Shown in pieces: positions 1-64,000 of a DNA stretch of 64,000 nucleotides. Where the stretch lies: positions 62,001 to 126,000 of the forward strand of contig SVOY01000005.1 in NCBI GenBank assembly GCA_015066105.1, given 5' to 3'. The translations under genes were made by a program, and so were the position numbers. Below the pieces are notes generated by a model. It was given only the letters and a program-made list of their open reading frames with translations. It was not told the origin of the DNA and made no database searches. Source of the DNA: Oscillospiraceae bacterium (GTDB taxonomy: Bacteria > Bacillota > Clostridia > Oscillospirales > Acutalibacteraceae). How positions within the stretch are numbered: the stretch's first letter is position 1; each line of letters starts with the position of its first letter.

Positions 1-395
1 TAAAGGCTCAGCACATCACGGTATTTTTCATCAAGATTCATTATTGCGGATACAACAATATCAAAATTTTCTTTTGAGCAAATCATATCAAGCATAGACT
101 CATCAAAAACCTCGTCAACTTCATCAACAGGCACAGCCGACTCCCTGCTTCTTTTGACAGACATATTGATTGCAGTATTTTTTGCCGCCTTTATACAGTA
201 AGACGCCGTGCTTACGGAATCAACATCTTCAATCTTTTCTATGTGCCGTAAAATAGCAACAAAAGCTTCGTGCACGGCATCCTCGGCAACGAAGGGATCG
301 CAGAGAATTCTGCAGGCAGAAATGTACATTCTGTTTTTATATTTCTCATAAATCAGACGAAGCTTCTGCGCTTTTTCCGATGATGCTTCTGACAT
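1..395 (-). CDS. ECF-type RNA polymerase sigma factor (partial, runs off the window start)
   Basis: An open frame runs from an ATG at 395 off the left edge of the window, giving about 131 residues. The N-terminal part reads like sigma-70 region 2: a LRLIYEKYKNRMYISACRIL helix, then DPFVAEDAVHEAFVAILRHI, typical of extracytoplasmic-function sigma factors, followed by an AIN/KRSRES stretch leading into the linker. The DEKYRDVLSL start of region 4 is visible at the edge. The ribosome site AAGGAGG lies 7 bases before the ATG. The gene lies 18 bases downstream of the lipoprotein gene at 414-1640 on the same strand, so the two are probably co-transcribed. The signal sensed and the promoters recognised cannot be told from here. 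No anti-sigma gene is visible, but one could lie outside the window. Confidence 0.85.
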   Translation of the reverse strand, partial: MSEASSEKAQKLRLIYEKYKNRMYISACRILCDPFVAEDAVHEAFVAILRHIEKIEDVDSVSTASYCIKAAKNTAINMSVKRSRESAVPVDEVDEVFDESMLDMICSKENFDIVVSAIMNLDEKYRDVLSL

Positions 396-413
396 AAATT
401 GCCCTCCTTTGTT

Positions 414-1640
414 TTATTTCACAATATACTTCTGCGGACCCGATGAAAAAATAAGGCTGTTTTCCTGTGTGAAATCGCAGTTAAGCTCTTTGTAATATGC
501 TTCTATGCGGTTTGCACCCTTCAGCTTTCTTGTATCAATTATAACCGGTATTTCCGCCTGCTGTTTTTCCCCTATTTTTACATCAAGATAACCTTTACCG
601 TCAAAAGCATTAACTCTTTCTCCGTTAAGATAAAGTGACACTCTGTATGTACCCGGTTTTCCGTGAAGATTTATAATCAGTCTGCTGTCCGGCGATGCCT
701 TTGCAGTTATTTTTGTTTTTCTTACAAAAGAACCGGACTCTTTACTTATGTAAGAACCAATATCCTCATAGATATAACAAAAAGGATAACACTCAAATAT
801 TTCAAGATTGTTACTTTCCTCATAAACCGAATAAATTGTTCTGTTCACGGAAGAAACCTTATACAAAGAAGAATCATCGGTTATATCGGCATTTTGTGTT
901 GAATCGGCATACATCACAAGAGGAAAATTGCCAGAAATTCCGGGTTCAAGATAAATTCCGTAGTCATCATCTTCCTGTGCGATATAGCTTGGTGAAACCA
1001 AAACCGCACATGAAAGGCTTCTTATTTCGCCCTTTTCTCCCACATTAGGCACAAAGGTCATTTTTACCGTACTGCTTTCAAGTGGCTTTAATTCAAGTCG
1101 GTGAATTTCACCTGTCTGACCGTCAATTTCTGTTTTCTGCAAAATCCCGTCCACTTCAACAAACAAACCGAATTCCCAAGCCTTTGAGGATGCGTTAAAA
1201 AGCTGACAGAACACAGTAACAGGCTTTCCGTCATAAGTAAAATACTCTATTGTTTCCGGGTCTTCTGCGGCATTCTCAATACCCTCTTCGTCAAGAGCCC
1301 ACACAAAGTAATAAGACGGATAATCGGGCAGCTTCGCCATTTCTTCAGGCAAAAGCACCTGTGCGGTTGTTTGAGTTGTTGTTGAATATGCAGTTGTTGT
1401 ATTTTCGGTTGTTAAGGTATTTGTTGTTGATGATGAGGTTATCTCCCTCTCAGAAATTGATGTCTCTGCATCTGATGTGGGTTGCGTATTTTCAGCGTTA
1501 ATCGATGTTGTCTGCTCGCTTGTTGAAGCAACAGTAGTTGATGTTGCTTCATTTTCAGGCTTTTTCGCCGTTGAACAGGCACTAAGGGCACAAAATACAA
1601 AAAGCATTGCCGACAGCATTACAAAGATTTTTCTGTTCAT
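414..1640 (-). CDS. Putative secreted lipoprotein with Ser/Thr-rich linker
   Basis: About 408 residues from the ATG at 1640, preceded by GGAAAGGA at a good distance. An upstream in-frame ATG at 1679 would put 13 extra residues before the signal peptide and is less likely. The N-terminus MNRKIFVMLSAMLF leads into a lipobox (LSAC), so the mature protein should be lipid-anchored on the outer face. Residues of roughly 35-95 of the mature part are Ser/Thr-rich and look like a cell-wall-spanning linker. The remainder looks like beta-rich extracellular domains with no enzyme motif I can name. It precedes the partial ECF sigma gene by 18 bases. A surface sensor role is possible but is inference only. 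Confidence 0.75.
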   Translation of the reverse strand: MNRKIFVMLSAMLFVFCALSACSTAKKPENEATSTTVASTSEQTTSINAENTQPTSDAETSISEREITSSSTTNTLTTENTTTAYSTTTQTTAQVLLPEEMAKLPDYPSYYFVWALDEEGIENAAEDPETIEYFTYDGKPVTVFCQLFNASSKAWEFGLFVEVDGILQKTEIDGQTGEIHRLELKPLESSTVKMTFVPNVGEKGEIRSLSCAVLVSPSYIAQEDDDYGIYLEPGISGNFPLVMYADSTQNADITDDSSLYKVSSVNRTIYSVYEESNNLEIFECYPFCYIYEDIGSYISKESGSFVRKTKITAKASPDSRLIINLHGKPGTYRVSLYLNGERVNAFDGKGYLDVKIGEKQQAEIPVIIDTRKLKGANRIEAYYKELNCDFTQENSLIFSSGPQKYIVK

Positions 1641-1750
1641 AAAGCTTATTCCTTTCCTGTAATTTAAAAGGCCTTTCATATATATAAACAGATTGCAATA
1701 TTAAAAAGTTACAAATATTATAAATTTATTTGTTGTTTGCATAAAAAACA

Positions 1751-1770
1751 GCCGCGACTTTCGTCGCGGC
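1751..1770 (-). terminator. Rho-independent terminator downstream of pckG
   Basis: A perfect hairpin GCCGCGAC / GTCGCGGC with a short loop is followed on the minus strand by TGTTTTTTAT. It lies about 80 bases past the pckG stop and separates it from the lipoprotein/sigma operon. Confidence 0.8.
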
Positions 1771-1790
1771 ATTTGATTTTTGTATAATTG

Positions 1791-1854
1791 ACCTCGCCGG
1801 TCAGGCGTTACTTTTCTTGCAAGAAAAGTAACCAAAAGAACCCTGATTTCCTTA
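1791..1854 (-). repeat. 3'-end palindromic element, copy 1 (at pckG stop codon)
   Basis: Read in the direction of pckG, the element starts at the stop codon. It runs AATCAGGG, then TTCTTTTGGTTAC, then a perfect palindrome centred on TTCTTGCAAGAA, then GTAACGCC and a GC-rich tail. The same order and orientation relative to the upstream gene recur at 18992-19050 and 19621-19679. Confidence 0.8.
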
Positions 1855-3642
1855 TTCAGCTGTGTTAGCCTTGAGAGTTTCAAGCTCTGCACGAAGCTCC
1901 TTGGGAAGCTTGTCGCCGAACTTTGCATAGAACTCCTCAATGCCCTTTGCATCCTCAGCCCAGAGAGCCTTGTCAACGTCAAGAATCTTCTTAAGGCTTT
2001 CAACAGTAACCTCACCTTCAAGGCCTTCAAGGTTGATATCCTCAGCGTTGGGAAGGTAACCGATAGCAGTCTCCTGTGCGCCTACCTTGCCTTCACAGCG
2101 GTTGATAATCCACTCAAGAACACGAAGGTTGTCACCGAAGCCGGGCCACATGAAGTTGCCTTCGTCGTCCTTACGGAACCAGTTAACGTTGAAAATCTTG
2201 GGAGCCTTGTCAGCCTCAAGAGTTTCACCGATGTCAATCCAATGCTGCCAGTAGTCAGCCATATCATAGCCGCAGAAGGGAAGCATTGCCATGGGGTCAC
2301 GGCGAACAACGCCTACTGCACCTGCAGCTGCTGCTGTTGTTTCTGAAGCCATGATTGAGCCTACGAATACACCGTGGTTCCAATCACGTGACTGATAAAC
2401 AAGGGGAGCAAGCTTTGCACGGCGGCCGCCGAATACGATAGCTGATACGGGTACACCGTCGGGATTTTCGAACTCACTGCTGATGCAGGGGCAGTTCTTT
2501 GCGGGAGCTGTGAAACGGCTGTTGGGGTGTGCACCCTTGATTTCGTCAACCTTACCGTTCCAGGGCTTGCCTGTCCACTCAACTGCATTTTCGGGAGGAT
2601 TCTTGTCAAGGCCTTCCCACCATACTGTGTTGTCATCAAGGTTGTGAGCAACGTTTGTGAAGATTGTGCCCTTCTTTGTTGAAAGGAGAGCGTTGGGGTT
2701 TGACTTCATATTTGTGCCGGGAGCAACGCCGAAGAAGCCGTTTTCGGGGTTGATAGCGTAAAGTCTGCCGTCTGCGCCCTTACGGATCCAGGCAATATCG
2801 TCACCTACGCACCATACCTTGTAGCCCTTAGCCTTGTAGCCCTCGGGAGGAATGAGCATAGCGAGGTTGGTCTTACCGCAAGCTGAGGGGAATGCTGCAC
2901 AGATGTACTTAACCTCGCCCTGAGGATTTTCAATACCGAGGATGAGCATATGCTCAGCCATCCAGCCTTCCTTTCTGCCCTGGTTTGAAGCGATACGCAG
3001 AGCAAAGCACTTCTTACCGAGAAGCACGTTTCCGCCGTAGCCTGAGTTAACTGAGATGATTGTGTTATCCTGGGGGAACTGGCAGATGTATCTCTTTTCT
3101 TCGTTGATTTCGCAACGGCAATGGAGACCGCGTACCCAGTCGTTGCTGTTGCCGAGGCTTTCAAGCACGTTGAAGCCTACTCTTGTCATGATAACCATGT
3201 TGAGTACAACGTAAATTGAGTCTGTAAGCTCAATACCTGCCTTTGAGAACTTTGAGCCTACGGGGCCCATTGAATAGGGAATGATGTATGCTGTTCTGCC
3301 CTTGTAGCTGTCCTTTGCAATGCCGTAAAGCATTTCATAAGCCTCTGCGGGGTCCATCCAGTTGTTTGTGGGGCCTGCTTCTTCCTTTGTGGGGGCGCAG
3401 ATGAAGGTTCTGCCTTCAACACGGGCAACGTCGTTTACTGCTGTTCTGTGAAGATAGCAATCGGGAAGAAGGTCCTGGTTGAGCTTTGTGAGCTCGCCTG
3501 TTGAGCAAGCCTCTGCGCGAAGAGCCTCAATCTGCTCCTCTGAGCCGTCAATCCATACAACCTTATCGGGGTTTACGAGAGCAAGCTTATCCTCAAGCCA
3601 CTCAAGGACGCTCTTGTTCTTTGTGGGTGCGTTCTGAAGCAT
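1852..3642 (-). CDS. pckG: Phosphoenolpyruvate carboxykinase (GTP)
   Basis: 596 residues, the usual length for GTP-dependent PEPCK (about 600), interconverting oxaloacetate and PEP in the cytoplasm. The GTP-class kinase-1a loop FPSACGKTN is at residues 251-259 and the kinase-2 metal motif DDIAW follows at 281-285. The GTP-family NWFRKDDEG and WPGFGDN segments lie towards the C-terminus. This is not the ATP-type enzyme more common in Bacillus and Clostridium. In fermenters it often runs in the carboxylating direction to feed succinate or propionate, but the direction here is inference. It stands alone, with its own promoter (3722-3750) and terminator, and the transcript has a leader of about 70 bases. 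Confidence in identity is high. Confidence 0.97.
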   Translation of the reverse strand: MLQNAPTKNKSVLEWLEDKLALVNPDKVVWIDGSEEQIEALRAEACSTGELTKLNQDLLPDCYLHRTAVNDVARVEGRTFICAPTKEEAGPTNNWMDPAEAYEMLYGIAKDSYKGRTAYIIPYSMGPVGSKFSKAGIELTDSIYVVLNMVIMTRVGFNVLESLGNSNDWVRGLHCRCEINEEKRYICQFPQDNTIISVNSGYGGNVLLGKKCFALRIASNQGRKEGWMAEHMLILGIENPQGEVKYICAAFPSACGKTNLAMLIPPEGYKAKGYKVWCVGDDIAWIRKGADGRLYAINPENGFFGVAPGTNMKSNPNALLSTKKGTIFTNVAHNLDDNTVWWEGLDKNPPENAVEWTGKPWNGKVDEIKGAHPNSRFTAPAKNCPCISSEFENPDGVPVSAIVFGGRRAKLAPLVYQSRDWNHGVFVGSIMASETTAAAAGAVGVVRRDPMAMLPFCGYDMADYWQHWIDIGETLEADKAPKIFNVNWFRKDDEGNFMWPGFGDNLRVLEWIINRCEGKVGAQETAIGYLPNAEDINLEGLEGEVTVESLKKILDVDKALWAEDAKGIEEFYAKFGDKLPKELRAELETLKANTAE

Positions 3643-3721
3643 AGTAAAAACTTCCTTTCATAATGAAAATTTAATCGTAGCCTAAAATTACTCCTTGTAC
3701 TCCATACTACTATTCCAGTAC

Positions 3722-3750
3722 ATTATACTTATTTCAAATCAATTTTGCAA
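3722..3750 (-). promoter_or_regulatory. Sigma-A promoter of pckG
   Basis: On the minus strand TTGCAA (3745-3750) is followed after exactly 17 bases by TATAAT (3722-3727). The pckG ATG is about 80 bases further on, leaving a leader that contains an imperfect GTACT...AGTAC inverted repeat of unknown function. Confidence 0.75.
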
Positions 3751-3851
3751 TAGGCAGAATGTAAAAAAATAATGTTTAAAAGTTATATTGTTATGCAGAT
3801 TTGATATAAGCCGGCAAGGCACGCGGCTCACTCTGAAGCTTACCGCCCTGC

Positions 3852-3886
3852 AAAAAAGAAGAGCGCCCTGGCGCCCCTTCTTTTTT
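3852..3886 (-). terminator. Terminator of the lipoprotein gene at 3895-4809
   Basis: Strong hairpin with AAAAAAGAAG on one arm and CTTCTTTTTT on the other around a GCGCC/GGCGC core. The T-run is present on both strands. It begins 9 bases past the stop of the gene at 3895. Confidence 0.85.
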
Positions 3887-3894
3887 AATAAAGT

Positions 3895-4809
3895 TTACTT
3901 TTTACCGCTGTCATCCTCGTCAAAGATGTTGCTTATGTAAAGGGTATAGTCCTCGCCGTCACCGGGGTAAGCATAAGCCTCGGTCATAGTGTCGTTCATA
4001 TAGTAATCTATGCGGCCATCACCCGAGGGCACGTATTCCCAGCAAGATGGCAGGCTGAGGCTGACGTTCACGTTTTCAACGGCACCGTCGCCCACAATTT
4101 CGGCAACGATTTTAACGGTTTTCATTTCGCCGTCAAAGGCATCGGCTATTTCCTTTGCAAAGTCCTCAAGCTCACCGTCATAGACTACGGTTACATCCTC
4201 TTTGTTACCCACGGAGTTTTCAAAGCTCACCGACGTAAGGGCAAGGCTTTCCTTATCAAAGTAAAAATAACGCTGTGCCTTTTTGCTTTCATCCTCTGAA
4301 AGGCTTTTAAGCTTATACACATCGCCCTCTTCGCTTACACAGACAAGCTTCTTATCCTCAAAAAGGTCTGTTACAAGGTCGTCCATGTCAAGCTCCTCGC
4401 CCCTTTCAAGGTCCTCAATGTCACGGTAAGCCTTTACACGGCCATTCTCCACGGCAAAATCAAAACCCTTTATAAAGCCCGAAACCGCTCCGTTCTCCTT
4501 TTGGGCGTAAGCAAGCTCTCCGTCATATCTGAACACCTGGCGGATATATGAGCTTCCGTCACTGCTTTCACAGCTGACGGTGAGTGTGTCGTGCTTTTCC
4601 ATAAGGGTCTCAAGCTGATTTGCAGCCGTGAGCCTTTTAATGCTGAGGCCGACCTCCTCAAGAGTCTTCTCGGTTTCCTTGACTGCGGCAGAGGTTGTTG
4701 TGCCCTCAGCCGTGGCATCCGTGTTCTCATCATTATCGCGGCAGGCAGTGAATGCAAAAAGCATTACAAGGCAAAGAAGCACCGCAAGCATATTTTTTAA
4801 TTTTTTCAT
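3895..4809 (-). CDS. Predicted lipoprotein of unknown function
   Basis: 304 residues from the ATG at 4809, preceded by GGAGGTAATACT. The in-frame upstream ATG at 4872 would place non-signal residues in front and lacks a ribosome site. MKKLKNMLAVLLCLVMLFA followed by FTAC is a type II signal peptide with a lipobox cysteine. A DNDENTDATAEGTTTSAAVK-like low-complexity linker follows, then about 250 residues rich in Asp, Glu and aromatic residues. The pattern resembles LolA/outer-surface sensor-like beta folds, but I cannot assign a family. It is monocistronic with its own terminator. The neighbouring secreted lipase gene is divergent. Confidence 0.7.
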   Translation of the reverse strand: MKKLKNMLAVLLCLVMLFAFTACRDNDENTDATAEGTTTSAAVKETEKTLEEVGLSIKRLTAANQLETLMEKHDTLTVSCESSDGSSYIRQVFRYDGELAYAQKENGAVSGFIKGFDFAVENGRVKAYRDIEDLERGEELDMDDLVTDLFEDKKLVCVSEEGDVYKLKSLSEDESKKAQRYFYFDKESLALTSVSFENSVGNKEDVTVVYDGELEDFAKEIADAFDGEMKTVKIVAEIVGDGAVENVNVSLSLPSCWEYVPSGDGRIDYYMNDTMTEAYAYPGDGEDYTLYISNIFDEDDSGKK

Positions 4810-4911
4810 AGTATTACCTCCTTCGTGGTTACATTTTATCACATTATGTAAAAAAAGTAAATCCCCCGTCATTTTATCGCTATAACAGAGCTAAAAAAGC
4901 AGGGCAAAGCG

Positions 4912-4939
4912 TTGACAAAGCATACTATATTATGATAAT
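4912..4939 (+). promoter_or_regulatory. Sigma-A promoter of the secreted lipase
   Basis: TTGACA at 4912-4917, a 16-base spacer and GATAAT at 4934-4939, about 46 bases before the ATG at 4986. Confidence 0.75.
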
Positions 4940-4985
4940 ATGTGTTTGCCAAATTTTACTCAATATTTTTTAGGAGGCTTTTAAA

Positions 4986-6419
4986 ATGAAGAAAGTATTT
5001 TCATTGGTTCTCGCACTCATCCTTGCTTTTACAATGTGCGTTCCCGCTTTTGCAGCAAACGAAACTGCATATGACGGTGACCCCATTGTTGTTGTAAGAG
5101 GTATTGACTTTGCGGGACTCGTAAAGGAAGACGGCTCAAAGGCAATCAGCATTGACGCTTTTGACCTTTTCAACCTTGTGCTCGACATCGGCTCTTACAA
5201 AATGAGAGGCGACGAAAACGCTACCATGAACGCTATCATTGATTTCGGTAAGAGCGTATTCAGCGACATTGCCCGCGACAAGGAGGGCAACCCCCTCAAC
5301 TCAGGCGTACATATTCCCAAGTATCTCACATCAGCCGCAAACATTGACTTAAGCGGTGACGAATGGGCAGACACAGCTGTCGGTCTCTTCCGCTCACTTG
5401 CCAACAAGTTCGGCGGCGAAAACGTATACCTTTACACCTTCGACTGGAGACTGAGCCCCGACGCTCTCGCTGATGACCTCAACAGCTTCCTTGAGCTTGT
5501 AAAAAGCGAAACAGGCGCAACCAAGCTTGACCTTGCAGCCTGCAGCATGGGCGGTATGATTACAACTGCTTATCTTGACAAGTACGGCGCAGGCAGTGTT
5601 GACAGTGTTGTATACCTTTCATCAGCTCACAACGGCGGTGACATCATCGGCTCAGCCTTCACGGGCGACCTTACAATCAGCGGCAGTATGTTAAGCGACT
5701 TTGTAATCAGCAAGGTTTCAACCAACTGGTTCTTAAAGATTTTCATCAAGCTTCTTGACATTCTCGGCATTGTTGATTCACTTGCAAACTTTGTTGACGA
5801 TGTAATCACAAACAACAAGGAAGCTATCTACGACGAGCTTCTTTGCGAAACCTTTGCTACCGCATACGGTCTCTGGGCACTTATTCCCGATGAATACTTT
5901 GACGAGGCAGTAAGCTTCTTCTTTGACGGTAAGGACGGCTATGACACCGCACTTGCAGAGATTGCTGATGTAAGAGAATTCGTGTTTGATACAGAAAACA
6001 TCCTTGCTGATGTTTATGCTTCAGGCACAAAGGTAAGCTTTGTTTCACACTACAACTCAGCACAGCTTCCCATCTACTCAAACTGCGATATGCACGGTGA
6101 CGGCGTTCTTGAAAGCAAGAGAACATCAGGCGGTGCAACATTTGCAAAATACGGTGCCGCCCTTTCAGACGAGGAGCTTGCAGGCGTAGCTGCTGAGTAC
6201 ATCTCACCCGATAAGGTTGTAAACGCTTCAACCTGCCTGTACCCCGAAACAACATGGATTGTAAAGGGTGCAAAGCACGTTGGCTGTAAGGACAACAGCG
6301 ACCATACAGAATTCGCTATCTGGCTCCTTACCCAGGATACTCAGCCCACAGTTAAGACAAACGCCGCATATCCCGCTTTCATCAACTGTGACGCTAACGA
6401 AAACTTTATCGCATTCTGA
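4986..6419 (+). CDS. Secreted LCAT/lipase-like alpha/beta hydrolase
   Basis: 477 residues with a cleavable signal peptide (MKKVFSLVLALILAF, cleavage near AFA-AN at residue 23). The body resembles lecithin:cholesterol acyltransferase-type lipases. An FDWRLS motif lies at residues 152-157 and a nucleophile elbow LAACSMGG at 183-190, with Ser187 as the likely nucleophile. The first Gly of GxSxG is replaced by Ala. HGDGVLES supplies a possible acid residue region, and VKGAKHVGC or SDHTEFA the catalytic His. It is probably an extracellular esterase or phospholipase, but the substrate is unknown. The start is supported by TAGGAGG 9 bases upstream. It is a single gene with a strong promoter and terminator. 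Confidence 0.75.
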   Translation: MKKVFSLVLALILAFTMCVPAFAANETAYDGDPIVVVRGIDFAGLVKEDGSKAISIDAFDLFNLVLDIGSYKMRGDENATMNAIIDFGKSVFSDIARDKEGNPLNSGVHIPKYLTSAANIDLSGDEWADTAVGLFRSLANKFGGENVYLYTFDWRLSPDALADDLNSFLELVKSETGATKLDLAACSMGGMITTAYLDKYGAGSVDSVVYLSSAHNGGDIIGSAFTGDLTISGSMLSDFVISKVSTNWFLKIFIKLLDILGIVDSLANFVDDVITNNKEAIYDELLCETFATAYGLWALIPDEYFDEAVSFFFDGKDGYDTALAEIADVREFVFDTENILADVYASGTKVSFVSHYNSAQLPIYSNCDMHGDGVLESKRTSGGATFAKYGAALSDEELAGVAAEYISPDKVVNASTCLYPETTWIVKGAKHVGCKDNSDHTEFAIWLLTQDTQPTVKTNAAYPAFINCDANENFIAF

Positions 6420-6446
6420 TTTACCTTTGAAAAATTGAATAATCGC

Positions 6447-6484
6447 AAAGCTCCGTAACGCATCAGGCGTTGCGGAGCTTTTTT
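6447..6484 (+). terminator. Terminator of the secreted lipase
   Basis: Hairpin arms AAAGCTCCGTAACGC and GCGTTGCGGAGCTT around ATCAG, followed by TTTT. It lies about 28 bases past the stop. Confidence 0.85.
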
Positions 6485-6523
6485 GCAGGGAATTTTAGGA
6501 AGCGACGCCCCGTAGTTCCGATT

Positions 6524-6621
6524 GACTCCTTCCGTCAAAATCTTTAATTCTGCCACCTTTCTCAAAGAGGGAGGCTGCCTTCCTCCCCGAGGAAGGGGGA
6601 CCGCTTGCGGTGGAAGGAGTC
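6524..6621. repeat. Intergenic palindromic repeat of about 98 bp (GACTCCTTCC ends)
   Basis: The gap from 6420 to 6758 holds no gene. Its core is bounded by GACTCCTTCC (6524-6533) and the reverse complement GGAAGGAGTC (6612-6621). Inside are nested imperfect inverted repeats, including TGCCACC with CTCAAAGAGGGAGG and CCTTCCTCCCCGAGGAAGG. From memory, this resembles abundant intergenic repeats of gut Ruminococcaceae/Faecalibacterium genomes. A GCCGCCGCTTCGGCGGC hairpin (6628-6644), a low-complexity ATAA-rich stretch and an AAGGGTCGCTTCGC motif (6687-6700) follow. Confidence 0.65.
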
Positions 6622-6718
6622 AGTAGCGCCGCCGCTTCGGCGGCTAAGATAAAAGATAATGGATAATAAATAATAGATAACAGTAAAGGGTCGCTTCGCT
6701 CCGATTGAGCAGTAAGGA

Positions 6719-6753
6719 AACAGTCCCCGGAATATCGAATTCTGGGGACTGTT
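6719..6753 (-). terminator. Hairpin terminator of the LRR protein gene
   Basis: AACAGTCCCC (6719-6728) pairs with GGGGACTGTT (6744-6753), and an inner GAAT/ATTC helix extends the stem. It starts 6 bases past the stop of the minus-strand LRR gene. The T-run is weak (TTTCC). Confidence 0.6.
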
Positions 6754-6758
6754 GAGGT

Positions 6759-8567
6759 TTATTTAACTTTTACGCTCTTGACAGCACTCCAGGAGGAGTA
6801 AACCGTGCCGCTCGATGTTTTCTTATAGGCTCTTACCTTGAAGTAGTAGGTTTTGCCGCTTTTAAGCTTTGTTTTTGAGCCTGCAAGCTTGTTTGCCTCA
6901 TAGGATTTGACCTTTTTGTAGGTACCATTCTTGCTTGTTGAATAGTAAAGCTGATAACCGCTCTCTCCCGCTACATTGTTCCACTTGATTACAGCCTTAC
7001 CCTTTGTTTTTGAGTAAATATCTGTAACCGAGGGAGCCTTGGGCTTGATTGTGAAGCTCAGCTTTTTTGTGCCGCTGTATTTGCCCTTGAAAGTAACCGT
7101 TACTGTGTACTTGCCGGGGTTCTTTCTGCCGCTTGCGTATTTAACGGTATAGTCGGTGTCCTTTTTAAGGGTGTTGCCCTTGCTGTCCTTAACAACTACA
7201 GTTGGTGCTTTTGTTTTGCCGTTGTAGGTGTAGGTTGAGGTGGAAAGCTTGACCGACTTGGGATAATAAATTGTTTTGCTTGATTTCACATCACCGCAGA
7301 CGGTGCATTTTGTTACCTGCTTGCCGTTTTTCTTAAGGGTTGCTTTTGTTGTGGTGGTTTTGTAGGTGTGGGATTTTTTCTCAATCGTCTTCTGTGCTAC
7401 CGTAACTTTTCCGCAAACCGAGCATATTTTACCCTCAGTTAAACCAACATTATTACAATCAGATGTTTTTCCCTCTAAAGTTTTTTCTATATGTTTGCAA
7501 ATGTAATTATAATTTATATTCGCGTTAGTTATACACTCATTATAACTTGGCGTTATGTATATTTCATCCCACTGCTCTTTACTGCCACTATAATTAACAA
7601 CTGAAAGGTTTTCACATAATATAAATGCGCACTCACTTATACTCTTAATACTATCCGGTATAAATATCTCCTTTAGAGAACTGCAAATATGAAAAGTATG
7701 TTCATTTATGTATTTAACTCCATGCGGAATTATAATTTTTTCAATAGAATCACAAAAAGCAAATGCATATGCACCTATACTTTTTACGGTAATAGGTATG
7801 TTAACATCCACTAATTTGTTGCATAATCTAAATAATTCACTTGGAATTGCTTCTAACTCTTCAGGAAGTTTAATTCTTTTAAGTTCGCTACAATAACTAA
7901 AAGCTGCATCATCTATAACTTCAACGCTATCTGGTATGTCGAGTTCTATAATATTGCAAACTGAAAAAGCCTCTTGTCCTATTCTTTTTAAATTTTTTGA
8001 TAAAGAAACTTCTTCTAAAAGAGATTCATAAAAAGCATATTTTTCAATTTCAGTAACACTATCAGGTATAACCGCTTTCTTTAAGCTTGTCCCCCAAAAT
8101 GCATACATCGGTATTTTTTTTAATCCATCGGGTAAATTTATGCTTTTAAGCATACTGCAATTAGAAAAAGCGTATTCTCCAATTTCTAAAACACTATTTG
8201 GAATATTTATTTCCAATAAATCTTCGCAATTTGAAAACGCTGATTTTCCAATTCGTTTTATCGTTTCTCCTTCTATTTCTACGAATTTTAACTCTTTTAA
8301 ATTCATAAAAGCAGAATCACCTATACTTGTTACACCTGATTTTATTACTACAGAATTTATATCAACATACTTATAATCAAAATAAGTATCATCCATATCT
8401 CCACTACCACTGATTATCAATTCTTTTGTTGCCGTATCATAGCTCCAATTGACATTTTCTCCGCACTTTCCTTTTTCAATAACCGCACTTCCCTCAGACG
8501 AAAAGCACACCACAGCCGTCATAATAACAGCCATTAACAAAAATAGTTTTTTAAATTTCTTTTTCAT
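6759..8567 (-). CDS. Secreted BspA-like leucine-rich-repeat protein with Fn3 domain (LRR module 1)
   Basis: 602 residues. Signal peptide at residues 1-28 (MKKKFKKLFLLMAVIMTAVV). About ten BspA/LRR_5-type repeats from roughly residue 70 to 345 show the pattern 'IPDSV..I...AF..C..L..V.LP'. A short Cys-pair segment (ICSVCGK, KCTVCGD) covers about 380-425, then comes a beta-sandwich segment (YNGKTKAPTVVVKD...). A C-terminal fibronectin type III-like domain (VIKWNNVAGESGYQLYYS) ends the protein. No LPxTG or other anchor is visible. Such proteins usually bind host or bacterial surfaces. The LRR half (about 7440-8567) is clearly more AT-rich than the Fn3 half, which suggests domain shuffling. AAGGAGAAATCGAAA precedes the ATG. 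It is divergent from a small Xre regulator with palindromic sites between them. Confidence 0.85.
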   Translation of the reverse strand: MKKKFKKLFLLMAVIMTAVVCFSSEGSAVIEKGKCGENVNWSYDTATKELIISGSGDMDDTYFDYKYVDINSVVIKSGVTSIGDSAFMNLKELKFVEIEGETIKRIGKSAFSNCEDLLEINIPNSVLEIGEYAFSNCSMLKSINLPDGLKKIPMYAFWGTSLKKAVIPDSVTEIEKYAFYESLLEEVSLSKNLKRIGQEAFSVCNIIELDIPDSVEVIDDAAFSYCSELKRIKLPEELEAIPSELFRLCNKLVDVNIPITVKSIGAYAFAFCDSIEKIIIPHGVKYINEHTFHICSSLKEIFIPDSIKSISECAFILCENLSVVNYSGSKEQWDEIYITPSYNECITNANINYNYICKHIEKTLEGKTSDCNNVGLTEGKICSVCGKVTVAQKTIEKKSHTYKTTTTKATLKKNGKQVTKCTVCGDVKSSKTIYYPKSVKLSTSTYTYNGKTKAPTVVVKDSKGNTLKKDTDYTVKYASGRKNPGKYTVTVTFKGKYSGTKKLSFTIKPKAPSVTDIYSKTKGKAVIKWNNVAGESGYQLYYSTSKNGTYKKVKSYEANKLAGSKTKLKSGKTYYFKVRAYKKTSSGTVYSSWSAVKSVKVK

Positions 8568-8637
8568 TTTCGATTTCTCCTTATGTTCTTTTTAGCAATG
8601 GCAGTTATATATCCCCTGTCATACGCCAGCAATATCA

Positions 8638-8682
8638 TTTTAGCGGAATTTCCGCTAAAAGTCAATAGCGCATTATCCGCTA
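8638..8682. promoter_or_regulatory. Palindromic operator pair between LRR gene 1 and its Xre regulator
   Basis: Site A (8638-8660) has perfect 11-base arms TTTTAGCGGAA and TTCCGCTAAAA around one T. Site B (8666-8682) is a weaker version, TAGCG-N7-CGCTA, and its right arm extends as CCGCTAAAA. Both lie in the 156-base divergent gap, the arrangement expected for an autoregulated Xre-family repressor. The regulator identity is inferred from position. Confidence 0.7.
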
Positions 8683-8723
8683 AAATATAATTTTAACAAC
8701 AATAATAAATATGGGGTGATTAT

Positions 8724-8942
8724 ATGCTTTACAGGAGAATACGCGACTTAAGAGAAGATAAAGACCTGACCCAAAAGCAAATGGGTGAAATTCTTTCCTG
8801 CAGTCAACGAGTTTACAGCAATTACGAACGCGGCGAGCTGGATATCCCCACAGAAATTCTTGTAAAATTAGCCGACTTCCACAATACCAGCACCGACTAC
8901 CTCTTAAACCGCACCGATAACATCAAGCCTTATAAAAACTGA
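8724..8942 (+). CDS. Small Xre/Cro-CI-family HTH regulator
   Basis: 72 residues, essentially one HTH_3 domain. RIRDLREDKDLTQKQMGEIL covers helices 1-2, CSQRVYSNYERGE the recognition helix, and LVKLADFHNTSTDYLLNRTD the final helices. A weak GGGGTGATTAT precedes the ATG. It is paralogous to the regulator at 62248-62454: RIRDLRED, DLTQKQ, YERG/YEKG, IP and the TDYLLNRTD/TDYILERTD end are shared, but the recognition helix differs. Both are divergent from LRR surface-protein genes. The likely role is to repress itself and/or the LRR gene through the palindromes at 8638-8682. Confidence 0.85.
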   Translation: MLYRRIRDLREDKDLTQKQMGEILSCSQRVYSNYERGELDIPTEILVKLADFHNTSTDYLLNRTDNIKPYKN

Positions 8943-8944
8943 TT

Positions 8945-8980
8945 CTCCCGTAAGCGTCAAAAAGCCTATGGGAGTTTTTT
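8945..8980 (+). terminator. Terminator of Xre regulator 1
   Basis: CTCCCGTA (8945-8952) pairs with TATGGGAG (8967-8974) and is followed by TTTTTT. Confidence 0.75.
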
Positions 8981-8999
8981 ATTTTCTCCCCCAAACCCC

Positions 9000-9028
9000 T
9001 TGCAACGCCCCTTTCTTTTTGCTATAAT
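9000..9028 (+). promoter_or_regulatory. Sigma-A promoter of nagA-ROK operon
   Basis: TTGCAA (9000-9005), a 17-base spacer, TATAAT (9023-9028), then GGAAAGGATGTG as a ribosome site before the ATG at 9060. Confidence 0.75.
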
Positions 9029-9059
9029 TTAGTAAAATGGGAAAGGATGTGATATTTTT

Positions 9060-10202
9060 ATGAAAGCTATCGTTGGCGGAAAAATAATTCTCAAGGATAA
9101 AATCGCTGAAAACTGCGCTTTACTCTACACCGATAAAATTGAAGGCGTGGTTCCCGTAGCTTTTGTTCCCGAAAATGCCGAAATCATTGACGCTGAAGGC
9201 GGTTATGTTGCCCCAGGTCTTATCGATATGCATATTCACGGCTATCTCGGTAAGGATGTCTGTGACGGCGAAGAAGAGAGCATAAGAGTAATTTCAAAGG
9301 GTCTTCTTGCAAACGGTGTTACCGGCTATCTCCCCACCACTATGACAGAGGATATGAAAACTATCCGCAAGGCTCTTGAGGTCTGCCGTGCATTGAAGGA
9401 AGAAAGCAAAACATGGGAAGGTAGTGAAATTTTAGGCTGTCACGCTGAAGGACCTTTCATAAGCGAAAGCAAAAAGGGCGCTCAGGCAGCGGAATACATA
9501 CTCAAGCCTGATGCCGCTTTTGTGAAAGAATACGCGGACATTATTAAAACAATCACCCTCGCCCCCGAGGAGGACACCGAGGATTTTGCGGCAATACGCG
9601 AAATCACCCGTGACACAGATGTGGTTATCTCAATGGGTCACACCTCTGCTTCTTACGAAACTGCCGTTGCAAGCGTGAACGCAGGCGTAAAGCACGCTAC
9701 TCACCTTTTCAACGCTATGACTCCCCTTGCGCACCGAGCACCCGGTGTTGTAGGTGCAGCTCTTAATACAGATGTAAGCGCTGAGGTAATTGTTGACACC
9801 TTCCATGTAGATGCAAGTCTTTACAATATGCTTTGGAAATTAAAAGGCAGAAAGCTCTGCTTTATAACAGACTGCTTACCCGCAGGCGGTCTCCCCGAAG
9901 GCGAATACACTCTCGGCGGACAGAAAATTATTTACAAGGGCATTGTTTGCCGACTTGAAGACGGCACCGTTGCAGGCAGTGTATTAAAGCTCAACAAGGG
10001 CGTGTGGAATGTTTATACAAACTCAGACATTCCCCTTTATGAGTGCGTAAACTGTGCATCACTCAATGTTGCCACCGTGCTCGGACTTGAAAAAGTAAAG
10101 GGTTCACTTGAAACAGGCAAAGATGCGGACATCATCATTACCGACAGTGAATTCAATATAGAAAAAACTATTATCAAAGGAGAGATTAAATATGAAGCTT
10201 AA
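9060..10202 (+). CDS. nagA: N-acetylglucosamine-6-phosphate deacetylase
   Basis: 380 residues, the normal NagA length. It removes the acetyl group from GlcNAc-6-P to give glucosamine-6-P in amino-sugar and wall recycling. The amidohydrolase fold begins with IDAEGGYVAPGLIDMHIHG, with metal-ligand-like HIH at residues 58-60. CHAEGPFISESKKGAQ carries the family Glu, MGHTSASY and KHATHLFNAM the His residues, and FITDCLPAGG the catalytic Asp region. It overlaps the downstream ROK gene by 11 bases (TATGAAGCTTAA), so translation is probably coupled. nagB is not in the window. Confidence 0.93.
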   Translation: MKAIVGGKIILKDKIAENCALLYTDKIEGVVPVAFVPENAEIIDAEGGYVAPGLIDMHIHGYLGKDVCDGEEESIRVISKGLLANGVTGYLPTTMTEDMKTIRKALEVCRALKEESKTWEGSEILGCHAEGPFISESKKGAQAAEYILKPDAAFVKEYADIIKTITLAPEEDTEDFAAIREITRDTDVVISMGHTSASYETAVASVNAGVKHATHLFNAMTPLAHRAPGVVGAALNTDVSAEVIVDTFHVDASLYNMLWKLKGRKLCFITDCLPAGGLPEGEYTLGGQKIIYKGIVCRLEDGTVAGSVLKLNKGVWNVYTNSDIPLYECVNCASLNVATVLGLEKVKGSLETGKDADIIITDSEFNIEKTIIKGEIKYEA

Positions 10203-11568
10203 GGTACCCGCAAAACTCGACCCTCAGTTTGAGCCTCTTTCACTCGTTGTACGCGAAATGCGCGAAGCAACAAAGGAAAACGGTCAGGATATCATCATTG
10301 CCGCAGAAAGAAATGACGGCTACACAACTACATATAAAACAAGAATTTTCCCCGAGGGCACAGGCCACGACGAGGAAAACTTCCTCTTTGTTGAACGAAT
10401 TGCTAAATCCCTCGTCTGGGTTGCAGGCGCATGGAAGCTCTTCATTGCAGGCTCTGACATTGTCGGCAACAGAATTAAAGAGGCCTACACTCCCACAGGA
10501 CTTCGTGCATTTGATGTGGGACATATGAAAAAGACCTACGAAAAGGACTTTGAGGTTGAGGTTTGTGCACTTGAGGATGCACCCGAGGATAAATCCTCAG
10601 CCGCCCCCCTCGGCAGACACCTTGACGGCTGCCGCATCGGCTTTGATGCAGGCGGAAGTGACAGAAAGGTAAGTGCCGTTATCGACGGCAAGAGCGTATA
10701 CTCCGAAGAGGTTGTATGGTTCCCCAAGCTCAACTCCGACCCCGAATATCACTACCAGGGCATTCTCTCTGCTATGAAAACCGCGGCTTCAAAAATGCCC
10801 AGAGTTGACGCCATCGGCGTTTCCTCAGCAGGTATTTATGTTAACAACCGCATTATGGCCGCTTCACTTTTCATCAAGGTCAGTGAAGAGGACTGCGAAA
10901 AGAGAGTTAAGAATATGTATCTTGACATTGCAAAGGAAATCGGCGAAAACATCCCCATTGAGGTTGCAAACGACGGTGACGTAACAGCCCTTGCAGGTGC
11001 AATGGACCTCAATGACGACTCCGTGCTCGGCGTTGCAATGGGCACAAGCGAGGCAGGCGGCTACATTGACCCCGACGGCAACATCACCGGCTGGCTCAAC
11101 GAGCTTGCATTTGTTCCCGTTGACTACTGCAAGGACGCTATGGTTGACGAATGGTCAGGCGACTACGGCTGCGGTGTAAAATACTTCTCACAGGACGGCG
11201 TAATCAAGCTTGCACCCGCCGCAGGCATTGAGCTTGACGAAAGCCTTTCCCCCGCCGAAAAGCTTAAGGTTGTTCAGAAGCTTATGGAAGAGGGCGACGA
11301 AAGAGCCGCCGCAATCTATGACACAATCGGTGCTTACTTCGGCTATGCAATCGCATACTACACCGAATTCTACGATATCAAGCACGTTATCATTATGGGC
11401 CGTGTAACCTCAGGTGAGGGCGGTGTTATCCTTCTTGAAAGAACAAAAGAGGTTCTTGAAAAGGAATTCCCCGAGCTCTCCAAGAAAATCAAGCTCCACA
11501 TCCCCGATGAAAATTCACGCCGCGTAGGTCAGTCAGTTGCAGCCGCAAGTCTGCCTAAGATTAAATAA
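10192..11568 (+). CDS. ROK-family protein with N-terminal extension
   Basis: 458 residues, about 140 more than a standard ROK sugar kinase. Residues 1-145 form an extension I do not recognise. The ROK/actin-like ATPase core starts at GCRIGFDAGGSDRKVSAVID (phosphate-1 type loop) and continues with VDAIGVSSAGIYVNNRI and EVANDGDVTALAGAM. VLGVAMGTSEAGGYI follows. The zinc motif normal for ROK kinases (GHxxx...CxCGxxGC) is not seen; ELAFVPVDY and DYGCGVKYFS occupy that place. The overlap with nagA suggests an amino-sugar kinase (GlcNAc or MurNAc related), but the missing motif and the extension leave the substrate open. No DNA-binding HTH is visible, so a NagC-type repressor is unlikely. Confidence 0.75.
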   Translation: MKLKVPAKLDPQFEPLSLVVREMREATKENGQDIIIAAERNDGYTTTYKTRIFPEGTGHDEENFLFVERIAKSLVWVAGAWKLFIAGSDIVGNRIKEAYTPTGLRAFDVGHMKKTYEKDFEVEVCALEDAPEDKSSAAPLGRHLDGCRIGFDAGGSDRKVSAVIDGKSVYSEEVVWFPKLNSDPEYHYQGILSAMKTAASKMPRVDAIGVSSAGIYVNNRIMAASLFIKVSEEDCEKRVKNMYLDIAKEIGENIPIEVANDGDVTALAGAMDLNDDSVLGVAMGTSEAGGYIDPDGNITGWLNELAFVPVDYCKDAMVDEWSGDYGCGVKYFSQDGVIKLAPAAGIELDESLSPAEKLKVVQKLMEEGDERAAAIYDTIGAYFGYAIAYYTEFYDIKHVIIMGRVTSGEGGVILLERTKEVLEKEFPELSKKIKLHIPDENSRRVGQSVAAASLPKIK

Positions 11569-11619
11569 AAAAACGGCTGAAAAAGTCTCCCCAAAGCAGC
11601 AAAGCTGATATGCATAAAA

Positions 11620-11663
11620 AAACAGATGTAACTTAAGGCTAAAACCTTAAATTACATCTGTTT
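11620..11663. terminator. Bidirectional terminator between ROK gene and GH116 gene
   Basis: A long hairpin with arms AAACAGATGTAA and TTACATCTGTTT plus an inner TTAAGG/CCTTAA helix, with T-runs on both strands. It sits between convergent genes. Confidence 0.85.
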
Positions 11664-11680
11664 CATTTTTTGCTTGTATT

Positions 11681-14143
11681 TTAACGCAGCTTTATCTCCC
11701 ACTGACTCAAATCGCCCTTCAAGCATTCAAGGCAGAGCCTTCCGTCAGTGATGCTCACCTTTGCCAATATATCGGGAAGAACAAGGGGGAAGGTGATATT
11801 TTTGCTTACAGGGCTGAATGAAAGCCTTTTACTTTCATAATCGACTCTCATTCCCGATGCCGCAATAAGCGTGGTCCAGCTTGACATAGGCCTTGTGTAA
11901 TGGTGTCCGCACTCCCAATGGTCCCAGAAATGACCGAGCCTCAGCTGATTGTTGTGTATAGAATTAACTACAGTATCGGCAATTTCACTGTTACCGACGG
12001 AAAGTGCAAGGGCGGAAAAAGCATAGCCTATGCCTGTCCAAACGGCATCTGCCTGGCAGTTTTTGTAGGTGTGTATTGTTGTCTTTTTTCCGTCGGGTAC
12101 TGTTGCATTTATAAGGCCCTGCTCAACATCAAAATTATGACGGAATATAAGCTCTGTAACCTCGCGTATTCTCTCATCACAAATATTACCGTCAATACCC
12201 GTCATTCTTAAAAACCACTCACCGTCAAGCTGGTCTGTCATAAGCGATTCATCTGTTTGCTTTCCGTCAACCCAAAGGTTGTAGTATTCGCCGTTCCAGA
12301 GCTTTTCCTCAAGGGATTTTTTACCCTTTTCAAGAAGCCCGCTCCACCTTTCACGTCGCGAAGTGTCACCCGTTTTTTCAGCCATAATAACCGCCGCCTT
12401 AAGTGCCGCCAGCCAAAGAAGGGAAATATATGCCGATACACCCGAGAAGTTCCAGGCATCATAGGTGTTACGCTTTGCATCACGGTCGGGCAAGCCGTCG
12501 CCGTCAGTATCAAGCCTCTCTATTGAGTCCATAGCCCTTTTCACATTATCCCAGAGCGACAAAAGATAAGCTCTGTCACCCGTAAAGAGATAATCGCGCA
12601 ATACCATAAGCACAAACTGCATATTCATATCAACTCTGTCGAAGCTGTTGTCAACCTGTTCAAGGCCGGTCTTGAACAGATGGGGCACCCTGCCGTCCTT
12701 GCGCTGAAATTCCGCGCCCATTTTCATCTGCTTTTTCTGCAAATCAGGGAAAAGACTCACAAGACCGAAGGCCGCGTGATAGGTGATATCGGTTGTGTGG
12801 AAGCCGCAGTTGCCAAGGCCCTCCCACAAGCCGAATTTTCCGTTTTTGATGTAGTGAGAGCTTTTTATGAGCTGTGAAAGGTTTGACGACCAGGCATCCG
12901 CATAAACATCGGGAAGACTTGAAGAATAAAGCAGCTGTGCAAATTCAACCGCCTTTTCAAAAACATCCCTGCTGTTATTGACCAGGAAGCTGTTGACCTC
13001 AAGGGAGCTATTATACAAATTCTCATAGTAGTGCCCCGTTCTCTTACGTTGAGGGGCGTAAAGGTTAGGAAAATACCAGGAAAGAACAAAGCGCACTGTT
13101 TTCTTTTCCTGCGGCAGGAGTGTAAGCTTACTGCACAAAGCGCAGGAGCCGAATTCCTTGCCGAGCCTCAGCATCTGTCTGAAGCAGCACCTGAGAAAGG
13201 CGATTTTATCCTCCCTTGTGCTGAGAAAGTCGGGCTTACAATGCTTGACCCTTTGAAGAAGCGACCTGCCGAAAGGATACTCGGAATACTTATCGCAAAG
13301 CCTTCCGAGACGGTCATCCTTCAAAAGATGGAAATTCAGAGGAACCAAATCCGGCCTTTTACCCGTCCTGCTGTCGGGTAATGCTCCTTTTTCTCTGAAA
13401 TCAAACAAAAAGGATTCCTGGGTTGCGCCAAAAGTATAACCGGCTATATATTCCTTCATAAAGCGGAAATAATCGGCGGTAATATATGACTTTTCACCAT
13501 CGCCGCTAACTGAAAGGCACACATCTCCGCAGCAGGCAGAATCAGATTTTCTTTCGGGCTCAATATGTATTGCGTAGCCGTTATCCACACTGTGAAGGCT
13601 GTTTACATTACCCTCTTTTTTGTTGGCAAAATTCGGCTCAAGCGAGCCCAGTATGCTTATTTCAACAGCTTCATCGGCAGGATTTTCAAAGGTAAAATCC
13701 ATATAAAAGCCCGGAGTTGCCGACAAATCCGAATTATGGGGCACAAAGGGAGAGACCGCCCTCAGGCCGACCCTACAGCTAAGCTCACTGTCTTTATAAT
13801 CAAGGTCGCAAAGCGGAAATCTGCCGTTGAAGTCAATTCTTTCCACCGGCTTATTCCAGGCAAACATACGGTAGGTGAAATCATCGGCGTCGGTTTTCAT
13901 ACCGAGCTTGCGCACAACGGGGGCTCTGCCCTCTTTTTTTTCGCGCACCCAGAATGACAGTGCACCTGTGCTGCCCTCTCCGTCATCAACCTTTTTTTCG
14001 TTGCTTACTTGAGCAAATCTCGGCGGATTTGCAATCTGCCAATAATGGAGCTCACCGTCGGGTAAAAGCTCCACACTGCCGGCACCGATACCGCCTAAGG
14101 CTATACCGCTTGTGTGACTTTTGGTTGCAGTAATTTTCGGCAT
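11681..14143 (-). CDS. GH116 family glycosidase (bile-acid beta-glucosidase / glucosylceramidase-like)
   Basis: 820 residues from the ATG at 14143, preceded by AAGGGGGCG. An ATG 10 codons upstream is possible but lacks a better site. The N-terminal GH116 beta domain starts HTSGIALGGIGAGSVELLPD and includes GSTGALSFWVRE. The C-terminal alpha/alpha barrel carries FGLWEGLGNCGFHTTD, whose Glu (about residue 441) matches the family nucleophile. RNTYDAWNFSGVSAYISLLW carries an Asp (about 562) matching the acid/base. LWLAALKAAVIMA matches the GBA2-like helix. No signal peptide is present, so it acts in the cytoplasm, probably on beta-glucosides or xylosides; the exact substrate is open. It is monocistronic and convergent to nagA-ROK. 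Confidence 0.85.
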   Translation of the reverse strand: MPKITATKSHTSGIALGGIGAGSVELLPDGELHYWQIANPPRFAQVSNEKKVDDGEGSTGALSFWVREKKEGRAPVVRKLGMKTDADDFTYRMFAWNKPVERIDFNGRFPLCDLDYKDSELSCRVGLRAVSPFVPHNSDLSATPGFYMDFTFENPADEAVEISILGSLEPNFANKKEGNVNSLHSVDNGYAIHIEPERKSDSACCGDVCLSVSGDGEKSYITADYFRFMKEYIAGYTFGATQESFLFDFREKGALPDSRTGKRPDLVPLNFHLLKDDRLGRLCDKYSEYPFGRSLLQRVKHCKPDFLSTREDKIAFLRCCFRQMLRLGKEFGSCALCSKLTLLPQEKKTVRFVLSWYFPNLYAPQRKRTGHYYENLYNSSLEVNSFLVNNSRDVFEKAVEFAQLLYSSSLPDVYADAWSSNLSQLIKSSHYIKNGKFGLWEGLGNCGFHTTDITYHAAFGLVSLFPDLQKKQMKMGAEFQRKDGRVPHLFKTGLEQVDNSFDRVDMNMQFVLMVLRDYLFTGDRAYLLSLWDNVKRAMDSIERLDTDGDGLPDRDAKRNTYDAWNFSGVSAYISLLWLAALKAAVIMAEKTGDTSRRERWSGLLEKGKKSLEEKLWNGEYYNLWVDGKQTDESLMTDQLDGEWFLRMTGIDGNICDERIREVTELIFRHNFDVEQGLINATVPDGKKTTIHTYKNCQADAVWTGIGYAFSALALSVGNSEIADTVVNSIHNNQLRLGHFWDHWECGHHYTRPMSSWTTLIAASGMRVDYESKRLSFSPVSKNITFPLVLPDILAKVSITDGRLCLECLKGDLSQWEIKLR

Positions 14144-14284
14144 AGAGAAACGCCCCCTTCTTTTACAATTCAATTATACTGTTTTTCCGCAATAATTCAA
14201 GCAGGTACGGGCATAAAAATGCGCCTTATGCATTACATTGAAGCTGTATGCTTATACGTGAGAGGGCAAAAACGCAATAAATAT

Positions 14285-14981
14285 CCACCCGCACAGCGGG
14301 TGGTTTTTCCGTTTCGGGCATAGCCCTAATGCTACAGGCAACGCACAAGTGCGTCTTTTATTGGCCTGCCAGCCACGCATAGGATTACTTGCTACCCGTA
14401 AACGGGTCTCTTGGGTCGAAGAGACTCAACTGATCACTTTGTTTATCTTCTTTCAACTGATTCTCTATGTAATTCTTTATGGGGCTGTATTTTTACCGGT
14501 TGTATCTACATAATAACCTTTACACCAAAATTCACGGTTCCTATATGCAAATTTCATATTCCCGAACCTTTGAAATAACATCAAGCTACTCTTTCCCTTT
14601 AAATATCCCATAAATCCTGATACACTCATTTTAGGAGGGATGCTTACCAACAGGTGTACGTGGTCGGGACAGATTTCTCCCTCTATTATTTCAACACCTT
14701 TCCATTGGCAAAGAGTTCGTAATATTTCTCGTATTGCTTCTCTATGTTCTCCATAGAAAACCTTTCTTCTGTACTTTGGTGCAAATACTATATGATATTT
14801 GCAATTCCATTTTGTATGTGCTAAACTGTGTGTGGCATTATTTTGTTCTGACATTTTAATGTCCTCCTTATGTGTCTTTTTTGCGTAACTGGCAGGTCAC
14901 GCTTTTATTCTAACACATAAGGAGTTTTTCTGTTATTCTCATAGGCAATAGCCTTTTTTGAACCCCGCCACTATGGCGGGG
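14285..14981 (-). mobile_element. IS200/IS605-family insertion sequence, decayed
   Basis: One tnpA-type gene lies between subterminal hairpins. These are CCACCCGC-ACA-GCGGGTGG (14285-14303) at the right end and CCCCGCC-ACTAT-GGCGGGG (14963-14981) at the left end, plus ACGCACAAGTGCGT inside. Such elements have no inverted terminal repeats and move as single-stranded DNA through end hairpins. The boundaries given are the outermost hairpins and could be off by some tens of bases. No tnpB is present. The transposase is frameshifted. Confidence 0.7.
14385..14854 (-). pseudogene. tnpA: IS200-type Y1 transposase TnpA, frameshifted
   Basis: The open frame 14854-14477 gives 125 residues: WNCKYHIVFAPKYRRKVFYG, an HUH motif CPDHVHLLVSIPP (His65, His67) and FWCKGYYVDTTGKN. 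It then stops at TAA after NTAP. The next frame continues at once as IKNYIENQLKEDK followed by QSDQLSLFDPRDPFTGSK, ending at 14385. That is the expected TnpA C-terminus, so the full protein would be about 156 residues. The break sits at the four-G run 14481-14484 and looks like loss of one base. In this family the nucleophilic Tyr lies in the C-terminal helix, here IKNYIENQ, so the in-frame product should be dead. A sequencing error is the alternative. Confidence 0.85.
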
Positions 14982-15000
14982 TTTTCTCATACAAGCAAAA

Positions 15001-15030
15001 AATCACCTGTTCATTTCTGAACAGGTGATT
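15001..15030 (-). terminator. Terminator of the GGGtGRT operon
   Basis: AATCACCTGTTCA and TGAACAGGTGATT form a perfect 13-base stem around a 4-base loop. TTTTTTG follows on the minus strand. It starts about 34 bases past the stop at 15064. Confidence 0.9.
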
Positions 15031-15063
15031 CATCTAAAAGGCTCAAAACCCTTTATTTATCTA

Positions 15064-16062
15064 TTATTTTGAAGCCTCTTCAATAGCAACTGCACATGCA
15101 ACAGTCATACCAACCATGGGGTTGTTACCTGCACCGATCAAGCCCATCATTTCAACGTGAGCGGGAACTGATGAGGAGCCTGCAAACTGAGCGTCTGAGT
15201 GCATACGACCCATTGTGTCAGTCATACCGTAGGAAGCAGGGCCTGCTGCCATGTTATCGGGATGAAGGGTACGGCCTGTGCCGCCGCCTGATGCAACTGA
15301 GAAGTAGTTTACACCGTTTTCAACACACCACTTTTTGTAGGTGCCTGCAACGGGATGCTGGAAGCGGGTGGGGTTGGTTGAGTTACCGGTGATGGAAACG
15401 CCAACGTTTTCGAGCTTCATAATAGCAACGCCTTCGGGAACGTTGTCTGAGCCGTAGCACTTAACCTTAGCTCTGTCACCGTTTGAGTAAGCAGTTTCGT
15501 TAACAACCTTAACAGTTTCTGAGTAGGGGTCGAATTCAGTCTGAACATATGTGAAGCCGTTGATTCTTGAAATAATCATAGCTGCGTCCTTGCCGAGACC
15601 GTTGAGGATAACGCGAAGAGGCTGAGTTCTTACCTTGTTAGCGTTAAGAGCGATTTTGATTGCGCCTTCAGCAGCAGCAAAGCTCTCGTGACCTGCAAGG
15701 AAGCAGAAGCACTCTGTCTCTTCTGAAAGGAGCATCTTACCAAGGTTACCGTGACCGAGACCAACCTGACGGTTGTCAGCAACTGAACCGGGGATACAGA
15801 AGCTCTGAAGACCTTCGCCGATAGCTGCAGCAGCATCAGCAGCCTTTGTGCAGCCCTTTTTGATTGCGATAGCGCAGCCTACTACATATGCCCACTTTGC
15901 GTTTTCAAAAGCGATGGGCTGAGTTTCTTCAACAATTTTGTAAGGGTCAATACCCTTTGCAGCACAGATATCCTTACATTCTTCAACTGAGGAAATGCCG
16001 TACTCCTTTAAGCAAGCAAGAATTTTGTCAATTCTTCTTTCGTAGTTTTCAAATAATGCCAT
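15064..16062 (-). CDS. GGGtGRT protein (conserved, function unknown)
   Basis: 332 residues matching the family NCBI names after its GGGtGRT motif, seen here as SVASGGGTGRTLHPDN in the C-terminal third. Other conserved-looking blocks are FCFLAGHESFAAAEGAIKIA, RISRINGFTYVQTEFDPYSE-like text, and VGLGHGNLGKMLLSEETECF in the middle. No signal peptide or membrane segment is visible. The ATG has AAGGAGG 10 bases upstream. It follows the Fe-S-scaffold-like gene by 14 bases with a shared promoter (16826-16854) and terminator, a pairing I associate with many gut Clostridia. The biochemical role is unknown. The Gly-rich motif may bind a nucleotide or cofactor, which is inference. Confidence 0.85.
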   Translation of the reverse strand: MALFENYERRIDKILACLKEYGISSVEECKDICAAKGIDPYKIVEETQPIAFENAKWAYVVGCAIAIKKGCTKAADAAAAIGEGLQSFCIPGSVADNRQVGLGHGNLGKMLLSEETECFCFLAGHESFAAAEGAIKIALNANKVRTQPLRVILNGLGKDAAMIISRINGFTYVQTEFDPYSETVKVVNETAYSNGDRAKVKCYGSDNVPEGVAIMKLENVGVSITGNSTNPTRFQHPVAGTYKKWCVENGVNYFSVASGGGTGRTLHPDNMAAGPASYGMTDTMGRMHSDAQFAGSSSVPAHVEMMGLIGAGNNPMVGMTVACAVAIEEASK

Positions 16063-16076
16063 GTCCGTCTACCTCC

Positions 16077-16769
16077 TTATTCCTTACGGGGATCGATATA
16101 CTTGGCTGCATCGGCAAATCTTCCGTAAGTGCCCTTTGCCTTTTCCCAAGCAGTGTTGGGGTCGTCACCCTTCTTGATGAAGTCTGTCATCTTGCCGAGT
16201 GCAACGAATTCGTAACCGATAACCTGATCGTCTGCATCGAGAGCCATTCTTGTAACATAGCCCTCTGCCATTTCAAGGTAACGAACGCCCTTGAGGTTTG
16301 TGCCGTACATTGTACCAACCTGTGAACGAAGGCCCTTACCAAGGTCTTCAAGGCCTGCACCTACTGAAAGGCCGTCCTCTGAGAAGGCTGACTGGCTGCG
16401 GCCGTAAACAATCTGAAGGAAAAGCTCACGCATTGCGGTGTTGATAGCGTCACAAACAAGGTCTGTGTTAAGAGCCTCAAGAAGAGTCTTGCCGGGAAGG
16501 ATTTCACTTGCCATAGCTGCTGAGTGAGTCATACCTGAGCAGCCGATTGTCTCAACGAGAGCTTCCTCGATGATACCGTTCTTGACATTGAGTGAAAGCT
16601 TGCAGGCGCCCTGCTGAGGAGCACACCAGCCCACACCATGTGTGAAAGCGGAAATGTCTTTGATTTCATAAGCCTTTACCCATTTGCCCTCTTCAGGAAT
16701 GGGAGCAGGACCGTGGTGCGGTCCTTTTTTGACCGTACACATTTGCTGTACTTCATGTGAATAATTCAT
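16077..16769 (-). CDS. Iron-sulfur cluster assembly scaffold-like (IscU/NifU-related) protein
   Basis: 230 residues from the ATG at 16769, with AAAGGAG 11 bases upstream. A TTG at 16778 is too close to that site to be the start. The central part resembles an IscU/NifU-N fold: GWCAPQQGACKLSLNVKNG, then EALVETIGCSGMTHSAAMAS, with Cys residues placed like the scaffold ligands. The flanking N-terminal (VKKGPHHGPAPIPEEGKWVK) and C-terminal parts are specific to this group. It is the first gene of a two-gene operon with the GGGtGRT protein. No cysteine desulfurase is nearby, so a dedicated cluster or cofactor role for its partner is more likely than housekeeping Fe-S assembly. This last point is inference. 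Confidence 0.8.
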   Translation of the reverse strand: MNYSHEVQQMCTVKKGPHHGPAPIPEEGKWVKAYEIKDISAFTHGVGWCAPQQGACKLSLNVKNGIIEEALVETIGCSGMTHSAAMASEILPGKTLLEALNTDLVCDAINTAMRELFLQIVYGRSQSAFSEDGLSVGAGLEDLGKGLRSQVGTMYGTNLKGVRYLEMAEGYVTRMALDADDQVIGYEFVALGKMTDFIKKGDDPNTAWEKAKGTYGRFADAAKYIDPRKE

Positions 16770-16825
16770 GATGAACAATACTCCTTTCGGATTTTATTAT
16801 TGGTTTGGATTTTTTACCGCTTAAT

Positions 16826-16854
16826 ATAATAACAAATTTTTTGACCCGTTTCAA
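16826..16854 (-). promoter_or_regulatory. Sigma-A promoter of the scaffold/GGGtGRT operon
   Basis: On the minus strand TTGAAA (16849-16854), a 17-base spacer and TATTAT (16826-16831), about 57 bases before the ATG. The rest of the 16770-16982 gap is AT-rich with nothing else recognisable. Confidence 0.65.
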
Positions 16855-16982
16855 TAGTATAAGCATATATTTTTTTCATATTGCTATTATTTTTTGGGAT
16901 AATGGCTAAAAATGTTTTGTAAAAAATATATGCCACGCTTTTTATTTCTACTGTAATTAAAAAATAAGCTAAAAACAAATGT

Positions 16983-17837
16983 TTATAATACATCAGTGCC
17001 ATTGATTTTAATACCAAACGATTCAAACACTGTTCCAAAACAATCCATGGTAGCCTTATATGAACGCGCTTCATTATCTGTAAAAGATACTCGAACTACT
17101 TTATCCGATAGCGATAAAACAAACATATGTATGTTAAAGCCTATTTTTTCTAATTTATCTATTATGTTTTCTCGAATATCTTCATCTAATCGTATCATAC
17201 CATCCGTATCTATAGCTAATCTCAATCTTCTTTCTACCAAATCTCGATTTTTAGTATTATTTTTTCTGTTTGACATTAAAACAGCCTCTTCAATCTTTGT
17301 AAGGCGATTCATTATGTATTCCAAAGGTTCTTTATCTTTAACATTAACATTTTCTAAAACAGATGTATCATGACTTATGTCTCCCATAATATCAATTATC
17401 GGTCCCATTTTGGCGCTAAAGTCAATTGCTTGTTCAGCTTTGATCAATGCATCTCTTAACTCTAAGACACCTTTCGCATCATTGTGATAAAATATAGTTC
17501 TCTCCATTATTATATCTGTCGGTAAGTTTGTATCTTCTTCAGAAATCATAATCATTGGTTTTCCTATTGCATGACGAAAAGCCAACTCATACATTACATT
17601 TGGATTTCTTTCAGTTAAATTGGCTATAACTAAATCATCAGAATATATCTCATTAATAATTTGTTTAGTTATTGTGCCTGGGGTAGCAATCTTATGAGCA
17701 ACTATAATATCATATTTATCACCCAAAGCCGGAATAATCGCTGCTTCTATTATTCCATCAATATGCCTTCTTATAGGATCTGTCTCTTTACCAATAGGCG
17801 TTATAACAAAACATTTTTTTCTTTCCACTTTACTCAT
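16983..17837 (-). CDS. TIR / nucleoside 2-deoxyribosyltransferase-like domain protein
   Basis: 284 residues from the ATG at 17837 (AAGGAG 9 bases upstream). The longer frame to 17954 lacks a ribosome site and reads through AT-rich leader. The N-terminal 135 residues, KCFVITPIGKETDPIRRHID then DDLVIANLTERNPNVMYELA and FRHAIGKPMIMISEED, match the Rossmann-like fold shared by nucleoside deoxyribosyltransferases and TIR-type NAD-cleaving domains. The Glu of NVMYELA is the likely catalytic residue. The C-terminal 150 residues (from about ISHDTSVLEN) are unknown, with a helical middle (YIMNRLTKIEEAVLM). Base composition is much more AT-rich than its neighbours, and no operon partner is present. A stand-alone defence or stress effector is possible but unproven. 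Confidence 0.6.
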   Translation of the reverse strand: MSKVERKKCFVITPIGKETDPIRRHIDGIIEAAIIPALGDKYDIIVAHKIATPGTITKQIINEIYSDDLVIANLTERNPNVMYELAFRHAIGKPMIMISEEDTNLPTDIIMERTIFYHNDAKGVLELRDALIKAEQAIDFSAKMGPIIDIMGDISHDTSVLENVNVKDKEPLEYIMNRLTKIEEAVLMSNRKNNTKNRDLVERRLRLAIDTDGMIRLDEDIRENIIDKLEKIGFNIHMFVLSLSDKVVRVSFTDNEARSYKATMDCFGTVFESFGIKINGTDVL

Positions 17838-18105
17838 AATAACAAACTCCTTATTGAAATTAATTCTTGAATTGTGAAACATAGCTTTATAACTTACACA
17901 AAAACAACTTAATAAGTTGTATATTTGCGTTGATTTATAAATGCAAAGTTTCACTTTTTATTATCTTTATATATTAAATGCAATAAAAAGCAAAAAGTAA
18001 CATATTTTTATTTTTTATTAGCTATTATTTAACATAAAACTGTAAGTATATGTATTTTTGTTTACTTTTCTAAACTATACTATACAAATATTCTTTTAAT
18101 TATCA

Positions 18106-18133
18106 TTTACAATTTTCATTTTAATGCTATAAT
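18106..18133 (+). promoter_or_regulatory. Sigma-A promoter of the nitroreductase gene
   Basis: TTTACA (18106-18111), a 16-base spacer and TATAAT (18128-18133), then AAAGGAG 7 bases before the GTG start at 18161. The surrounding 17955-18105 stretch is AT-rich with no gene. Confidence 0.65.
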
Positions 18134-18160
18134 GTAATTGTTAAAAAAAGGAGTGATAAT

Positions 18161-18994
18161 GTGACTGATTATAATATAAACGAATTTGCAAAAATACGTA
18201 AAAGCGTGCGCACATATATTGAAAAGCCTCTTACACAGCAGGACAGAAAAAAGCTTAACGACTATATAACCGGGCTTTCAGAGCAGGAGCACCCCTTTGG
18301 TGCAAGGGTGAGAATAAGTCTTTTTGATGTTGATAAGGAAATCAGCTCAAAGGACCTTGGCACCTACGGAGTTATAAAGGGTGCAAAAAGCTATCTCGGT
18401 GTTGCGGTAACCAAGCAGAAGGGTGCAGAGGAGGCCGTAGGCTATGTGTTTGAAAAGCTTGTGCTTTACGCCGCCTCTCTGGGTCTCGGCACCTGCTGGC
18501 TCGGCGGCACCTTTAACAGAGGTGAATTTGCAAGGGCAATGGAAATCACCGAAAACGAGCTTTTTCCCATCGCCTCTCCCGTCGGCTATATTGCGCCGAA
18601 AAATCACGCCGTTGACAAAATTATGCGTAAAGCCATAAAGGCAGACTTCCGCAAGGCCTTTGAAGAGATATTTTTTGAAAATGATTTCGGCACTCCCCTT
18701 TCAGAAGAAAGGGCGGGAGAATACGCTGACATTCTTGAAGCGGTACGGCTTGCACCGTCTGCAAAGAATGCCCAGCCCTGGCGAATACTTAAAAGCGGTG
18801 ACAGCTTTCACTTTTTTGAAAAAAAGAGCATCCCGTCATCGGGCTACGATATTCAGCGCCTTGACATAGGCATTGCGGGCTGTCATTTTGAGCTTGCGGC
18901 AAGGGAAAAGGGTATAGGCGGAAAGCTTGCTTATGTTGACACACCGCCCGAGGAAAAGGGCCTTATTTATGTTTTCTCATGGGTGAGTGAATAA
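18161..18994 (+). CDS. Nitroreductase-family oxidoreductase (TM1586-type)
   Basis: 277 residues starting at GTG. It has the double-length nitroreductase layout seen in TM1586-type proteins. The N-terminal half starts with the FMN phosphate-binding RKSVRTYIEKPL, then GVIKGAKSYLGVAVTKQ and AASLGLGTCWLGGTFNRGEF. The second half begins at ILEAVRLAPSAKNAQPWRIL, the typical nitroreductase APSAxNxQPW loop, and ends GIAGCHFELAAREKGI. It is a cytoplasmic flavoprotein that reduces an unknown substrate with NAD(P)H. It is monocistronic, and a copy of the 3'-end palindromic element starts at its stop codon. Confidence 0.85.
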   Translation: MTDYNINEFAKIRKSVRTYIEKPLTQQDRKKLNDYITGLSEQEHPFGARVRISLFDVDKEISSKDLGTYGVIKGAKSYLGVAVTKQKGAEEAVGYVFEKLVLYAASLGLGTCWLGGTFNRGEFARAMEITENELFPIASPVGYIAPKNHAVDKIMRKAIKADFRKAFEEIFFENDFGTPLSEERAGEYADILEAVRLAPSAKNAQPWRILKSGDSFHFFEKKSIPSSGYDIQRLDIGIAGCHFELAAREKGIGGKLAYVDTPPEEKGLIYVFSWVSE

Positions 18995-19050
18995 TCAGGT
19001 TTTTTTGGTTACTTTTTTTGCAAAAAAAGTAACGCCTCTGCGGCGAGCAG
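18992..19050 (+). repeat. 3'-end palindromic element, copy 2 (at nitroreductase stop codon)
   Basis: Starting at the TAA it reads TAATCAGG, TTTTTTTGGTTAC, a palindrome centred on TTTTTGCAAAAA, GTAACGCC and a GC-rich CTGCGGCGAG tail. The order and gene-relative orientation match copies 1 and 3. With copy 3 it forms an inverted pair around the gene at 19118-19597. Confidence 0.8.
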
Positions 19051-19066
19051 AATAATAAGAAGCAGT

Positions 19067-19099
19067 AAAGCACAGGATTCATAAAAAATCCTGTGCTTT
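19067..19099. terminator. Bidirectional terminator between nitroreductase and acidic-protein genes
   Basis: AAAGCACAGGAT (19067-19078) pairs with ATCCTGTGCTTT (19088-19099), with T-rich flanks on both strands. Confidence 0.85.
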
Positions 19100-19117
19100 T
19101 AGTTTTATTATGATTGT

Positions 19118-19597
19118 TTATTTCCTGTTTCTGATGTTTATCATTTTTTCAACATTTTTTAAAACTGTCTGATAATCATCTTCTATGTCGCCAACAAGGC
19201 AATCAACAGCACATAAAGCACCTGTTGCCGTTTCATCATCGTGACAAAACTCACCGTCTAAATCGTATTTTTTGCCGTCAATTATTATCTCACGGCAGTA
19301 CTCATAGTCGGCAAAGCGGAAAAAACTGAAATTTTCAACGCCGAGCTCTTGTATAAGAATAAAAAAGTTATCAACTATTTCTTCATATATTTCCTCTTCG
19401 GTTACAGGCTCGGCAGGTTCAGATAAGCTTTTTGAAAGAAGCTGACCGAACAATTCGGCAAAGCCGCTTTCTTCAAAAGCTTCGTCAAATTCATCCTCAA
19501 GCGCCTCATCAAAATCAGCGTCCGGAATAGCTTTGATTTTGTCCGCAAGCTCTTTTAATTTTAAAAGCTTTTCTATATCGAAGTCTTTTTCTTTCAT
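19118..19597 (-). CDS. Small acidic protein of unknown function
   Basis: 159 residues, very rich in Asp and Glu (DADFDEALEDEFDEAFEESG), with an N-terminal helical Lys/Glu stretch and no signal peptide or membrane helix. GGGGTGAAAGC precedes the ATG. The C-terminal part has some charged helical character (DYQTVLKNVEKMINIRNRK). I do not recognise a family. It sits alone between the two inverted copies of the 3'-end palindromic element and has its own terminator. Confidence 0.6.
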   Translation of the reverse strand: MKEKDFDIEKLLKLKELADKIKAIPDADFDEALEDEFDEAFEESGFAELFGQLLSKSLSEPAEPVTEEEIYEEIVDNFFILIQELGVENFSFFRFADYEYCREIIIDGKKYDLDGEFCHDDETATGALCAVDCLVGDIEDDYQTVLKNVEKMINIRNRK

Positions 19598-19620
19598 GCT
19601 TTCACCCCGATTTTTTAATC

Positions 19621-19679
19621 ATGCCCTCGGCGGGCAGCCATTACTTTTCTTGAAAGAAAAGTAATCAAAAGAACTTTTA
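19621..19679 (-). repeat. 3'-end palindromic element, copy 3 (at AI-2E permease stop codon)
   Basis: Read in the direction of the permease gene: TAAAAG, TTCTTTTGATTAC, a palindrome centred on TTCTTTCAAGAA, GTAATGGC and a GCCGAGGG tail. It is slightly diverged from copies 1 and 2, with compensating changes in both arms (GATTAC/GTAATG). Confidence 0.8.
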
Positions 19680-20807
19680 TTGTTTTCTGCTTATAAGCTC
19701 TGTTTTACCGTTTATCTCATTACCGAGCAGACGGTAAGCCGTAGCGGCAACAGGCACACTTATCATCATACCGAGTATACCGAACATTCCCGAGCCGACA
19801 GCAACGGCAACAAAAACCCATATACCCGGAAGACCGATTGACGAGCCCACAACCTTGGGATAAATCAGGTCACCCTCAAGCTGCTGAAGTATTACAATGA
19901 AAACAAGGAAAATAATTGCCTTTGTCGGCGACTCAACAAAAATGAGCACAAAGCCTATACCGCCGCCTATAAGTGCACCCACAACGGGAATAAGTGCCGT
20001 AAAGGCTGTAACCGCACCCATCATTGCCGCATAGGGCAAACGAAGAATAAGCATACCCACCGAGCAGAGTGCACCGAGAATAACGGCCTCTGTGCACTGA
20101 CCTACGATAAACTTGTGAAAAGCATCGTTTGCAGTTTTGAGCACATATCTGCCCTTATCATATATATCCTTTTTAACAAAATGCTTTATAACTCTGTCCG
20201 TCTGCTCCATAAGCTTATCCTTGCTCAGAAGCAGATAAACAGCAAATATAATTGCAAGTATACCGCTTGTTGCACCCGAAACAACAGACGAAACGGTGGA
20301 GACCACAACATCAAAGGCCGAGCCTATTCCCGTTGTTGCAACGGATATAATCTCGCTTATCTTTGACTTCCAGTCAATACCCTCAAGCATACCGAGAATA
20401 TCCTCGGGAACGATTTCAAACTGTGCAACAAACTCCACAACCTTATCTATGGCACCGGGCACCTTATCAATAAGCAGCTTGATACAGCTTGTAAGCTGAG
20501 GCACCACAAGGGCCACAACAAGCGCAACTATAAGCAGCAGTGTTACAAGCGTCAGCACAAGGCAGATGCCGTTTCTGAGTTTATATATCTTAGGGTTATT
20601 TGTACGCTTTAAAATGTGCCTTTCGTAAAACTCCATAAGTATGTTGAGCGGATATGCAATTACCGCACCGATAACAAGAGGCAGAACTGCACTGAGAAAG
20701 GTTTTTATAAGCGAAGCGGTTGATGTCCAGTAATGAATGGCGAGAAAAACCGCAAAAACGCTTATGCCTACCCGAAAGCAGGTTTTCCAATCAATTTTTA
20801 TCTTCAT
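19677..20807 (-). CDS. AI-2E family transporter (YdiK/PerM-type permease)
   Basis: 376 residues with about eight membrane helices in the PF01594 layout. Two N-terminal helices (FRVGISVFAVFLAIHYW and VLPLVIGAVIAYPLNILMEF) are followed by a third, and a soluble middle (VPGAIDKVVEFVAQFEIVPE). A C-terminal block has GQCTEAVILGALCSVGMLIL, TALIPVVGALIGGGIGF and the family PKVVGSSIGLPGIWVFVAV. The name comes from autoinducer-2 export, but many members carry other solutes or ions. It lies 18 bases downstream of the GPH symporter and is probably in the same operon. Confidence 0.9.
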   Translation of the reverse strand: MKIKIDWKTCFRVGISVFAVFLAIHYWTSTASLIKTFLSAVLPLVIGAVIAYPLNILMEFYERHILKRTNNPKIYKLRNGICLVLTLVTLLLIVALVVALVVPQLTSCIKLLIDKVPGAIDKVVEFVAQFEIVPEDILGMLEGIDWKSKISEIISVATTGIGSAFDVVVSTVSSVVSGATSGILAIIFAVYLLLSKDKLMEQTDRVIKHFVKKDIYDKGRYVLKTANDAFHKFIVGQCTEAVILGALCSVGMLILRLPYAAMMGAVTAFTALIPVVGALIGGGIGFVLIFVESPTKAIIFLVFIVILQQLEGDLIYPKVVGSSIGLPGIWVFVAVAVGSGMFGILGMMISVPVAATAYRLLGNEINGKTELISRKQ

Positions 20808-20825
20808 AAAATCCGTCCTTTTTAT

Positions 20826-22382
20826 TTACTGAGCAATCTGATTTGTTTCAAGGGCATTAATTTCATCAAGGCTGTGCTGTCTTTTTTCTTCAAGTGCCTT
20901 TACAATTTCCTTATGCCTCTTGCCCGAAAGCTTGTAGAATAACATAGGAATAATTGACAGCAGTGAGAAGGCACCGGGGAAAATCGCAAACATATAAATA
21001 AGGCTCTTTTTAGCCTCTATGGGCATAAGCTCGGGAGTATCCGCAAACTTTGTATAGCCGATATATACAAGGAAGAGATTTGTCATATATGTTGTGCAGT
21101 TACTGATAATTCTTGAAAGCGTACCCTTGAGTGCACTTACCGTAGCCTCGTTTCTCTCGCCGAACTTATATTCGCCGTAATCGTAAATTGCCATCTGTAA
21201 AAGTCCGGGAATTGTATTGTAGAAGCCCGTTGTAAGGCCGTGAAGAGCCCACCACAAAACTACCATAAGGAAAATGTGCTGGGGAGTCTTTTCCTCATAG
21301 GGATAAACGGAAAGGAACATTCCTATAAAGCAGACAAAGGTACCTAACTTCATACCGATATAAAGAATTTTGTCGTCCACCCACTTACGGATAACAGGAG
21401 CAACAAAAAGTGAAATGCCCGTTGTAACAAAGGTAGCAAGGGATGCAACCGACATAAGTGCGGCGTAATTGCCGTCGGTGTAGTGGTATGTAAACTCTAT
21501 AGCCGTACCCTCAAAGAAGGTAATGTGGAAGGTTTCTGTTCTGAAGCAGGCAATAAAGGCATAGGTCATAAGGCTGTAGCCGATACCGAAGCCGATACCG
21601 AGAATTTCGGAAATCATATAAAGCACAAGGGGCTTGTTTTTGATGATTTTTTTGTAAACATCGCGAAGCTTGGGAGCCTCAACAACAGGAGGCTCTGCAA
21701 TACGCTCCTTTGTGGCAATAATATTCCAGAATGCAAAGGGAATTGACAAAACTACAACAAAGCTGTAGCTGTAGAAATATCTCTCCGCCTCTGAAAGATT
21801 GGGCATAAGCATAGGAAGGAATGCGGCAATATATGTACCCGTAGAGCCTATGGCAGTACCGATAATGCTGTCCATTCCGGCAATGTAGCCACGCTCAAGA
21901 TTGTTTGTTGTTCTTCTGGCATTAAGGGCTGTAAGGGCCGCATTGTAAAAGGTGCTGAAGGCATCGTTAAGGAAATAAAGGCTGACAAGCCAGATAACCT
22001 TGAAGGTATCGCCCGCCTGAGGGAAAAACTGCTTTATGGGCAGGGTCTGAAGAATAAGCACAAGGTTAAAGGGAATAAGGGTGAGCATAATCCACGGCTT
22101 GAAGCGTCCCCAGGTGCCGAAGGTCCTGCGGTTTTTATCAAGGAAAGAGGAAACGATAACGTCGTTTGCAATATCCCAGAAGCCGAGAACAAAAATAACC
22201 GTACTGTAAACGGCAAAGGCCTTTTCACTGAGACCCAGATAGGTTGATGCCACAAGTGCGCCGAAAAAGCCCGACATTGCACTGTAAACTCTTGAAACAG
22301 CCGTACTTGAGCCGTAGGCGGCGTACTCTTTGAGGGTAATTTTTTCATTAACATCCGTAGCGATGTTGTTTCTGATTTTCAT
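20826..22382 (-). CDS. GPH-family (MFS_2) sugar:cation symporter
   Basis: 518 residues from the ATG at 22382, preceded by GAGAGGTG at 6 bases. The ORF could start at 22391 but that has no site. About 12 membrane helices are seen. The N-terminal block YAAYGSSTAVSRVYSAMSGF and DIANDVIVSSFLDKNRRTFG then WGRFKPWIMLTLIPFNL matches the GPH/melibiose-carrier family, whose R-T-x-x-G-x-x-P-W loop is visible. It imports oligosaccharides or glycosides with Na+ or H+. The substrate cannot be assigned; no glycosidase is directly linked. Confidence 0.85.
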   Translation of the reverse strand: MKIRNNIATDVNEKITLKEYAAYGSSTAVSRVYSAMSGFFGALVASTYLGLSEKAFAVYSTVIFVLGFWDIANDVIVSSFLDKNRRTFGTWGRFKPWIMLTLIPFNLVLILQTLPIKQFFPQAGDTFKVIWLVSLYFLNDAFSTFYNAALTALNARRTTNNLERGYIAGMDSIIGTAIGSTGTYIAAFLPMLMPNLSEAERYFYSYSFVVVLSIPFAFWNIIATKERIAEPPVVEAPKLRDVYKKIIKNKPLVLYMISEILGIGFGIGYSLMTYAFIACFRTETFHITFFEGTAIEFTYHYTDGNYAALMSVASLATFVTTGISLFVAPVIRKWVDDKILYIGMKLGTFVCFIGMFLSVYPYEEKTPQHIFLMVVLWWALHGLTTGFYNTIPGLLQMAIYDYGEYKFGERNEATVSALKGTLSRIISNCTTYMTNLFLVYIGYTKFADTPELMPIEAKKSLIYMFAIFPGAFSLLSIIPMLFYKLSGKRHKEIVKALEEKRQHSLDEINALETNQIAQ

Positions 22383-22464
22383 AAAATACACCTCTCACAC
22401 TTTATTGTGTTAAATTTTAACATAAAAACAAGGTGAAAGTCAACAAAAAACTATAAAAATAAAC

Positions 22465-22513
22465 AAACAGATGTATATTCCGTACAAGCCTTGTCACGAA
22501 AATACATCTGTTT
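22465..22513 (-). terminator. Terminator of the feo operon
   Basis: AAACAGATGTAT (22465-22476) pairs with ATACATCTGTTT (22502-22513), with T-rich flanks on both strands, between the feo genes and the symporter gene. Confidence 0.75.
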
Positions 22514-22535
22514 TATCACGGCTTTTAATACACCG

Positions 22536-22721
22536 TTATTTTTCTTTGCTTTCGGGCCTGTAAGCCTGACAGGCCCCTTGCGAGGGACAGCCTGCACAGC
22601 CGCCGCAGCAGCCGCCTTTTTTCTTATCCTTACGTAATTTGACAACAATGCATATAAGTATAAGCACAAGCACCGCGGCAACAAGTATTGTGCCGCTGTT
22701 GGCACTTAAGTATTCAAGCAT
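22536..22721 (-). CDS. FeoB-associated Cys-rich membrane protein
   Basis: 61 residues: one membrane helix (ILVAAVLVLILICIVVKLRK) and a cytoplasmic Cys cluster KKGGCCGGCAGCPSQGACQ. This is the PF12669 pattern and its usual place is directly after feoB, here 9 bases downstream. It is thought to help ferrous iron pass through or on from FeoB. Part of feoA-feoB-peptide operon ending in the hairpin at 22465-22513. Confidence 0.9.
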   Translation of the reverse strand: MLEYLSANSGTILVAAVLVLILICIVVKLRKDKKKGGCCGGCAGCPSQGACQAYRPESKEK

Positions 22722-22730
22722 AAAATCACC

Positions 22731-24878
22731 TTATTTCTTTGTTTTTGCAGGCCTTACAAGAAGGAAAAGCATATAACCGAGCACCGCCGCCGCAGCAATG
22801 ACACCGATAATATCGGCATTGCCCGTAAACAGACTGCCGAACTGATAAACCATAAGCGAAACCGCATAGGCAAACACACACTGATAAATTATTGCAAAGG
22901 CAGACCACTTAAGGCTGTTCATCTCTCTTCTTATTGCGCCCATTGCCGCAACGCAGGGAGCGCAAAGCAGGTTGAACACAAGGAAGGAATATCCCGAAAC
23001 GGGGGTGAATATTCCGCGCATTGCCTGCCAGATTTCATTACCCGCCTCCGAAACCTCACTGTTGCCCAAAAGCACACCGAAGGTTGAAACAACATTTTCC
23101 TTTGCAATGAGACCCGTGAGGGTTGCAACAACGCTCTGCCAGTTACCGAAGCCTAAGGGTCTGAACATCCACGCAAAAAGGTTGCCGATAAAGGAAAGCA
23201 CCGATTTGTTGATATCCTCTGTCATAACCAATCTGCCGTTTTCAAAGCCGAAGGACTGCAGGAACCACAGTATAACCATTGAAAGCAGAATTACCGTACC
23301 TGCCTTTTTAACAAAGGACCAGCCTCTTTCCCACATTGAGCGAAGCACATTCCTCATAGGTGGCAGATGGTAAGGGGGAAGCTCCATAACAAAGGGAGCC
23401 TCAGCGCCGGAAAATGCGGCCGTCTTTTTAAGCATCAGACCCGACACCATAACCGCCGTAATGCCGATGAAATAGGCACTCGGTGCAACCCAGGCAGCCT
23501 TGCCGAAAAGCGCACCGGCAATAAGGCCGATAACAGGTATTTTTGCCGAGCAGGGAATAAATGAGGTTGTGATAACCGCCATTTTGCGGTCACGGTCACT
23601 TTCGATTGTTCTTGAAGCCATAATGCCCGGCACACTGCAGCCCGTGCCTACAAGCATGGGAATAAAGGATTTGCCGGAAAGGCCGAACTTTCTGAAAAGC
23701 TTATCAAGAACAAAGGCAATTCTTGACATATAGCCACAGCCCTCAAGGAAGGCAAGGAAGAAAAACAGCACAAAAATCTGAGGCACAAAGCCCAAAACCG
23801 AGCCTACGCCGCCCACTATGCCGTCCAGAATGAGGCTCCGAAGCCAGGGGGCACAGTTGAGCCTTACAAGAAGCTGTTCAATTATTACGGGAATACCGAG
23901 AAAATCCTTGCCGAAAAGGGTAAAGCCCTCGCCGAAAACACCGTCGTTCATAAAATCCGTCATCCAGGTGCCTACGGTTGAAACCGAGATATAGTAGATA
24001 AAGAAAATCACGACGGCAAAAATCGGCAGTGCAAGAAAGCGGTTTGTCAGCACTCTGTCAATTTTATCTGAAGGTGTAAGTCCGTTCTTGTTCTTTTTCT
24101 TATAGCAATCGGCAAGACACCTTGCAATATAATTATATCTCTCATTGATGATTATGCTTTCGGAGTCATCGTCATATTCCTCTTCAACGTGGATAATGTC
24201 CTTTTCTATATGAGAAATAATATCACTGTTGAGGCTTAATTTTTCAATAACTCTGCCGTCACGCTCAAAAAGCTTAACGGCGTACCATCTCTGCTCCTCA
24301 TCGGGAAGCTCATGCACAACCGCCTCTTCAATATGAGCGAGGGCGTGCTCAACCTCACCTGAAAAGTTGTGCTGAGGGATTTTTCTGCCCTTTGCGGCAA
24401 CCCTTTTCACCTGCTCAACAGCCTCGTCAAGGCCCGTCTCCTTAAGTGCGGAAATCTCGACTATGGGACAGCCCATATGTATACTCAGCTTTTCAATATC
24501 AATTTTATCTCCGCTTTTTCTTACAACGTCCATCATATTTATGGCAATAACAACGGGGATGCCGAGCTCTGTAAGCTGAGTTGTAAGATAAAGATTCCTT
24601 TCAAGGTTAGTGCCGTCAACAAGGTTTAATATAGCGTCGGGCTTTTCCTCAACAAGATATTTTCTTGCCACAACCTCTTCAAGGGTGTAAGGCGAAAGAG
24701 AATAAATACCGGGAAGGTCAACCACGGTGATATCCGGGTTCTTTTTCACCTTGCCCTCCTTTTTTTCAACAGTAACACCGGGCCAGTTGCCCACAAACTG
24801 ATTGGAGCCTGTGAGAGCATTGAACAAGGTTGTTTTACCGCTGTTGGGATTACCTGCAAGTGCAACCTTTATATTCAT
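22731..24878 (-). CDS. feoB: Ferrous iron transporter FeoB
   Basis: 715 residues. N-terminal G-protein domain: GNPNSGKTT (G1, from residue 9), DLPGIYSLSPY (G3), NMMDV (G4) and EISALKETG (G5). After a helical GDI-like spacer, membrane helices start near residue 285 (FLALPIFAVVIFFIYYI). They contain the two gate repeats, with LVGTGCSVPGIMASR and GLIAKENVVSTFGVLLG recognisable. Imports Fe2+ across the cytoplasmic membrane. The start overlaps the feoA stop (ATGA). Under the promoter and metal-box palindromes at 25127-25215. Confidence 0.97.
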   Translation of the reverse strand: MNIKVALAGNPNSGKTTLFNALTGSNQFVGNWPGVTVEKKEGKVKKNPDITVVDLPGIYSLSPYTLEEVVARKYLVEEKPDAILNLVDGTNLERNLYLTTQLTELGIPVVIAINMMDVVRKSGDKIDIEKLSIHMGCPIVEISALKETGLDEAVEQVKRVAAKGRKIPQHNFSGEVEHALAHIEEAVVHELPDEEQRWYAVKLFERDGRVIEKLSLNSDIISHIEKDIIHVEEEYDDDSESIIINERYNYIARCLADCYKKKNKNGLTPSDKIDRVLTNRFLALPIFAVVIFFIYYISVSTVGTWMTDFMNDGVFGEGFTLFGKDFLGIPVIIEQLLVRLNCAPWLRSLILDGIVGGVGSVLGFVPQIFVLFFFLAFLEGCGYMSRIAFVLDKLFRKFGLSGKSFIPMLVGTGCSVPGIMASRTIESDRDRKMAVITTSFIPCSAKIPVIGLIAGALFGKAAWVAPSAYFIGITAVMVSGLMLKKTAAFSGAEAPFVMELPPYHLPPMRNVLRSMWERGWSFVKKAGTVILLSMVILWFLQSFGFENGRLVMTEDINKSVLSFIGNLFAWMFRPLGFGNWQSVVATLTGLIAKENVVSTFGVLLGNSEVSEAGNEIWQAMRGIFTPVSGYSFLVFNLLCAPCVAAMGAIRREMNSLKWSAFAIIYQCVFAYAVSLMVYQFGSLFTGNADIIGVIAAAAVLGYMLFLLVRPAKTKK

Positions 24879-25102
24879 TTCGTCGCCTCCACTTCAACCA
24901 TATCGGCATCTGCCTTTCTTAAGGAAAGCTCATAGCCTCTTACAAAAATTTCCATAGGGTCACCTAAGGGTGCAACTCTTCTGACGTAAATCTCAACGCC
25001 CTTGGTAATGCCCATATCCATAATTCTGCGCCTTATGGCACCTTCGCCGCGGACCTTGATTACTTTTGCCCTGTGTCCGACCCTGATATCCTTAAGTGTC
25101 AT
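24875..25102 (-). CDS. feoA: Ferrous iron transport protein FeoA
   Basis: 75 residues from the ATG at 25102 with GAGG 6 bases upstream. ATG codons at 25108 and 25138 are less well placed. SH3-like FeoA fold: LKDIRVGHRAKVIKVRGEG, RRIMDMGITKGVEIYVRRVA and PLGDPMEIFVRGYELSLRKA, the usual GDPxE..RGxELSLRK ending. Partner of FeoB, with a 4-base overlap. Confidence 0.95.
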   Translation of the reverse strand: MTLKDIRVGHRAKVIKVRGEGAIRRRIMDMGITKGVEIYVRRVAPLGDPMEIFVRGYELSLRKADADMVEVEATK

Positions 25103-25126
25103 ACTCATCCTCTTTTCCGTATAAGT

Positions 25127-25179
25127 AGTTAGTTCCAACTAACTTGAACCTTTTAAAAATCGGTTAGTGTTCACTAACC
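25127..25179. promoter_or_regulatory. Two palindromic metal-box-like operators of feoAB
   Basis: Box 1 (25127-25144) is AGTTAGTT-CC-AACTAACT and box 2 (25162-25179) is GGTTAGTG-TT-CACTAACC, both with perfect 8-base arms and centres 35 bp apart. Both share GTTAGT-N4-ACTAAC and lie just downstream of a consensus promoter, so bound protein would block transcription. The pattern is closer to DtxR/MntR/IdeR-type sites than to the Fur box at 62576. The regulator is not in the window. Confidence 0.7.
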
Positions 25180-25186
25180 ATACAAC

Positions 25187-25215
25187 ATTATATTTTACAA
25201 CGGCTTTTTTGTCAA
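25187..25215 (-). promoter_or_regulatory. Consensus sigma-A promoter of feoAB
   Basis: On the minus strand TTGACA (25210-25215), exactly 17 bases, TATAAT (25187-25192). The start point should fall in operator box 2. Confidence 0.85.
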
Positions 25216-25315
25216 TAGCTTTTGGAAAATTTTTCCGTATTTTTTTAAAAAGTGTTTTATAAGCACCGCTTTTTATGCTATTATAAGCTAAACACACTGA
25301 AAGGCGGAAAGCACT

Positions 25316-25612
25316 ATGGTAAAGCATATGATAATATGGAAGATAAAAGAAGACTGCGACAACAAAAAGGCAGTAAAGGAAAACGTAAAAAGAGAGCTTG
25401 AAGCTCTTAACGGTAAAATTGCAGGCCTTGTTGAAATGCACATAATCACTGACGGTCTCCCCTCCTCCTCGGGCGACCTTATGATGGATTCTCTTTTTGA
25501 AAACGCAGAGTCCCTGAAGGCTTATCAGAAGCACCCCCTGCATCAGCATACGGCAAATACCTTTGTAAGGCCTAATATGTGTCAGCGGCTTTCCCTTGAT
25601 TACGAAATATAA
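25316..25612 (+). CDS. Dabb-domain (stress-responsive A/B barrel) protein
   Basis: 98 residues, a single Dabb domain: MVKHMIIWKIKED start, LNGKIAGLVEMHIITDGL in the middle, DLMMDSLFENAESLKAYQKH and HQHTANTFVRPNM at the end. It forms small ferredoxin-like dimers, and the function in bacteria is mostly unknown. A GGCGGAAAGCACT leader precedes the ATG. It is divergent from feoA but outside the metal boxes, and monocistronic. Confidence 0.85.
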   Translation: MVKHMIIWKIKEDCDNKKAVKENVKRELEALNGKIAGLVEMHIITDGLPSSSGDLMMDSLFENAESLKAYQKHPLHQHTANTFVRPNMCQRLSLDYEI

Positions 25613-25616
25613 AAAA

Positions 25617-25652
25617 CAAGACTGCTTCATCAAAAAAGATGGAACAGTCTTT
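25617..25652. terminator. Bidirectional terminator between Dabb gene and the secreted cysteine-peptidase gene
   Basis: AAGACTG and CAGTCTT arms with an inner CATC/GATG helix, T-runs on both strands. The plus-side T-run touches the stop codon of the convergent gene. Confidence 0.75.
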
Positions 25653-27766
25653 TATTTTACCGCCGTGATTTTAACCTTTTTATAATCGCCGTAAATCACC
25701 TTGCCGCCCGCTTTTTTATATGCCCTTACGGCAAAAACATACTGTTCACCCTTGGTAAGTCCGGACAGACTGACTCCGCCGTCAGTTGCCTTGTAATTTG
25801 CAAGAAGGGTGTAGGAATCTGATTTTCCCGCCTTGTAGTAAACCTGATAGCCGTCGGCTCCGCTCACCTTATCCCAGCGGATTGTTGCCTTAAGATTTTT
25901 CACGCCGCTTACGGTAACCTCAGGTGCCTTTGGTGCCGTTGCCGTTGTAAGGCTGATGATGTCGCTCCACACCGTGCCCGTATCGGTTTTTATAAAGGCT
26001 CTGACCCCGAAGGTATATTTTTTACCCGAGGTGAGGCCCTTGACCGTAACGGCTTTTGCGGTAGTGGTGGCTACCTGTGTCCAGCCCGATGAGGTTTTTC
26101 TGTATGCTCTGTAGCCGTCTGCATTTTTCACACCCGACCAGCTGAGTTTTACCGTTGAAGCGGTCTGTGTTGCAGAAAGCTTTGACGGTGCCCTTGCTTT
26201 TGTTGCCGCAGTAAATGAGGTATAGCTCTTTGCAAGGCTCACCTTGCCGTTTTTCAGCTTATAGGCTCTTATCGCAAAGGTACACCTTTTTCCCGAAGTC
26301 AGCTTTTCTGCGGTATAAGAGGTCTTTTTTGTTGTGCCAAGCCTTTTCCAGCTGTTATTCTTTTTCAGAAAAACCGCATAGCCGTCAGCATCGGGAACGG
26401 GAGTCCACGAAAGGCTTACCGATGTTTTTTTTGCCTTTGCGGTAACCTTAGCCGTTTTACCGAGCACTCCCTTTTTGCCTACGGTAAAATAAACGGTGTT
26501 GCCCTCTTTTTCGGAATAGGCATTTTTTGAAATGATTTTTGCAGAATAATTACCTGCGGGAAGCTTCACCTTAAGCGAGGTTGAGGTAAGCTTCTCATAT
26601 TTTTTGTAAAGCTTTGATGAAGCACTGTAAAGCTCAAGGTCAAAGCTCTTTGTATATTTACCCTTTGACCAGCTGAGGCTTACAGAGCCGTTTGCACCCT
26701 TTGCTTTTATCTCTGAGGCAACGGGGGCTTTTTTCTTTTTTAGCGTAAAGGTCTTTTTGGAGGAGTTTGCCTTCTCACCGATACCTGCACTGCCGTCACT
26801 GCCTGCAGCAAGGCCCCCTGATGAGCTTTCGGCAGAAAGAAAATATTTTCCGCCTTCTTCATAAAAGGCCCACAGCTGACCCTTTGAGGCTTCGGCTACC
26901 GCCGCGGTAACCTTAAAGGTGCCGTCACCGTTTTTCACAGCCGCAAGCGCCCTGCCGTTTTTACAGCTTACTATTTTATAAGAGCCGTTTTTTTGCCTTG
27001 TGAATTTCCACACCTGCGAGGCAGAGCCCGTATAGGCCTTAAAGCTCAGCGTTGCCTTGCCCGTGAGAGTAAGTGCCCTTTCACCGTTATAAACCGCGGC
27101 GTAAAAGTCCGTGCCGACATCTGCCTTATCTTCCGTATTTTTCCAATCGGTGTCGTCAGAAACCTTTTTATAATTATCAGCCCTTACACAGTAGGTAATA
27201 TCTGAAAGGCTGTAGCTTTTTCCCCAGCTGATTCTGCAGGACTCGTTCTGCCCGTTTATGCCCGCATTTGCCTCGGCAACGGAGAAGCTGTCTCCCTTTA
27301 CCGTAAGCACAATTGCAGAATGGGTGTCTCCGTTGAGGCGGACAAGGTCACCCGGCTTTATGTTGAAGGGTGCCTCCTCATCCTTTTCGGACTCCGACTG
27401 TCTTACACCGAAAATTTCATAAAAAAGCATTGCCGCAAAGCCGTGGCACTGATAGCCGCCGTCAAAATAGTTGCAGTCATAAGCGCCCTTTTCCGCCTCA
27501 CCGCCGTGGTCAACGCAGGGATAACGGCTGACGCTTTTTGCATAAGCCTCGTTACGCTCCTCAAGCAGATTGACCCTCATATCCGCATCGGTGCTAACCT
27601 TATGGTTATAGTGCCAGCCGTGGGGAAAATCCTTTTTCAGCTTTTCAAGGCGCATTTCAACACCGTTTGCGGCAAAAGAGCTTACGCCGGCAGCGGCGGA
27701 TGCTGCAAGGCAGAACAAGGCTGCCGTGAAAAGCAATATTAACTTTTTAGCGGCAGCTTTAAGCAT
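25652..27766 (-). CDS. Secreted multidomain protein: cysteine-peptidase-like, ricin-type lectin, Fn3 repeats
   Basis: 704 residues. Signal peptide to about residue 33 (LILLFTAALFCLAASAAAG). Residues 50-200 look like a CHAP/NlpC-type papain fold: Cys107 in GGYQCHGFAAMLFYEIFG, His149 in DTHSAIVLTV and a polar third residue near VAEANAG. Residues about 217-345 form a ricin-type beta-trefoil with SQVWKF and GQLWAF (QxW) signatures. From about 350, four fibronectin type III-like repeats follow (for example VSLSWTPVPDADGYAVFLKK and TIRWDKVSGADGYQVYYKAG). A peptidoglycan or peptide hydrolase with carbohydrate binding is likely. No anchor is visible. It has no operon partners. Confidence 0.75.
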   Translation of the reverse strand: MLKAAAKKLILLFTAALFCLAASAAAGVSSFAANGVEMRLEKLKKDFPHGWHYNHKVSTDADMRVNLLEERNEAYAKSVSRYPCVDHGGEAEKGAYDCNYFDGGYQCHGFAAMLFYEIFGVRQSESEKDEEAPFNIKPGDLVRLNGDTHSAIVLTVKGDSFSVAEANAGINGQNESCRISWGKSYSLSDITYCVRADNYKKVSDDTDWKNTEDKADVGTDFYAAVYNGERALTLTGKATLSFKAYTGSASQVWKFTRQKNGSYKIVSCKNGRALAAVKNGDGTFKVTAAVAEASKGQLWAFYEEGGKYFLSAESSSGGLAAGSDGSAGIGEKANSSKKTFTLKKKKAPVASEIKAKGANGSVSLSWSKGKYTKSFDLELYSASSKLYKKYEKLTSTSLKVKLPAGNYSAKIISKNAYSEKEGNTVYFTVGKKGVLGKTAKVTAKAKKTSVSLSWTPVPDADGYAVFLKKNNSWKRLGTTKKTSYTAEKLTSGKRCTFAIRAYKLKNGKVSLAKSYTSFTAATKARAPSKLSATQTASTVKLSWSGVKNADGYRAYRKTSSGWTQVATTTAKAVTVKGLTSGKKYTFGVRAFIKTDTGTVWSDIISLTTATAPKAPEVTVSGVKNLKATIRWDKVSGADGYQVYYKAGKSDSYTLLANYKATDGGVSLSGLTKGEQYVFAVRAYKKAGGKVIYGDYKKVKITAVK

Positions 27767-27815
27767 ACTCGTTCTCCTCTTATCTTCATATATAATTACT
27801 GCACTTAAGGCGGGG

Positions 27816-29393
27816 TTATTTCACAAGCAGTGCGGCCTTTTCACTTTCAAGGCCTGCCTTGTAGCGTTCAATATAGGCGTTAAAGCCTTCAATTTCTTCC
27901 TTTTCCGGCTGAACGGTTATACACTCAGCATTTTTGAAGGCCGTATTTTTAAGAAACTCTTCAAGGCTTTCGCCGTTCTTCTTTATACTGTAAAGGGCAA
28001 GCAGTGCCATACCGTAGGGGCCGCCCTCACCTGCAGTTTTCATTACGGAAACGGGAGCACCGAGTGCCGCCGCGGTAATGCTCTGACCCACACGGGGATA
28101 AATGTAATATCCGCCGTGACCGTAAAGCTCTTCAAGCTCCACCTTTTCATCGGCAAGCAGATCCATACCAATTTTAAGCGATGCCATGGCCGAACAGAGA
28201 AGGTTGCGGCTGAAGTTGCCGAAGCTCAAACTGCTGTCGGGTGTGCGCAGGAATAAGGGTCTGCCCTCAGAAAGGCCCGTGACAGGCTCGCCCGAATAAT
28301 AGTTGTAGGAAAGAAGTCCGCCGCAGTCCTTTTCTCCCTGCTGTGAATACTCATAGATAAGGTCAAAAATCTTACCCTTATTTATGTCAACTCCGAGGAT
28401 GCCCGCAAACTCACGCAAAAGGCCCGCCCATGCATTGATGTCACTTGTGCAGTTGTTGCAGTGCACCATTGCAACAGGCTTACCTGCGGGCGTGGTTACC
28501 ATATCAATCTCGGGATAAACCCTTGAAAGCATTTTTTCAAGAACAATCATCGCAAACACCGAGGTGCCGGCAGAGATGTTGCCCGTTTTTTCTCTTACGC
28601 TGTTTGTGGCGGTCATGCCCGTGCCCGCATCACCCTCGCAGGGTGCAAAGGGTACGCCTGCGCCGAATTCGCCGCTTTCGTCAAGCATAAGTGCGCCCTT
28701 TTCAGTAAGAAAACCTGCGTTGTCGCCTGCCGTAAGCACAGAAGGAACAATTTCCGTAAGCTTATAGGAAAAGCCTTCCTTTGCGGTAAGCTCATCAAAT
28801 TTTGCCGCCATTTTTTCATCGTAGCAGCCCTTTTCACTGTCAATGGGGAATATACCCGAGGCCTCGCCTATGCCCACGGCATTGACACCCGTAAGCATAT
28901 AGTGAATATAGCCTGCAAGGGTGGTTACGTAGCGCACCGAGGAAACGTGAGTCTCCTTTGAAAGGATTGCCTGATAAATATGCGCACTTGTCCAGCGCTG
29001 AGGAATGTTGAAGGAAAGCTCCTTTGTAAGCCTTTCGGCCGCCTCGGCGGTGGTTGTATTTCTCCAGGTTCTGAAGGGCACAAGCAGCTGTCCCTTTTCG
29101 TCAAAGGCAAGGTAACCGTGCATCATACCCGAAACGCCGATTGCACCCGTGGTTGTAAGGGTACAGCCGTATTTTTCCTTAACATCTGCCTTAAGGCTTT
29201 TAAAGCAGCTGCGAAGAGCCTCATGAATAAGCTCAAGGGAATAGGTCCAGTAGCCGTCAACAAGCTTGTTTTCCCACTCGAAGCTGCCGCTTGCTATGGG
29301 AAGACAGCTTTCGTCAATAAGCACTGCCTTGACCCTTGTTGAGCCGAATTCAATACCCAATGCGGTTTTACCCGCCTTAATAATATCCTTCAT
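27816..29393 (-). CDS. FGGY-family carbohydrate kinase, probable ribulokinase
   Basis: 525 residues in the FGGY/actin-like fold. ALGIEFGSTRVKAVLIDESC is the first phosphate loop, TTTGAIGVSGMMHGYLAFDE the second region, and GDAGTGMTATNSVREKTGNI with SAGTSVFAMIV the glycine-rich ATP part. GHGGYYIYPRVGQSITAAAL is the C-terminal helix region. The gene lies 9 bases downstream of araA, so the substrate is most likely L-ribulose, giving ribulose-5-P. By sequence it resembles XylB-like kinases about as much as classical AraB. araD is not in the window. Confidence 0.8.
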   Translation of the reverse strand: MKDIIKAGKTALGIEFGSTRVKAVLIDESCLPIASGSFEWENKLVDGYWTYSLELIHEALRSCFKSLKADVKEKYGCTLTTTGAIGVSGMMHGYLAFDEKGQLLVPFRTWRNTTTAEAAERLTKELSFNIPQRWTSAHIYQAILSKETHVSSVRYVTTLAGYIHYMLTGVNAVGIGEASGIFPIDSEKGCYDEKMAAKFDELTAKEGFSYKLTEIVPSVLTAGDNAGFLTEKGALMLDESGEFGAGVPFAPCEGDAGTGMTATNSVREKTGNISAGTSVFAMIVLEKMLSRVYPEIDMVTTPAGKPVAMVHCNNCTSDINAWAGLLREFAGILGVDINKGKIFDLIYEYSQQGEKDCGGLLSYNYYSGEPVTGLSEGRPLFLRTPDSSLSFGNFSRNLLCSAMASLKIGMDLLADEKVELEELYGHGGYYIYPRVGQSITAAALGAPVSVMKTAGEGGPYGMALLALYSIKKNGESLEEFLKNTAFKNAECITVQPEKEEIEGFNAYIERYKAGLESEKAALLVK

Positions 29394-29402
29394 ATCTGCA
29401 CC

Positions 29403-30902
29403 TTATTTCTTCATAAGTGAATAGTACATATCGTTAAGCTTAAGCTCACGCCTGAAGTCGGAAATATTTGTGTTCTTTCCGATAACGATTGCTTCAATGC
29501 CCATAGCCTCAGCCCAGGCAACCATCTGGTCGCTTGTAAGGTCATAGGAGAAGGCTGTGTGGTGTGCACCGCCTGCAAGGGTCCAGGCCTCAATGCCCGT
29601 ATAGAAATCGGGCTTGGGTACCCAGAAATTGGTGGCGGTAGGAAGTGAGGGCATTTCCTTTTCTGTTTTTATGCAATCAACCTCGTTGATAATAAGACGG
29701 AAGCGGTTGCCCAAGTCAACAAGCGAGCAGGCAATACCCTCGCCCTGCTTTGAGGTGAAAACAAGTCTTGCGGGGTCTTCTCTTTCGCCCATTGAAAGAG
29801 GCTTGCATTTAACGGAAATCGGGCCGTCTGCAATCGAGGGACAGATTTCAAGCATATGAGCCTGAAGGATACCCTCCTTGCCGGGAACAAGGTTATATGT
29901 ATAGTCCTCGAGCATTGAGGTGCCCTTTGCATCCTTTTTGCCCTCGGTCATAAGCTTCATAAGCCTTACCATTGCGGCAACCTTCCAGTCACCCTCTGCA
30001 CCGAAGCCGTAGCCCTTTTCCATAAGTCGCTGAATTGCAAGGCCGGGAAGCTGTCTGAGTGCACCGAGGTCACCGAAATGGGTAACTATAGCCTGATAAT
30101 TCTTTTCCTTGAGAAAACGCTCAAAGCCGAGCTCAATCTGAGCCTGAGCCTCAACGTGGCGGCGGAATTCTGCCGCATCTCTGCCTTCAAGGAGCATTGT
30201 GTATTTTTCGTAGTATTCATCGGTAAGAGCCTTTGTGTCGGAGGCTGAAACCGCATCAACAGCCTCGGCAATTTCGTTAACGGGATAAGCGTCAATCTCC
30301 CAGCCGAACTTAAGCTGAGCCTCAACCTTGTCACCCTCGGTAACGGCCACGTTACGCATATTATCGGCAACACGCATAACACGGATGTGACTGCTTTCGA
30401 TAATACCTACAGCCGTGCGCATCCAGACTGCAATTTTTTCCTGAACAGCCTTGTTTGACCAATGGCCCACAACAATTTCTCTTGCAATGCCCATACGGGA
30501 AAGGATATGAGCATACTCCCTGTCACCGTGTGCCGACTGGTTTTCGTTCATAAAATCCATATCAATGGTGTCATAGGGAATTTCCATATTGAACTGGGTG
30601 TTGAAGTGAAGAAGGGGCTTTCTGTATTCCTGGTGACCTAAAATCCAGCTTTTTGCGGGTGAGAAGGTGTGCATCCAGGTGATAACGCCTGCACATTCAT
30701 CGTCGATATTTGCCTCGTTGAAGGTTTTTCTTATAAGCTCGTTTGTAATAAGGGTAGGCTTCCAGATAATCTCAAAGGGGAGCACTCCGCTTGCGTTGAG
30801 CTCTCTGACAATAGCCTGCGAATGCTCTGCAACGTGGTTAAGGCACTCGTCACCGTAAAGGTCCTGTGAGCCGGTACAGAACCAGAATTTATATGCTTTC
30901 AT
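29403..30902 (-). CDS. araA: L-arabinose isomerase
   Basis: 499 residues from the ATG at 30902 with AAGGAGG upstream. The ORF could begin 11 codons earlier, which is unsupported. L-arabinose to L-ribulose, cytoplasmic, Mn-dependent. Family blocks: YKFWFCTGSQDLYGDECL, GVITWMHTFSPAKSWILG, LLHFNTQFNMEIPYDTIDMD, RRLMEKGYGFGAEGDWK-like text, TSMLEDYTYNLVPGKEGILQ and WTLAGGAHHTAFSYDLT. Catalytic Glu (GAEGDWK, MLEDYTY) and His (GGAHHTAF) are present. Followed 9 bases later by the ribulokinase. A distant GH43 arabinanase gene would supply the sugar. Confidence 0.96.
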   Translation of the reverse strand: MKAYKFWFCTGSQDLYGDECLNHVAEHSQAIVRELNASGVLPFEIIWKPTLITNELIRKTFNEANIDDECAGVITWMHTFSPAKSWILGHQEYRKPLLHFNTQFNMEIPYDTIDMDFMNENQSAHGDREYAHILSRMGIAREIVVGHWSNKAVQEKIAVWMRTAVGIIESSHIRVMRVADNMRNVAVTEGDKVEAQLKFGWEIDAYPVNEIAEAVDAVSASDTKALTDEYYEKYTMLLEGRDAAEFRRHVEAQAQIELGFERFLKEKNYQAIVTHFGDLGALRQLPGLAIQRLMEKGYGFGAEGDWKVAAMVRLMKLMTEGKKDAKGTSMLEDYTYNLVPGKEGILQAHMLEICPSIADGPISVKCKPLSMGEREDPARLVFTSKQGEGIACSLVDLGNRFRLIINEVDCIKTEKEMPSLPTATNFWVPKPDFYTGIEAWTLAGGAHHTAFSYDLTSDQMVAWAEAMGIEAIVIGKNTNISDFRRELKLNDMYYSLMKK

Positions 30903-30939
30903 TTTATTTCCTCCTTGAAGGTTAAATTTTTTCATTATA

Positions 30940-30968
30940 ATAATATCATTTTATTTTTTTGGTGTCAA
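30940..30968 (-). promoter_or_regulatory. Sigma-A promoter of araA-kinase operon
   Basis: On the minus strand TTGACA (30963-30968), 17 bases, TATTAT (30940-30945), about 38 bases before the ATG. No convincing AraR-type operator is seen. Confidence 0.7.
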
Positions 30969-31028
30969 TTAAAAATAAATGAAATTACTGTTTACGCCCC
31001 TACACACACTTGTCGTTTTTTCTACATT

Positions 31029-31055
31029 TGTCGCCTTTTTGAAGTGTAGGCGACA
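31029..31055. promoter_or_regulatory. Inverted repeat TGTCGCC...GGCGACA in the araA / esterase divergent gap
   Basis: TGTCGCC (31029-31035) and GGCGACA (31049-31055) flank 13 bases. A related CACTTGTCG half-site occurs at about 31009-31017, making a partial direct repeat. It could be an operator for the gene at 31166 or for araA. No family is assigned. Confidence 0.4.
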
Positions 31056-31165
31056 TTTAATATTTATTTGTTGTTTATTTACAGTGAATTTACAAATATG
31101 CATAATAGCATTACTATAATATAGATGTAATTTCACAAAAAAAGTGAAAAATCGGGAGAGTTTTT

Positions 31166-32176
31166 ATGAAAAATAAACTCAGCAAGCCAAAAAAGGCCAT
31201 CATAGCTGTCCTTTGCTGTATTGCCCTTTTCTTTTCGGGTGTGTTCCTTATTTCACACCTTTATTACCACCGCTCTGTTATGGCCACATTTTCCGAATGG
31301 GCTATGCTTATTATCGACAGAGACTCTATTTACTCTCAGGGCGAGGATTTTGTGAAAAACCTTCGTCTCAAGGGTGAAACAAACCTTCAGGACCAGACAA
31401 TACCCGACGGTGTTACCATGGATATCCCCTACACCTACAGACACGAGCACGGTATGCAGGTTTACTACTTCAACGAGGAATGCCTGAAGGAAAACGACAC
31501 CGTTTTGCTCTACATACCCGGCGGCGGTTATCTCAACCCTCCGCTCAAATATCACTGGAAGCTGATAAACAATGTTTCTCAGAAGGCAGACTGCGCCGTT
31601 ATAATGCCCATTTATCTCAAGGTGCCCAATTACACCTGTGAGGAAGCCTACGAAAAAATGACTGAATTCTACAAGGATTTGGCAACCCGTGAGGGTATCA
31701 GCCGCATTGTTATTGCAGGCGATTCCTCGGGCGGCGGTATGAGTCTTGTTCTGTCACAGCTTTTAAGGGATGAATATCCCGGGCTTCTTCAGCCTGAGGA
31801 GCTTATCCTTATTGCTCCGTGGATGGACGTTTCAATGGATAACGAATGTATCAGGGATTACGAGCCCGTTGACCCTATGCTTGATGTTTACGGTGCAAAG
31901 GAAATCGGTAAGCTCTGGGCAGGCAGCAAGGATGTTCACGACCCGATGATAAGCCCCATTTACGGCACCTTTGAAAATCTGGGCCACATTACTCTGTTCA
32001 TCGGCACAAGAGATATGCTTTGTCCCGATTGCCTTAAATTTTCAGACCTGCTTAATGAAAAGGGAATTGAGCACACCCTTGTTGTAAAGGAAGGCCTTGA
32101 CCATCCCTATCCCCTTTTCCCCACACCGGAGGCCTCAGAGGCTCAGCAGATGATGGTTGATGTCATAAACGGTTAA
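31166..32176 (+). CDS. Alpha/beta hydrolase, HSL/steryl-acetyl-hydrolase-like esterase
   Basis: 336 residues. An N-terminal helix (AIIAVLCCIALFFSGVFLI) acts as membrane anchor or signal. Oxyanion region YIPGGGYLNPP (in place of HGGG), nucleophile elbow IAGDSSGGGMSLVLSQLL (Ser in GDSSG), acid region around EPVDPMLDV and His in KEGLDHPYPLFP: the hormone-sensitive-lipase-type catalytic set. A small-ester hydrolase outside the membrane is likely. GGGAGAG precedes the ATG. It ends in a hairpin terminator. Confidence 0.8.
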   Translation: MKNKLSKPKKAIIAVLCCIALFFSGVFLISHLYYHRSVMATFSEWAMLIIDRDSIYSQGEDFVKNLRLKGETNLQDQTIPDGVTMDIPYTYRHEHGMQVYYFNEECLKENDTVLLYIPGGGYLNPPLKYHWKLINNVSQKADCAVIMPIYLKVPNYTCEEAYEKMTEFYKDLATREGISRIVIAGDSSGGGMSLVLSQLLRDEYPGLLQPEELILIAPWMDVSMDNECIRDYEPVDPMLDVYGAKEIGKLWAGSKDVHDPMISPIYGTFENLGHITLFIGTRDMLCPDCLKFSDLLNEKGIEHTLVVKEGLDHPYPLFPTPEASEAQQMMVDVING

Positions 32177-32204
32177 TTTTTGTTTTTTCATAATTTCCTC
32201 AACC

Positions 32205-32233
32205 GCAGACCCGTGCTTTACAGACGGGTCTGC
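32205..32233 (+). terminator. Terminator of the esterase gene
   Basis: GCAGACCCGT pairs with ACGGGTCTGC, followed by ACTCCTTTTTG, 28 bases past the stop. Confidence 0.8.
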
Positions 32234-32257
32234 ACTCCTTTTTGTTCGGTTTTCTAC

Positions 32258-32286
32258 TTGAAAAATTTGCCGATTGAGTGTAAAAT
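32258..32286 (+). promoter_or_regulatory. Sigma-A promoter of iolB
   Basis: TTGAAA (32258-32263), 17 bases, TAAAAT (32281-32286), about 34 bases before the ATG. AAAGGAG is at 8-9 bases from the start. Confidence 0.7.
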
Positions 32287-32319
32287 AAAAAAGATAAAGC
32301 TTTAAAGGAGCGTAAATTT

Positions 32320-33090
32320 ATGTTCGAAAAACTTAACTTTAATGAAAACGGCGTAAAAACCCTTTGTGAAATTGATAAGCTTCATCCCGAAATGATGATG
32401 ACAATCCGTGTAAAAAAATTCAAGGCCAACGAAGAAATCACCCTTTCAAGCGATACTCTTGAAACCGCTTTTCTTATTCTTCAGGGCGAGGCTGAAATTT
32501 CATGGAACGGCAAAACGGAAAAAATCTTCCGTGAAAGCCCCTTTGTAAAAAAGCCCTTCTGCCTTCACGTTCCCAGAAATACCGAGGTTACCGTAAAAGC
32601 AACCGAGGGCACGGAAATTCTTATAGAGCAGACAGAAAATGACCGTGATTTTGCACCCGTGTTCTACACCCCCGACGATGTGCTCTATCAGCACTTCGGT
32701 GAGGGTCAGTATGACGGCACGGCCTACAGAATCTGCTCAACCGTATTCGACTATGACAACGCACCCTATTCAAATATGGTGCTCGGTGAGGTATTCAATC
32801 AGCCCGGCAGATGGTCAAGCTATCCCCCTCACCATCATCCTCAGCCCGAGGTTTACTACTATCAGTTTGATAAGCCCCAGGGCTTCGGCGCCTGCTTCAT
32901 AGGCGACAATGTGTTTAAGAGTGTGCAGGGCTCTGCCTGCTACATCACCGACGGCTACGACCATCAGCAGGTTGTTGCACCCGGCTATGAAATGTGCTAT
33001 ATCTGGATGATTCGCCACCCCGAGGGCGACCCCTGGTACAAGACCTCACGCTTTTACGCCAAAGAGCATGAGTGGCTTGCCAACGCTTAA
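32320..33090 (+). CDS. iolB: 5-deoxy-glucuronate isomerase (IolB), orphan
   Basis: 256 residues, the usual IolB length, of the KduI/IolB cupin family. The signature RWSSYPPHHHPQPEVYYYQF with its His cluster (metal site), then KSVQGSACYITDGYDHQQVV and MIRHPEGDPWYKTSRFYAKE, is intact. It interconverts 5-deoxy-glucuronate and 5-dehydro-2-deoxy-gluconate in myo-inositol breakdown. None of iolC, D, E, G, J or T is in the window, so it may serve an unknown sugar-acid route or a distant iol cluster. The gene at 33106 follows by 15 bases. Confidence 0.9.
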   Translation: MFEKLNFNENGVKTLCEIDKLHPEMMMTIRVKKFKANEEITLSSDTLETAFLILQGEAEISWNGKTEKIFRESPFVKKPFCLHVPRNTEVTVKATEGTEILIEQTENDRDFAPVFYTPDDVLYQHFGEGQYDGTAYRICSTVFDYDNAPYSNMVLGEVFNQPGRWSSYPPHHHPQPEVYYYQFDKPQGFGACFIGDNVFKSVQGSACYITDGYDHQQVVAPGYEMCYIWMIRHPEGDPWYKTSRFYAKEHEWLANA

Positions 33091-33105
33091 AAAAAGAGGA
33101 TTAAA

Positions 33106-34107
33106 ATGAAAAAAATCAGTTACATTCCCAAAGCGACGGTCACAGAGGTCTCTCTGCTTAAAAGAGTTGTCATTTTTCTCGAGGACGGCGAATTTGACCG
33201 TGCCGACGAATACTGTGAAAGAGTGCTCGATATGAACGTTGAAAACGGCGAGGCTTATTTCTACAAGCTTCTCGCCGCCCTTCGCCTCAACGGCAAGGAT
33301 GCACTTTATGAGCTTGATGAGCCCTTTGACTGTCAGCCGGCCTACGCCAAAATTATGCGCTTCGGCAGTGACGGGCTGAAAAAAGAGGTTGCGGACATCA
33401 ATGCCTCAATCCTTGCAAGGGCTGAGGAAAAAAGGCTTGCTCTGCTTGTTGAAATGGCTAATGAGCAATGCGAGAGTGAAAGCATAACCGAGCTTACAGA
33501 GGCCTATAAGCTTTTTATCTCTCTTGAAAAAAAGGAGGAGGCAAATGCCTGCGCGGCAAAAATTGAAAGCATATACGACGCCCGTTACAATGAGCTTTAC
33601 CTCGCAGCTCAGGAAACACAGCAGGAGCTTAACGGCAAAAATGAGCAAAGCGGCAGTGCCACCGACGAAAAGGACGGTTACGACCGATACATAAAGGACA
33701 ATGAAAACAAAAAGGTTTTCGATTATTCTCTGCTTGTTGCCGCGGCAGTTGCGGTTATCGGTATACTTGCAGTGATTTATTCCGTCAGCAATTACCTTTC
33801 CGTTGAAGGAATAACCTTTAAAACCGTTCTGCTTTGCATAGTCATTAAAATTCTTCCCGGCGTACCTCTCACCGGCCTTTCAACGGTGCTCAGCTTCCGT
33901 ATTTCAAAGCACCTTGTAAAAAAGCAGAGAGAAAACCTGATTGAGGATATTGACACTGCGGCACAGCGTGCAAAAGAAATCGGCGAAAGACTGCACAATG
34001 CCGAAAGCGAAGCCCTTGAGCTGAAAAAAGAGCTTGACGAAAGGCTTGAGGCACTTAAAAGGCTCAACGAGGAATACGATGCTTATCTTGCTAATAAGGA
34101 TGAATAG
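33106..34107 (+). CDS. Membrane protein with TPR-like N-terminus and C-terminal coiled coil
   Basis: 333 residues. Residues 1-170 are helical with TPR-like repeats (DRADEYCERVLDMNVENGEA). Two membrane helices lie near 205-225 (SLLVAAAVAVIGILAVIY) and 240-262 (TVLLCIVIKILPGVPLTGLS). Residues about 270-333 form a coiled coil rich in Glu, Lys and Leu (DTAAQRAKEIGERLHNAESE). I do not recognise a family. It may be co-transcribed with iolB (15-base gap, AAAAAGAGG before the ATG), but a functional link is not evident. Confidence 0.7.
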   Translation: MKKISYIPKATVTEVSLLKRVVIFLEDGEFDRADEYCERVLDMNVENGEAYFYKLLAALRLNGKDALYELDEPFDCQPAYAKIMRFGSDGLKKEVADINASILARAEEKRLALLVEMANEQCESESITELTEAYKLFISLEKKEEANACAAKIESIYDARYNELYLAAQETQQELNGKNEQSGSATDEKDGYDRYIKDNENKKVFDYSLLVAAAVAVIGILAVIYSVSNYLSVEGITFKTVLLCIVIKILPGVPLTGLSTVLSFRISKHLVKKQRENLIEDIDTAAQRAKEIGERLHNAESEALELKKELDERLEALKRLNEEYDAYLANKDE

Positions 34108-34165
34108 CAATCGCGCCCGACAGTGTTGAAGCGATGAAAGTTTTCTCCCGCCAAATTAAATAGTA

Positions 34166-34208
34166 CAAAAAGCAGGTGTTTCAGTAAAATGAAATCACCT
34201 GCTTTTTT
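34166..34208. terminator. Bidirectional terminator after the TPR/coiled-coil gene
   Basis: AAAAGCAGGTG-TTTCA and TGAAAT-CACCTGCTTTTTT arms form a long stem with a T-run. Confidence 0.85.
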
Positions 34209-34427
34209 CTTTTTTGTAGTAAAGATAAACTATTCTCGGCGGGGAAAGGGTCGTTTCTTCAACCCTGTAAAGCGGATACAATCGGTGCGAAGCGACCCTT
34301 AATTCCGAATTCCGACTTCCGCATTCCGAATTTTCCGCGCGGGTACAAAAGTAAAAGTCACGCCCGAGCTTACTCGCGCGTGACTACTGACTACTGCCTA
34401 CTGACTACTATACTATAACTGCGGCTT
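34209..34427. repeat. Intergenic low-complexity/repeat region with panE terminator
   Basis: No gene. It contains AAGGGTCGCTTCGCACCGAT on the minus strand (about 34284-34303), nearly identical to 6687-6706. ATTCCGAATTCCGACTTCCG direct repeats lie at 34306-34334. A hairpin AGTCACGC...GCGTGACT with inner CGAG/CTCG (34356-34385) is followed by T's on the minus strand and should terminate panE. A GACTACTGACTACTGCC-type tract (34383-34410) lies between that hairpin and the panE stop. Confidence 0.6.
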
Positions 34428-35444
34428 TTAAAGCAGCTCATCAAAATACCTGATATTGGCCTTTTCCGCCTTGAGCTCGCCGTTCTGGATTTTCTTGATA
34501 ATTTCAACTATTCTGTCATTGATGGGAGTAGGCACACCGTGCTTTCTGCCGAATTCGCAAACAACGCCGTTGATAGCGTCAACCTCACAGGGCTTGCCCT
34601 TTTTAAGGTCCTGAAGCATTGAGGGCTCAATAAGTCTGTGCTTTTTCATTGCAACGGGAAGAAGAGCCGTGCCGAAGGCGCGCTTGAGTGCGCCCTTATA
34701 ATAGAACAGACCTACAATATTTTTGCCCTGAACGGGAGCAAACTCTGTACCCGAAGCGTGACCTACGTCAATGCACTCCTTCATACAGCGGATTGCAACC
34801 TTTTTTGCAGCCTTATCCTCTGAAACATCGCCGAAAACACCGCCGACAACCGTACCGAGACCCGAGAAGGTGGCATTGATAAGGAGCTTTGACCAGCGAG
34901 CACCCATAAGGTTAGTTTCCTCATGCACGGGGCACATATATTCAAGAAGCTTTTTAACCGTAGCAAACTGCTCGTCGGTGATGCCCTTCATTTTACCCAT
35001 ATGGAAGGAAAGGCTGTCCTTTTCGCTTGTAAGCTCACAGACACCGGGCTCAACAAGTGCTGCGCCCCATTCAACGGCACAGCCCATTGTGCGCTCCTCA
35101 CCGATAATCTCGGCAATGCCGGGCTCGGGTATACCGTTCTGCAAGGTTACGATAACACCCTTTTCAGAAAGGAAGGGCTTAAGGAAGGTAACAACCTCCT
35201 TGTTGAAAAGCTGCTTTGTAAGAAGAATGATAACATCATACTCGCCCGACATTTCATCGGGAGTAATTGCCTTTACGGGAACGGTCATTTCAACTGTACC
35301 CGTAATTTTTGCGCCCTTTTCGTTAAGTGCGGCAACGTGTGCCTTGTTGCGGTTGACAAGCTCAATTTCACCGCCGTTTTTTGTGATGAAGGCTCCGAGG
35401 ACCGTGCCGAGTGAGCCCGCACCGTAAATTGCATATTTACCCAT
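34428..35444 (-). CDS. 2-dehydropantoate 2-reductase family protein (ApbA/PanE)
   Basis: 338 residues, normal length. Rossmann NADPH loop KYAIYGAGSLGTVLGAFIT at the start. DVIILLTKQLFNKEVVTFLK and VIVTLQNGIPEPGIAEIIGE (QNG motif with Asn) are followed by C-terminal ARWSKLLINATFSGLGTVVG, carrying the catalytic Lys/Asn set. KKGKPCEVDAINGVVCEFGR near the end is typical. It may make pantoate for CoA, but the family includes other ketoacid reductases, and no panB or panC is nearby. Confidence 0.85.
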   Translation of the reverse strand: MGKYAIYGAGSLGTVLGAFITKNGGEIELVNRNKAHVAALNEKGAKITGTVEMTVPVKAITPDEMSGEYDVIILLTKQLFNKEVVTFLKPFLSEKGVIVTLQNGIPEPGIAEIIGEERTMGCAVEWGAALVEPGVCELTSEKDSLSFHMGKMKGITDEQFATVKKLLEYMCPVHEETNLMGARWSKLLINATFSGLGTVVGGVFGDVSEDKAAKKVAIRCMKECIDVGHASGTEFAPVQGKNIVGLFYYKGALKRAFGTALLPVAMKKHRLIEPSMLQDLKKGKPCEVDAINGVVCEFGRKHGVPTPINDRIVEIIKKIQNGELKAEKANIRYFDELL

Positions 35445-35544
35445 AGCTTTTTCTCCTTTTATGTAATTTTATTACAAACTGATTTTATCACGGTTCAAAC
35501 AATATTTCAATAGCAAAGTGACAATAATATTCACGGTGATAATT

Positions 35545-36852
35545 ATGAATTCCTTATGGCTTAACGAAAACTGTCTGCCCCAGTTTCCCTCGCTTCACGG
35601 TGAGCACAAAACCGACGTGCTTATTATAGGCGGCGGACTTTGCGGCATACTGTGTGCAAACGAAATGAAAAAGCTCGGCGTGGATTACACCCTTGTTGAG
35701 GCAGAAAGAATCTGCCGAGGCACAAGCGGCAACACCACGGCAAAAATCACGTCTCAGCACTCCTTTATCTATAACACGATAACTAAAAAATACGGCTCGC
35801 AGGCGGCGGAAAAATATTACACAAGCAACGAAAAGGCTATTGAAGAATACACCCGTTTATGCAAGAGCATTGACTGCTGCTTTGAGCGCAAGGATAACTA
35901 TATTTACACTCTTTCAGATGAAAAAAAGCTTGAGGATGAAATGAAGGCTCTTGAAAAATTCGGCGCAAGGGCAAGGCTTGTGCCCTCAGCTTCGGCTTTG
36001 CCCTTTGACGTGCTCGGCGCGATAGAATTCCCTTTGCAGGCTCAGTTTGACCCCATAGCCCTTGTAAGTGCTCTGGTGCCCGGAATGAAAATCTACGAAA
36101 ACACCCGTGTTCTCGGCTTTGACGGCAAATATTATTACGGCAGAAATTTCCGCATTACCGCCGATAAGGTTATTGTTGCAACACATTTTCCCGTTTTCAA
36201 CAAGCACGGCTTGTTTTCAATGAAGCTTTATCAGCACCGCTCCTATGTCATTGCGCTGAAAAATGCCGCAAGGCTTGACGGAATGTACCTTGACGAAAAT
36301 GAAAAGGGGCTTTCCTTTCGCAACCACGGTCAATATCTGCTTTTGGGCGGCGGCTCACACAGAACGGGCAAGCAGGGCGGCAACCTTCGTGAGCTTCGCG
36401 AAACGGCAAGACGGCTTTATCCCGAAAGCGAGGAAGCTTTTCATTGGGCGGCGCAGGACTGTATGAGCCTTGACGGACTGCCCTATATAGGTCAGTATTC
36501 CAAAAGCACACCTGACCTTTTTGTTGCAACGGGCTTTAACAAGTGGGGTATGACCCTTTCTATGGTGTCGGCACTGATTTTAAAAGACCTTATTTTCGGC
36601 AAAATAAACGATTATGCCGATATTTTCTCCCCGTCGCGTTCAATGCTTCACCCTCAGCTGATGATAAACGGCTTTGAAACGGCAGTAAGCATGCTGACAC
36701 CCACAAGGCCGCGATGCCCCCACCTGGGCTGTGCGCTTAAGTGGAACAAGGATGAGCACAGCTGGGACTGCAGCTGTCACGGGTCAAGGCTGGATAAGAG
36801 CGGCAAGGTGATTGAGGGGCCGGCAAACGGGCGAAGCGAAGCTTCGCAGTAG
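35545..36852 (+). CDS. FAD-dependent oxidoreductase with C-terminal Rieske domain
   Basis: 435 residues from the ATG at 35545 (GGTGAT upstream); a start at 35518 has no ribosome site. DAO fold: KTDVLIIGGGLCGILCANEM is the FAD loop, then CRGTSGNTTAKITSQHSFIY, and the Rieske domain from residue about 375: CPHLGCALKWN and WDCSCHGSRLDKSG supply the two Cys and two His ligands of a 2Fe-2S cluster. This DAO-Rieske fusion is known, with unknown substrate. The last residues (ANGRSEASQ) come from a palindromic repeat that overlaps the gene end. Confidence 0.85.
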   Translation: MNSLWLNENCLPQFPSLHGEHKTDVLIIGGGLCGILCANEMKKLGVDYTLVEAERICRGTSGNTTAKITSQHSFIYNTITKKYGSQAAEKYYTSNEKAIEEYTRLCKSIDCCFERKDNYIYTLSDEKKLEDEMKALEKFGARARLVPSASALPFDVLGAIEFPLQAQFDPIALVSALVPGMKIYENTRVLGFDGKYYYGRNFRITADKVIVATHFPVFNKHGLFSMKLYQHRSYVIALKNAARLDGMYLDENEKGLSFRNHGQYLLLGGGSHRTGKQGGNLRELRETARRLYPESEEAFHWAAQDCMSLDGLPYIGQYSKSTPDLFVATGFNKWGMTLSMVSALILKDLIFGKINDYADIFSPSRSMLHPQLMINGFETAVSMLTPTRPRCPHLGCALKWNKDEHSWDCSCHGSRLDKSGKVIEGPANGRSEASQ

Positions 36853-36871
36853 GGGCGGATATCATCCGCCC
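36829..36871. repeat. Palindromic repeat overlapping the 3' end of the DAO-Rieske gene
   Basis: GCGAAGCTTCGC (36836-36847) lies inside the last codons, and GGGCGGAT-ATC-ATCCGCCC (36853-36871) follows at the stop. These two adjacent palindromes resemble short intergenic repeats of gut Clostridia, from memory. Confidence 0.55.
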
Positions 36872-36936
36872 TAACTTTACAAGTGCAAAAAATTAAGGTC
36901 ATTTTGTTACTGTCAAAGCTATACACTGAACCAAAA

Positions 36937-36959
36937 CCCGCCACGAAAACCGTGGCGGG
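36937..36959 (-). terminator. Terminator of the beta-mannosidase gene
   Basis: CCCGCCACG and CGTGGCGGG around AAAAC; TTTTGG follows on the minus strand. A CACTACTAACTGCTTACTA tract lies between it and the stop at 36988. Confidence 0.8.
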
Positions 36960-36987
36960 TCCCTTAGTGCTCACTACTAACTGCTTA

Positions 36988-39525
36988 CTATTCCTGTCGT
37001 CCCTTTTGTCCGTAATATACCCACTGACCTATGTTCTCGGGCTTGATGAATACCCTTGCCCTTTCCTTAAGGTCATAAAGCTCACTGCTTTTGGGCTTGA
37101 TTGCATTTGCGCACATAAGTGAAAAGCTTTCGAGCTGCTGCCTTTCATCAAGCTTTTCGTCAATTTTCATTGTAACCGTTCTGCTTTCACCGGGCAAAAG
37201 GTCAAAATAGTTATCTGAAAGTGGCAGCGTGGAAAGGCTGCTTTCCACACGAACGAGCCTTGCAAAGCGGTCACTTTTGACGGTGATTGCAATTTTGCCC
37301 TCCCTCGCCTCGGCGGTGAGCTTCATTTCCGGCTTTGTGAGCTTAAGCTCCTTTTCAGGCTTAAAGAGGTAGGTCTTTTCGTTGATGAGTCTGCCGTTTT
37401 TATAAAGCTCCGCCTTTACGCCTGTGCGTGTAAGGTCAAAGTGCTTGCTGAGCTGTTTTTCATAAAGGGTAAAGCACTCGTAATTTTCAAGAGCTCCAAC
37501 CTCAAAATCGCGGCTCTTTTCCTGCAGAACACCCTTTTCAAAATCAAAGATTGTGCATCTGAGGGTAAGGCTTTGCTTTTTGGGCTTATCGTTGAGAATG
37601 TAAAGCTTAACCTTGCCGTCGGTATCCTCGATTGAAACAGAAACAGGTGCATTGAAATGCTTTGCGCGGTACTGCAGTGCCTTATAGTTGCCGTAGTAGT
37701 CCAGGCTTGCCCAGGAGCATACACCCCAGCAATCATTGAACTGCCAATAGATTGAGCCGTTACAGCGACCCTTGTTGCGGCGCCAATGCTCCGTTGCATC
37801 GCTGATGCATTCAAGCTGAGTTACCTGTGAAAGGTAAATAAGGTCCTCAAATTTTTCCGGCAGGCGGAAGCGCGAGGCTATGTAATAAAGCATTTTATCG
37901 TTACCGGAGTTGCACTTCTGATGAGCCATAAACACGGGTGAATGGATATCGTAATCCTCTTTTTCGGCAAAGGTGCGTATTGTTTTGATGTCGGGAAGTG
38001 ACTCAAAGCCGAACTCACTGCAGAAGCGTGTCATACGCTTGCGGTAATACTTCATATTCTGCAGGCCGTGCCATACTGCCCAGAGGTGAATGTCGCCGTA
38101 GTTGTCGCTGTCAACATCCTTCATATGACCCGTGCCGCAGGGTGAGCCGGGAATAAAGGGTGTGTCCTCGTCATATTTTCTCACCTCTTCGGGGAGAATG
38201 TTGTGGAAAAACTTCTCGGTCCATTTGATATATTTAGGGAAGTTCAGCCAGCCCATTGACATTGTTTCAATTTCATTGTTGCCGCACCAGAGAGCAAGTG
38301 AGGCGTGATGGCGAAGACGCCTGATGTTATATTCGATTTCCTTTTTAACATTAGCAAGGAAAGCCTCATCAAAGAAGGGATATGCCTGGCAGGCAAACAT
38401 AAAGTCCTGCCAAACGAGAATACCCTTTTCGTCACAAAGGCCGTAAAAATCGTCGCTTTCATAATATCCGCCGCCCCAGACACGAATCATATTCATATTT
38501 GAATAAAGGGCGGTGTCAAGAAGATATTCAATCTTATCCCTTGTAAAGCGGGTAGGAAGTGAGTCACCGGGGATAAAGTTTGCACCCTTGATGAAAAGGG
38601 GCACACCGTTGAGAATAAAGCGGAAGGTTTCGCCGTATTCGTCGGGGCTTCTGTCAAGCTCTATTGTGCGAAGACCGATTTTCTTTTCAAGGCTGTGGCT
38701 TACTTTTCTGCCCTTTTTAAGCGTGGCGGTAACGGTATAAAGTGCCTGCTTTGTTTTGCCGTTCATTTCGTGAGTCCACCAGAGCTCGGGGTCTGAAACA
38801 ACAAACTCAGCTTCACAGCCCTTTAACTTCATTGCCTTACCCTCGGGTGAGGTAAGGGTAATTTCCGCCTTTTCATCCTCGCAAAAAACGCCGTCAAGGC
38901 TGACTGTTACGGTAAAGCTGCCGTCGTCATTTTTCTTCTGACGGATTTTCATATCCTCAATTTTGCCTTCGCTTCTCATTTCAAGATAAATCCCGTCGCC
39001 GATACCGCTTACGGGAAGCACGGGGCCCCAGTCCCAGCCGAAGTGGCACTGCGGCTTGCGAATGCGCACGATACCGTTCTGGCCGTTGCTGTTTGGGGGC
39101 GTTTTTTCCTTTTCGTAGCGCTCCTTTACATAATTGACGGGTGACTCAAAAACAATTTCAAGCTTATTTTCGCCTGCCTTGAGATATTTTTTAACATCAA
39201 ACTCAAAGGCAACAAAGCAGTTGTCACCCTCGCCGATTTTTTCGCCGTTTATGTAAAGAGAGCAGATTGTGTCAAGCCTTTTGCAGATAAGCTTAATCTT
39301 TTCGTTTTCAAGCTCCTTTTGCGTAAGAGTGAAGGTCTTTTCGTATTTCCAGTCCCTCTGTGCCACCCAATAAACATCCTTCTCATTTTCGCCGTAGAAG
39401 GGGTCCTTTATAATTTTTGCCGCCATAAGGTCAAGATAGTTACAGCCTGGCACCGTTGCCTCAAGGCTGTATTCTCCCTTAGTATCTGCAAGGGTCCATT
39501 TTCCGCAAAGTGATTTTACAAGCAT
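36988..39525 (-). CDS. GH2 family beta-mannosidase
   Basis: 845 residues, family-typical. N-terminal sugar-binding domain begins MLVKSLCGKWTLADTKG. The beta-mannosidase signature QCHFGWDWGPVLPVSGIGDG is present, unlike beta-galactosidases. The TIM barrel has RVWGGGYYESDDFYGLCDEK, LWCGNNEIETMSMGW (acid/base Glu after Asn) and RFCSEFGFESLP (nucleophile Glu). SIYWQFNDCWGVCSWASLDY follows. No signal peptide, so it works inside the cell on manno-oligosaccharides, releasing mannose from non-reducing ends. It is monocistronic; no mannan transporter or mannanase is directly linked. Confidence 0.93.
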   Translation of the reverse strand: MLVKSLCGKWTLADTKGEYSLEATVPGCNYLDLMAAKIIKDPFYGENEKDVYWVAQRDWKYEKTFTLTQKELENEKIKLICKRLDTICSLYINGEKIGEGDNCFVAFEFDVKKYLKAGENKLEIVFESPVNYVKERYEKEKTPPNSNGQNGIVRIRKPQCHFGWDWGPVLPVSGIGDGIYLEMRSEGKIEDMKIRQKKNDDGSFTVTVSLDGVFCEDEKAEITLTSPEGKAMKLKGCEAEFVVSDPELWWTHEMNGKTKQALYTVTATLKKGRKVSHSLEKKIGLRTIELDRSPDEYGETFRFILNGVPLFIKGANFIPGDSLPTRFTRDKIEYLLDTALYSNMNMIRVWGGGYYESDDFYGLCDEKGILVWQDFMFACQAYPFFDEAFLANVKKEIEYNIRRLRHHASLALWCGNNEIETMSMGWLNFPKYIKWTEKFFHNILPEEVRKYDEDTPFIPGSPCGTGHMKDVDSDNYGDIHLWAVWHGLQNMKYYRKRMTRFCSEFGFESLPDIKTIRTFAEKEDYDIHSPVFMAHQKCNSGNDKMLYYIASRFRLPEKFEDLIYLSQVTQLECISDATEHWRRNKGRCNGSIYWQFNDCWGVCSWASLDYYGNYKALQYRAKHFNAPVSVSIEDTDGKVKLYILNDKPKKQSLTLRCTIFDFEKGVLQEKSRDFEVGALENYECFTLYEKQLSKHFDLTRTGVKAELYKNGRLINEKTYLFKPEKELKLTKPEMKLTAEAREGKIAITVKSDRFARLVRVESSLSTLPLSDNYFDLLPGESRTVTMKIDEKLDERQQLESFSLMCANAIKPKSSELYDLKERARVFIKPENIGQWVYYGQKGRQE

Positions 39526-39590
39526 AACGCACCTCTTTTTTCGTTTTCTTCATTTTTATTATAATAACATTTTAACAAGGGCAAGTCAAT

Positions 39591-39617
39591 GGGGGCTACA
39601 CTTAATGTGTAACCCCC
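39591..39617 (-). terminator. Hairpin downstream of the DUF3048 gene
   Basis: GGGGG-C-TACAC and GTGTA-A-CCCCC pair across TTAAT. There is no good T-run on the minus strand, so termination is uncertain. Confidence 0.45.
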
Positions 39618-39633
39618 TCTGATTTGATTTATT

Positions 39634-40695
39634 TTACTGTGCCGCAGAGGTTGAAGCTTCCTTTTCGGGGATTGTAACCTCAGAGGCACCTACACCGATA
39701 TAGCTTTTACCTGTATTGATTTTAATCGGCTTTTTATCAAGGTCATAAAGCTTTACGGGTGCATCCTCGCTTTCCTTTTCCCAGAGTATCTGCCTTACGG
39801 TGCCCTTTGTGGCGTAGTAGCCCGTACCGCCCTTCCAGTCAATTTCAACAAGCACCGTGCCCTGGTAGTTTTTAACCTCTGTCTGAAGGATAATCACGTT
39901 GTCAAAGGCAAGCTGCTTGCCGCTTTTTCCGTCCGTATGCTTTTCGCCGTTGTGCTGCTTGAGATAGGTTTTGGCTTTTGCATCATAGGTGAATCTGCTT
40001 TCGTAATAATTTGAAAAGCCTGCCGTAATATCCTCACATTCATTCTTGAATTTGAGAGTCTTCTGCGAAAAATCAAAAACCGTATCACCGAAGTCCGAGG
40101 GAATTTCCTTGCTGAACTTATACTTGTCAAAAATCTTATCCATATTTTCGCCCTTGAGATATGCGGTGTGCTCAAGGGAATAGGACTGAAGCCTTTCCCG
40201 GTCTCTTTCAAAAACAAGGGTATCACCGGCCTTGTTGCCGTCGATATAGTCTATGCCTATTCTCTGAAGCGTGGGGGTGCCCAAGGTTTCGTTACTGCCG
40301 TAGCAGAAATAAACGGCACCGAAGCCCTTTGCAAAAATCGGGAAGTAGTAGCGGCAGCTTCTTATGGAGCATACGCTCGGCACACTTCTGTAATCGCTGT
40401 AAAGGGCAAGCATTCTCGTTATGCCGCCCTCAGCGGGGAATTCCATAATAATATCCGCCTCGCTCACGCCGTACTGCGGAAGAGCGGCAACTATATTGTT
40501 GACGGTTACCGCAACGGGACGGGGTCTTGAATTATCCTGCTTTTTTTCACCCGTGAGAAAATTGTAATAAACCGGCTCAGCCTTAGCTGTGGTTGTCGGT
40601 GCGGTTGTCGTGGGTTCTGCAACGGGCTCCTCTTTTTTGCAGGCCGTCAGAAGCAGCATTACCGCAACAAGGAACAAAATCATAAGCTTTTTCAT
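39634..40695 (-). CDS. DUF3048 (YerB-type) lipoprotein
   Basis: 353 residues. Lipobox at the N-terminus (LLLTACKKEE), then a Thr-rich linker (EPTTTAPTTTAKAEPVYYNF). Two DUF3048 segments follow: RPRPVAVTVNNIVAALPQYG then SEADIIMEFPAEGGITRMLA and SVCSIRSCRYYFPIFAKGFG, and the C-terminal LAFDNVIILQTEVKNYQGTV. Anchored outside the membrane. YerB-type proteins have no established biochemical role. AAGGTGTGTGATTGA precedes the ATG. Confidence 0.9.
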   Translation of the reverse strand: MKKLMILFLVAVMLLLTACKKEEPVAEPTTTAPTTTAKAEPVYYNFLTGEKKQDNSRPRPVAVTVNNIVAALPQYGVSEADIIMEFPAEGGITRMLALYSDYRSVPSVCSIRSCRYYFPIFAKGFGAVYFCYGSNETLGTPTLQRIGIDYIDGNKAGDTLVFERDRERLQSYSLEHTAYLKGENMDKIFDKYKFSKEIPSDFGDTVFDFSQKTLKFKNECEDITAGFSNYYESRFTYDAKAKTYLKQHNGEKHTDGKSGKQLAFDNVIILQTEVKNYQGTVLVEIDWKGGTGYYATKGTVRQILWEKESEDAPVKLYDLDKKPIKINTGKSYIGVGASEVTIPEKEASTSAAQ

Positions 40696-40779
40696 TCAAT
40701 CACACACCTTAAAATACCTTTTTAATAATATTACTCCATTACGGCGAAAAAATCAATAAAATAGCAAAAAACAAAAAAG

Positions 40780-40812
40780 AAAATCCGTCGGGGAGGATAC
40801 CCGACGGATTTT
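40780..40812 (-). terminator. Terminator of the PepSY-like gene
   Basis: AAAATCCGTCGGG (40780-40792) and CCCGACGGATTTT (40800-40812) form a perfect 13-base stem, with T-rich minus-strand continuation. Confidence 0.9.
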
Positions 40813-40857
40813 CCGCCTCATTTTCTTATGAAGCCTCATTCAAAATTACTTTTGGGG

Positions 40858-41214
40858 TTATCTTTTAAAGAGACTGCTGAAAAGCACCTCGAAAAACAGC
40901 TCGATTTTATCACCAAGGCCTCTTACAGCCTCTTTTTCAGCGTCAACAACTCTGCCGCTTGATACAACAACCTCGCAGGAATACTTTACCGAATAGGGCT
41001 TGCAGAATTCAAGCTCATAAACCTCGCGGCCGTCGTCATAATCCTTTCTTACCTCAAGGAATTTAACCTCCGACTGCTTGACATCAAAGTAATCAACGGC
41101 GATTGCCTTTGCATCATCTGCCGAAATACTTGCCGCAAATGAGGGTACTGAAAGTGAGAGCATAAGCACGAATGCAAGTACGAGTGATGATAATTTTTTA
41201 AAGTTCTTTTTCAT
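40858..41214 (-). CDS. Small secreted PepSY-like protein with amphipathic tail
   Basis: 118 residues. Signal peptide MKKNFKKLSSLVLAFVLMLS ending SFAAS. One PepSY-type domain: SADDAKAIAVDYFDVKQSEV, then a tyrosine-rich KPYSVKYSCEVVVSSGRVVD strand pair. The C-terminus (LGDKIELFFEVLFSSLFKR) is a hydrophobic, aromatic amphipathic helix. PepSY domains often inhibit or tether secreted proteins. AAAGGTGGATTATT precedes the ATG. It is an independent unit with its own terminator. Confidence 0.7.
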   Translation of the reverse strand: MKKNFKKLSSLVLAFVLMLSLSVPSFAASISADDAKAIAVDYFDVKQSEVKFLEVRKDYDDGREVYELEFCKPYSVKYSCEVVVSSGRVVDAEKEAVRGLGDKIELFFEVLFSSLFKR

Positions 41215-41349
41215 AATAATCCACCTTTCAAATTTTCTTTTTATTAAACCTGAGAGCCTTTTGTTTCTGCTCTCTTTTGTTTACACCCATATAATACACT
41301 GAGAAAATTAAAGGATGATTAGAATTTTTAACTTTTAAAAAAAAATAAA

Positions 41350-42684
41350 TCAGACGTATTTCTTTTTATTTACATAATAGATTATCACGGAAACCACAAG
41401 CACGGCAAAGAAAATACCGGCACCCGTAATTAAAAAAGCGGGCATAATGTCCATAATTCCGTAAAGAAAATTATCATTCTCGGTCTGATAGGACACGCTT
41501 AGTGTTTCATCGTCAAAAATGATGCTTCTCTGCTCGGCAACGTGAGTATCCTCAATAACGCTTTCCTCTATAAATTCCTCCACCTGCTCAAGGCTGTCAA
41601 AATAAAGAGTCTGCTCTGAAAAAAGATTGTTGCCCGTATTGGTGTAACTGTTTTCCTTCTGAGTATAGCTGTAGCCCAGCTGTTCAACGGTAATGACATA
41701 TTTGCCGTTTTCGTCAATATGGTATTCGTCGCCCGAGATAAGGATATACATAGCCCTTTCTCCCGTTACAAAGTCCTTGAGCTTGCAGTATTCGCGTTCA
41801 GCCTCTTCTTCGGTATCGTATTGGTAGCCGACGCCGTCGTAAAAATTGAATATGCTATGGCTTGAGGTTTCAACCCACCCGAAAACAAAGGGCAGAAGCA
41901 CAGAGACAACAGCAATAAGGGAAAGTATTATTGCGGTTGTTTTTATTTTTTTACGGCGATACTCATGCTGTCCCGGAGTCAGCGAGTCATCCGCAATGCC
42001 GTATCTTTTATAAATAAGAGAACGGACATAAAGGCTGAAAAATGCACCTGCCGTTACGGCAACAGCAAAAACGATAAGCATAAAATCGTTGTAACGGATG
42101 CTGACTATAAGACCCGCAAGGGTAACAAAGGATAAAAAGGTGACGGCAGTTAAATATTTTATTGCCTTTTTCATTGCCTCGTCACATTCCTTTTTCACCT
42201 CGTCACCCGAGCCCTTAAGGCTTGAAACAAGGTTGTTGAAGGCAATCAGTGAAACGGTGACCGAAGAAGCAAGCAGCAACAGCACAATAACATAGCCGGC
42301 CCATATATAATTGTAATTTATTATGTCACCGCTTATATATGCAAGCAAAAGTGCGGCCGCGCCGAGAACTGCCGAGGCTATAGAGCAGTCGGTAAATTTT
42401 ACCGTTGCTTTTTCTATAAGATATTTTATACGCTCCTCACTTTTTGCATTTTTCTGCTCCTGTGATTCCTTTACAAGCCTTTCGCCGCGAAGAATCTCAT
42501 CAACGGTTACTGAATAAAGCTCTGCAAGGGCAGGCAGCATCATAATTTCGGGACAGCCCTCATCACGCTCCCATTTGCTTACGGTTTTGTTTGAAACGTT
42601 TAATTTATCGGCTACCTCCTGCTGGGTCATACCGTTTGCTTTTCGCATTGCAGAAAGGAATGAGCCGATAGTTTTCTTTTCCAT
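41350..42684 (-). CDS. Xre-family HTH protein with membrane domain
   Basis: 444 residues from the ATG at 42684 (AAGGAGG upstream). The ORF could start at 42720, which lacks a site. N-terminal HTH_3: FLSAMRKANGMTQQEVADKL then NVSNKTVSKWERDEGCPE, and LAELYSVTVDEILRGERL. At least four membrane segments follow at about 110-150, 180-230 (LSFVTLAGLIVSIRYNDFML), 255-280 and 420-440 (FLITGAGIFFAVLVVSVII), with an extracellular segment of about 130 residues before the last helix. Such membrane-bound Xre proteins are common in Clostridia, and their signals are unknown. Confidence 0.8.
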   Translation of the reverse strand: MEKKTIGSFLSAMRKANGMTQQEVADKLNVSNKTVSKWERDEGCPEIMMLPALAELYSVTVDEILRGERLVKESQEQKNAKSEERIKYLIEKATVKFTDCSIASAVLGAAALLLAYISGDIINYNYIWAGYVIVLLLLASSVTVSLIAFNNLVSSLKGSGDEVKKECDEAMKKAIKYLTAVTFLSFVTLAGLIVSIRYNDFMLIVFAVAVTAGAFFSLYVRSLIYKRYGIADDSLTPGQHEYRRKKIKTTAIILSLIAVVSVLLPFVFGWVETSSHSIFNFYDGVGYQYDTEEEAEREYCKLKDFVTGERAMYILISGDEYHIDENGKYVITVEQLGYSYTQKENSYTNTGNNLFSEQTLYFDSLEQVEEFIEESVIEDTHVAEQRSIIFDDETLSVSYQTENDNFLYGIMDIMPAFLITGAGIFFAVLVVSVIIYYVNKKKYV

Positions 42685-42752
42685 AAAAAGGTCCTCCTTA
42701 CAAATGTAATCTTCCGGCAAGAGGCCACCGGTATGCCACCGGAAAAAATCAA

Positions 42753-42783
42753 GGGTGACGGATATATTCTACACCCGTCACCC
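42753..42783 (-). terminator. Terminator of the two-component operon
   Basis: GGGTGACGG (42753-42761) pairs with CCGTCACCC (42775-42783), with TTGATTTTTT after it on the minus strand. Confidence 0.8.
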
Positions 42784-42856
42784 ATATTCTGCAATACGCA
42801 GACATATTTTTCAACTCACGTAAAGTAGATTTTGTCCACGCTTCGTAGAAAAAGCC

Positions 42857-44467
42857 TTATTTTTTATCAAACACCACGCTGAAGGTGCTGCCCTTGCCCA
42901 CTTCGCTTTCAAGAGACACCTCACCGCCGTGCAGAAGTGCAATCTGTCTGACCATTGCAAGGCCGAGGCCTGAGCAGCCCTCCTCACGGCTTCTCGCCTT
43001 ATCCACACGGTAAAAGCGGTTCCAGATTTTCTGCAGATGCTCCTTTGCAATACCCACACCGTTATCGGCAACGCTGAGACGGATTTTTTCTCCGTCAGCC
43101 TTAAGGCTCACCCTTATGCTGCCGCCCTCATTTGTATAGGTAAAGGAGTTTGAAACAAGGTTTGTCACAAGGCGGGTGAGAAGAAGCACATCCATATCCA
43201 TAAATATGCCCTCGTCAACATCAGCCGTAAGGGTGATGTTTTTGGTATCAACGGCCTTAAGATCGTCACACACCGCATTTACAAGCAGACCGAAATCCTC
43301 CCTTTCAAAGGAAAGCTGACCCTCACTCTGCTCCATTTTTGTCATTTCAAGCAGCTGAGATATAAGCTTTTTCATGCTTTCAGCCTGCTTCTGTATGCCC
43401 TCAAAGCCCTCCTTGTCCTCCTCGTCAAGCTCCTCGCGTGAAAGCTGATATTCGCACTCGGCAAGGATAACCGCCGTAGGTGTGCGAAGCTCGTGAGAAA
43501 CGTCACCTGAGAACTGTCTTTCGCTTTCAAAGGAAAGCTGAAGGCGCGAAAACATCTCATTGAATTTATCTGCAAGTGAGGAAAGCAGAGGGTCTGCGTG
43601 AGCATCAGCCACGGTAACCCGCTTTGTAAGGTCCTTGCCGCTGTGAATTTCTTCAACGGCATCCCTGAGAAGACCTACGGGAGCAAGTGCCTTTTTGGTA
43701 ATTATCCTGCCCACAACGGAGCACACGATAAGAAGAAGCGGAAGCAGTATGGCCGCAAGCTGAGCGAGAATACTCCAAACGCTGTCTGCATCGTTGGCCT
43801 GCACTATGCCGCGGACCCATATATCGTCATAGGCCTTCTGTGTGCTGTAAAACTCCACCTCATAAATGGGGTCGTCGTTATATTCATAGCTTTTAACATT
43901 GATTATGTTAATGCCGGCAGGGTCAAGGCCGCTTTTTTTAACGGCAATGTCAAAAGCATCACCGCAGGAAATTTCACAGTCATCGCCGTAAAAATCAAGG
44001 TCACCCTCAAAGGGGGTGTAATAATCGGCTCCCTCAACCTCACTTGAGATTATTTCTCCCGATTCACCGTTGATTTTATAGTCATACTTTGTAAACTCAA
44101 CCTTTGTATCGTAAACGTAATACCCGTCAAACTTGTCAAAGCGCTTTTCCTCAAGAGGAATCCCGTCCTGCATTCCCTCGGGATATTCACCGCCGAGAAT
44201 ACTGCCCTCAGAGGAATAAACCACGGCGTAAACCCCGTCGTTACGGTAAGCGAAATCGGATTCGATATCAAGCAGTCCGTTTTCAACCTCTATTTCGTCA
44301 ATGTTTCTTTCAACGGTTCTTATAAGATTCTGCTGAGCCGCCGCATTTTCCGTTGTTCTTGCAACGGCAACAACGGAGAGGATAAGCCCTGCACAAAGCA
44401 CGCCCATCAGCACCGTGTACCAACGGTTAAGCCTGTTGCTTATTGACCTTGCTTTTTTTCTCTTCAT
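42857..44467 (-). CDS. Sensor histidine kinase
   Basis: 536 residues from the ATG at 44467 (GGAGG 9 bases upstream). Membrane helix near residues 18-38 (TVLMGVLCAGLILSVVAVAR), an extracellular acidic sensor part, a second helix (LAAILLPLLLIVCSVVGRII) and HAMP. HisKA phosphoacceptor FSGDVSHELRTPTAVILAE, HATPase N-box LVTNLVSNSFTYTNEGGS, G1 DNGVGI and GLGLAMVRQI. Pairs with the OmpR regulator 4 bases upstream. The extracellular sensor (EVENGLLDIESDFAYRNDGV) has no recognisable ligand domain. Confidence 0.9.
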   Translation of the reverse strand: MKRKKARSISNRLNRWYTVLMGVLCAGLILSVVAVARTTENAAAQQNLIRTVERNIDEIEVENGLLDIESDFAYRNDGVYAVVYSSEGSILGGEYPEGMQDGIPLEEKRFDKFDGYYVYDTKVEFTKYDYKINGESGEIISSEVEGADYYTPFEGDLDFYGDDCEISCGDAFDIAVKKSGLDPAGINIINVKSYEYNDDPIYEVEFYSTQKAYDDIWVRGIVQANDADSVWSILAQLAAILLPLLLIVCSVVGRIITKKALAPVGLLRDAVEEIHSGKDLTKRVTVADAHADPLLSSLADKFNEMFSRLQLSFESERQFSGDVSHELRTPTAVILAECEYQLSREELDEEDKEGFEGIQKQAESMKKLISQLLEMTKMEQSEGQLSFEREDFGLLVNAVCDDLKAVDTKNITLTADVDEGIFMDMDVLLLTRLVTNLVSNSFTYTNEGGSIRVSLKADGEKIRLSVADNGVGIAKEHLQKIWNRFYRVDKARSREEGCSGLGLAMVRQIALLHGGEVSLESEVGKGSTFSVVFDKK

Positions 44468-44471
44468 AGCC

Positions 44472-45146
44472 TCAATCCTCCTCTTTGAGAATATAGCCTG
44501 CACCTCTTACGGTATGGATAAGCTTTTTGGAAAAGCCCTCGTCAATTTTTTTACGCAGATATCTTATGTAAACGTCAATAACGTTTGTGCCGCCCTCATA
44601 ATCGTAATTCCACACACTGCTTTCAATCTTTTCTCTTGTCATTACAGTGCCCGCATTCCTGATAAGTGCCTCAAGAATTGAATACTCCCTTGCGGAAAGG
44701 TCAATCCTGACCGTTCCCCTTTTCACCTCGCGGCTTTTTACGTCAACGGTAAGGTCACCCACGGCGAAAACGTTGGTGCTGTTGCCCTTGGAGTCACGGG
44801 TAATCATTCTCACCCTTGCGGCAAGCTCATCAAAGGAAAAGGGCTTTATAAGATAATCGTTTGCGCCCAGGTCAAGTCCGTACACTCTGTCGCTGATTTC
44901 CGTTTTTGCCGTAAGGAATATAACGGGAGTGGTGTTTTTCATTTCACGCATTTGCTTAAGCACGGCAAAGCCGTCCTTTTTGGGCATCATAACGTCCATT
45001 ACTATTGCATCATACTGCGCACCTGCAAGAAAATCAAACACGCTTTCTCCGTCAAAGCAGCTGTCAACACTGTAGCCGAGTTTTGTAAACTGCTTTACAA
45101 GTATTCTGTTAAGGGCCTTTTCATCCTCCGCAACAAGAATTCTCAT
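44472..45146 (-). CDS. OmpR-family response regulator
   Basis: 224 residues. Receiver domain with VAEDEK, phospho-acceptor Asp in DAIVMDVMMPKKDGFAVLKQ, TAKTEI and KPF motifs. C-terminal winged helix (LSAREYSILEALIRNAGTVM then SSVWNYDYEGGTNVIDVYIR). It precedes the kinase in one operon. Confidence 0.95.
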   Translation of the reverse strand: MRILVAEDEKALNRILVKQFTKLGYSVDSCFDGESVFDFLAGAQYDAIVMDVMMPKKDGFAVLKQMREMKNTTPVIFLTAKTEISDRVYGLDLGANDYLIKPFSFDELAARVRMITRDSKGNSTNVFAVGDLTVDVKSREVKRGTVRIDLSAREYSILEALIRNAGTVMTREKIESSVWNYDYEGGTNVIDVYIRYLRKKIDEGFSKKLIHTVRGAGYILKEED

Positions 45147-45227
45147 ATAAATACTTCTCCCTTTTTGTTTTTTCCTTAGTCATTTTAGCACATAAAAGAT
45201 TAAAAATCCATTAAAAAAATAAAAAAA

Positions 45228-45251
45228 CCTTGCAGATTAGCACCTGCAAGG
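45228..45251 (-). terminator. Terminator of the 45-residue peptide gene
   Basis: CCTTGCAG (45228-45235) pairs with CTGCAAGG (45244-45251), and TTTTTTTATTTTTTTAATGG follows on the minus strand. Confidence 0.85.
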
Positions 45252-45268
45252 CCGGTCAAAGTTTTTAA

Positions 45269-45406
45269 TTATGCAAGACCGAAAAGCTTCTTGAAAAAGT
45301 CACCGATAAGCTGGAAGAAGTAAGAGAGGTCCTCCCAGAACATAAGCACGCCCCAATCGGGCTCGGGTACTACGTATGCATCCTCGGGTATTGTTTCTTT
45401 TGCCAT
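45269..45406 (-). CDS. Small amphipathic peptide (45 residues)
   Basis: 45 residues from the ATG at 45406, with AAGGAGGAAAATGAA directly before it. The frame could extend to 45460 but that part is leader. The N-terminal half is polar (MAKETIPEDAYVVPEPDWGV) and the rest is an aromatic, amphipathic helix: LSYFFQLIGDFFKKLFGLA. No signal peptide or Cys. A consensus promoter and a clean terminator frame the gene. The function is unknown. The tail resembles those of the PepSY protein (LFFEVLFSSLFKR) and LRR protein 2 (IVKIFKLLTEFFGG), so it may interact with membranes or proteins. This is inference. Confidence 0.7.
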   Translation of the reverse strand: MAKETIPEDAYVVPEPDWGVLMFWEDLSYFFQLIGDFFKKLFGLA

Positions 45407-45439
45407 TTCATTTTCCTCCTTGTAAATTATTACACTATG

Positions 45440-45468
45440 ATTATATACTTTTATTAACACTTTGTCAA
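45440..45468 (-). promoter_or_regulatory. Consensus promoter of the peptide gene
   Basis: On the minus strand TTGACA (45463-45468), exactly 17 bases, TATAAT (45440-45445), about 33 bases before the ATG. Confidence 0.85.
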
Positions 45469-45477
45469 TAATTCGGC

Positions 45478-46659
45478 TTAATTTTTCCTTTTAACGCCAA
45501 GGGCGTAAATTCCCGCAATCAGCAACGCAGGAAAAATCACCGCAAAAAGCAGGCCCGTATTCAGCTGACCGCTTGCAATTTCCGTTATTTTGCCCACAAG
45601 GGCAGGTCCGCTCGTACAGCCCAGGTCGCCGAAAAGTGCAAGCAGTGCAAACATAGCCGTACCGCCCGCCGGAATTCTCTGCGCCGCAAGAGAAAAGGTG
45701 GCAGGCCACATAATACCCACCGAAAGGCCGCAGAGCGCACAGCCGATAAGCGAGACTGCCGCAACGGGCGAAAGTGCCGTTACAAGATAGCAGACTATAC
45801 AGAACAAGCCGCTGAACATCATAACCCTCACAAGTGAGATTTTATCGGCAAGCCTTGCATAAAGCACCCTTGCCGTGCCCATAAGCGCGGCAAAAAGGCA
45901 GGGGCCGAGCAAATCACCAACGGTTTTTGATACCTTCAGTCCCGACTCGGCAAAGGCAGATGCCCACTGGCTCATTGCAATTTCGCTTGCGCCGGAGCAA
46001 AGCATAAGAAGTGCAAATATATAAAAGAGCTTTGTTTTCAAAAGGCCCTTTACGCCTATGCCGTCACCCTTTGCAAGCACCTCGGGCACGGGCACGGCAG
46101 TGAAATAAATGCCGTTGAAAAAAGGCACCAACGCCCACAAAAAGGCAAGATACCGCCAGCTTTCTGTGCCGAAAAGCACGAAGAACAGCGTTGAAAGAAG
46201 CACAACCGACATCTGCCCCCAGCAGTAAAAGGAATGAAGCAGACTCATCTGTGCGGATTTTCTTTCACCGGGGCAGGCCTCAACAATGGGGCTTATAATC
46301 ACCTCAATAAGACCGCTTCCTACGGCATAAACCGTAATGGAAATAATTGTACCCGTATAGGGCTCAAGCACAAAGGGCAGCACTCCCAGCAGGAAAAGCC
46401 CCGTAAAAGCAAAAAAATGGGCCGCGAGCACGCATTTTCTGTAGCCGAGCTTATCAACAAAGGCGGTTGAAGCAAGGTCAATGAAAAGCTGAACGCCGAA
46501 ATTGACAACAATCAGCAGTGATATTCTGTCATAGCTTAAGCCGAAGCTATGCTGAAAGGTAAGAAAAAGAAGCGGCAGAAAGTTGTTTATTATCGCCTGA
46601 ACAAAATAGCCGGCATAGCAGGCAAAAAAAGTATGCTTATAATTTTTAATCCGTAACAT
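45478..46659 (-). CDS. MFS transporter
   Basis: 393 residues, 12 membrane helices. YKHTFFACYAGYFVQAIINN at the start, a central loop with MSQWASAFAESGLKVSKTVG, and the symmetric second half ending ALLIAGIYALGVKRKN. It belongs to the FucP/sugar-like MFS group by its ASTAFVDKLGYRKCVLAAHF loop. Direction and substrate are unknown. It stands alone, 150 bases divergent from the alkaline phosphatase gene. Confidence 0.85.
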   Translation of the reverse strand: MLRIKNYKHTFFACYAGYFVQAIINNFLPLLFLTFQHSFGLSYDRISLLIVVNFGVQLFIDLASTAFVDKLGYRKCVLAAHFFAFTGLFLLGVLPFVLEPYTGTIISITVYAVGSGLIEVIISPIVEACPGERKSAQMSLLHSFYCWGQMSVVLLSTLFFVLFGTESWRYLAFLWALVPFFNGIYFTAVPVPEVLAKGDGIGVKGLLKTKLFYIFALLMLCSGASEIAMSQWASAFAESGLKVSKTVGDLLGPCLFAALMGTARVLYARLADKISLVRVMMFSGLFCIVCYLVTALSPVAAVSLIGCALCGLSVGIMWPATFSLAAQRIPAGGTAMFALLALFGDLGCTSGPALVGKITEIASGQLNTGLLFAVIFPALLIAGIYALGVKRKN

Positions 46660-46744
46660 TTTTGACCTTTCTGAATTTAGTGTAACTTATGATATCATAA
46701 AGCAGATAAAACTTCAACTTTTTTAAGAATATCTGTTTTTTCTC

Positions 46745-46773
46745 TTGAAAATTCTTTTTGGATAATATATAAT
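46745..46773 (+). promoter_or_regulatory. Sigma-A promoter of the alkaline phosphatase gene
   Basis: TTGAAA (46745-46750), 17 bases, TATAAT (46768-46773), then AGGAGAG before the ATG at 46810. A palindrome TTATGATATCATAA is at about 46687-46700 in the divergent gap. Confidence 0.75.
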
Positions 46774-46809
46774 CAACTTGAAAAAATTACCTGAAAAGGA
46801 GAGATCAGA

Positions 46810-47934
46810 ATGCTTAACAAAATCATTGCAGCAGTTATGTCCCTTATTCTCGGTGCCTACGGTCTTCTCGGTCTTACCGACGGCACAGGCAGCAAGGACT
46901 ATGAGTCCGGAAAGTACAAGAACGTAATCCTTATGATTGGCGACGGTATGAGCTTTGAGCACGTTGACGCAACGGAAAAATACCGCGAGGTTGACCTTGT
47001 GATGAACAATATGCCCGTTCAGCTCAAAAGCGACATTGACTCCTTCCTCATCCCCGCAACAGACTCTGCAGCAGGCGGTACCGCTCTTTCAACAGGTATG
47101 AGAGTATGGATCAACTCACTTGCCGTTTATCCCTTCGACCCCTTCTCAATCAATGATATGAACGTACCCATCAGCCTCGGTGAGCTTGTCAAGGCTGACG
47201 GCAAGGCAACAGGCGTTGTAACAACAGACAAAACCTCAGGTGCAACCCCCTCCGCCTTTTCAACACACGTGCTTTCAAGAGATTTGGAAGAGGATATTTC
47301 CGCTGACCAGCTTGTAAACGGCTTTGACCTTATCTGGGGCGGCAAGTCAGACAGCATCAACAAGGAAAACACAGCTGCAAACGGCTGGACCTACATTGAT
47401 GACCGCGACGAAATGAATGCCCTCACCGCAGGCTCACGCTCCTTCGGTCAGTTCAATTACAGCGACCTTTACAACTGCACAAACAAAAACAACACCCCCT
47501 CAATAAGCGAAATGACAGCTAAGGCTATCGACCTTCTCAGCGCAAACGAAAAGGGCTTCTTCCTTATGGTTGAGGGCGCCTGCATTGACAAATTCTCACA
47601 CGACAACATTATGGACGGTGCTCTTATGTGCACAGAAGAGTTTGACAAGGCAGTTGCCGCTGCACTTGATTTTGCTGAAAAGGACGGCGAAACCCTTGTT
47701 GTTGTAACTGCAGACCACGGCACGGGCGGACTTACCCTTGACAGCAAAACGGGCGAATACAAGTTCACTCACGGCACTCACAACATCTGGGATGTTCCCG
47801 TATATGTTTCGGCAACGGATGCAGGCTTTGAAAGCGGCAAGGAAATCGCAAACCGCGACATTCCCACTCAGCTTGCACGTGCTATGGGCTACGGTAAGGA
47901 CCAATTCCCCGCAACAATAGCAAGCCTCAAATAA
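46810..47934 (+). CDS. Alkaline phosphatase
   Basis: 374 residues with an N-terminal signal-like helix (MLNKIIAAVMSLILGAYGLL). NVILMIGDGMSFEHVDATEK supplies a metal Asp, PATDSAAGGTALSTGMR the Ser nucleophile with its surrounding family motif, and VTADHGTGGLTLDS with HGTHNIWDVPVYV the other metal ligands. It is shorter than classic PhoA/PhoB (about 430-470), so peripheral insertions are probably missing. It releases phosphate from organic esters outside the membrane. No obvious Pho box is seen upstream. Confidence 0.88.
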   Translation: MLNKIIAAVMSLILGAYGLLGLTDGTGSKDYESGKYKNVILMIGDGMSFEHVDATEKYREVDLVMNNMPVQLKSDIDSFLIPATDSAAGGTALSTGMRVWINSLAVYPFDPFSINDMNVPISLGELVKADGKATGVVTTDKTSGATPSAFSTHVLSRDLEEDISADQLVNGFDLIWGGKSDSINKENTAANGWTYIDDRDEMNALTAGSRSFGQFNYSDLYNCTNKNNTPSISEMTAKAIDLLSANEKGFFLMVEGACIDKFSHDNIMDGALMCTEEFDKAVAAALDFAEKDGETLVVVTADHGTGGLTLDSKTGEYKFTHGTHNIWDVPVYVSATDAGFESGKEIANRDIPTQLARAMGYGKDQFPATIASLK

Positions 47935-48022
47935 AATCAGAGCATCTTAAAAAAGCCATTCGGGCGACCCTTCGCAAGGAAGTTGAGGTTTTTATCGGCT
48001 CTTTTTCGCTAAAACATCATAA

Positions 48023-48057
48023 AAAATTCCCGTATACGCGAGTATTACGGGAATTTT
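48023..48057. terminator. Terminator of alkaline phosphatase gene
   Basis: Perfect 12-base stem AAAATTCCCGTA / TACGGGAATTTT around 11 bases, T-rich on both sides. Confidence 0.75.
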
Positions 48058-48104
48058 ACTATTTCGTTTTATTCGAAAAATATCTCGATAAAAGCTGCCG
48101 TGCA

Positions 48105-48213
48105 CCTTAAATTTATGATAGTTTTGCTGCAGAACAAGGCAAAAGGCGCAGAAATCCTTGCGGATTTCGAGCATTTTTAACGCCGTTATGCACAAAAACA
48201 GCGAAATTTAAGG
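48105..48213. repeat. Intergenic element with CCTTAAATTT / AAATTTAAGG ends
   Basis: The 10-base ends are perfect inverted repeats 109 bp apart end to end. The interior has GCTGCAGAACAAGGC, a TCCTTGCGGATTTCGAGC stem-like part and TTTTTAACGCCGTTATGC. It resembles repeats I recall from Ruminococcaceae intergenic regions, but no copy occurs elsewhere in this window. Confidence 0.5.
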
Positions 48214-48382
48214 CTTAACATCCTTACGAAGGGGCGCCCTTGGGGCGTTTTTCTTTTTCCGAATTATATGCAATTCCCTTTTAATCTGCCTGCTAAGCCG
48301 TCAAAACGGCTTCATAGTGATTTTGACGAAAAAAATTTATATGTTTTATACATAATAATATATGTTTTTTTGAAACAAATTG

Positions 48383-48411
48383 TTGCAAATAAATTATTTT
48401 TGTGATATCAT
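48383..48411 (+). promoter_or_regulatory. Probable promoter of the hydrogenase operon
   Basis: TTGCAA (48383-48388), 17 bases, TATCAT (48406-48411). The transcript would begin near 48418, giving a leader of about 90 bases. Confidence 0.6.
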
Positions 48412-48429
48412 TTAGTAGTATGGATAATT

Positions 48430-48459
48430 GTATATACTTTTTAGCGAAAAAGTGTATAC
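48430..48459 (+). promoter_or_regulatory. Leader hairpin / operator of the hydrogenase operon
   Basis: GTATATACTTTTT and AAAAAGTGTATAC form a 13-base stem (one G-U pair in RNA) around AGCG, starting about 12 bases past the predicted start point. It could be an RNA leader hairpin or a protein-binding palindrome. It does not match the Rex consensus TTGTTAA-N4-TTAACAA. Confidence 0.55.
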
Positions 48460-48505
48460 GTCCCACAAAATTAACGGAAAATCCGTTTAAAGGAGGATAA
48501 AGTTA

Positions 48506-49000
48506 ATGCTTAAGAAAATCAGCAAAATTCCGTTCAAGGACACACCCGAGCAGGCAGCAAAGCTCGATGCAATTATTGCTGAATGTACAGGTGACGTAAG
48601 TATGCTTATGCATGTTATGCAGGAAGCTCAGGAAATTTACGGCTACCTTCCCTTTGAAATTCAGCAGAAGATTGCAGAAGGCATGAATGTTCCCATGGAA
48701 AAGGTTTACGGTGTTGCAACCTTCTATGCACAGTTTGCGCTCTCCCCCAAGGGTCAGTACGCAATCTCCGTTTGCCTTGGTACTGCATGCTATGTTAAGG
48801 GTGCACAGGAAATTCTCGATGAGCTTTCAGCTCAGCTCGGCATTGAGCCCGAGGAATGCACAGAGGACGGCAAGTATTCACTTACAGCCTGCCGTTGCAT
48901 CGGTGCCTGCGGTCTTGCTCCCGTTCTTACTGTTAACGAGGATGTTTACGGCAAAATCACCGCCGCAGACGTCAAGGGTATTCTTGCCAAATACGAATAA
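48506..49000 (+). CDS. hydC: NuoE-like [2Fe-2S] subunit of bifurcating hydrogenase
   Basis: 164 residues, thioredoxin-like 2Fe-2S fold of the NuoE/HydC family. LMHVMQEAQEIYGYLPFEIQ precedes VYGVATFYAQFALSPKGQYA and then CLGTACYVKGAQEILDEL. The cluster Cys residues are in VCLGTACYVKG and TACRCIGACGLAPVLTVNE. It is the small electron-transfer subunit that works with HydB and HydA. AAAGGAGG precedes the ATG. Its stop overlaps the next start (TAATG). Confidence 0.95.
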   Translation: MLKKISKIPFKDTPEQAAKLDAIIAECTGDVSMLMHVMQEAQEIYGYLPFEIQQKIAEGMNVPMEKVYGVATFYAQFALSPKGQYAISVCLGTACYVKGAQEILDELSAQLGIEPEECTEDGKYSLTACRCIGACGLAPVLTVNEDVYGKITAADVKGILAKYE

Positions 49001-49545
49001 TGAGAGAGCTTTCACTCAACGTTCTCGACATAGCTCAGAATTCAATCTCGGCCAACGCCTCGCTTATTGAAATTGAGCTTAAGGAAAATGCAGATGAAAA
49101 CAAGCTTCTCATCGGTATTTACGACAACGGCAAGGGTATGACAAAAAAGCAGCTTGAGGCCGTTCGTGACCCGTTTTTCACAACCCGCACCACAAGAAAG
49201 GTCGGAATGGGTATTCCCCTTTTCAAAATGGCGGCGGAAATGACGGGCGGTCACCTTGAAATTGAAAGTGAGGTAGGTGTCGGCACAAGGGTCAAGGCCT
49301 TTTTCAACACCGACCACCTTGATTTCATCCCCATAGGTGATATGGCATCAACAATGGTTATGCTGATAACAATGAACGAGCACATCGACTTTCTTTACAC
49401 AAGAAGCCTCGGCGAAAAAAGCTTTACCCTTGACACAAGAGTCCTGAGGGAGATTCTCGAAGGTGTCCCCTTCAGCGAGCCTTCAATTTCCGCATGGCTC
49501 AAAGACTATATCAATGAAAATACGAAACACATCACGGAGGTGTAA
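49000..49545 (+). CDS. HATPase_c (GHKL) ATP-binding protein in the hydrogenase operon
   Basis: 181 residues. GHKL ATPase only, no HisKA or sensor: LNVLDIAQNSISANASLIEI (N-box), IYDNGKGM (DxGxG), GMGIPLFKMAAEMTGG (G2), and ESEVGVGTRVKAFF. The last 80 residues are a unique C-terminal part. Such stand-alone ATPases are found inside many clostridial hydABC operons, and their role (kinase, switch or assembly) is unknown. The start codon overlaps the hydC stop, so expression is coupled. Confidence 0.85.
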   Translation: MRELSLNVLDIAQNSISANASLIEIELKENADENKLLIGIYDNGKGMTKKQLEAVRDPFFTTRTTRKVGMGIPLFKMAAEMTGGHLEIESEVGVGTRVKAFFNTDHLDFIPIGDMASTMVMLITMNEHIDFLYTRSLGEKSFTLDTRVLREILEGVPFSEPSISAWLKDYINENTKHITEV

Positions 49546-49551
49546 TACAAA

Positions 49552-49923
49552 ATGAAAACACTTGAAGAGCTTATGGCTTTGAGAGAGGCCGCAAAAGCAC
49601 AGATGACAACAAGAGACGACTCAAGCGAGGTTACAAGAATTGTTGTCGGTATGGCTACCTGCGGTATTGCGGCAGGCGCAAGACCTGTTATGAACAAGTT
49701 TGTTGAAGAGATTGCAAAGCGCGGTCTCAAAAACGTTACCGTTGCACAGACAGGCTGCATCGGAATGTGTCAGTACGAGCCCATTGCAGAGGTTCTCGTA
49801 CCCGGAGAAGAAAAGGTTACCTACGTTCAGCTTACAGACGAAAAGGCTGCAAAGATTATTCTTGAGCACATCGTCAACGGCAAGCCCGTTGCTGAATACA
49901 CGGTAGGCGCAATTAAAAAATAA
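49552..49923 (+). CDS. Thioredoxin-like [2Fe-2S] ferredoxin
   Basis: 123 residues of the (2Fe-2S) thioredoxin-like ferredoxin family. RIVVGMATCGIAAGARPVMN and TVAQTGCIGMCQYEPIAEVL carry the Cys ligands, followed by VLVPGEEKVTYVQLTDEKAA. The fold is the same as the N-terminal domain of the next gene. It sits between the HATPase and hydB, 6 bases after the former, and belongs to the electron-transfer chain of the hydrogenase. Confidence 0.88.
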   Translation: MKTLEELMALREAAKAQMTTRDDSSEVTRIVVGMATCGIAAGARPVMNKFVEEIAKRGLKNVTVAQTGCIGMCQYEPIAEVLVPGEEKVTYVQLTDEKAAKIILEHIVNGKPVAEYTVGAIKK

Positions 49924-49936
49924 GGAGGAAAGCTAA

Positions 49937-51724
49937 ATGTATCGTTCCCATGTTCTCGTTTGCGGCGGTACCGGTTGTACTTCCTCAAACTCACAGAAAA
50001 TCATCGAAGCTATGGAAGCCGAAATCAAGGCAAAGGGCCTTGAAAATGAGGTTCAGGTTATCCGCACCGGCTGCTTCGGTCTTTGCGCATTAGGTCCCAT
50101 TATGATTGTATATCCCGAGGGCTGCTTCTATTCAGAGGTTAAGGTTGAGGACGTGCCCGAAATTGTTGAAGAGCACCTTCTCAAGGGCCGTATGGTTAAG
50201 CGTCTTCTTTATAAGGAGACAGTTACTCCCGAAAAAATCAAGGGCCTCAACGACACCGACTTCTACAAAAAGCAAAAGAGAATTGCACTTCGCAACTGCG
50301 GTGTTATCAATCCCGAGGATATCAACGAATATATTGCCTACGACGGGTATCAGGCTCTTGCAAAGTGCCTTACCGAATATACTCCCGAGCAGGTAATTCA
50401 GATTGTCAAGGATTCCGGTCTTCGCGGCAGAGGCGGCGGCGGCTTCCCAACAGGTCTCAAGTGGAGCTTCACAGCTGCCAACAAGGCAGACCAGAAGTAC
50501 GTTGTATGTAACGCCGACGAAGGTGACCCCGGTGCCTTCATGGACCGTTCGGTGCTTGAGGGTGACCCCCACTGCATTATTGAAGCTATGGCTATCTGCG
50601 GCTATGCAACGGGTGCTACCGAAGGCTACATCTATGTTCGTGCCGAGTATCCCATTGCTGTTGCACGTCTTCAGATTGCTATCAACCAGGCCAAGGAGCT
50701 CGGTCTTCTCGGCAAAAACATCTTTGACTCGGGCTTTGACTTTGACCTTCACGTAAAGCTCGGTGCAGGTGCCTTCGTATGCGGTGAGGAAACCGCACTT
50801 ATGACCTCAATTGAGGGTAACCGCGGTGAGCCCAGACCCCGTCCTCCCTATCCCGCAGTAAAGGGTCTTTTCGGCAAGCCGACAACTGAAAACAACGTTG
50901 AAACCTTTGCAAATATTCCCACAATCATCCGTGAGGGTGCAGAATACTTTGCTTCAATGGGCACTGAAAAATCAAAAGGCACAAAGGTATTTGCCCTCGG
51001 CGGTAAAATCAAGAACACCGGTCTTGTTGAAATCCCCATGGGTACCACCCTTCGCGAAATCATTGAGGAAATCGGCGGCGGTATTCCCAACGGTAAAAAA
51101 TTCAAGGCAGCCCAGACCGGCGGCCCCTCCGGCGGATGTATCCCCGCTCACCTTATGGATACCCCCATTGACTACGATAACCTTACGGCTATCGGCTGTA
51201 TGATGGGCTCAGGCGGTCTTATCGTTATGGACGAGGACAACTGCATGGTTGACATCGCCAAGTTCTTCCTTGACTTCACCGTTGACGAAAGCTGCGGTAA
51301 GTGTACTCCCTGCCGTGTAGGTACAAAGAGACTCCGCGAAATGCTTGAAAAAATCACCGACGGTAACGCTACCCTCGAGGACCTTGACAAGCTTGAAGAG
51401 CTTTGCCACTACATAAAGGAAAACTCACTGTGCGGTCTCGGTCAGACAGCTCCCAACCCCGTGCTTGCAACACTCAAGTTCTTCCGCGACGAATATGTTG
51501 CTCACGTTGTTGATAAGAAGTGCCCCGCAGGCGTTTGTAAGAAGCTTCTTTCCTACGCAATTGTTGAGGATAAGTGTAAGGGCTGTACAGCCTGCGCAAG
51601 AAAGTGCCCCGTAGGTGCTATCAGCGGCTCGGTTAAACAGCCTCACGTAATTGACACAAGCAAGTGCATCAAGTGCGGCGTATGTATTGAAACCTGTAAG
51701 TTTGATGCAATCATTAAGAAATAA
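49937..51724 (+). CDS. hydB: NuoF-like NADH-binding flavoprotein subunit of bifurcating hydrogenase
   Basis: 595 residues. In order: thioredoxin-like 2Fe-2S domain (VCGGTGCTSSNSQKIIEA; RTGCFGLCALGPIMIVYP), then the NuoF FMN/NADH domain (DSGLRGRGGGGFPTGLKWSF; VCNADEGDPGAFMDRSVLEG). An SLBB part follows, then a 4Fe-4S site (ESCGKCTPCRVGTKRLREML) and two C-terminal 4Fe-4S motifs (CKGCTACARKCPVGA; CIKCGVCIETCKFDA). Links NADH, ferredoxin and HydA. AAGGAGGAAAGCTAA precedes the ATG. Confidence 0.96.
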   Translation: MYRSHVLVCGGTGCTSSNSQKIIEAMEAEIKAKGLENEVQVIRTGCFGLCALGPIMIVYPEGCFYSEVKVEDVPEIVEEHLLKGRMVKRLLYKETVTPEKIKGLNDTDFYKKQKRIALRNCGVINPEDINEYIAYDGYQALAKCLTEYTPEQVIQIVKDSGLRGRGGGGFPTGLKWSFTAANKADQKYVVCNADEGDPGAFMDRSVLEGDPHCIIEAMAICGYATGATEGYIYVRAEYPIAVARLQIAINQAKELGLLGKNIFDSGFDFDLHVKLGAGAFVCGEETALMTSIEGNRGEPRPRPPYPAVKGLFGKPTTENNVETFANIPTIIREGAEYFASMGTEKSKGTKVFALGGKIKNTGLVEIPMGTTLREIIEEIGGGIPNGKKFKAAQTGGPSGGCIPAHLMDTPIDYDNLTAIGCMMGSGGLIVMDEDNCMVDIAKFFLDFTVDESCGKCTPCRVGTKRLREMLEKITDGNATLEDLDKLEELCHYIKENSLCGLGQTAPNPVLATLKFFRDEYVAHVVDKKCPAGVCKKLLSYAIVEDKCKGCTACARKCPVGAISGSVKQPHVIDTSKCIKCGVCIETCKFDAIIKK

Positions 51725-51738
51725 GGAGGTACGTGAAA

Positions 51739-53493
51739 ATGGAAAATATGCTTAACATTAAAATTAACGGTATGTCCTGCAGCGTGCCTTACGGTACAAC
51801 AATTCTTGAAGCTGCAAGACAGGTGGGTATTGAAATTCCCACACTCTGCTTCCTGAAGGAAATCAACGAAATCGGTGCCTGCCGTTTCTGCGTTGTTGAG
51901 GTAAAGGGCGCAAGAAGCCTTGTTGCCGCCTGCGTTTACCCCATTGAAAGAGAAGGCACTGAAATCTTTACAAACAGCGAAAAGGTACGTGCATCAAGAA
52001 AAACAACTCTTGAGCTCATCCTTTCAACTCACGACAGAAAATGTCTCACCTGTATCAGAAGCGGTAACTGTGAGCTTCAGAAGCTCTGCCTTGAATACGG
52101 CGTGAGCGAGGCTGACAAGTACGACGGTGACAAGCCCGTTTACGAGCTTGACTACTCCGCCGCTCATATGGTAAGAGATAACAACAAGTGTATTCTCTGC
52201 CGCCGCTGTGTTGCCGCCTGTAACAATCAGAGCATCAGCGTTATCGGCGCAAACGCAAGAGGTATTGATACTCATATCGGCTCACCCTTTGAGCTTCCCC
52301 TTGCTACAACCTCATGTATCTCCTGCGGTCAGTGTATTGTAAACTGCCCCGTCGGTGCAATTTATGAAAAGGACGACACCGCAAAGGTATTTGAAGCAAT
52401 CAACGACCCCGAAAAGCACGTTGTTGTTCAGGCCGCTCCCGCAGTAAGAGCAACCCTCGGCGAATGCTTCGGTCTTCCCGTAGGCACAGATGTAACCGGC
52501 AAGATGTTTGCCGCACTTCGCCGCCTCGGCTTTGACAAGGTGTTTGACACCAACTTCGCAGCTGACCTTACAATTATGGAGGAAGCAAACGAGCTTCTTT
52601 CACGCGTTAAGAACGGCGGCGTTCTTCCTATGATTACATCCTGCTCACCCGGTTGGATCAAGTACTGCGAGCACTACTTCCCCACAGAGCTTGACCACCT
52701 TTCAACCTGCAAGTCTCCCATGCAGATGCAGGGCGCAGTTATCAAGAGTTACTATGCTGAAAAGAACGGTATTGACCCGGCAAACATCGTTTCCGTTGCA
52801 ATTATGCCCTGTACCGCAAAGAAGTTTGAATGTGGCAGAGATGATGAAAACGGCGCAGGCTATCCCGATGTTGACTATGTTCTTACAACAAGAGAGCTTG
52901 GCAGAATGATCAACACCGCAGGCATTAACTTCAACCTCCTTCCCGATGAGGAATGTGACGCTCCCCTCGGTCAGGGTACAGGTGCCGCAGTTATCTTCGG
53001 TGCAACCGGCGGCGTAATGGAGGCTGCTCTTCGTACAGCTGCAGAGGTTATCACAGGCAAGGAGCTTGAAACACCCGAATTCCACGATGTGCGCGGTATG
53101 GAAGGCATCAAGGAGGCCTCCTACAAGCTCGGCGACCTTGATGTTAAGGTTGCTATCGCCTCAGGCACAAAGAACGCAAAGGCACTTATGGAAAAGGTAA
53201 AGGACGGCACAGCCGATTACACCTTTATCGAGGTTATGGGTTGTCCCGGCGGTTGTATCAACGGCGGCGGTCAGCCTGTTCAGCCCGCATCGGTACGCAA
53301 CTTTGTTGACCTCAAGGCTCTTCGTGCTTCTGCACTTTACAAGAACGATGAAAACCGTCCTCTTCGTAAGAGTCACCTCAACGAGGACGTAAAGACAATC
53401 TACGCCGAATATCTTGGCGAGCCCAACAGCCACAAGGCTCATGAGCTTCTCCACACAAGCTACGTTGCAAGACCCCTTTATTCAAAGGATTAA
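51739..53493 (+). CDS. hydA: [FeFe]-hydrogenase catalytic subunit
   Basis: 584 residues from the ATG at 51739 (GGAGG 9 bases upstream); the GTG at 51733 is too close to it. N-terminal 2Fe-2S ferredoxin-like domain, His-Cys3 cluster (STHDRKCLTCIRSGNCELQK), then two 4Fe-4S motifs (CILCRRCVAACNN; CISCGQCIVNCPVGA). H-cluster motifs: L1 TSCSPGWIKYCEHYFP, L2 MPCTAKKFECGR and L3 EVMGCPGGCINGGGQP are all intact. The domain set is that of NADH/ferredoxin-linked bifurcating enzymes. Maturases HydE, F and G are not in the window. Confidence 0.97.
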   Translation: MENMLNIKINGMSCSVPYGTTILEAARQVGIEIPTLCFLKEINEIGACRFCVVEVKGARSLVAACVYPIEREGTEIFTNSEKVRASRKTTLELILSTHDRKCLTCIRSGNCELQKLCLEYGVSEADKYDGDKPVYELDYSAAHMVRDNNKCILCRRCVAACNNQSISVIGANARGIDTHIGSPFELPLATTSCISCGQCIVNCPVGAIYEKDDTAKVFEAINDPEKHVVVQAAPAVRATLGECFGLPVGTDVTGKMFAALRRLGFDKVFDTNFAADLTIMEEANELLSRVKNGGVLPMITSCSPGWIKYCEHYFPTELDHLSTCKSPMQMQGAVIKSYYAEKNGIDPANIVSVAIMPCTAKKFECGRDDENGAGYPDVDYVLTTRELGRMINTAGINFNLLPDEECDAPLGQGTGAAVIFGATGGVMEAALRTAAEVITGKELETPEFHDVRGMEGIKEASYKLGDLDVKVAIASGTKNAKALMEKVKDGTADYTFIEVMGCPGGCINGGGQPVQPASVRNFVDLKALRASALYKNDENRPLRKSHLNEDVKTIYAEYLGEPNSHKAHELLHTSYVARPLYSKD

Positions 53494-53505
53494 GGAGAAA
53501 AAGCC

Positions 53506-54456
53506 ATGAATAAAAAATCGATTCTTACAGCAGTTGTTGCAATTTTTGCTTGCATTGTTGTTATTCTTGCACTCCCCTTTGACGTAAGCGTAAAGGTTGA
53601 AGGTGAATTACCCGTTGCGGCCCCCGTGCAGCAGACCAATACCCCTGCACCTGAAACAACAACTCAGCCGACAACACAGCCCTCCACTCAGCCTCAGCAG
53701 ACCACAACAACTGCTCCTCAGACCGAGAATGATGCAACCACAACAACTGCACCTGCAAGCGATGCTCCCGCATCAAGCGGTGTTATGACTGACACAAAGG
53801 AAATCATTGACAAATATACACTGCTTGTAAACAAATTCAAGAAGGACAAGCCCGCCTACAAGAAAAAGGAATTCCAGTCACTTCCCGAAGAATTCCGTGA
53901 CCTCGGTACTGCAGGCAACGTTGTTCTTGATATTGCGGCAGGCTATATGACAACAGAAGAGGAATGTGAAGAGCTTGTAAGACCCGCAGGCAGTGAAGAC
54001 ATCAGATGGGATATGCCCATTCACGACAGTGAGGTCGGCTGTCTTCTCACAGATTACGATGCTGTTTCCTGGGCAAAATGTGAGGACCTTGGTGACGGCA
54101 CCTACAAAATCAGCTTCTCACTCAAAGAGGAAATGAATGCTGAGCCCACACCTGCAGACACACTTGTTCCCGTTTCAAAGCACGGCGCGGTAATGCAGCC
54201 TCTTTCAAGAAAGTCCATCACCGACGAGGTTGAAAAAATCACCTCAAAGGTTCCCGGCCTCGGCATCAACGATTTCAGCCTCGGCTACAGAGAATGTGAA
54301 TTCTCCTGCATTTACAACCCCGAAACCGACCAGGTCAAGTCAATCACCCATCACGTTGTTATTGACATCAATGCCGACATTCAGCTGTTTGTTGCAAACA
54401 TTGCAGGCTCTGCAAGGCTTTACAACGATATGCTCATTTATGATATCACCTGGTAA
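53506..54456 (+). CDS. Membrane-anchored/secreted protein of unknown function in the hydrogenase operon
   Basis: 316 residues. N-terminal signal or anchor (ILTAVVAIFACIVVILALPF) then a Thr/Pro/Gln-rich linker of about 60 residues (PETTTQPTTQPSTQPQQTTT). About 220 residues of folded domain follow with no motif I can name (EIIDKYTLLVNKFKKDKPAY; SLGYRECEFSCIYNPETDQV). AAGGAG precedes the ATG, and the gene begins 12 bases after the hydA stop and ends at the operon terminator. A role with hydrogenase would be unusual for an extracytoplasmic protein. Confidence 0.75.
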   Translation: MNKKSILTAVVAIFACIVVILALPFDVSVKVEGELPVAAPVQQTNTPAPETTTQPTTQPSTQPQQTTTTAPQTENDATTTTAPASDAPASSGVMTDTKEIIDKYTLLVNKFKKDKPAYKKKEFQSLPEEFRDLGTAGNVVLDIAAGYMTTEEECEELVRPAGSEDIRWDMPIHDSEVGCLLTDYDAVSWAKCEDLGDGTYKISFSLKEEMNAEPTPADTLVPVSKHGAVMQPLSRKSITDEVEKITSKVPGLGINDFSLGYRECEFSCIYNPETDQVKSITHHVVIDINADIQLFVANIAGSARLYNDMLIYDITW

Positions 54457-54476
54457 AAGCAATTAAATTTTCGGCT

Positions 54477-54518
54477 ACACCGTTAAGGCATTCCGGCAAT
54501 GCTTTAACGGTGTTTTTT
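54477..54518 (+). terminator. Terminator of the hydrogenase operon
   Basis: ACACCGTTAAGGCATT pairs with AATGCTTTAACGGTGT around CCGGC, then a T-run. Confidence 0.9.
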
Positions 54519-54545
54519 CTTTTCGGAAAATAAGCGAAAAAACTT

Positions 54546-54593
54546 TTGATTTTCTTCTCACTTTATGCTAAACTAATTATGTAATCAGATTAC
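54546..54593 (+). promoter_or_regulatory. Promoter with adjacent palindrome, esterase gene
   Basis: TTGATT (54546-54551), 17 bases, TAAACT (54569-54574). A palindrome GTAATC-A-GATTAC (54581-54593) directly follows, where a repressor could block the start. Confidence 0.5.
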
Positions 54594-54609
54594 AAAGGGA
54601 GAGACAAAT

Positions 54610-55563
54610 ATGAATAAAAAAATCTATTACCGCGGCCGCATAGCAACGCCCTGGTACAACTTTACCGAAGGTCTTGCCTACATAATTACGGGCAGACCCA
54701 TACCCGAAAATGTGCACTACGAAAAAAGGGTCTCCTACGGCAAGGACAAAAGCCAGTATATGAATCTGCTTTGCCTTAAGGAAAGCCTTAACAAAAAGAA
54801 GCCGCTTTTTATTTATATCCACGGCGGAGGCTGGGTTTCGGGCATCACCGATATGCGTAACACCTATATTATGAACTGGGTCAAAAAGGGCTTTTTTGCC
54901 TGCTCGGTTAACTACACCTATGCTCCGCAGAAGATTTTCCCCGCACAGCTTCAGGAGGTGTATTCCGCACTTGACTTCATATTTGAAAATGCGGAAAAAT
55001 ACAACTACGATACCGACAACATTGTTCTTGCAGGCGAAAGCGCGGGCGGCTACTTTATTTCCTACCTTGCCTCCTGCATCAGCGACCCGACGCCCCTTGA
55101 CAAGCTCGGAATAACCTTTAAAAACCGTGACAGATTTAAAATCAAGGCTCTCGTTTCCCATTGCAGCTGCTTTAGCCTTGAGCACCTGAGCAACACCGAA
55201 AAGCCTCAGTCAAAATTCCCCGACCTTAAAATGATGCTCGAATCCTTTACGGGTATGGAAAGAGAGGAGCTTCACAGATATCTTCAGACCGAAGAGGGCA
55301 GACTCCTTACTCCTCAGATAAACGCAGGCTATCCTCCCTGCTTTCTCACCTGGGGCACACACGATGCGCTTCGCTTTGACACCTTTGATTTTGCAAAGCA
55401 GCTGCGTGAATATAATGTGCCCTACCGTATGTTCAAGGCTGACGGCATTATAGGCAACCACGCCTGGACAATAGTCACAATGCTCAAAAAGGGCAGAATC
55501 TGCCTTCAGGAGACCTTTGATTTCGTGCTCCCCCATCTTTCCGATTATTTCTCAAAAGCGTAA
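54610..55563 (+). CDS. Alpha/beta hydrolase (carboxylesterase-like)
   Basis: 317 residues, no signal peptide. Oxyanion motif FIYIHGGGWVSGITDMRN, nucleophile elbow VLAGESAGGYFISYLASC (Ser in GESAG), LTWGTHDALRFDTFDFA for the acid and IIGNHAWTIVTML for the His: the BD-FAE/HSL esterase set. A cytoplasmic ester hydrolase of unknown substrate. GGGAGAG precedes the ATG. The next gene starts 64 bases on and may be separately expressed. Confidence 0.8.
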   Translation: MNKKIYYRGRIATPWYNFTEGLAYIITGRPIPENVHYEKRVSYGKDKSQYMNLLCLKESLNKKKPLFIYIHGGGWVSGITDMRNTYIMNWVKKGFFACSVNYTYAPQKIFPAQLQEVYSALDFIFENAEKYNYDTDNIVLAGESAGGYFISYLASCISDPTPLDKLGITFKNRDRFKIKALVSHCSCFSLEHLSNTEKPQSKFPDLKMMLESFTGMEREELHRYLQTEEGRLLTPQINAGYPPCFLTWGTHDALRFDTFDFAKQLREYNVPYRMFKADGIIGNHAWTIVTMLKKGRICLQETFDFVLPHLSDYFSKA

Positions 55564-55627
55564 AAACAAAGCGACAACGGCAAATAAAATATGCACCTCG
55601 GGGTAAAATATTCCCGAGGTGTTTCTT

Positions 55628-56329
55628 TTGATTAAAAACAGAAATTTTATTAAGGTATTTTCTTTTATTACGGCAGGTATTCTGCTTATCTCCTGCATTG
55701 CTTACAGCACCACAGGCAGCAACGAAAACGGTGCAGGCAGTATAAGCACCCTTTCAAAGCTCGGCTCACGCGGCGACGAGGTGAGACAGATTCAGAAAAA
55801 GCTGAAGGAGCTGGGCTACTACAAGGGCACCGTTGACGGAATTTACGGCACGGCAACAAAAAAAGCCGTCACCGCCTTTCAGAAAAACTGCGGCATCACC
55901 GCCGACGGAATTGCGGGCGCAAAAACCCTCAGATTCTTAGGCCTCGGCTCATCATCCTCAACGGGCTCTTCATACACAAACAGTGATGTGCGCCTTCTTG
56001 CAAAGCTCATTGCCGCCGAGGCAAGGGGCGAAAGCTATAAAGGTCAGGTTGCGGTGGGTGCGGTTGTTCTCAACCGTGTTGCTCACGCCTCCTTTCCCGA
56101 CAGTATATCGGGTGTTATTTATCAAAAGGGGGCCTTCTCCTGCGTAAACGACAGCAATTGGAGCGTTGCCCCCACAACCGAATCACTTAAGGCGGCGCAG
56201 GACTGCATAAACGGTTGGGACCCGAGCGGCGGCGCAATTTACTATTACAATCCCGCAAAAACAAGCAATGCTTTTATGCACTCACGGCCCGTAATTACGG
56301 TAATCGGTCGGCACAGATTCTGCAGCTGA
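55628..56329 (+). CDS. SleB-type cell wall hydrolase with peptidoglycan-binding domain
   Basis: 233 residues from a TTG at 55628, with GAGGTG 6 bases before it; GTG at 55619 overlaps that site. Signal-like N-terminus (FSFITAGILLISCIAYS). PG_binding_1 domain: GSRGDEVRQIQKKLKELGYY then GIYGTATKKAVTAFQKNCGI. C-terminal Hydrolase_2: RLLAKLIAAEARGESYKGQV (catalytic Glu region) and VAVGAVVLNRVAHASFPDSI. SleB-type lytic transglycosylases open the spore cortex at germination or act on the wall, so this suggests a spore former. No ypeB follows. Confidence 0.85.
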   Translation: MIKNRNFIKVFSFITAGILLISCIAYSTTGSNENGAGSISTLSKLGSRGDEVRQIQKKLKELGYYKGTVDGIYGTATKKAVTAFQKNCGITADGIAGAKTLRFLGLGSSSSTGSSYTNSDVRLLAKLIAAEARGESYKGQVAVGAVVLNRVAHASFPDSISGVIYQKGAFSCVNDSNWSVAPTTESLKAAQDCINGWDPSGGAIYYYNPAKTSNAFMHSRPVITVIGRHRFCS

Positions 56330-56360
56330 GCAGATTTAAGCAACAATAATATCAAAAACC

Positions 56361-56403
56361 TATAAAGGTCACGGAAGCTATCTATGCATCCGTGACCTTT
56401 ATA
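56361..56403. terminator. Bidirectional terminator between sleB-like and GH43 genes
   Basis: TATAAAGGTCACGGA (56361-56375) pairs perfectly with TCCGTGACCTTTATA (56389-56403). Confidence 0.85.
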
Positions 56404-56420
56404 TAAAAACATTTACTTTC

Positions 56421-58661
56421 TTATTCCTGAGCGGCCTGCTCGGCAAGACGCTTGATAATAGTCTTTGAAAGCGTGTCTACATAATCCTGGGTGGGATTAC
56501 TGCTGATTTTTTTAACCTTCTTGTCAATTTCTGCCTTTGTTGCATCATCACATTTGTCATAAAGGTAGTAGAAGGCATCCGTGTACATACCTGCCGTTGA
56601 GGATACGCTCTTCTTGCCCCAGATTGTGCTGCCGTTGGCACCGAGACCCGTGAAAACAAGACTGCCCTTATCAAGCTCCCAGTCCCACATAAAGCGGGGA
56701 TAAATCTTGTATTCCACACCGTCAACGGTCATTTTGTAATAGTCGCCCTCCTTTTTAAGCACACCCGAGGTATTAAGCTCTCTGTTTTCGGCTATATCCC
56801 TCGCACTTATAATTGCACTTGAATAAACAGAAAGGCGCTCTGAAACTGTTCTTGCCACAGCTCTGTAATCCTTTTTATCTGCAGAGCTGTCAAAAACAAG
56901 CACATCCCAGATTCCGTACATATCCTTAGAGCTGATTTTCTTTGAAGCGCGCTCACCCGTAAAAATCTCGGGCATCAGAACGGGCCAGCCCGTATCGTCC
57001 CAAAGGATTTCTCTCATATCAAGGCAGGGCTCACTGTTTACAACAATATCCTCCTGCTCTGCAATAACGGAGCCCGTAACAATCCTTGAATCAACCTTGT
57101 AATAAAGCTGAGACTGTGCCGCCATAAACCATGCGCCGTTGGACACCTTGATAATTGCGGGGCTGCCCACCGAGGCTCTGCCCGTATCAGTATAAGCAAC
57201 ACTGCCCTTACTGCTTGAAGTGAAGTTATAGCCGCCTATGAGCATATAGCCTCTGTTGTACTGATTGCCGCCGCTTTGCACCATAGATTCGCCCGAAAAA
57301 TCCGTATAGGGTCCTGCCGCATTTGTTGAACGGGCAACTCTGATATTGTAGTTTGTGTCATCAACGCCGTAGGTCATAAACAGATAGTAATAGCCCGTAT
57401 CCTTGTTATAAACAAGGTCAGCACCGCCTATAAGGTTTGAGCTGCCGGAAAGCGCGGGAATTTTACCGGGTGCCGCAACAAGCGTGCCGGCAGGTCTTGC
57501 GCTGTTGCCGTGGAGGGTGCCGATAGTATCGCCCGAAGCGTTTATGCTGCTGCCTTCCTTGATAAGGCCTGTTTTTCTGTCAAGCTCAAGCATATAGATT
57601 CCGCCGTCAATGCTCTCACTGCCGAAATAACCGCCGTATACCATATACATACTGTTGCCGTCATAGTAAACCGAGGGGTGAACGGCATTCACCTTATCGT
57701 ACTGGGCATTGAGCGTGGCCTCGGTCTTGTTGCCGTTTTCGTCAATGAGCTTCTGCGTGCCTGCGTGCCTTCCGCAGCTGCAGATTACCATTCCGCCGTC
57801 TACCCAAAGCTTTTCGCTTACAGACCTTGCAATATCATTTGTCTTCACTACAAAAATTGCAGATTCGTTTGCACCCGTCTGCTTTGAAAGCGAGAAATAA
57901 AGATAATAAACGGAGCCTACCTTGACCACGTCGGGGGCAAGGGGCGTTCTGTCCGAATTGCTGTCAGATGAAAGATAAACGTCATCATAGCCGTGAGTCT
58001 CCGCCCATTTTTTAACGCTTGCAAACTGTGTGAAATCCATAATCGCATTGGTGTTTGCATTTTCGGGGGTTTTGAAATAGGTTGTTCTTCCCGACCAGTT
58101 AACAAGGTCCTTTGACTTTATAACCGTATTATCCGAGCCGAAGCAGTAATAGTAGCCGCTTTCCTCATCATAAAACACGGTGGGGTCCTCAATATCATAG
58201 GCGGCGTATGCACCAACGTAAGGATTATCGTAATACTTTGAAATTTCGGGCTCCTTAGCCTTGCCGCTGACCTCATTTTCCTTTGCGCTTGACGGTGCCT
58301 TACCCTTTTTGAAGGAGGCCAGAATAGTCAGCTTTTCCGTTACGGGTGTTCTGTACTGAAGCATACTTACCTCGTCGGTAACGTCAACACCGTTAACCTC
58401 AAGCTTTTCAAGCTTGTAATAGGCATCCGACGTTCTTTCGGGGTTGATGTTTACGGTGATGATTTCATCCTTTGCCCAGTTCACCTTGTATTTTCCGTCC
58501 TCGCCCACGGTTTCCGTGCTGTCAACGGTGAGTATGCCGTGACCGAAGCTTTCAAGAAAAACGGGGTACTCCGTTACTCTTATATACTTATTATAAAGGC
58601 TGAATACAACGCCGCAAAGAGCAACGGCAACTGTAAAAAATGCAAAAATTTTAGATTTCAT
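56421..58661 (-). CDS. GH43 family glycosidase (arabinanase-like), membrane-anchored or secreted
   Basis: 746 residues from the ATG at 58661. N-terminal hydrophobic segment (KIFAFFTVAVALCGVVFSLY) then a beta domain of about 100 residues. The five-bladed GH43 propeller starts DIEDPTVFYDEESGYYYCFG (catalytic Asp), with TPLAPDVVKVGSVYYLYFSL, and VHPSVYYDGNSMYMVYGGYF, GGADLVYNKDTGYYYLFMTY. A C-terminal beta domain (MREILWDDTGWPVLMPEIFT) is like that of endo-1,5-alpha-arabinanases. Likely cuts arabinan outside the cell, supplying the araA pathway. It follows the DUF4364 gene by 21 bases in the same direction. Confidence 0.83.
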   Translation of the reverse strand: MKSKIFAFFTVAVALCGVVFSLYNKYIRVTEYPVFLESFGHGILTVDSTETVGEDGKYKVNWAKDEIITVNINPERTSDAYYKLEKLEVNGVDVTDEVSMLQYRTPVTEKLTILASFKKGKAPSSAKENEVSGKAKEPEISKYYDNPYVGAYAAYDIEDPTVFYDEESGYYYCFGSDNTVIKSKDLVNWSGRTTYFKTPENANTNAIMDFTQFASVKKWAETHGYDDVYLSSDSNSDRTPLAPDVVKVGSVYYLYFSLSKQTGANESAIFVVKTNDIARSVSEKLWVDGGMVICSCGRHAGTQKLIDENGNKTEATLNAQYDKVNAVHPSVYYDGNSMYMVYGGYFGSESIDGGIYMLELDRKTGLIKEGSSINASGDTIGTLHGNSARPAGTLVAAPGKIPALSGSSNLIGGADLVYNKDTGYYYLFMTYGVDDTNYNIRVARSTNAAGPYTDFSGESMVQSGGNQYNRGYMLIGGYNFTSSSKGSVAYTDTGRASVGSPAIIKVSNGAWFMAAQSQLYYKVDSRIVTGSVIAEQEDIVVNSEPCLDMREILWDDTGWPVLMPEIFTGERASKKISSKDMYGIWDVLVFDSSADKKDYRAVARTVSERLSVYSSAIISARDIAENRELNTSGVLKKEGDYYKMTVDGVEYKIYPRFMWDWELDKGSLVFTGLGANGSTIWGKKSVSSTAGMYTDAFYYLYDKCDDATKAEIDKKVKKISSNPTQDYVDTLSKTIIKRLAEQAAQE

Positions 58662-58682
58662 AAGCACTCTTTCCTTTCCTCA

Positions 58683-59237
58683 TCATTCCACCGTCAGCGA
58701 AGAAATCAGATCAGAATAAATGTCGGCTGCGTTTTCATAAAAATTACGCTTTACAATTTCAATCTGTCTTTCATCGGCAACGTAAACCGTAACCTTAAGA
58801 AGCTCTGCACCTACATCGGTAACGGTAAAGGTTACGTGAAAGCCGTCTGCATAAGGCTCAACGGTTACGTCACTTTCTTTTTTAATTCTGTCGCGCTTGA
58901 GCACGTAATGGGCGGCACTTACCGCCTTTTCGCGAAGTGAGCGGGGCAGGTCTCTTTCAATAATCGCAACTGAAAGCTCAGCCCTTGCAGTGATTGTTAT
59001 AAGCTCGTCCTCGCCCTCAATTTCACTTGTCACCTGACCTGCACCTATAAGGTCGCTCACGGCACCGTTGATTTCAAAATAATTTGCAATACCGTGCTTC
59101 TGCAGAATTTCACTTATCTGCGTACGGGTAAGGGATTTGTTGAGAGTTTTCAGAAGATAACAGACCATAAGCTTGATTTCCGCTCTGTCCTTAAGTCCGC
59201 CGGGAGCAACGCCCAGGCTGAAAGCATCGTTTTCCAT
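58683..59237 (-). CDS. DUF4364 family protein (winged-helix-like)
   Basis: 184 residues from the ATG at 59237. A GTG at 59246 is a possible alternative start. The N-terminal half looks like a winged helix (KLMVCYLLKTLNKSLTRTQI; ISEILQKHGIANYFEINGAV). The C-terminal half is a beta domain (HVTFTVTDVGAELLKVTVYV). DUF4364 is nearly confined to Clostridia and is presumed a transcription regulator, without direct proof. Placed directly upstream of the GH43 gene. Confidence 0.85.
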   Translation of the reverse strand: MENDAFSLGVAPGGLKDRAEIKLMVCYLLKTLNKSLTRTQISEILQKHGIANYFEINGAVSDLIGAGQVTSEIEGEDELITITARAELSVAIIERDLPRSLREKAVSAAHYVLKRDRIKKESDVTVEPYADGFHVTFTVTDVGAELLKVTVYVADERQIEIVKRNFYENAADIYSDLISSLTVE

Positions 59238-59365
59238 ATATATCACTCTGTGCCCTCACAAAGGGTGCACTGCCTTTCTTAATGCTATAATTATACAATT
59301 ATAATTTTACCACAATAAAGGAAAAAGTAAATAGTTATTTCGAAAATTTAATACAAATAATATCA

Positions 59366-59394
59366 TTGACAGTCTGTGTTATATTTAGTAAAAT
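59366..59394 (+). promoter_or_regulatory. Sigma-A promoter of the HAD phosphatase gene
   Basis: TTGACA (59366-59371), 17 bases, TAAAAT (59389-59394), then AAGGGGGAAGAATT before the ATG. Confidence 0.8.
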
Positions 59395-59425
59395 TTAATC
59401 AGTAAGAATACAAGGGGGAAGAATT

Positions 59426-60127
59426 ATGAGGCAGTTTACCACCCTGCTTTTTGATGCAGACGACACACTGCTTGATTTTCACAAGGATGAAAGGCAGGCA
59501 CTTATAAAAACTCTTGAGCACTATTCGGCACCCGTTACAGAGGAAAATATCAAAACTTACTCAGGCATCAATCTTGGAATGTGGCGTCAGCTTGAAAAAG
59601 GCGAAATCACCCGGTCAGAGTTAAAGGCCACCCGTTTCAAAAAATTCTTTGACGCTATCGGTTTTCACTGCAACGAGGAGCCCCTTGCCGTCAACGGTTA
59701 TTACCTTTCAATTTTAGCCGAGGGCGGAAACACCCTTGAGGGTGCAACATCAACGGTAAAACAGCTTAAGGAAATGGGCTACGAGCTTTATATAATCACA
59801 AACGGCATTGCCGCAACCCAGGCAAAAAGGCTTCAGAAAAGCGGCCTTTTACCTTATATAAATGAAGTGTTTGTCTCTGAGGCAATCGGCTGGCAAAAGC
59901 CCTGCAGAGAATACTTTGACGCCGTGCTTGAAAAAATCAATGAAAAGGACAAGAAAAAAATCCTTGTTATCGGCGACTCACTCACATCTGACATAAAGGG
60001 CGCAATGAACGCAGGCCTCCCCTGCTGCTGGATTAACCGCTACGGCAAGGAGCTGCCCGGGGAATACGAGGTTGATTTTGAGTTAAGCGATGTGAGAGAG
60101 GTGATTGGAGTAGTGAGGAGGAAGTAG
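59426..60127 (+). CDS. HAD hydrolase, YjjG-type nucleotidase
   Basis: 233 residues. HAD motifs: I LLFDADDTLLDF (the YjjG-type DADDTLLDF), II YIITNG, III KPCREYFDAVLEK, IV VIGDSLTSDIKGAMNAGLPC. The YjjG/YfnB group removes phosphate from noncanonical pyrimidine nucleotides such as dUMP or 5-halogenated forms ('house-cleaning'). Cytoplasmic, Mg-dependent. Monocistronic. Confidence 0.9.
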   Translation: MRQFTTLLFDADDTLLDFHKDERQALIKTLEHYSAPVTEENIKTYSGINLGMWRQLEKGEITRSELKATRFKKFFDAIGFHCNEEPLAVNGYYLSILAEGGNTLEGATSTVKQLKEMGYELYIITNGIAATQAKRLQKSGLLPYINEVFVSEAIGWQKPCREYFDAVLEKINEKDKKKILVIGDSLTSDIKGAMNAGLPCCWINRYGKELPGEYEVDFELSDVREVIGVVRRK

Positions 60128-60153
60128 GAAGTAGTAAGGAGGAAGGAGTAAGG

Positions 60154-60187
60154 AAACCGCCGTCGGAAATCCGACGGCGGTTTGTTT
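60154..60187. terminator. Terminator between HAD gene and LRR gene 2
   Basis: AAACCGCCGTCGGA (60154-60167) and TCCGACGGCGGTTT (60170-60183) around AA, then GTTTTT. Confidence 0.9.
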
Positions 60188-60202
60188 TTACAGGAAATTT
60201 AA

Positions 60203-62125
60203 TCAGCAATCACAAGCGAATGTGAGCGGTCCGCCAAAAAACTCCGTAAGAAGCTTGAATATTTTTACAATTATCTCGAAAACGGGATGCGAATGACAGA
60301 AGCAATTACACTTTATATTATCTCCCGTGTCATCCTCGGTTTCACCGCCCAAAATTACATAATAGCTGAAATGGTCGGTTTCGAATACTACGCTGTCACC
60401 TTCTCTTACAGCCTTCATATCGGTAAGAGTGCCGTCATCATTTATGCGAAGAACGGTAAAGTAGGTTACATCCGCACCGAGAGGAAGGCTTACCTTAACC
60501 GTACCGTCGGGCTGAACCTTGTTTCCGTTTTCATCGAGAAGGTTAATATCGTAAAGAGCAACTATATTGCCCTCAACGAGACCTCTGATATAAATATATT
60601 CGGTGCTTTCGGGATTTTCTATAAGCTTAACGGTAAACTTATTATCACCTTCGTTACCTTCAATATCTATAGTGTCATCGTCAGCCTCAAGCTCTTCCTC
60701 ATAGGTTTTTCCGCACTTACTGCAGGTTTTATATCTGACACCGTTTGCTTCGTCGGCTACCCATTCACCGAAGGAATGCTCACAGGCAGAGGCAGCATAC
60801 TTAATGCCGTTTTCTATAGCGTAGGCTTCTGCAGTGGAGCCTTCATTGCAGTAGATGGTGAGGATGTCGGAAATATAAACCTTACTTCCGAAAGGATCAA
60901 TACCTTCTTCTTCTAATTTGCGTTCCAACTGATTTTTTAAGCACTGTGCTTCAAATATCGCATTGTCATATTTTTTACTATCGTATTCATTACAACCTGA
61001 GCTTTCAATTTTAAGTACGGTTATTAAATACTCCTTCACCAAGGAAATCGCTTCTTCGCTGTATTCAAAGTTTACTAATCCTACATCGCCGGGTGAAAGT
61101 GACACATCATGAGAGCATACGGTTATTTCTTCAAGTGACCAACAACCGAAAAACGCTCCGATACCGATTTCGGTTATTGTTGAGGGAATATTAATGCTTT
61201 CAAGCGAACAGCAAATACCAAAAGCATTGCGACCGATGCTTTCAACACCTTTTTCAATAAACACATTTTCAAGATTGAAGCAAGTCGAAAAAGCATAATC
61301 ATTTACTTTTTTTACACTGCCGGGAATGGTAATGCTTTTTAGAGACAAATTATTTAAAAAAGCATGTTGTTCTATTTCCTTTACTGTGTCAGGTACGGTA
61401 AAAGTTTTATCTGAACTCATATACCTATAAAGCACGGTCTTATCCTTATTATAAATGTTTCCGTCGTCATCGGTGCTGTAATACGGACTATTCTCATCTA
61501 TATTGATTTCTTTTACAACCAGACCGTTAGCAGTAAGCTCTGTACCGCCTATAACACAGTTTTTCGGAATGTTAATGCTTGCATTACCGGCAATAACGTC
61601 ACCGATATTTAAAAGGCTTTCGGGAAGAACAATTTCTTCAACAAAGGAAAGTCCGCCATCTACACCATTGCCCTGCACAATATCATCAATCTGCGTAATT
61701 CCCTCTGAAAAAACTATTTTTTTGATTTTACCTGTTAAAGGATATCTGTGCTTGGTTTTTTCCCACTCTCTTACTTGCTCATATTCACCGATTTCTTCAT
61801 TGTAATCATATGATTCGGTTAATTTCATACAGTAATCGCACTCATCCGCATCAACTTCATACGGAAATTTACTGAACAAATGATCCGCATTGAAATTTCC
61901 CCAACCCGAAACGGTAAGCACTCCGTTTTCATCGAGAAACCAAGTGCCATCACCCTTTCCGGTCTCCTCTTCATCATCGGTATGTACCCAAGTACCGCCG
62001 TAGGTGCCGTTTCCGTAATCATAAAATTCTACGCCTGTGTACGCACCTGAGCTTACCACACTGAACACGCTCATAACCATAAGCACACTCAGAACAAGTG
62101 CCGTCAGCTTTTTAATCTTTTTCAT
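60203..62125 (-). CDS. Secreted BspA-like leucine-rich-repeat protein (LRR module 2)
   Basis: 640 residues from the ATG at 62125 (GGGGGAATATAAAA before it); a start at 62158 lies upstream of this site and inside an operator. Signal peptide KKIKKLTALVLSVLMVMSVF. LRR_5-type repeats span about residues 90-380 (TVKEIEQHAFLNNLSLKSIT; IPGSVKKVNDYAFSTCFNLE), then a Cys-pair segment (CEHSFGEW, KTCSKCGKTYEEE). A beta-sandwich (FTVKLIENPESTEYIYIRGL) follows. The C-terminus is unusual: KCNCFCHSHPVFEIIVKIFK, then LLTEFFGGPLTFACDC, combining CxCxCH and CxC clusters around a hydrophobic helix. A surface adhesin or binding protein is likely. Divergent Xre regulator at 62248. Confidence 0.85.
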   Translation of the reverse strand: MKKIKKLTALVLSVLMVMSVFSVVSSGAYTGVEFYDYGNGTYGGTWVHTDDEEETGKGDGTWFLDENGVLTVSGWGNFNADHLFSKFPYEVDADECDYCMKLTESYDYNEEIGEYEQVREWEKTKHRYPLTGKIKKIVFSEGITQIDDIVQGNGVDGGLSFVEEIVLPESLLNIGDVIAGNASINIPKNCVIGGTELTANGLVVKEINIDENSPYYSTDDDGNIYNKDKTVLYRYMSSDKTFTVPDTVKEIEQHAFLNNLSLKSITIPGSVKKVNDYAFSTCFNLENVFIEKGVESIGRNAFGICCSLESINIPSTITEIGIGAFFGCWSLEEITVCSHDVSLSPGDVGLVNFEYSEEAISLVKEYLITVLKIESSGCNEYDSKKYDNAIFEAQCLKNQLERKLEEEGIDPFGSKVYISDILTIYCNEGSTAEAYAIENGIKYAASACEHSFGEWVADEANGVRYKTCSKCGKTYEEELEADDDTIDIEGNEGDNKFTVKLIENPESTEYIYIRGLVEGNIVALYDINLLDENGNKVQPDGTVKVSLPLGADVTYFTVLRINDDGTLTDMKAVREGDSVVFETDHFSYYVILGGETEDDTGDNIKCNCFCHSHPVFEIIVKIFKLLTEFFGGPLTFACDC

Positions 62126-62149
62126 TTTTATATTCCCCCTAAAATATTT

Positions 62150-62224
62150 TATAACCAAACGGTTATACTATAAGGCATTATATCATATGATATTGTAAAA
62201 TGTCAATATAATCAAACGGTTATA
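62150..62224. promoter_or_regulatory. Two 18-bp operator boxes between LRR gene 2 and its Xre regulator
   Basis: Box A (62150-62167) is TATAACC-AAAC-GGTTATA with perfect 7-base arms. Box B (62207-62224) is TATAATC-AAAC-GGTTATA, identical in 17 of 18 bases, 57 bp downstream. Each lies near one of the two divergent starts. The boxes differ completely in sequence from the sites of module 1. Confidence 0.75.
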
Positions 62225-62247
62225 TTTATTTTTCAGGTGGTGATTTT

Positions 62248-62454
62248 GTGGGATATTACAAACGCATCCGTGACCTTCGTGAAGACAACGACCTTACACA
62301 AAAGCAGGTTGCAGATTATCTTAAAATGAAACAGCCCCAATATAACCGCTACGAAAAGGGCTACCGTGACATTCCCTCAGATGTTCTGATTGCGCTTGCA
62401 GATTTATACAACACCACTACTGATTATATATTAGAAAGAACAGATAAAAAATAA
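62248..62454 (+). CDS. Small Xre/Cro-CI-family HTH regulator
   Basis: 68 residues starting at GTG, preceded by CAGGTGGTG. A single HTH_3 domain: RIRDLREDNDLTQKQVADYL, MKQPQYNRYEKGY recognition helix, and LIALADLYNTTTDYILERTD. Close paralogue of the regulator at 8724-8942, but with a different recognition helix (MKQPQYNRY against CSQRVYSNY), matching the different operators. Probably represses itself and/or LRR gene 2 through the 18-bp boxes. Confidence 0.87.
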   Translation: MGYYKRIRDLREDNDLTQKQVADYLKMKQPQYNRYEKGYRDIPSDVLIALADLYNTTTDYILERTDKK

Positions 62455-62455
62455 T

Positions 62456-62488
62456 CCGCAGACCTTGCACAGAGGCTGCGGTTTATTT
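62456..62488 (+). terminator. Terminator of Xre regulator 2
   Basis: CCGCAGACC pairs with GGCTGCGG (one bulge) and is followed by TTTATTTTTTT. Confidence 0.75.
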
Positions 62489-62533
62489 TTTTCTGTCCGC
62501 CCGAATTTTTTCAAAAAAATTTTCAAAAACCTA

Positions 62534-62562
62534 TTGACAAACCGAAATCCTTACGCTATAAT
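62534..62562 (+). promoter_or_regulatory. Consensus sigma-A promoter of perR operon
   Basis: TTGACA (62534-62539), exactly 17 bases, TATAAT (62557-62562). Confidence 0.88.
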
Positions 62563-62575
62563 GAAATCACAATAG

Positions 62576-62590
62576 TGATAATGATTATCA
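62576..62590. promoter_or_regulatory. Perfect 7-1-7 Fur-type box downstream of the perR promoter
   Basis: TGATAAT-G-ATTATCA, identical to the Bacillus subtilis Fur core TGATAATNATTATCA, and continuing as CATTATT. It lies about 6-20 bases past the expected start point, so bound repressor would block the operon. Confidence 0.85.
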
Positions 62591-62621
62591 TTATTAAATC
62601 TAAACGATTGGAGCGGACCTT

Positions 62622-63005
62622 ATGTCAACACTAAAATCCAGTAAGCAACGGGATGCGGTGCTGGCAAACTTACAGTCACGGTACGATCATCCCACGGCAG
62701 AGGACATTTTCCTCGCTGTGAGAGAGGTTATCCCGTCAATCAGCCTTGCAACGGTATACAGGAATCTGAAGCTTCTTGAAAGCGAAGGACTTATCCTTAA
62801 AATTCCGACTGGTGACAGCGACAGGTTTGACGGTCACACTCACGGCCACTACCACCTGACCTGCCTTAATTGCAGAAGGGTTGTTGACCTTGAGATTGAC
62901 CCGGGTGTTACTCTCAACGCTCTCCCCCGTGACTTTGACGGTACTGTAACATCTCACTCATTGATGTTCTACGGCATCTGCCCCGATTGCAAAAAATCAA
63001 ATTAA
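62622..63005 (+). CDS. perR: Fur-family regulator, PerR-like
   Basis: 127 residues, lacking the first few helical residues of long Fur proteins. Winged helix: HPTAEDIFLAVREVIPSISL and ATVYRNLKLLESEGLILKI. The sensing site reads DRFDGHTHGHYHLTCLNC with Asp70, His76 and His78, as in PerR's RFD-HYH pattern rather than the Glu-bearing Fur one. CLNC (81-84) and CPDC (120-123) bind structural zinc. PerR senses peroxide through iron-catalysed His oxidation; the oxygen-defence genes directly downstream fit. It sits behind a Fur-type box, so it is probably autoregulated. Confidence 0.85.
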   Translation: MSTLKSSKQRDAVLANLQSRYDHPTAEDIFLAVREVIPSISLATVYRNLKLLESEGLILKIPTGDSDRFDGHTHGHYHLTCLNCRRVVDLEIDPGVTLNALPRDFDGTVTSHSLMFYGICPDCKKSN

Positions 63006-63029
63006 AAATTATTTTTGGAGGAAACAAAC

Positions 63030-63569
63030 ATGAAAAAGTATTATTGCCCCGTATGCGGTTACGAAAGTGACGAAGCTATTGAATTCTGCCCCATCTGCAA
63101 GGCTAAAATGAAGGAAAGAGAAGAAGGCGCAGGCATGGTATGGGCTGCAGAGCACATTCTCGGCGTTGGCAAGGAAGCAAATGTTCCCGAAGAAATCGTA
63201 ATGGGTCTTCGTGACAACTTCAACGGCGAATGCTCAGAGGTTGGTATGTACCTTGCAATGGCAAGAGTAGCTCACAGAGAGGGCTATCCCGAAATCGGTC
63301 TTTACTGGGAAAAGGCAGCTTACGAAGAGGCTGAGCACGCCGCAAAGTTTGCAGAGCTTCTTGGTGAGGTTGTAACTGCAAGCACAAAGAAGAACCTTGA
63401 AATGAGAGTTGCCGCAGAAAACGGTGCAACTCAGGGCAAGTTTGACCTTGCAAAAATGGCTAAGGAACACGGCCTTGACGCTATCCACGATACCGTTCAC
63501 GAAATGGCACGTGACGAAGCAAGACACGGCAAGGCATTTGAGGGACTTCTTCAGAGATACTTCGGCTAA
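63030..63569 (+). CDS. Reverse rubrerythrin (rubredoxin domain first)
   Basis: 179 residues from the ATG at 63030 (TGGAGG 8 bases upstream; TTG at 63015 overlaps it). N-terminal rubredoxin site [20 protein letters not shown] (Cys6, 9, 20, 23) followed by the four-helix diiron domain with [20 protein letters not shown] then [20 protein letters not shown], and [15 protein letters not shown]. The order is inverted compared with classic rubrerythrin, as in clostridial 'rubperoxin', an NADH-linked H2O2/O2 reductase. Second gene of the perR operon. Confidence 0.93.
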
Positions 63570-63664
63570 TTGCCACCCTGTCACTTCCTGACATTTCCCC
63601 TTTAAGGCACAAAAATCGACTTTGTAACAAATAATATCAATACTATACCCGGAGGTTTACTATT

Positions 63665-64000
63665 ATGAAAGAAACAAAATTCTTTATCTGCGAACATTGC
63701 GGTAATATCATAGGCGTCATCCACGATGCAGGCGTTCCCATGATGTGCTGCGGACAGAAAATGACCCAGCTCATTCCCGGCACTGTTGAAGCAAGTGTAG
63801 AAAAGCACCTGCCTGTTGTAACAGCAGACGGTGACAAGGTTAAGGTTGAAATCGGCTCTGTTGCTCACCCCATGGCTGAGGAGCACAGCATTCTCTGGGT
63901 ATACGTTCAGACAGATAAGGGCGGACAGAGAAAGAATCTCGCTGTCGGAGAAGCTCCTTCGGTTGAGTTTGCTCTCTGCGATGAAAAGCCCGTGGCAGTA
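63665..64000 (+). CDS. dfx: Desulfoferrodoxin / superoxide reductase (partial, runs off the window end)
   Basis: 112 residues are visible from the ATG at 63665 (CGGAGG 9 bases before). Desulforedoxin domain with Cys9, 12, 28, 29 (FFICEHCGN; MMCCGQKM) binding centre I. Superoxide-reductase centre II ligands begin with His48 (EKHLP), His68 and His74 (SVAHPMAEEHSILWVYVQT). The last Cys and His ligands would lie just beyond the window. It reduces superoxide without making O2. Probably in the perR-rubrerythrin operon, though the 95-base gap could hold an extra promoter. Confidence 0.95.
   Translation, partial: MKETKFFICEHCGNIIGVIHDAGVPMMCCGQKMTQLIPGTVEASVEKHLPVVTADGDKVKVEIGSVAHPMAEEHSILWVYVQTDKGGQRKNLAVGEAPSVEFALCDEKPVAV

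Follow-up and report, generated by a model that had tools for sequence, protein, structure and literature searches.

A local autorepressor encoded divergently from its target is a familiar device. The controller (C) proteins of restriction-modification (R-M) systems activate from one site and repress from another, and ImmR of ICEBs1 and the phage c2-type repressors are element-specific immunity repressors. CylR2 of Enterococcus faecalis (1utx), a 66-residue repressor with the fold of the regulators described here, controls cytolysin expression according to its entry title; to our knowledge it is a single regulator with no diversified cassette family. RptR is described as a small conserved repressor belonging to a type I restriction-modification defence island; its target promoter carries a conserved palindrome as well as repeats (PMC12255303).

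The locus studied here lies in a stretch of 64,000 nucleotides from an Oscillospiraceae bacterium (the window), in which a first-pass annotation had placed, at two loci, an LRR gene divergent from a small Xre gene; coordinates, orientation and the matches to PF13306 and HTH_3 agree at both. At module 1 (6759–8942) the cargo gene (6759–8567, minus strand) encodes a 602-aa BspA-like LRR_5 protein (PF13306, E 9e-102) whose N-terminus reads as a hydrophobic, signal-peptide-like stretch, and the regulator gene (8724–8942, plus strand) encodes a 72-aa single-domain Xre/HTH_3 protein (HTH_3, E 2.2e-12) with its recognition helix at residues 28–36. A consensus scan predicts a cargo promoter at 8637–8665 on the minus strand (10/12 matches, spacer 17), with a -35 element TTGACT at 8665–8660 and a -10 element TAAAAT at 8642–8637. 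Palindrome and pattern scans place putative operator 1, TAGCGGAATTTCCGCTA (8641–8657), between these elements and putative operator 2, TAGCGCATTATCCGCTA (8666–8682), against the upstream side of the -35 element, just upstream of the likely regulator -10 element (TATAAT, 8686–8691, plus strand), which begins 3 nt past operator 2, an offset that recurs across the genus. The perfect 11-1-11 palindrome that had been reported at 8638–8660 is present and corresponds to operator 1 plus flanks, and the second reported site, at 8666–8682, is present too; both sites are 17 bp long, share the frame TAGCG-N7-CGCTA and lie 25 bp apart. Exact matches to this frame in the window are confined to these two sites. 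When two mismatches are allowed the window holds 20 matches against 20.4 expected, which is chance level, so that only the exact pair counts as meaningful. The 2.48-Mb assembly contains the exact pattern at three places, namely the module 1 pair and one more that, judged by reading the sequence, apparently lies within an open frame. By eye, similar short repeat-like elements of the type CTCCGTCAAAATC...CCACCT...GGGGAGG occur at the edge of module 1 (6510–6660) and in a module-free gap of a congener (L183, ~1270–1330); these might have a role in recombination.

The same architecture with a paralogous regulator recurs, as had been claimed, at 60203–62454, where the regulator is 59% identical to that of module 1 over 63 residues. 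The module 2 cargo (60203–62125, minus strand; the ATG start was preferred over a listed TTG at 62158) is an LRR_5 protein (PF13306, E 3.5e-26) with a signal-peptide-like start and a CNCFCH...CDC tail, and the regulator (62248–62454, plus strand) is a 68-aa Xre/HTH_3 protein (HTH_3, E 3e-15). The cargo promoter predicted by consensus scan, TTGACA-18-TATAAT (62177–62206, minus strand), matches at 12 of 12 positions. Pattern and palindrome scans identified putative operator 1, TATAACCAAACGGTTATA (62150–62167), downstream of the cargo -10 element and putative operator 2, TATAATCAAACGGTTATA (62207–62224), abutting the -35 element on its upstream side. Matched pairs of sites, which the first-pass annotation had overlooked, are present at both modules; the module 2 pair is 57 bp apart and quite unlike the module 1 pair in sequence. 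Its pattern has two matches versus 0.04 expected, a number reached by 0 of 100 shuffles, and without mismatch it occurs at a single locus in its own genome, module 2 itself. The same genome carries a third module (contig C16), with an LRR cargo and the pair TACACTATATCTGATGTA / TACACTAAATGTGGTGTA spaced 25 bp apart, and a fourth (contig C8), whose divergent gene looks secreted and lacks LRRs. Cysteine-rich tails end several LRR and other cargos of the genus, following a hydrophobic stretch (window example, 60203–60320), and are of the type CNCFCHSHP...CDC or ...NPVCxCGxAHY; they are possibly an undescribed C-terminal signal.

Both window regulators score well above the gathering threshold of PF01381 (47.2 and 56.4 bits versus 23), and their best NCBIfam match, the RstR family NF041951, is reached at 49.5 and 47.0 bits, below the 80-bit cut-off. 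Comparison of their structures with those of known repressors showed a common fold and resolved no closer kinship, and no sensor domain or inducer was found for these regulators. Both window cargos exceed the PF13306 cut-off and have hydrophobic starts, from which surface display is predicted.

The explanation that we favor, with a probability of roughly 0.77, is that the modules are self-contained repressor–cargo cassettes, each with a private autorepressor. Presumably acting as a dimer, the small Xre protein would bind two palindromes that lie across both divergent promoters and would thereby repress a strong cargo promoter together with its own weaker promoter. The recognition helix and the operators would have diverged together to give dozens of private specificities, so that several cassettes could coexist per cell without cross-talk. 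The cargo would be variable; in the genus most of it would consist of secreted or membrane proteins, LRR proteins being one class, and cassettes would change both place and cargo. Since the regulator has no sensor domain, we infer that the cargo would be released by low or fluctuating repressor, by an antirepressor or by entry into a repressor-free cell.

Within the genus, 28 of 34 genomes (own genome included) contain regulators of this kind at E≤1e-8, for a total of 107 matches; at least 137 of 295 genomes of an order sample (E≤1e-15) and at least 47 of 398 genomes of a phylum sample (E≤1e-12) do so as well, these being lower bounds with no more than 20 and 14 candidates scored per genome, respectively. 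Named genomes yielded 297 relatives of regulator 1, of which the best 80, with 74–92% identity, were analysed. By record label, MAGs of Clostridia and Oscillospiraceae, often of ruminant-gut origin, predominate among these 80, which also include some Lachnospiraceae, Erysipelotrichaceae, Paenibacillus and Fontibacillus; at least one of them (L205) seemingly belongs to the genus set too. The stretches taken around the 107 listed genus matches contain 116 regulator-like frames, of which 112 (length ≤120 aa, ≥60 nt upstream) entered operator-pair scoring; counts of partners, pairs, coexistence, place and cargo refer to the 106 genus regulators with E≤1e-8, and the helix–operator comparison refers to 74 regulators with a scored pair.

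Paired palindromes recur upstream of these regulators. A palindrome pair beat dinucleotide shuffles (p≤0.05) upstream of 76 of the 106 genus regulators versus 24 of 207 ordinary upstream regions, and reached the smallest attainable p at 59 regulators versus 7 of the 207; 30 of the 106 regulators lack a significant pair. Among significant pairs, a spacing of 24 or 25 bp was seen for 36 regulators and for none of the ordinary regions. At the 35 loci with this spacing considered for promoters, the cargo -35 element begins 0–2 nt past the regulator-side operator in 27 cases, and in 18 a regulator -10 element begins 2–3 nt beyond the opposite side of that operator. With operators of varying sequence placed on both promoters at positions that hardly change, the layout argues for repression of both the cargo and the regulator itself. 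Across Bacillota, loci of regulator-1 relatives carry the site (≤1 mismatch) in 75 of 80 cases and two or more sites in 50, and in 46 of these 50 the spacing is 25 bp.

The sequence of the operators follows that of the recognition helix. Among regulator pairs that are 50–70% identical elsewhere in the protein, those with like helices had like operators in 89% of cases (70 pairs), versus 3% (254 pairs) and 1% (173 pairs) for those with less similar helices. Permutation figures throughout this study overstate certainty, related loci being non-independent. Residue 29 largely sets one operator base (R with G, Q with C, N with T). A fixed rule was used to derive motifs from the genus, and only the genus; applied to other genera at a threshold of 0.85, these stood next to the matching helix at 9/10, 11/11 and 9/11 loci of the three testable classes, 29 of 32 overall, and never next to the wrong helix of these classes at the 32 loci. 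Stray matches of the 14 genus-derived motifs numbered 3 in these 32 loci; another 46 loci, of other classes, had 8, and 2 of the 8 were near variants of SQRVYSN carrying the SQRVYSN operator. The rule-derived motifs reported here replace an earlier hand-set version, chosen after both sets had been viewed, which at the same threshold of 0.85 gave 10/10, 8/11 and 9/11 loci with 3 matches in 46 other loci, and in which SQQVYSN was recovered at 1/3 loci within the genus. Aligning palindromes against the recognition helix, the check that the first-pass annotation had proposed, thus bears out its suggestion of repeated pairs with divergent specificity, which is strongly supported. Its idea that the regulator recognizes its own palindromes gains backing from the same comparison, in which the operator tracks the helix; the sites also overlap the predicted cargo promoter.

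The genes facing the regulators are diverse. A divergent upstream neighbor was present for 87 of the 106 genus regulators, compared with 155 of 573 other genes at the same loci, and 19 regulators had none. By a crude hydrophobicity rule, 54 of the 87 partners have a signal-peptide-like start, compared with 105 of the 573 other genes. Pfam assigned LRR_5, the commonest cargo family in the genus, to 24 of the 87 partners and fn3 to 7, with zinc ribbons, DUF4234 and others at a few each. For 51 of the 80 regulator-1 relatives a frame reads divergently within 250 nt; signal-peptide-like starts occur in 19 of these 51 partners, and Pfam identified DUF6809 in 7, zinc ribbons in 4 and LRR_5 in 3. Open reading frames were called mechanically in these surveys, and some partners may be spurious. 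The surface bias of the cargo is weaker outside the genus and belongs less to the family as a whole than to this genus. The top family among partners of regulator-1 relatives, DUF6809 (PF20648), is small and of unknown function; it is encoded divergently from the regulator at, for example, L204, L219, L226, L258 and L276, and was not named in the open-access literature searched.

Modules of one specificity usually occupy different places and carry different cargos. Between congeners, a flanking gene was common (≥60% identity) to 10 of 188 same-specificity pairs, a comparison of short stretches, some ended by contig edges, and of the pairs with both cargos 14 of 146 had homologous cargo. For rough comparison, 18 of the 21 fur loci covered have the gene that follows fur next to module 2, which by eye is rubrerythrin-like. 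The stretch carrying module 2 (60118–62503) is absent from congener L183, where the HAD-hydrolase gene adjoins fur, so the stretch is extra here; the two genes likewise adjoin without a module in L188, L189, L195 and L197, and L196 has between them an LRR gene and a regulator of class SQTGYSK. The module-free gaps and the different module at that place favor insertion. L140 pairs a regulator of another helix class (SQTMYAR) with a homologue of the module 2 cargo that is 47% identical to it and almost the same in its last ~190 residues, indicating that cargos and specificities can form new pairs. For module 1, the regulator lay beside nagA in 0 of 14 loci examined (≥54% identity, of 24 other nagA-like matches) and none of the 14 presented a clean empty site; in G016, nagA is preceded by a lipase-like gene only 27% identical to that of the window. 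The gap upstream of fur, surveyed in L183, L186, L192, L194 and L196, is module-free or holds unrelated secreted-looking genes or a different Xre–LRR module, and looks like an insertion hot spot.

We also compared coexistence within genomes, scoring exact residues 27–33 after removal of repeated upstream regions. Genomes with two regulators identical at these residues numbered 0 in the genus versus 8.6 expected (P 0.0001). An order sample (80 places from the phylum and order lists, in genomes with at least two listed matches) gave 2 within-genome identities versus 3.7 expected (P 0.26), and genus and order together gave 2 versus 9.7 (P 0.003). A looser grouping, of helices that agree at 8 of 9 residues, was dropped because it merges SQRVYSN with SQQVYSN, whose operators differ; it had given 3 within-genome pairs versus 14.0 expected in the genus and 13 versus 11.1 in the order sample. 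Two of those 13 pairs (G462, G458) were one regulator counted twice in overlapping stretches, with the neighboring second regulator left unscored. Mutual exclusion of like cassettes is possible, with support in the genus only, where single-copy descent gives the same pattern.

Four other readings have to be weighed against repressor–cargo cassettes. The first-pass annotation had seen a surface-protein switch specific to LRR proteins with divergent regulators, which agrees with LRR_5 being the commonest genus cargo (24/87) and with its presence in three of the four closest own-genome modules. Most regulator homologues nevertheless adjoin non-LRR genes, an outcome that the annotation itself had named as a refutation: at E≤0.001, Pfam left 63 of the 87 partners in the genus, and 48 of the 51 that face regulator-1 relatives, without an LRR_5 match. 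In addition, ten more LRR_5 places in the same genome, seven of them over the cut-off, are not near any regulator found there. With LRR_5 in only 24 of 87 and 3 of 51 partners, an LRR-specific system is unsupported; this reading, dropped after the partner surveys, is largely refuted and we regard it as the least probable of all. Alternatively, the regulators could be ordinary local repressors inherited vertically, with the scatter of position and cargo arising from genome rearrangement and neighbor replacement in place of cassette mobility. The lack of duplicate helix residues in any genus genome (0 versus 8.6) is what single-copy orthologues would give, and flanks common to 10 of 188 same-specificity pairs also fit. 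Set against this are the HAD–fur gaps, module-free or filled by a different module, and the 74–92% identity among regulator-1 relatives in records labelled Paenibacillus, Erysipelotrichaceae and Oscillospiraceae, compared with 59% between the paralogues of the window. On balance we consider vertical inheritance unlikely.

A controller-type timing switch, activating from one site and repressing from the other so that cargo is made in a burst on entry and then held at a set level, would likewise use paired sites, and we judge it a little less likely still. Cargo promoters are near consensus (12/12 in module 2), so that activation would hardly be needed, and the remaining operator sits between the -35 and -10 elements when the spacing is 25 bp. 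The modules could instead be remnants of phage immunity regions in which a gene brought by the phage is still kept silent by the repressor, a view to which the phage and ICE repressors among the nearest sequences and folds lend some weight, as do 32 phage records that match at E≤1e-8, albeit 31 of them under 60% identity. Yet a viral_contigs scan returned 8 pattern matches and 0 confirmed regulator-1 relatives, a result on which a viral origin was set aside, and Pfam assigned none of the 8 scanned window proteins to a phage family; a phage remnant seems very improbable to us. Neighbors in the window were LRR_5, amidohydrolase, alpha/beta hydrolase, HAD hydrolase and Fur proteins, and the same Pfam scan of 8 proteins found no restriction or methylation genes beside the modules. 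Among the regulator matches listed, identity reaches 62% in phage records and 67% in plasmid records. Plasmid-listed records of Monoglobus and Subdoligranulum carry relatives at ~43–67%; some of these records are very large and some very small, and they may be mis-binned or truly mobile.

If the repressor–cargo cassettes are also mobile, they could form a phylum-wide pool made mutually compatible by a diversified repressor–operator code, in which cassettes of the same specificity would exclude each other and different ones would stack, leaving independently silenced genes, often for surface proteins, that could be released singly. We put this wider picture forward tentatively, as one that is rather less likely than not to hold in full; phage immunity groups, with their exclusion of like and stacking of unlike, provide the analogy. 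Were cassettes to move and stack, this would explain how uncultured gut Bacillota could keep silent stocks of surface genes. So many single-domain repressors with mutually readable helix and operator, at near-constant geometry, lend themselves to working out a helix-to-DNA code and offer a supply of orthogonal repressors. No prior report of such a cassette system was found in the open-access literature.

Among the closest parallels, the C proteins C.Csp231I, C.AhdI and C.Esp1396I share the small Xre fold and paired palindromic operators at their own promoter, and PMC4321490 describes several motif classes within that one family, as is the case here. Their sites overlap or are 15 bp long with an 18-bp gap, whereas the commonest arrangement here is 17-bp sites spaced 25 bp from center to center, and the cargo of the cassettes, unlike theirs, is divergent and variable. 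ImmR of ICEBs1 and phage c2-type repressors (7t8i, 2r1j) are among the best sequence and structure matches to the regulators, which differ from them in consisting of a single domain of 68–72 aa, in facing one divergent cargo gene and in having no phage family among the 8 window proteins. RptR is described as serving one cargo type through a 6-bp palindrome, in contrast to the many specificities and many cargos seen here. The way in which the cassettes are proposed to work would resemble that of R-M controller proteins and of the immunity repressors of mobile elements.
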